From assembly GCA_021159425.1 (NCBI GenBank), contig JAGGRU010000181.1, forward strand, positions 1-11,051: a DNA stretch of 11,051 nt. Reading direction: 5' to 3'. The notes under the pieces are model-generated. The model did not search any database and had not been told where the DNA came from. It saw only the letters and a list, made by a program, of their open reading frames with translations. Numbering within the stretch: the stretch's first letter is position 1; every line of letters begins with the position of its first letter. Source of the stretch: Sulfurovum sp. (GTDB lineage Bacteria > Campylobacterota > Campylobacteria > Campylobacterales > Sulfurovaceae). This document shows positions 1 through 11,051 of the stretch, piece after piece. Position numbers and translations under genes: made by a program.

Positions 1-30
1 ACAATTATTGAGGAAAATATATGTATAAAA

Positions 31-88
31 TGAGAGTTAAAGTATTAAAGTAACTATCCTCCTCATTACTTTTAGTACTTTACCCTCA
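31..88. terminator. Long imperfect hairpin downstream of mltG, possible terminator
   Basis: Bases 31-53 and 66-88 are imperfect reverse complements (about 20 paired positions, two mismatches and two single-base bulges) around a 12-base loop at 54-65. Read on the minus strand, the direction of mltG transcription, the hairpin begins 23 bases after the stop codon and is followed by TTTTATACATA, so it could act as an intrinsic terminator. The stem is AT-rich, which is untypical for a strong terminator. The loop reads GAGGAGG on the minus strand, a perfect Shine-Dalgarno core, but no start codon lies at a useful distance after it. Nothing else is visible in 1-111. Confidence 0.4.
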
Positions 89-111
89 AACATTTAAAGC
101 CAATCTATCTC

Positions 112-1065
112 TTATCTGGCTTTTTTCACATTTTTTCTGTGAGCTCTAAAGCTGTCAGAAAAGTCATGTACCCCGTCTTTGTTCTTCATAAAATAGAGAT
201 ACGTGGTTTTTGCCGGTTTTATGGCAGCTTTAATGGCGGCAATACTCACAGCGCCAATAGGTGAGGGTGGCAAACCTTTGTGCTTGTAAGTATTAAATGC
301 TGACTTATCATTTTTTATTCTCTCGGGAGTCACTTTTACATGTGAGAACTTACCGTAGTTCAACGTTCCATCCATCTGCAAACGCATCTTCTTTTTGAGA
401 CGGTTGTGTATTACGGAAGACACCAGAGGCATTTCTTCATTATTTGCTGCTTCTTTTTGAATAATTGAAGCTGTTATCAATACTTTAAGCCACTGTTTTT
501 TGTCATAATTTCCATAAATTTTTTCTGAAAACTTCTTATATTTCTTTTCTGACTCACGTACAAGAAAGTTCATTAAATGTTTCTCTTTTATGCCATACGG
601 AACATAATAAGTGTCTGCATAGATACCTGCTTCAGGATAAGAAGAGAATTCATGATAATACTTTTTTAGCTTTGCTTGATTTAGTTTCAGCTCTTTGGCA
701 AGAAGCTCAAAAAAGAGTTCGGAAGTTTCACCGGGTATAAGTGTTACTTTCTCTATCATCGCTTTGGATGAGGTAAGTTTATATAAAAAATCAATTCGGT
801 TCAGTTCATTTTTTCCTATATGGATCCAGCCGGTTTGCGGACTGCCCATAAGACGGATAATATAATTGTCTATTATAGAGAGTTCGTAACCTTTTTTAGT
901 CAGCTGTGATATAATAGTACCAATAGAGCCTTGAGGTACAAAGAGTGTTTGTGTCGTTTTGATGGGTATAGTAGTGTAAAAGGCAAAAGAGATGATAAAA
1001 ACAAGTATAATGTTTTCTGCCCATACGCTCCATGTTCTCCATGTTGTTTTACGTGATACACTCAT
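112..1065 (-). CDS. mltG: Endolytic murein transglycosylase MltG (YceG-like)
   Basis: Inner-membrane lytic transglycosylase that cleaves nascent glycan strands within the chain and is thought to set or terminate glycan length. From the chosen start the protein has 317 residues, close to the E. coli length of about 340. Residues 15-35 form one N-terminal membrane anchor and the rest is periplasmic. YceG-family landmarks are clear: EAGIYADTY near 145-153, the catalytic-Glu motif ASIIQKEA (Glu205), HNRLKKKMRLQMDGTLNYG at 220-238, GLPPSPIGAVSIAAIKAA near 264-281, and the C-terminal TYLYFMKNKDGVHDFS block. The start at 1065 is preferred because it directly precedes the anchor and has AGGA at 1077-1080. 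A longer reading back to 1212 adds only residues opposite the divergent gene. No other ATG, GTG or TTG lies between 1065 and the anchor, so overlap with the divergent gene is unavoidable. Confidence 0.93.
   Translation of the reverse strand: MSVSRKTTWRTWSVWAENIILVFIISFAFYTTIPIKTTQTLFVPQGSIGTIISQLTKKGYELSIIDNYIIRLMGSPQTGWIHIGKNELNRIDFLYKLTSSKAMIEKVTLIPGETSELFFELLAKELKLNQAKLKKYYHEFSSYPEAGIYADTYYVPYGIKEKHLMNFLVRESEKKYKKFSEKIYGNYDKKQWLKVLITASIIQKEAANNEEMPLVSSVIHNRLKKKMRLQMDGTLNYGKFSHVKVTPERIKNDKSAFNTYKHKGLPPSPIGAVSIAAIKAAIKPAKTTYLYFMKNKDGVHDFSDSFRAHRKNVKKAR
907..915 (+). promoter_or_regulatory. Candidate extended -10 promoter for the AsmA/YhdP-like gene
   Basis: TGATATAAT is a perfect extended -10 box (TGnTATAAT) 77 bases before the start at 992, preceded by a T-run at about 892-897. 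Campylobacterota sigma-70 promoters typically rely on the -10 box and upstream T-rich stretches rather than a -35 box. It lies inside mltG on the opposite strand. A second TATAAT sits at 861-866. The assignment rests on motif and position only. Confidence 0.4.
978..982 (+). promoter_or_regulatory. Ribosome binding site deciding the 992 start
   Basis: AAAGG, nine bases before ATG 992, is the best ribosome site near the 5' end of the AsmA/YhdP-like gene. The alternative ATG at 1010 has only a weak purine stretch before it. This choice fixes the overlap with mltG at 74 rather than 56 bp. Confidence 0.45.
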
Positions 1066-3643
1066 TTTCTTTCTTGTCCTTTTTGTAGCTCTTTTTATGT
1101 GGCTTAAAGTGGGTATCCATGCGGATAAACTAACTTTAGGCAAGTACGAGATTGACGGATTATACATTAAACTCGATAAAAAACTGACACTTAAAGCCAA
1201 TAATATCGTCATACCTAAAACCAGATCAAAAACATCACTTCAAAACATAGACAGCACTTTTGACACTATCAAATATCTTTTTACTTTTTTCCACTATATA
1301 GAGTTAAAAAAAGTTGATTATAAAAATAATGATTATCAAATTATTTTTGCAGATAATACCCTTTATGTAGGCTCTGATGAGTACGAAATAGCTGGTAATA
1401 TAGAAAGAGTAGGGCAGAGACTTGTTGCAGAAATTCCTATGTTAAAGATTAAAAAAGAGAATATCTATATAGACGGAAAACTTACCTATTTTTTGCAAAA
1501 AGACAGGCTGGAGGTTGACGGTGCATTTGATGCCTACAATATAAAAGGTAATTTCGCAGCATTTAAAGAAGACGAATTGGTCTCTTTTGCAGTTAAGAGT
1601 GATACTTTTTCTGACTTGAAGACACTTATAGATAAAACGGGATTGAGTCCTGTAATTAAAAGTTGGATCGTAGATAAAGTACAGGCAAAAAATTATAAGC
1701 TCAACTCTCTAGTGGGTAAAGGAAATATTGAGAAGGATGGATTTAAAATGGATTTTGATGCCTTAAAAGCTGAAGTTCTTTTTGAAGATGTTCAAATATA
1801 TTATAAGGAAAAATTAGCACCGGTAACAGCAGAGAGTTTTATGCTTAGCTACAAAAAGGGCGGACTCTATTTTGATTTGAAAAAACCAAAATATAAAGAC
1901 AGGGATTTAAATGGAAGTAAAGTTTCTATTGTAGATCTTATAGGTGAAAAACCTACAACACTTGTACTTGACCTGCACATAAAATCTGTCATTGACCCTG
2001 TAGTACATGAAATACTTCAAGCATATGAACTGCATATACCTGTTTCACAAAAAGGAAGTATGGCTAAAGTAGATGTGAAGATAGATATTCCATTAGTAGA
2101 ATCCAGTAAAGAAACTTCCGTATTTGTCAATGTTGACCTGGAAGAAGGCGATGTAACTATTAACAATATAAAACTGCCGGTACTTAAAGGAAATGTACAA
2201 TATGACAAAGGTGTGGTAACACTTAAAAATGTTGATATCAAAGATGAGTGGTATGCAGCCATAGTAAGTGGGAAAGTGTATCTTCAGAACAAAAAAGCTG
2301 ACTTGAAATTAAACGTTGATCGTTTAAGTTTAAGTGCTAAGAAAGAAAAATTCTTCAAACTTCAAAATAAGAAAAATGTAGCTCTTAAGCTCGATTATGC
2401 AGCCTATACCGTTGACATACCAGACCTCAATGTAAAGATTATTAAAAGGGACAAAGAGTATACGATCAAACTAATGAATTTAAAAACAATCAAGCCTTAT
2501 TTGCAGAATATGGAGATTGAAGTGGATGGAGGTCATCTTGACATTATGACAAAAGATTTCAAGACCTATACCTATGAAGGTGTACTGAAACGAAACATCT
2601 GCTTCTTTTATGACAACAATAATGTCTGTCATACCCAAGTACCGGCTAAGGGTAAAGTTTCTAAAAATACCTTTACCTTGCAGGCATTTCAAAATAGATT
2701 ATATGTAGATACTTACAAAGGATTGATAAAAGTAAATCGCCTCAATATTGATTTAAAAGAATTTATTGAGAGTAGAGATAAAAATAAGAAATCTTCTGCT
2801 AAAGGTAAAAAACTCACTATTAGGGGTACAAAAAGTCAATTGAGATATGATAAATACAGACTGGTAACAGATAGTTATACCATTAACGTCTCTGCGAACG
2901 GTAATATAAAAGCCATAGGGAAGTTGAAAGGTGATCAGGTATTACTGACCCAAAAAGGAAAAAATATCAGGGTTGAAGCACTTCGTATCAAAGATCAGCT
3001 TCTTCATCCCCTTATTAATTTTAAAGGTTTGCATAAGGGACGCTATACTTTTAGAGCTTCCGGTGATCCCGATAAGCTTATGCATGGAGAAATCATTATA
3101 GAAGGTGGGGTCATGCGTGACTTTAAAGCCTATAACAATACTTTGGCTTTCATCAATACAATTCCTGCTTTGGCGACACTAAGTAAACCGGGTTATTCAA
3201 ACAAAGGGTTCACTATTAAAAAAGGTATTGCAAAATTCAGAAAAATAGGAGAGCGGATCATTTTTGACATGATCCGTATAGAAGGAATTTCTGCAAATAT
3301 CGTCGGTAAGGGTGAAATAGACTTAAAGAAAAACACTATCAACATGAATATGGCAATACAGACAGCCAGGGAGTTGGGTAAAGTTGTAGGAAGTATCCCT
3401 CTACTTGGATATATTATTATGGGTGAAGATAAGAGTATGACCGTAGGATTGAAGATCACGGGATCCTTGTCTCAACCAAAGGTGCAAACATCCGCGAGCA
3501 AAGAGTTGTTGAAATTGCCATTGGATATTCTTAAAAGAACATTGCAGTCTCCTGCACATATGATTAATAAAGCGACAGAACCTGAGAAAAAATCATTTAT
3601 AGAGATTGAAAAACCTGAAATATTCAATAGAATAGCACCTTAA
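992..3643 (+). CDS. Large AsmA/YhdP-type envelope protein (AsmA-like C-terminal domain)
   Basis: This 883-residue protein has a single N-terminal membrane anchor (about residues 23-39) followed by roughly 840 periplasmic residues of alternating short beta-strand repeats, rich in patterns such as GKVYLQNKKADLKLNVDRL. The C-terminal part (about 640-850) fits the AsmA-like C-terminal domain of YhdP/TamB relatives, including GEIIIEGGVMRDFKAYNNT, GEIDLKKNTINMNMAIQT, and PLLGYIIMGEDKSMTVGLKI before a SLSQPKV stretch. By family, such proteins form hydrophobic grooves bridging the periplasm and are implicated in phospholipid delivery to the outer membrane; the cargo here is unknown. Two cysteines (537 and 546) could form a disulfide. 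ATG at 992 has AAAGG at 978-982, nine bases upstream. ATG at 1010 is the only other start that keeps the anchor but has a poor ribosome site. Either start overlaps mltG head to head. Confidence 0.85.
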   Translation: MIKTSIMFSAHTLHVLHVVLRDTLIFFLVLFVALFMWLKVGIHADKLTLGKYEIDGLYIKLDKKLTLKANNIVIPKTRSKTSLQNIDSTFDTIKYLFTFFHYIELKKVDYKNNDYQIIFADNTLYVGSDEYEIAGNIERVGQRLVAEIPMLKIKKENIYIDGKLTYFLQKDRLEVDGAFDAYNIKGNFAAFKEDELVSFAVKSDTFSDLKTLIDKTGLSPVIKSWIVDKVQAKNYKLNSLVGKGNIEKDGFKMDFDALKAEVLFEDVQIYYKEKLAPVTAESFMLSYKKGGLYFDLKKPKYKDRDLNGSKVSIVDLIGEKPTTLVLDLHIKSVIDPVVHEILQAYELHIPVSQKGSMAKVDVKIDIPLVESSKETSVFVNVDLEEGDVTINNIKLPVLKGNVQYDKGVVTLKNVDIKDEWYAAIVSGKVYLQNKKADLKLNVDRLSLSAKKEKFFKLQNKKNVALKLDYAAYTVDIPDLNVKIIKRDKEYTIKLMNLKTIKPYLQNMEIEVDGGHLDIMTKDFKTYTYEGVLKRNICFFYDNNNVCHTQVPAKGKVSKNTFTLQAFQNRLYVDTYKGLIKVNRLNIDLKEFIESRDKNKKSSAKGKKLTIRGTKSQLRYDKYRLVTDSYTINVSANGNIKAIGKLKGDQVLLTQKGKNIRVEALRIKDQLLHPLINFKGLHKGRYTFRASGDPDKLMHGEIIIEGGVMRDFKAYNNTLAFINTIPALATLSKPGYSNKGFTIKKGIAKFRKIGERIIFDMIRIEGISANIVGKGEIDLKKNTINMNMAIQTARELGKVVGSIPLLGYIIMGEDKSMTVGLKITGSLSQPKVQTSASKELLKLPLDILKRTLQSPAHMINKATEPEKKSFIEIEKPEIFNRIAP
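1077..1080 (-). promoter_or_regulatory. Ribosome binding site of mltG inside the divergent gene
   Basis: On the minus strand AGGA precedes ATG 1065 by 11 bases, slightly long but acceptable. It lies within the segment that encodes the membrane anchor of the plus-strand AsmA/YhdP-like protein, so mltG translation signals are embedded in that coding sequence. Confidence 0.4.
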
Positions 3644-3650
3644 GGAGCTT

Positions 3651-3683
3651 ATTACCTCGCTAAGTAAACACCCAAATTTTTGA
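3651..3683 (+). repeat. Left outer inverted repeat of the palindromic element
   Basis: A 33-base arm starting ATTACCTCGC, matching the reverse complement of 3886-3918 at 31 of 33 positions. The differences are T3657 opposite G3912 (wobble-compatible in RNA) and A3676 opposite C3893. It begins seven bases after the stop codon of the AsmA/YhdP-like gene. Confidence 0.9.
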
Positions 3684-3779
3684 TGCAGTGATTTCGTTCA
3701 TAGACAAGGCAGATTTTTAAAAACCTAGCCATAGTTAAGTTGAGAAAATCTAACGCAGTATATGGGCGAAAGCACTGCA
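3684..3779. repeat. Internal hairpin arm A of the palindromic element
   Basis: TGCAGTGATTTCG (3684-3696) pairs with CGAAAGCACTGCA (3767-3779) at 12 of 13 positions. Allowing two G-U pairs in a plus-strand RNA, the stem continues to 3702/3761, giving 19 positions with one mismatch. A second 7-bp stem, AGATTTT (3711-3717) with AAAATCT (3745-3751), lies within the loop. The arm starts on the base after the outer left repeat. Confidence 0.8.
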
Positions 3780-3788
3780 CCCTTTGGG

Positions 3789-3885
3789 GAGAACGAGAAG
3801 AGGCGACCTGCAAGCAAAAAAATCTTTGAATTAACCAGTTAGTACTACAGACTTTTTCACTCACATCTCACCTCTTCTCGTTCTC
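3789..3885. repeat. Internal hairpin arm B of the palindromic element
   Basis: GAGAACGAGAAGAGG (3789-3803) is the perfect reverse complement of 3871-3885, and pairing continues to 3806/3868 with one mismatch. A weaker inner stem joins 3817-3825 with 3849-3857 (8 of 9). The arm ends on the base before the outer right repeat. Confidence 0.8.
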
Positions 3886-3918
3886 TCAAAAACTTGGGTG
3901 TTTACTTAGCGGGGTAAT
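3886..3918 (-). repeat. Right outer inverted repeat of the palindromic element
   Basis: The 33-base partner of 3651-3683, ending GCGGGGTAAT. It stops six bases short of the stop codon (3925-3927) of the convergent lolC/E-type gene, so the element fills the convergent gap almost exactly. Confidence 0.9.
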
Positions 3919-3924
3919 TATTTC

Positions 3925-5145
3925 TTATTCATTCCTAAGAACAGTCAAAGGATCAGTCTGGGATGCTTTTTTTGCAGGGTAGAGTGCAGAGAGTACGATA
4001 ATAATGGACGTTCCCAATATAATGAGTCCAAAATCGCTCATGGTAAGATCAACAGGAAGTTTAGAGGTTCCATAAACATCTGCCGGCATAGAGATGATGT
4101 CAAATGTAGTGAGAAGCCATATTCCAAATCCTCCAAGCAGCGTTCCTGCTACAATTCCTGCAGAGCCTATGATCAGTCCTAATCTAAAGAAAATAGATTT
4201 TATTTCCGGTTTTGTGGCTCCCAAAGTACGCATAAGAGCTATTTCAGATCTTCTGCTCATTACTGTCATAAGCAAAGATGAAATAATGTTCAGCGAGGCT
4301 ACAAGAATGATGAGTAGTAACACTAAGAACAGTGCTTTTTTCTCCATCTCCATAGCAGCGAAGAAATTACCATTTTGCTCCCACCATCCCTCAACTATCA
4401 CTGTTTCAGGTAAAAGACTTTTGATCTCTTTGATCTCGGACATAGGATCTTCAGTATAAATGTGAAGTCCATCATAAAAACCATCTTTACGGTCAAGTAA
4501 TTTTTCAAATGCTTCCAAAGAAGTGTACATGATCGCTTTGTCATATGCTTTAAGACCAGAATCAAAAACACCATCTATTATAAAACGTTTTTGAAGGGGC
4601 ATAGTTCCAAAACCTATAGCAGTCTGTTCTGAAAAGTAGAGTGTTACTTTCTCTCCTTTAGGTGCATTCATATCGAAAGAGAGAGCATCACCCAATATGA
4701 TTCTGAATTTGCTTTTCAAGTCCCCTCTGGCTTTTTCAAATATGGAATTGATCTTACTCTCTTTGTCAAAATCTACACCATAAAGTAAAGAGCCTTGCAC
4801 AGATCCTTCATTTTTGGTAATGACCTGTGTGGTATAGTATGGAGAAAATTTAAAATGTGGGAACTTCTCTTTGAGTGTTTTTACAAGATCATCATTGACT
4901 GAATTTTCTTCAATTGGAAGTATGGTTAGGGGGTAGTTCATTACAAAAAGCTTTTTTGTGAACTCCTGCTGTGTACCATTCATGATTCCCATAGCGATCA
5001 TTAAAACCATTACCCCCGCAGCAATACCTAAAAAGGCAAGCATGGCAGAGATGAAAATAAAAGGATTCTCTTTGTCGTATTTTAAGTAGTGTTTAATGAT
5101 GTGCCTAACAAAAGTTTTGTTAGGCTTGGAGATGCTTTTGGACAT
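3925..5145 (-). CDS. lolC: LolC/LolE-type lipoprotein-releasing ABC transporter permease
   Basis: Inner-membrane permease of the Lol pathway, which extracts outer-membrane lipoproteins from the inner membrane and hands them to LolA. Its 406 residues match the usual 400-415. Topology is typical: membrane segment 1 at about 29-54, a large periplasmic domain at about 55-268, then segments at about 270-296, 321-348 and 372-392. The cytoplasmic loop SRRSEIALMRTLGA (298-310) is the FtsX/MacB-superfamily contact for the ATPase, and the C-terminus DPLTVLRNE is also typical. The start overlaps the secA stop by one base (TAATG on the minus strand), implying co-transcription and translational coupling. 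Only one permease gene is present and no LolD ATPase is seen in the window, so it may act as a homodimer like LolF-type permeases; that is inference. LolC and LolE cannot be told apart here. Confidence 0.88.
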   Translation of the reverse strand: MSKSISKPNKTFVRHIIKHYLKYDKENPFIFISAMLAFLGIAAGVMVLMIAMGIMNGTQQEFTKKLFVMNYPLTILPIEENSVNDDLVKTLKEKFPHFKFSPYYTTQVITKNEGSVQGSLLYGVDFDKESKINSIFEKARGDLKSKFRIILGDALSFDMNAPKGEKVTLYFSEQTAIGFGTMPLQKRFIIDGVFDSGLKAYDKAIMYTSLEAFEKLLDRKDGFYDGLHIYTEDPMSEIKEIKSLLPETVIVEGWWEQNGNFFAAMEMEKKALFLVLLLIILVASLNIISSLLMTVMSRRSEIALMRTLGATKPEIKSIFFRLGLIIGSAGIVAGTLLGGFGIWLLTTFDIISMPADVYGTSKLPVDLTMSDFGLIILGTSIIIVLSALYPAKKASQTDPLTVLRNE

Positions 5146-7784
5146 TATGCCAATAGACCTTTTTTAGGTCCGCTTTTTCCACAGCAGTTTTTATATTTTT
5201 TGCCGGAACCACAGGGGCAGGGGTCATTTCTTTTTGGTTTCTTCGTTCCGGTAATGGGCTTACTTGCAGAAGAATCTTCAGCGATGACACCTTCTTCAAA
5301 CGATTGATTAAGTTGTGCATCTGCAACATCATTTTCCAACTCTTCTCTGATCTGTTCAACTGCAGCTTCTTCCTCTTCAGGTGAGGTGAAATCAAACTGT
5401 ACAAGTTGCAGTACTTTTACCGCTTCAAATTTAATACGCTGTACAAGGTCGGTAAAGAGTTTATAACTCTCTTGTTTGTACTCTGTAAGTGGATCTTTTT
5501 GATTATAACCTCTAAGCCCGATACCTGTTTTGAGTACATCCATTTCATACAGGTGGTCTCTCCATTGAGGATCAAGTACCTGAAGGTATAAGATACGTTC
5601 TATTTCAGTTCTCTGCTCCGGATCGAGCTGTGACATTTTCTCTTCATAAATGTTTTCCATCATTTCCGTGATCATGCTAATGAGTTCTTCCACCTCTTTT
5701 TCTACAAAGTGCTGGTGATCCACTTCAATATGAAGTTCTTCTTTGATGAGCTCTCCAAGTTTTTCAACATTAAAGTCTTCTTTAGGCATTCCATCATAAA
5801 TTTCACATTCAGCTAAAAGATGTGCAATATACTCAGCACGGTTCTCTTTGATCTTTGCTGCAATGTCAAATTCAGTATCAAGAAGCTGGTTTCTAAAGGC
5901 ATAAATTGCTTTTCTCTGGTGGTTGGCAACATCATCATATTCTAAGATATGCTTTCTTGACTCATAGTGTTGGTTCTCCACTTTTTTCTGTGCTTTTTCA
6001 ACTGATCTTGTCACGATCTTAGAGTCAATGTACTCACCCTCTTCAACACCCAGTTTGTTCATGATGTTTCTGATCTTCTCTCCACCAAAAATACGTAGAA
6101 GATTGTCATCAAGACTTAGGAAGAATTGTGTCTCACCTGCATCACCCTGACGCCCTGAACGACCTCTTAGCTGGTTGTCAATACGACGACTTTCGTGACG
6201 TTCTGTACCAAGTATCATCAATCCGCCAAGGCTTCTTACTTCATCGTCTATTTTAATGTCAACCCCACGACCTGCCATATTTGTTGCAACAGTTACTGCA
6301 CCTTTCTGTCCGGCATCCATGATGATCTCTGCCTCATGTGTATGGTTCTTTGCATTGAGCATGTTGTGAGGGATCTTCTCTTTTTTAAGACGCGCATCGA
6401 TCATTTCTGATTTTTCAATCGAAGCCGTACCAATAAGTACAGGCTGACCTTTGGCATTAAGTTCTTTTACTCTTCTGACAACGGCATCCAGCTTTTCACG
6501 TTCTGTATTATAGATCAGGTCATTCTTATCATCTCTGGCAATGGGTACATTGGTAGGAATAGAGATAACTTCCAGGTTATAGATCTGTGCAAACTCCGAT
6601 GCCTCTGTTTGTGCAGTACCTGTCATACCTGCAAGCTTTTCATACAGTCTAAAGTAGTTCTGGTAAGTAATTTCTGCAAGTGTCTGAGACTCTTCCTGTA
6701 TCTCTACACCTTCTTTGGCTTCAAGTGCCTGGTGCAGTCCTTCAGAGTACCTACGACCCTCACTTAATCTTCCTGTAAATTCATCAACGATTATGATCTC
6801 ATTATTCTGCACAACATAATCAACATCTTTTTCAAAAATATAGTATGCTTTAAGTGCCTGATCCAGGTGGTGTGAGAGTGCTGCATTTTCAAGATTATAG
6901 AGGTTTTCAACTTCAAACAGATCTTGTGCTTTCTGAAGTCCATCTTCAGTCATAACAATGGTTCTGTTCTTTTCATCTACAATGAAGTCTCCGGTAGTCT
7001 GCTCATCTTCACCTGCTTTGGTCTCTAATATTTCTCCACGTTCCATCAGTTTTGCAATACCGTCTGCTCTGGCATAATGGTTATGATCTCTTTGTGTCGG
7101 ACCGGAGATGATCAGAGGTGTTCTTGCTTCATCAATAAGAATGGAATCCACTTCATCCACAATAGCATAGTGATGTTCACGCTGTACTTTCTCTTCTTCA
7201 CGTACTTTCATATTGTCACGAAGGTAGTCAAAACCGTATTCATTGTTCGTTCCATAAGTGATATCTGCTTCATATTGTGCTTTTCTACCCATGTCATCAT
7301 GAATTTCAGCAGTGATACAGCCAACACTGTAGCCCAGGAATTCATAAAGTACACCCATATCTTCTGAGTCTCTTTTTGCAAGGTAATCATTGACCGTAAC
7401 AATGTGTACACCTTTGCCTGTCATCGCATTTAGCACTACAGCAAGCGTTGCAACAAGTGTCTTACCTTCACCAGTCTTCATCTCAGCAATATCACCGTCA
7501 TTGAGTACCATACCACCGACCATTTGTACGTCATAGTGTCTTAGCTCAAGTGTTCTTTTACTGACTTCTCTTGTAATAGCAAAGGACTCGTAAAGTACAT
7601 CATCTAAAGTTCTTGAACCATTTTGTACTGATTCTTTAAGGGAGATAAATGTTGCTTTAAGTTCATCATCACTTAATTTTTCATAATTTGCTTCGAGTAC
7701 ATTGATATTTTTTACTTTTTTGAGGTAGCTTTTAACAATTTTGTCATTTCTTGTGCCAAAGATCTTTAGAACACTTTTTATCAT
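5145..7784 (-). CDS. secA: Protein translocase ATPase SecA
   Basis: ATP-driven motor that pushes presecretory proteins through SecYEG, acting at the cytoplasmic face of the inner membrane. The 879-residue full-length protein carries all landmarks: Walker A MKTGEGKT (102-109) and VNDYLAKRD (131-139), DEAD-type [17 protein letters not shown] (209-225), the preprotein cross-linking region, VDEFTGR (333-339), [11 protein letters not shown] (384-394), GTASIEKSE (452-460), [12 protein letters not shown] (500-511) and the arginine-finger segment [11 protein letters not shown] (538-548). The helical scaffold/wing region includes [16 protein letters not shown] (734-749). It ends with the zinc-binding SecB/ribosome-contact motif [13 protein letters not shown] (856-868) plus a short tail. 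The start has AGG at 7794-7796, nine bases upstream. It leads a minus-strand operon with the Lol permease and is divergent from lolA. No frameshift or missing motif is seen. Confidence 0.98.
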
Positions 7785-7935
7785 TTTAATTTGCCTAATA
7801 TATGGTTTTAATTGTGATGATTTTATCTAAAAAGTGATTAATATTTCCTATACACGCTTCTTTCACGATTTTTTGTGATAATAACCTCCTGCCAAGTGAT
7901 ATTTTGGTATATTTTTACGGATAAAAAGGGATAAA
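7785..7935. promoter_or_regulatory. Divergent promoter region between secA and lolA
   Basis: This 151-bp AT-rich gap must hold promoters for both directions. For lolA, TGTGATAAT (7874-7882) is a good extended -10 box, and TATATT (7908-7913) is a second, nearer candidate. The ribosome site AAGGG (7926-7930) lies five bases before the lolA start. For secA the best -10-like stretch on the minus strand is TAGATAAAAT (complement of 7820-7829). No convincing -35 boxes or operator repeats are visible. The hexamers are weak evidence individually; the placement of the region is secure. Confidence 0.45.
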
Positions 7936-8466
7936 ATGCGACAACTATTATTAATATTAACAATGAGTATTTATGCTTTTTCAGCATCTATAACACTTCC
8001 TGAAAACTTTCAGGCTAAATTTACACAGAAAATTACAAATTCTAAGAAAAAAGTGATCAACTACAGTGGTAAAGTATCTTTTTCTGACAAAGTATTATTG
8101 AAATGGGAATATGTAAAGCCAACAAAAAAAGAAGTATGTACGAATGGACATGATCTTAGAGTGGTCGATCATGACTTGGAACAAGTTTCAAATTATCGTA
8201 TCAACAAAGGTTTTGATCTTAGTAAAATTTTGAAAAAAGCAAAACCGTATAAAGATCGTAAGCATGTTTACATTGCAAAGTATGAAGGTAAAAATTACAC
8301 GATTCAAACCGATGCCAAAGGACGTTTAATCAGGGTTGCCTATTTTGATGACCTGGAAAATACCGTATTGATCATTTTTACTAAAATGAAGTATGGAAAA
8401 GGTAAATTAAAAGCGAGCACTATGAAATGTAACTATCCTAAAAGTTATGATATCATAAACGGATAA
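7936..8466 (+). CDS. lolA: Periplasmic outer-membrane lipoprotein chaperone LolA
   Basis: Soluble periplasmic carrier that accepts lipoproteins from the Lol permease complex and delivers them to the outer membrane. Its 176 residues are in the normal range. It has a Sec signal peptide (residues 1-17, charged MRQ then a hydrophobic core ending AFSA, cleaved before SITLP). The LolA start FQAKFTQKITNSKKKVINYSG (split by a short insert from the usual pattern) is followed by KWEYVKPTKKEV and repeated amphipathic strands such as GKNYTIQTDAKGRL. Cys68 and Cys165, the only cysteines, could form a disulfide. The start has AAGGG five bases upstream. lolA is divergent from secA and from the Lol permease gene beyond it, an arrangement shared, from memory, with Campylobacter and Helicobacter. 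It is followed after nine bases by the coiled-coil gene. No LolB is visible. Confidence 0.88.
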   Translation: MRQLLLILTMSIYAFSASITLPENFQAKFTQKITNSKKKVINYSGKVSFSDKVLLKWEYVKPTKKEVCTNGHDLRVVDHDLEQVSNYRINKGFDLSKILKKAKPYKDRKHVYIAKYEGKNYTIQTDAKGRLIRVAYFDDLENTVLIIFTKMKYGKGKLKASTMKCNYPKSYDIING

Positions 8467-8475
8467 GGGGTAAGT

Positions 8476-9030
8476 ATGCAAGAACTATTATCAGAAATCC
8501 AAAATAATCCTACTTTAATGTTCATAAGTGTGATAGCACTGGTTGTTCTTCTGATCATTGCTCTTGTTGTTGTTGTTTCATCTATGCGTGTTAAAACATA
8601 TAAAGACAGATTTATAAATGTGAGAGAAGATAACAATGATAAAGCAGAACGCATATCAAGTTTAGAAAAAGAACTTCAAGAATATAAAATAAAAAATGCA
8701 AGTAATACACAAGAGTTAGAACAGTTTTCAGAGACTAAAAATGTGCTAAATAGTACAAAAGAGTCACTCACAGCAACACAAAAAGAATTTAATGACTTAG
8801 AAAAAGAACAGAGTCAATTAATCACTAAATTGGAAAATCTCCAAGCGATGTATGACAATTTACTCAATGAACATAAAACGTTACAGGATCGGACAGAACA
8901 TATGCAGGAGGAGAACAGTAAAATACGCATAAACAATGCCCGACTTCTTGTGAAACTGGAAACGGGAGAAATGTTTGCTTCTCAACTCAAGCAAAGATCT
9001 TCCAAGAAAAATTCTGCTGAAAAAGGATGA
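8476..9030 (+). CDS. Membrane-anchored coiled-coil protein of unknown function
   Basis: This 184-residue protein is not recognised. Residues 14-37 form one strongly hydrophobic membrane segment. It is followed by basic residues (R38, K40, K43, R45), which by the positive-inside rule puts the long C-terminal part in the cytoplasm. Residues about 50-165 are almost entirely charged and polar with leucine-spaced heptads (for example SSLEKELQEYKIK, LTATQKEFNDLEKEQSQL), predicting a long coiled coil. The tail is basic (QRSSKKNSAEKG). The gene starts nine bases after the lolA stop with AAGGGG five bases before ATG, so it is almost certainly co-transcribed with lolA. It recalls the N-terminal half of RmuC-like or cell-division scaffold proteins, but no catalytic domain is present. 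Function is unassigned; the gene itself is well supported. Confidence 0.8.
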   Translation: MQELLSEIQNNPTLMFISVIALVVLLIIALVVVVSSMRVKTYKDRFINVREDNNDKAERISSLEKELQEYKIKNASNTQELEQFSETKNVLNSTKESLTATQKEFNDLEKEQSQLITKLENLQAMYDNLLNEHKTLQDRTEHMQEENSKIRINNARLLVKLETGEMFASQLKQRSSKKNSAEKG

Positions 9031-9083
9031 CAGAAGATCCTGCTTAATACATAAGTGAAATTTCATAATCAAAGGAAAATATA

Positions 9084-9437
9084 ATGCAAAATGTAAAGAT
9101 ATGGCATAACCCAAGATGTTCAAAATCAAGAGCTGCGGCAGCACTTTTAGAAGAGAAAGGTGTAGATGCAGAAGTAGTTAAATATCTTGAAACACCACCT
9201 ACAAAAGAAGAGCTTAAAGAGATGCTGAAAATGTTGGGAATTTCTGCAAGAGAGCTTATGCGTACGAAAGAAGATGTGTATAAAGCGTTGAATTTAAAAG
9301 AAGAAAATGATGAAGATAAACTCATTGATGCAATGGTGTCAAATCCTAAGCTTATAGAACGACCTATTGTTATTAAAGACGGTAAAGCGGTAATTGGTCG
9401 TCCCATTGAAAATATTATTGAGCTTTTAGCCACATAA
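9084..9437 (+). CDS. arsC: ArsC/YfgD-family arsenate reductase-like protein
   Basis: Small 117-residue thioredoxin-fold protein of the glutaredoxin-linked ArsC family, closest in look to E. coli YfgD. The active-site loop HNPRCSKSR places the catalytic cysteine at 12. The three arginines that bind arsenate in plasmid ArsC have counterparts at Arg60 (ELMRTKED), Arg93 (LIERPIV) and Arg106 (VIGRPIE). There is one cysteine and no CXXC, which argues against Spx. AAAGGA at 9071-9076 lies seven bases before the start. It is 53 bases downstream of the coiled-coil gene and may share its transcript. No arsR, arsB or acr3 is nearby, so a dedicated arsenic-resistance role is not supported; a general thiol-reductase role is equally possible. 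Confidence 0.88.
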   Translation: MQNVKIWHNPRCSKSRAAAALLEEKGVDAEVVKYLETPPTKEELKEMLKMLGISARELMRTKEDVYKALNLKEENDEDKLIDAMVSNPKLIERPIVIKDGKAVIGRPIENIIELLAT

Positions 9438-9609
9438 AAAAGGGATTTTTCAATGTCTTGTTTTTCTTTTTAGAGTAAAAAATCCGACTTTCTACTCTTC
9501 ATTGATGACTTATCCATCATGTCAAAGAAAGCAGGGGTACTGCTTGGGAAAGTAGAACTTAAAAAGTATTTTGTTCCTCGTATGAGTTGTGATGAAAGGA
9601 CTGAAGGCA
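9438..9609. other. Convergent gap between arsC and the AbiE operon
   Basis: This 172-bp stretch marks the step from core genes to the AbiE module. A weak stem GGATTTTT (9443-9450) with AAAAATCC (9478-9485) and a 6-bp AGAGTA/TACTCT pair (9472-9477, 9493-9498) are visible. Neither has a GC-rich stem followed by a T-run, so a terminator here is only tentative. Most of the right part is occupied by the open fragment described separately. No insertion-sequence ends, tRNA or attachment-like repeat is seen. Confidence 0.4.
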
Positions 9610-9641
9610 TCAAAATGCCATCCTATCAGTTAAAAGTTTAA
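9474..9641 (+). pseudogene. Orphan C-terminal gene fragment beside the AbiE operon
   Basis: A plus-strand frame is open from 9474 (just after TAG at 9471-9473) to a TAA at 9639-9641, giving about 55 residues. It starts SKKSDFLLFIDDLS and ends EGIKMPSYQLKV, with mixed and plausible amino-acid content that reads like the tail of a real protein. The only ATG near the left end (9519, leaving 40 residues) has no ribosome binding site, and no other start precedes it. Its last 32 bases run convergently into the 3' end of abiEii. I infer a remnant left when its 5' part was lost, perhaps at the insertion of the AbiE module. A small real gene or chance open frame cannot be excluded. The family is not recognised. 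Confidence 0.3.
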
Positions 9642-10491
9642 AATAATCCCTAGACCAAAAATCCAATACAGATTGGTCTCTTACAAATACTTGTATATCT
9701 TCTTTGGCTTTTTCTATATCTAAAGTATCTATTTTCTCTTTTAACAACTCTTTTAATTTCTCTTCGGTGAGTGTATCTTCCTTATTAAAATTTCCACTTC
9801 CCCAATTTCCACTTTCTTGCATTCTTTCCTGAAGATGTTCCAAGTTTACTTTTATACCTCTCTTGACATACCACTCAAAATCATACCAATCCCTTCCTTT
9901 TACTCTTGTTTTCCAGTTTCTAAATAGAACTGCATGTAATTTTCCTGCATAAAGGTTTGGTAGTGTCATTGCTGTGATATTAAATGTAGTGGGTAAAAGT
10001 AGGGTGTGTGAAGTGGTCTGAAACTTTAAAGGTGGGTTGGTATCAACTTCAAACTTTATTTTGAGTTTTTTCCCGCTATGCACACCATCCAATATATTTG
10101 AAAGATCATCTATCTCTATATCTAAGGTATGTATTGAAGTGTCATTTTTCAAAAAGGCAGATTCTATATCACTCTCTTGTGTTTTGGTCTTTTTACGAAG
10201 TGTCATCTTGATGCCAAGTGCTTCAAACTCATCTATGACATACGGGAAATAGGTTTCTATATCAAAAGTAGGGTCTTTACTTAAAAGCGAAAAATCCATA
10301 TCTTCCGAAAATCTATCTAGTCCATGAATAATACGCAGTGCCGTACCGCCATAAAAAGCAGCTTTTTGAAAAAAGCCACCACGGTATAAACCTAAAAGGG
10401 CTATTTCCTGATAGACTTCTTTAAGTGCATTTATTAACGCATCTTCACTCTCTATCTCATACTTTGAAAGCATTTGTTCTATAATGTTCAT
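9610..10491 (-). CDS. abiEii: AbiEii nucleotidyltransferase toxin (MenT-type)
   Basis: Toxin half of an AbiE system, a DNA-polymerase-beta-like nucleotidyltransferase. Relatives in this family (MenT toxins) are known to add nucleotides to tRNA 3' ends and arrest translation; AbiEii itself gives phage abortive infection. The 293 residues show the family motifs: FYGGTALRIIHGLDR (46-60), the catalytic pair in FSEDMDFSL (Asp64 and Asp66, 61-69), KIKFEVDTNPP (144-154), AGKLHAVLFR (182-191, Lys184) and KGRDWYDFEWYVKRG (198-212). The C-terminal RDQSVLDFWSRDYFKLL is also family-like, so the protein appears complete and active. Its ATG overlaps the antitoxin stop by four bases (ATGA), the usual coupling. 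The 3' end overlaps the plus-strand fragment by 32 bases. The exact substrate cannot be told from sequence. Confidence 0.9.
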   Translation of the reverse strand: MNIIEQMLSKYEIESEDALINALKEVYQEIALLGLYRGGFFQKAAFYGGTALRIIHGLDRFSEDMDFSLLSKDPTFDIETYFPYVIDEFEALGIKMTLRKKTKTQESDIESAFLKNDTSIHTLDIEIDDLSNILDGVHSGKKLKIKFEVDTNPPLKFQTTSHTLLLPTTFNITAMTLPNLYAGKLHAVLFRNWKTRVKGRDWYDFEWYVKRGIKVNLEHLQERMQESGNWGSGNFNKEDTLTEEKLKELLKEKIDTLDIEKAKEDIQVFVRDQSVLDFWSRDYFKLLTDRMAF

Positions 10492-11051
10492 GTAGCCATA
10501 TCCTTTAGCACTTTATGTAAAAATTCTACTCTCTTAGACTTAGATATCTCAGCATATTTTGTCACTATTTCCAAGTCCATATCAAACAGCTCATCCATAT
10601 CAACCCTCAAATCTTCTTCTAAAAACAGAAGCATTGCTTTTTTGGAAGCTATTTTCACACCCTTTGTGTTAAAAACCTTATCACACAATGCTTTTTCTTT
10701 TGATGCCATCATGAAGTTACCTTGTTTGGATGAAACGATTTCTACTCCAAGTGCATAAAGTGTTTTATCTATGTGCCTATAGCTAAATACGCCATGAGGA
10801 GTAGAAAAGGTTTTAGCTCTTTTGGTTGTTGCTGAAGTGACAGCCTCTACTCTCTCTGGTGTAATACCATGGTAATAGAGTGCATATTCATAAGAGATGT
10901 ACGAAGGTCCTAACAGATTGTTAGCAATGATCTCTTTTGAGATAAGGGTTTTGACATAGGGGGAATTATATACATAAAGTCCTTTTTTCAATGAAGTTAA
11001 AAGCCCTTGTTGTTTCATGTACTTTATTTTGTCGTTGATATATTTGTAGCC
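10488..11051 (-). CDS. abiEi: AbiEi-family antitoxin / transcriptional regulator (5' end outside window)
   Basis: Antitoxin partner of AbiEii. In characterised AbiE systems it is a winged-helix DNA-binding protein that represses its own promoter through inverted repeats. The reading frame runs open to the right edge, so 187 residues are visible and the true start lies beyond 11051. The ATG at 11018 is internal: the residues before it (GYKYINDKIKY) continue smoothly into MKQQGLLTSLKKGLYVYN, which is the expected winged-helix wing leading to a GLY motif. Further landmarks are LGPSYISYEYALYYHGITPE, TKRAKTFSTPHGVFSYRHI and MMASKEKALCDKVF, all typical of AbiEi. It ends MAT with a four-base overlap into abiEii. 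The promoter and operator are out of view. Antitoxins of this class do not block the toxin by tight protein binding in the studied cases (type IV). Confidence 0.85.
   Translation of the reverse strand, partial: GYKYINDKIKYMKQQGLLTSLKKGLYVYNSPYVKTLISKEIIANNLLGPSYISYEYALYYHGITPERVEAVTSATTKRAKTFSTPHGVFSYRHIDKTLYALGVEIVSSKQGNFMMASKEKALCDKVFNTKGVKIASKKAMLLFLEEDLRVDMDELFDMDLEIVTKYAEISKSKRVEFLHKVLKDMAT

Follow-up and report, generated by a model that had tools for sequence, protein, structure and literature searches.

A probable IS630-type MITE family from Sulfurovum with a structured two-hairpin core that appears to be shared with unrelated MITEs

A 268-bp intergenic element of Sulfurovum sp. (assembly GCA_021159425.1, contig JAGGRU010000181.1) represents what we classify as a new family of IS630-type MITEs, with an unusual, widely shared and apparently undescribed core. 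It lies at positions 3651 to 3918 of the window, by which we mean the whole 11,051-nucleotide stretch of DNA that was analyzed. It is very probable that the family is of the IS630/Tc1-mariner type. We also have good confidence that its core is conserved as a structure and is common to unrelated MITEs. The three-part reading of an IS630-type MITE, a structurally conserved shared core, and action at the RNA level is one that, taken jointly, we marginally favor. The comparisons presented here indicate that the core is common to MITEs of other transposon types and of other phyla, a property overlooked by the first-pass annotation of this DNA.

That annotation had described a 33-bp inverted repeat enclosing hairpins of 96 and 97 nt around the sequence CCC-TTT-GGG, an anatomy reproduced by both a repeat search and the predicted folds (Table 1). 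The two outer arms are complementary at 31 of 33 positions (94%) and are separated by 202 nt. RNA and DNA folds predict the same layout, in which a closed outer stem surrounds two long hairpins and a 9-nt mini-hairpin. The hairpin arms are present as described, but they are not simple stems, since internal loops and an apical stem-loop lie within them. Folding both strands as RNA, a check proposed alongside the original description, gave structures far below those of shuffled sequences: −118.3 on the + strand against a dinucleotide-shuffle mean of −55.6 (z −13.6), and −128.7 on the − strand against −60.2 (z −15.2). The + strand folded as DNA scored −66.3 against −24.1 (z −12.0). None of 200 shuffles was as good in any of the three cases. 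Given the TA at 3650–3651, the mobile unit would, by IS630 convention, span 3652–3917 (TTACC...GGTAA). No Rfam family reached its gathering score in the window, where weak sub-threshold miRNA-like matches fell at 3783–3892; across 12 further loci, the matches at gathering score were all to rRNA and tRNA.

Table 1. Features of the element and the evidence for each (window coordinates; folds are predictions).
Feature	Position	Strand	Evidence or remark
TA target dinucleotide, left end	3650..3651		Right-hand partner 3918–3919 now TT; TA at left in 33/40 copies, at right in 32/40
Left terminal inverted repeat (outer stem, 5' arm)	3651..3683	+	14–15/20 end bases common to autonomous IS630 element L110
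Hairpin 1, 96 nt	3684..3779	+	Fold; conserved module (model R1) at 3687–3778, 89.3 bits, the window itself being among the R1 seed sequences
Conserved internal loop, 5' side, CAAGGCA	3705..3711	+	Sequence, loop alignment
Conserved internal loop, 3' side, TAACGCAG	3751..3758	+	Sequence, loop alignment
Mini-hairpin CCC-TTT-GGG joining both large hairpins	3780..3788		Fold; helix 5 of covariation alignment
Hairpin 2, 97 nt, apparent inverted relative of hairpin 1	3789..3885	-	Fold; wobble pairs favor − strand
Apex of hairpin 2, GAATTAACCAGTTAGTACT	3828..3846	-	Reverse complement resembles hairpin 1 apex of contig C207 copy
Right terminal inverted repeat (outer stem, 3' arm)	3886..3918	-	15–16/20 end bases common to L110

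Matches to the window element occur in 34 of the 100 genomes searched, its own included; many are full length, and single genomes hold up to at least seven. These multiple copies with shared ends substantiate the earlier suggestion of an intergenic repeat family in Campylobacterota, and the family belongs to the genus that holds Sulfurovum. TA borders both ends of 27 of 40 copies, where flank base composition would lead one to expect about 30% per side. The 40 sites include three solo palindromes; they omit L017, L071, and L074, whose ends are one base off, L020 and L023, whose sites are repeated, as well as L078 and broken copies. To locate empty sites, the joined flanks of eight sites in genome G016 were compared with 41 genomes and seven matching loci were aligned. 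Orthologous sites without the element were found once for L068, five times for L069, and once for a 56-bp solo palindrome (L113), where the alignment is gap-free across the TA. No reading frame is shared among 34 copies, in which the longest stop-free frame varies in both frame and strand. The characters of a MITE are found together here: non-coding sequence of 268 bp, below the 500-bp limit for MITEs, 33-nt terminal repeats, a TA duplication that in the window copy now reads TA on the left and TT on the right, and multiple copies with empty sites. The window element went unmatched, at the sensitivity used, in collections of plasmids, phages, and E. coli genomes; the Acinetobacter relative matched five of 72,556 plasmid records over 35–39% of its length.

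Several copies are incomplete or rearranged. In the present genome, a further copy at the end of contig C53 (L087) is truncated by the contig border, with 95% identity over 44 bases, and such repeats are a probable cause of breaks in the draft assembly. Rearranged copies (L061 in G057:C159, L026 in G012:C40, L265, L266) were also observed, and the rearrangements seen comprise partial duplication of the element, replacement of its right half by other sequence, and shortening to 172 and 210 bp.

The ends of the element connect it to a known transposase family. With one mismatch allowed, the end pattern ATTACYNYACYANNTAAAYA was present in 36 of 60 genomes, and 20 such places were fetched for inspection, among them a 101-bp MITE (L109). 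An autonomous element with flanking TA (L110, genome G062) shares 14–16 of 20 end bases with the window element and encodes a 345-aa IS630 transposase (NF033545, 213 bits; DDE_3, 119 bits). The search for a transposase gene between matching ends thus succeeded, in agreement with the proposal that the element is a non-autonomous transposon. At E≤1e-20, transposases of the L110 type were detected in two of 100 genomes only and were absent from the present one (G000), an assembly that is 81% complete; an element can count as a MITE without having such a partner in its own genome. Since the ends are held in common with L110 and the transposase is rare, the element is viewed as an IS630-type MITE that mostly lacks a visible partner. 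An IS630-family transposase supplied in trans would cut at the ends and insert the element at TA, and mobility of this type is well supported by the sequence evidence.

Other arrangements of the same ends were also encountered. At contig ends in genome G005 (L114, L276), ends of the ATTACYNYACYANNTAAAYA type are followed by the apparent start of a similar transposase gene, as read from the DNA. Three TA-flanked palindromes of 54–56 bp correspond to the outer stem by itself (L111:810-863 on contig C98 of this genome, L112:719-773, and L113:676-731); they either arose by deletion or represent the form that later acquired the core. Ten loci (L096-L098, L100-L105, L107) hold the 20-base end alone, lacking a nearby partner and in many cases situated close to a gene start.

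The pattern of substitutions indicates that the structure is under selection. Across 34 copies, 97.1% of cells form standard pairs and 64 of 102 pairs change on both sides, as anticipated by the first-pass annotation if the arms covary among homologues. The covariation score was 0.343, compared with 0.131 for shuffled alignments and at most 0.082 for slid partners. The signal is stronger in 27 diverse modules, with 26 of 27 pairs changing on both sides and a score of 0.748 (0.203 shuffled, at most 0.271 slid). In these modules, the loop CAAGGCA/TAACGCAG stays fixed while the stems around it are rewritten. Alignment A1 omits chimaeric, truncated, and near-identical copies, and A3 drops four more near-identical ones. 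The 27 modules of alignment A2 derive from 179 motif occurrences, reduced to 168 by folding energy, to 42 by redundancy, and finally by eye, when 11 chance-looking and four real-looking modules (L148, L180, L193, L208) were dropped, 15 in all; as A2 was chosen by folding energy and by eye, its 90% pairing is inflated.

Non-Watson-Crick pairs carry information on the strand. Counted on the + strand as G-U against A-C, they number 20:9 in hairpin 1, 26:12 in the outer stem, and 9:38 in hairpin 2. The contrast between the two hairpins is significant (p 2e-5, an optimistic value because the copies are related), whereas the bias of hairpin 1 is weak by itself (20:9, p 0.06). Pairs were predicted on the + strand, which favors G-U, and hairpin 2 runs against that bias. 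When pairs predicted on either strand are pooled, the ratios become 126:89 for hairpin 1 and 45:194 for hairpin 2. In the 27 A2 modules, excluding columns fixed by the search pattern, hairpin 1 gives 34:18. The initial counts for hairpin 1, 144:12 in 67 Campylobacterota modules and 44:12 in 24 others, omit poorly pairing modules and include the columns fixed by the search pattern. The base of hairpin 1 holds tandem U-G steps, with UG in 27 and 33 of 34 copies.

The core is also found behind other ends. The window query matches elements with different termini, including GGG(A/C)ACCTCTAAAAA (L036, L084, L085), AGTAATGAGGCATAAATA (L029, L080), AGTGCCTAACCACAA (L030), and TGGGCACATTTAACA (L082), as well as TGAGACTCCTGCACAGTAACCACA in the present genome (contig C207; L007, L086). 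The pattern AGGGNACCTCTAAAAA, representing the GGG(A/C)ACCTCTAAAAA class, occurs in 25 of 100 genomes. One element of that class in genome G067, flanked by TTAA, encodes an IS5-family transposase (NF033581, 264 bits), and core-bearing elements of 266–268 bp with IS5-type ends were found in G063 and G099. The covariance model R1 has five matches in this genome, and the four inspected fall into three end classes: TTACC ends on contig C26, GAGACYNCTGCACA ends with a TTA repeat on C207 and C81, and GGGCATCTCTAATAACCC ends on C11. At the loci of autonomous IS630 and IS5 elements (L110, L116, L118, L262), R1 gave no match at E≤1. An earlier suggestion that the hairpins are recognized by the transposase is not supported, in view of this result and of the occurrence of the hairpins with ends of different transposase families.

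Related arrangements were observed in two genomes. In G066, elements of 161 and 329 bp (L269, L270) have IS5-type ends and a different inner hairpin, with a TAGCTACGGCTA-like or similar apex, and score weakly with the core model. A third locus of that genome (L273, G066:C31:4500-7000) carries an IS5-type end every 800 bases in at least seven units with the same frame repeated, and is either a tandem array or an assembly artefact. In G079, a 16S-23S spacer holds a hairpin 1-like module between its two tRNA genes, on the opposite strand from the rRNA (L083:1505-1617), and a second place of the 16S-23S spacer type holds the module among the matches listed.

To follow the core into other phyla, named genomes were scanned with the pattern CAAGGCA-N{27,57}-TAACGCAG-NN-TATGG. 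This returned 109 stretches, mostly from Campylobacterota, of which about ten look like chance matches. Gammaproteobacteria are represented by four strains of Acinetobacter, Methylococcales sponge symbionts, and another gammaproteobacterium; the other taxa include Desulfobacterota, an Akkermansiaceae MAG, Saprospirales and Bacteroidota MAGs, and Bacillota MAGs. Many of these names rest on MAGs, in which contamination is possible; the Acinetobacter and Sulfurimonas indica records are from isolates. Model R1, built from 27 diverse modules, matched 67 of 150 relatives at E≤1e-3, with up to at least 28 matches each. It also matched each of the 14 genomes to which 15 named loci led, with 6 to 63 matches per genome; these genomes had been chosen for holding the motif.

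As the R1 seeds had been picked by motif and fold, a second model, R2, was built solely from hairpin 1 of TTACC-type copies. At E≤1, R2 matched all 32 Campylobacterota loci with other ends or contexts, a subset from which L084, L085, L265, L266, and L271, for example, are missing, as are most of the loci from the scan of named genomes. It also matched 58 of 66 loci from five other phyla and none of 56 control loci, the control set leaving out L335 and L341, where R1 had scored. The weakest best match per locus in one batch of other-phylum loci had an E of 0.0017. Eleven of the 66 loci repeat places already counted, so that 47 of 55 distinct places match. The eight misses are L198, L245, L311, L315, L317, L319, L321, and L322; chance matches of the scan were omitted from the 66 with the exception of L198, which may be one. 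Since all these loci were gathered by motif or by R1, R2 measures likeness rather than frequency. At three of the loci missed, all in a Bacillota MAG (L315 in G161:C71, L321, L322), partial hairpin copies adjoin the match in what looks by eye like a tandem array.

The models further indicate that the core is made of two inverted copies of one hairpin. Although hairpin 2 has diverged in Campylobacterota, R2 detects it on the opposite strand in 22 of the 32 loci. In Acinetobacter, five loci give an R1 score for each of the two hairpins, one per strand, with 13 nt between them. These opposite-strand matches agree with the opposite wobble bias, which identifies hairpin 2 as a probable inverted relative of hairpin 1. 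Not every locus shows this arrangement: outward-pointing pairs were seen in a Lachnospiraceae MAG (L151, L242) and, with a weak second match, in an Akkermansiaceae (Verrucomicrobiota) MAG, and Bacteroidota and Bacillota MAGs contain single hairpins.

We propose that the element carries between its ends two facing, inverted copies of one structured hairpin, with a CCC-NNN-GGG mini-hairpin as the joint. A fixed loop on freely changing stems has the look of a recognized single strand, and the core is seen as such. It would be selected in single-stranded form, most likely as RNA transcribed from a neighboring promoter. With hairpin 2 inverted, a transcript from either side would carry one hairpin in the functional sense. 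This would suit an element that lands near genes in either orientation, which is why RNA is preferred; we consider it reasonably probable that the core acts as RNA instead of single-stranded DNA. A structured RNA, one of the readings entertained at the outset, is possible for the element, with the action of its core at the RNA level being a step that we infer. Two observations count against such a role. In a Bacillota MAG, several hairpins lie, as judged by eye, past a terminator-like hairpin that should already have halted transcription coming from that side, and the rRNA spacer of G079 has the loop on the strand opposite that of the rRNA. As for the recognizing partner, our guess would be a widely conserved bacterial RNA-binding or RNA-processing factor. 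Tentatively, MITEs belonging to unrelated transposase families, in at least six phyla, may have acquired the module, a loop-bearing hairpin that usually has an inverted partner, on account of a conserved bacterial factor that recognizes its single strand. Recognition of the loop might make insertions near genes tolerable, so that unrelated MITEs would gain from the core, but this role is a guess that we hold to be rather doubtful.

The structural evidence also has to be weighed against action as DNA. The core might be single-stranded DNA that a RAYT-like (Y1/HUH) enzyme binds or cuts as the DNA replicates, in the manner of REPs and REPINs, and would then amount to a REPIN-like unit within a MITE. 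An inverted hairpin pair in which the internal loop is fixed and a small stem-loop forms the apex would fit such a unit, strand-specific wobble pairs suit single-stranded DNA and RNA equally, and Y1_Tnp is present in 37 of 60 relatives, more often in those with an R1 match (22 of 29) than in those without (15 of 31; p 0.036). However, seven of the 29 relatives with R1 matches have no Y1_Tnp, nor do five of the 14 genomes reached via named loci, including both Acinetobacter genomes with their 12 and 22 matches; the other nine have it. Across 58 Y1_Tnp loci, there was one clear R1 match (L335), separated from the gene by about 660 bp that include another frame, and one weak match (L341, E 0.2). 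A search of 20 Y1 loci for the apex-plus-loop pattern near the genes returned a single apex look-alike. With the hairpins not flanking Y1_Tnp genes at the 58 loci, mobility of the REPIN/RAYT kind is not supported, and we regard this reading of the core as quite improbable. A non-RAYT host factor that recognizes single-stranded or extruded DNA, for example in replication or transposition, is unlikely, though it draws on the same structural and wobble evidence, on a DNA fold far better than shuffles, and on the presence of the core inside transposons of several types. No candidate protein is at hand for it. Moreover, tandem U-G steps suit RNA better than DNA in terms of pair stabilities, and such steps are fixed at the base of hairpin 1. 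It is more improbable still that the core has no function. Template switching and gene conversion in long palindromes can produce compensatory changes without selection, and arms kept alike in this way, in MITEs that are old deletion products, would covary as observed; the 54–56-bp outer-stem palindromes show that the core may be missing. Against this, the paired stems vary but the unpaired loop bases do not, the same loop recurs in other phyla and in elements whose ends are unrelated, and correction between arms leaves the opposite wobble bias of hairpin 2 unexplained.

The position of the window copy raises a more local alternative. It sits between convergent genes, 7 and 6 nt from their stop codons: a YhdP-like gene on the left, with its stop ending at 3643, and on the other strand a permease-like gene (FtsX and MacB_PCD domains), with its stop at 3925–3927. 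This placement would suit a bidirectional transcription terminator for these two genes. No T run follows the hairpins in the sequence, however, and the 37 insertions with both flanking genes called (of 40 tried, using crude gene calls) comprise four convergent, 16 tandem, and 17 divergent arrangements. These two findings lead us to reject termination as the general role of the family and make it very improbable as the explanation of the element; it may nonetheless act at this one locus without explaining the family. Elsewhere in the window, an AbiEii-type toxin-like gene (PF08843, 110 bits) lies on the − strand at 9610–11018, and a 176-aa frame upstream, which has no Pfam match, forms its partner frame; together they look like a type IV toxin-antitoxin pair.

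Small structured repeats are known from several bacteria. The bcr repeats of the Bacillus cereus group are mobile, intergenic, and proposed to fold as RNA; to our knowledge, they are confined to that one group of bacteria. They resemble the present element in being mobile intergenic repeats and are set apart from it by their description. The RUP element of Streptococcus pneumoniae is likewise a small non-coding repeat with IS630-like terminal repeats and a TA insertion site, and is described as 107 bp long, having terminal repeats of 9 bp and lacking further known motifs (PMC2229807). Compared by description, the element reported here differs in its 268 bp, its 33-bp ends, and its two-hairpin core common to other MITE types. 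The Correia/NEMIS elements of Neisseria are MITEs with TA ends and a long fold when transcribed, and RNase III cuts transcripts that carry them; the accessible portions of the two papers make no mention of a two-hairpin core with a CAAGGCA/TAACGCAG loop, a difference that is again one of description (PMC2229807, PMC10969869). REPINs and GTAG/CGTC-tagged palindromes are similar in forming inverted pairs of small hairpins, many per genome and in many phyla, and GTAG as well as CGTC repeats are listed for Sulfurovum sp. NBC37-1 (PMC3733652). The present element differs from these in its hairpins of about 95 nt with an internal loop, which lie inside the terminal repeats of DDE-type transposons and for which no link to tyrosine transposase genes was found. 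QMITE1/2 of Coxiella burnetii are also MITEs with stable predicted folds; according to the excerpts at hand, some copies are transcribed and no orthologues are reported in other genomes, and it is by this description that they are distinguished from the present element (PMC5896051). A full-text literature search, with most subscription journals outside its reach, returned no description of the two-hairpin core; the sole paper found to contain both loop sequences along with inverted repeats concerns an unrelated subject.

It is usual to define MITEs by their ends and to regard whatever lies between as leftover sequence. If one fixed loop lies behind IS630-type ends, IS5-type ends, and others, across several phyla, selection would be operating inside the MITE independently of the transposase. 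Such a core would open to testing the question of why certain MITEs spread and are maintained with no autonomous partner present, and the core model could be used to annotate many intergenic repeats that have no Rfam name. If the core is indeed a module recognized by a factor, non-autonomous transposons would have in it a general helper or tolerance signal that works whatever transposase moves them.
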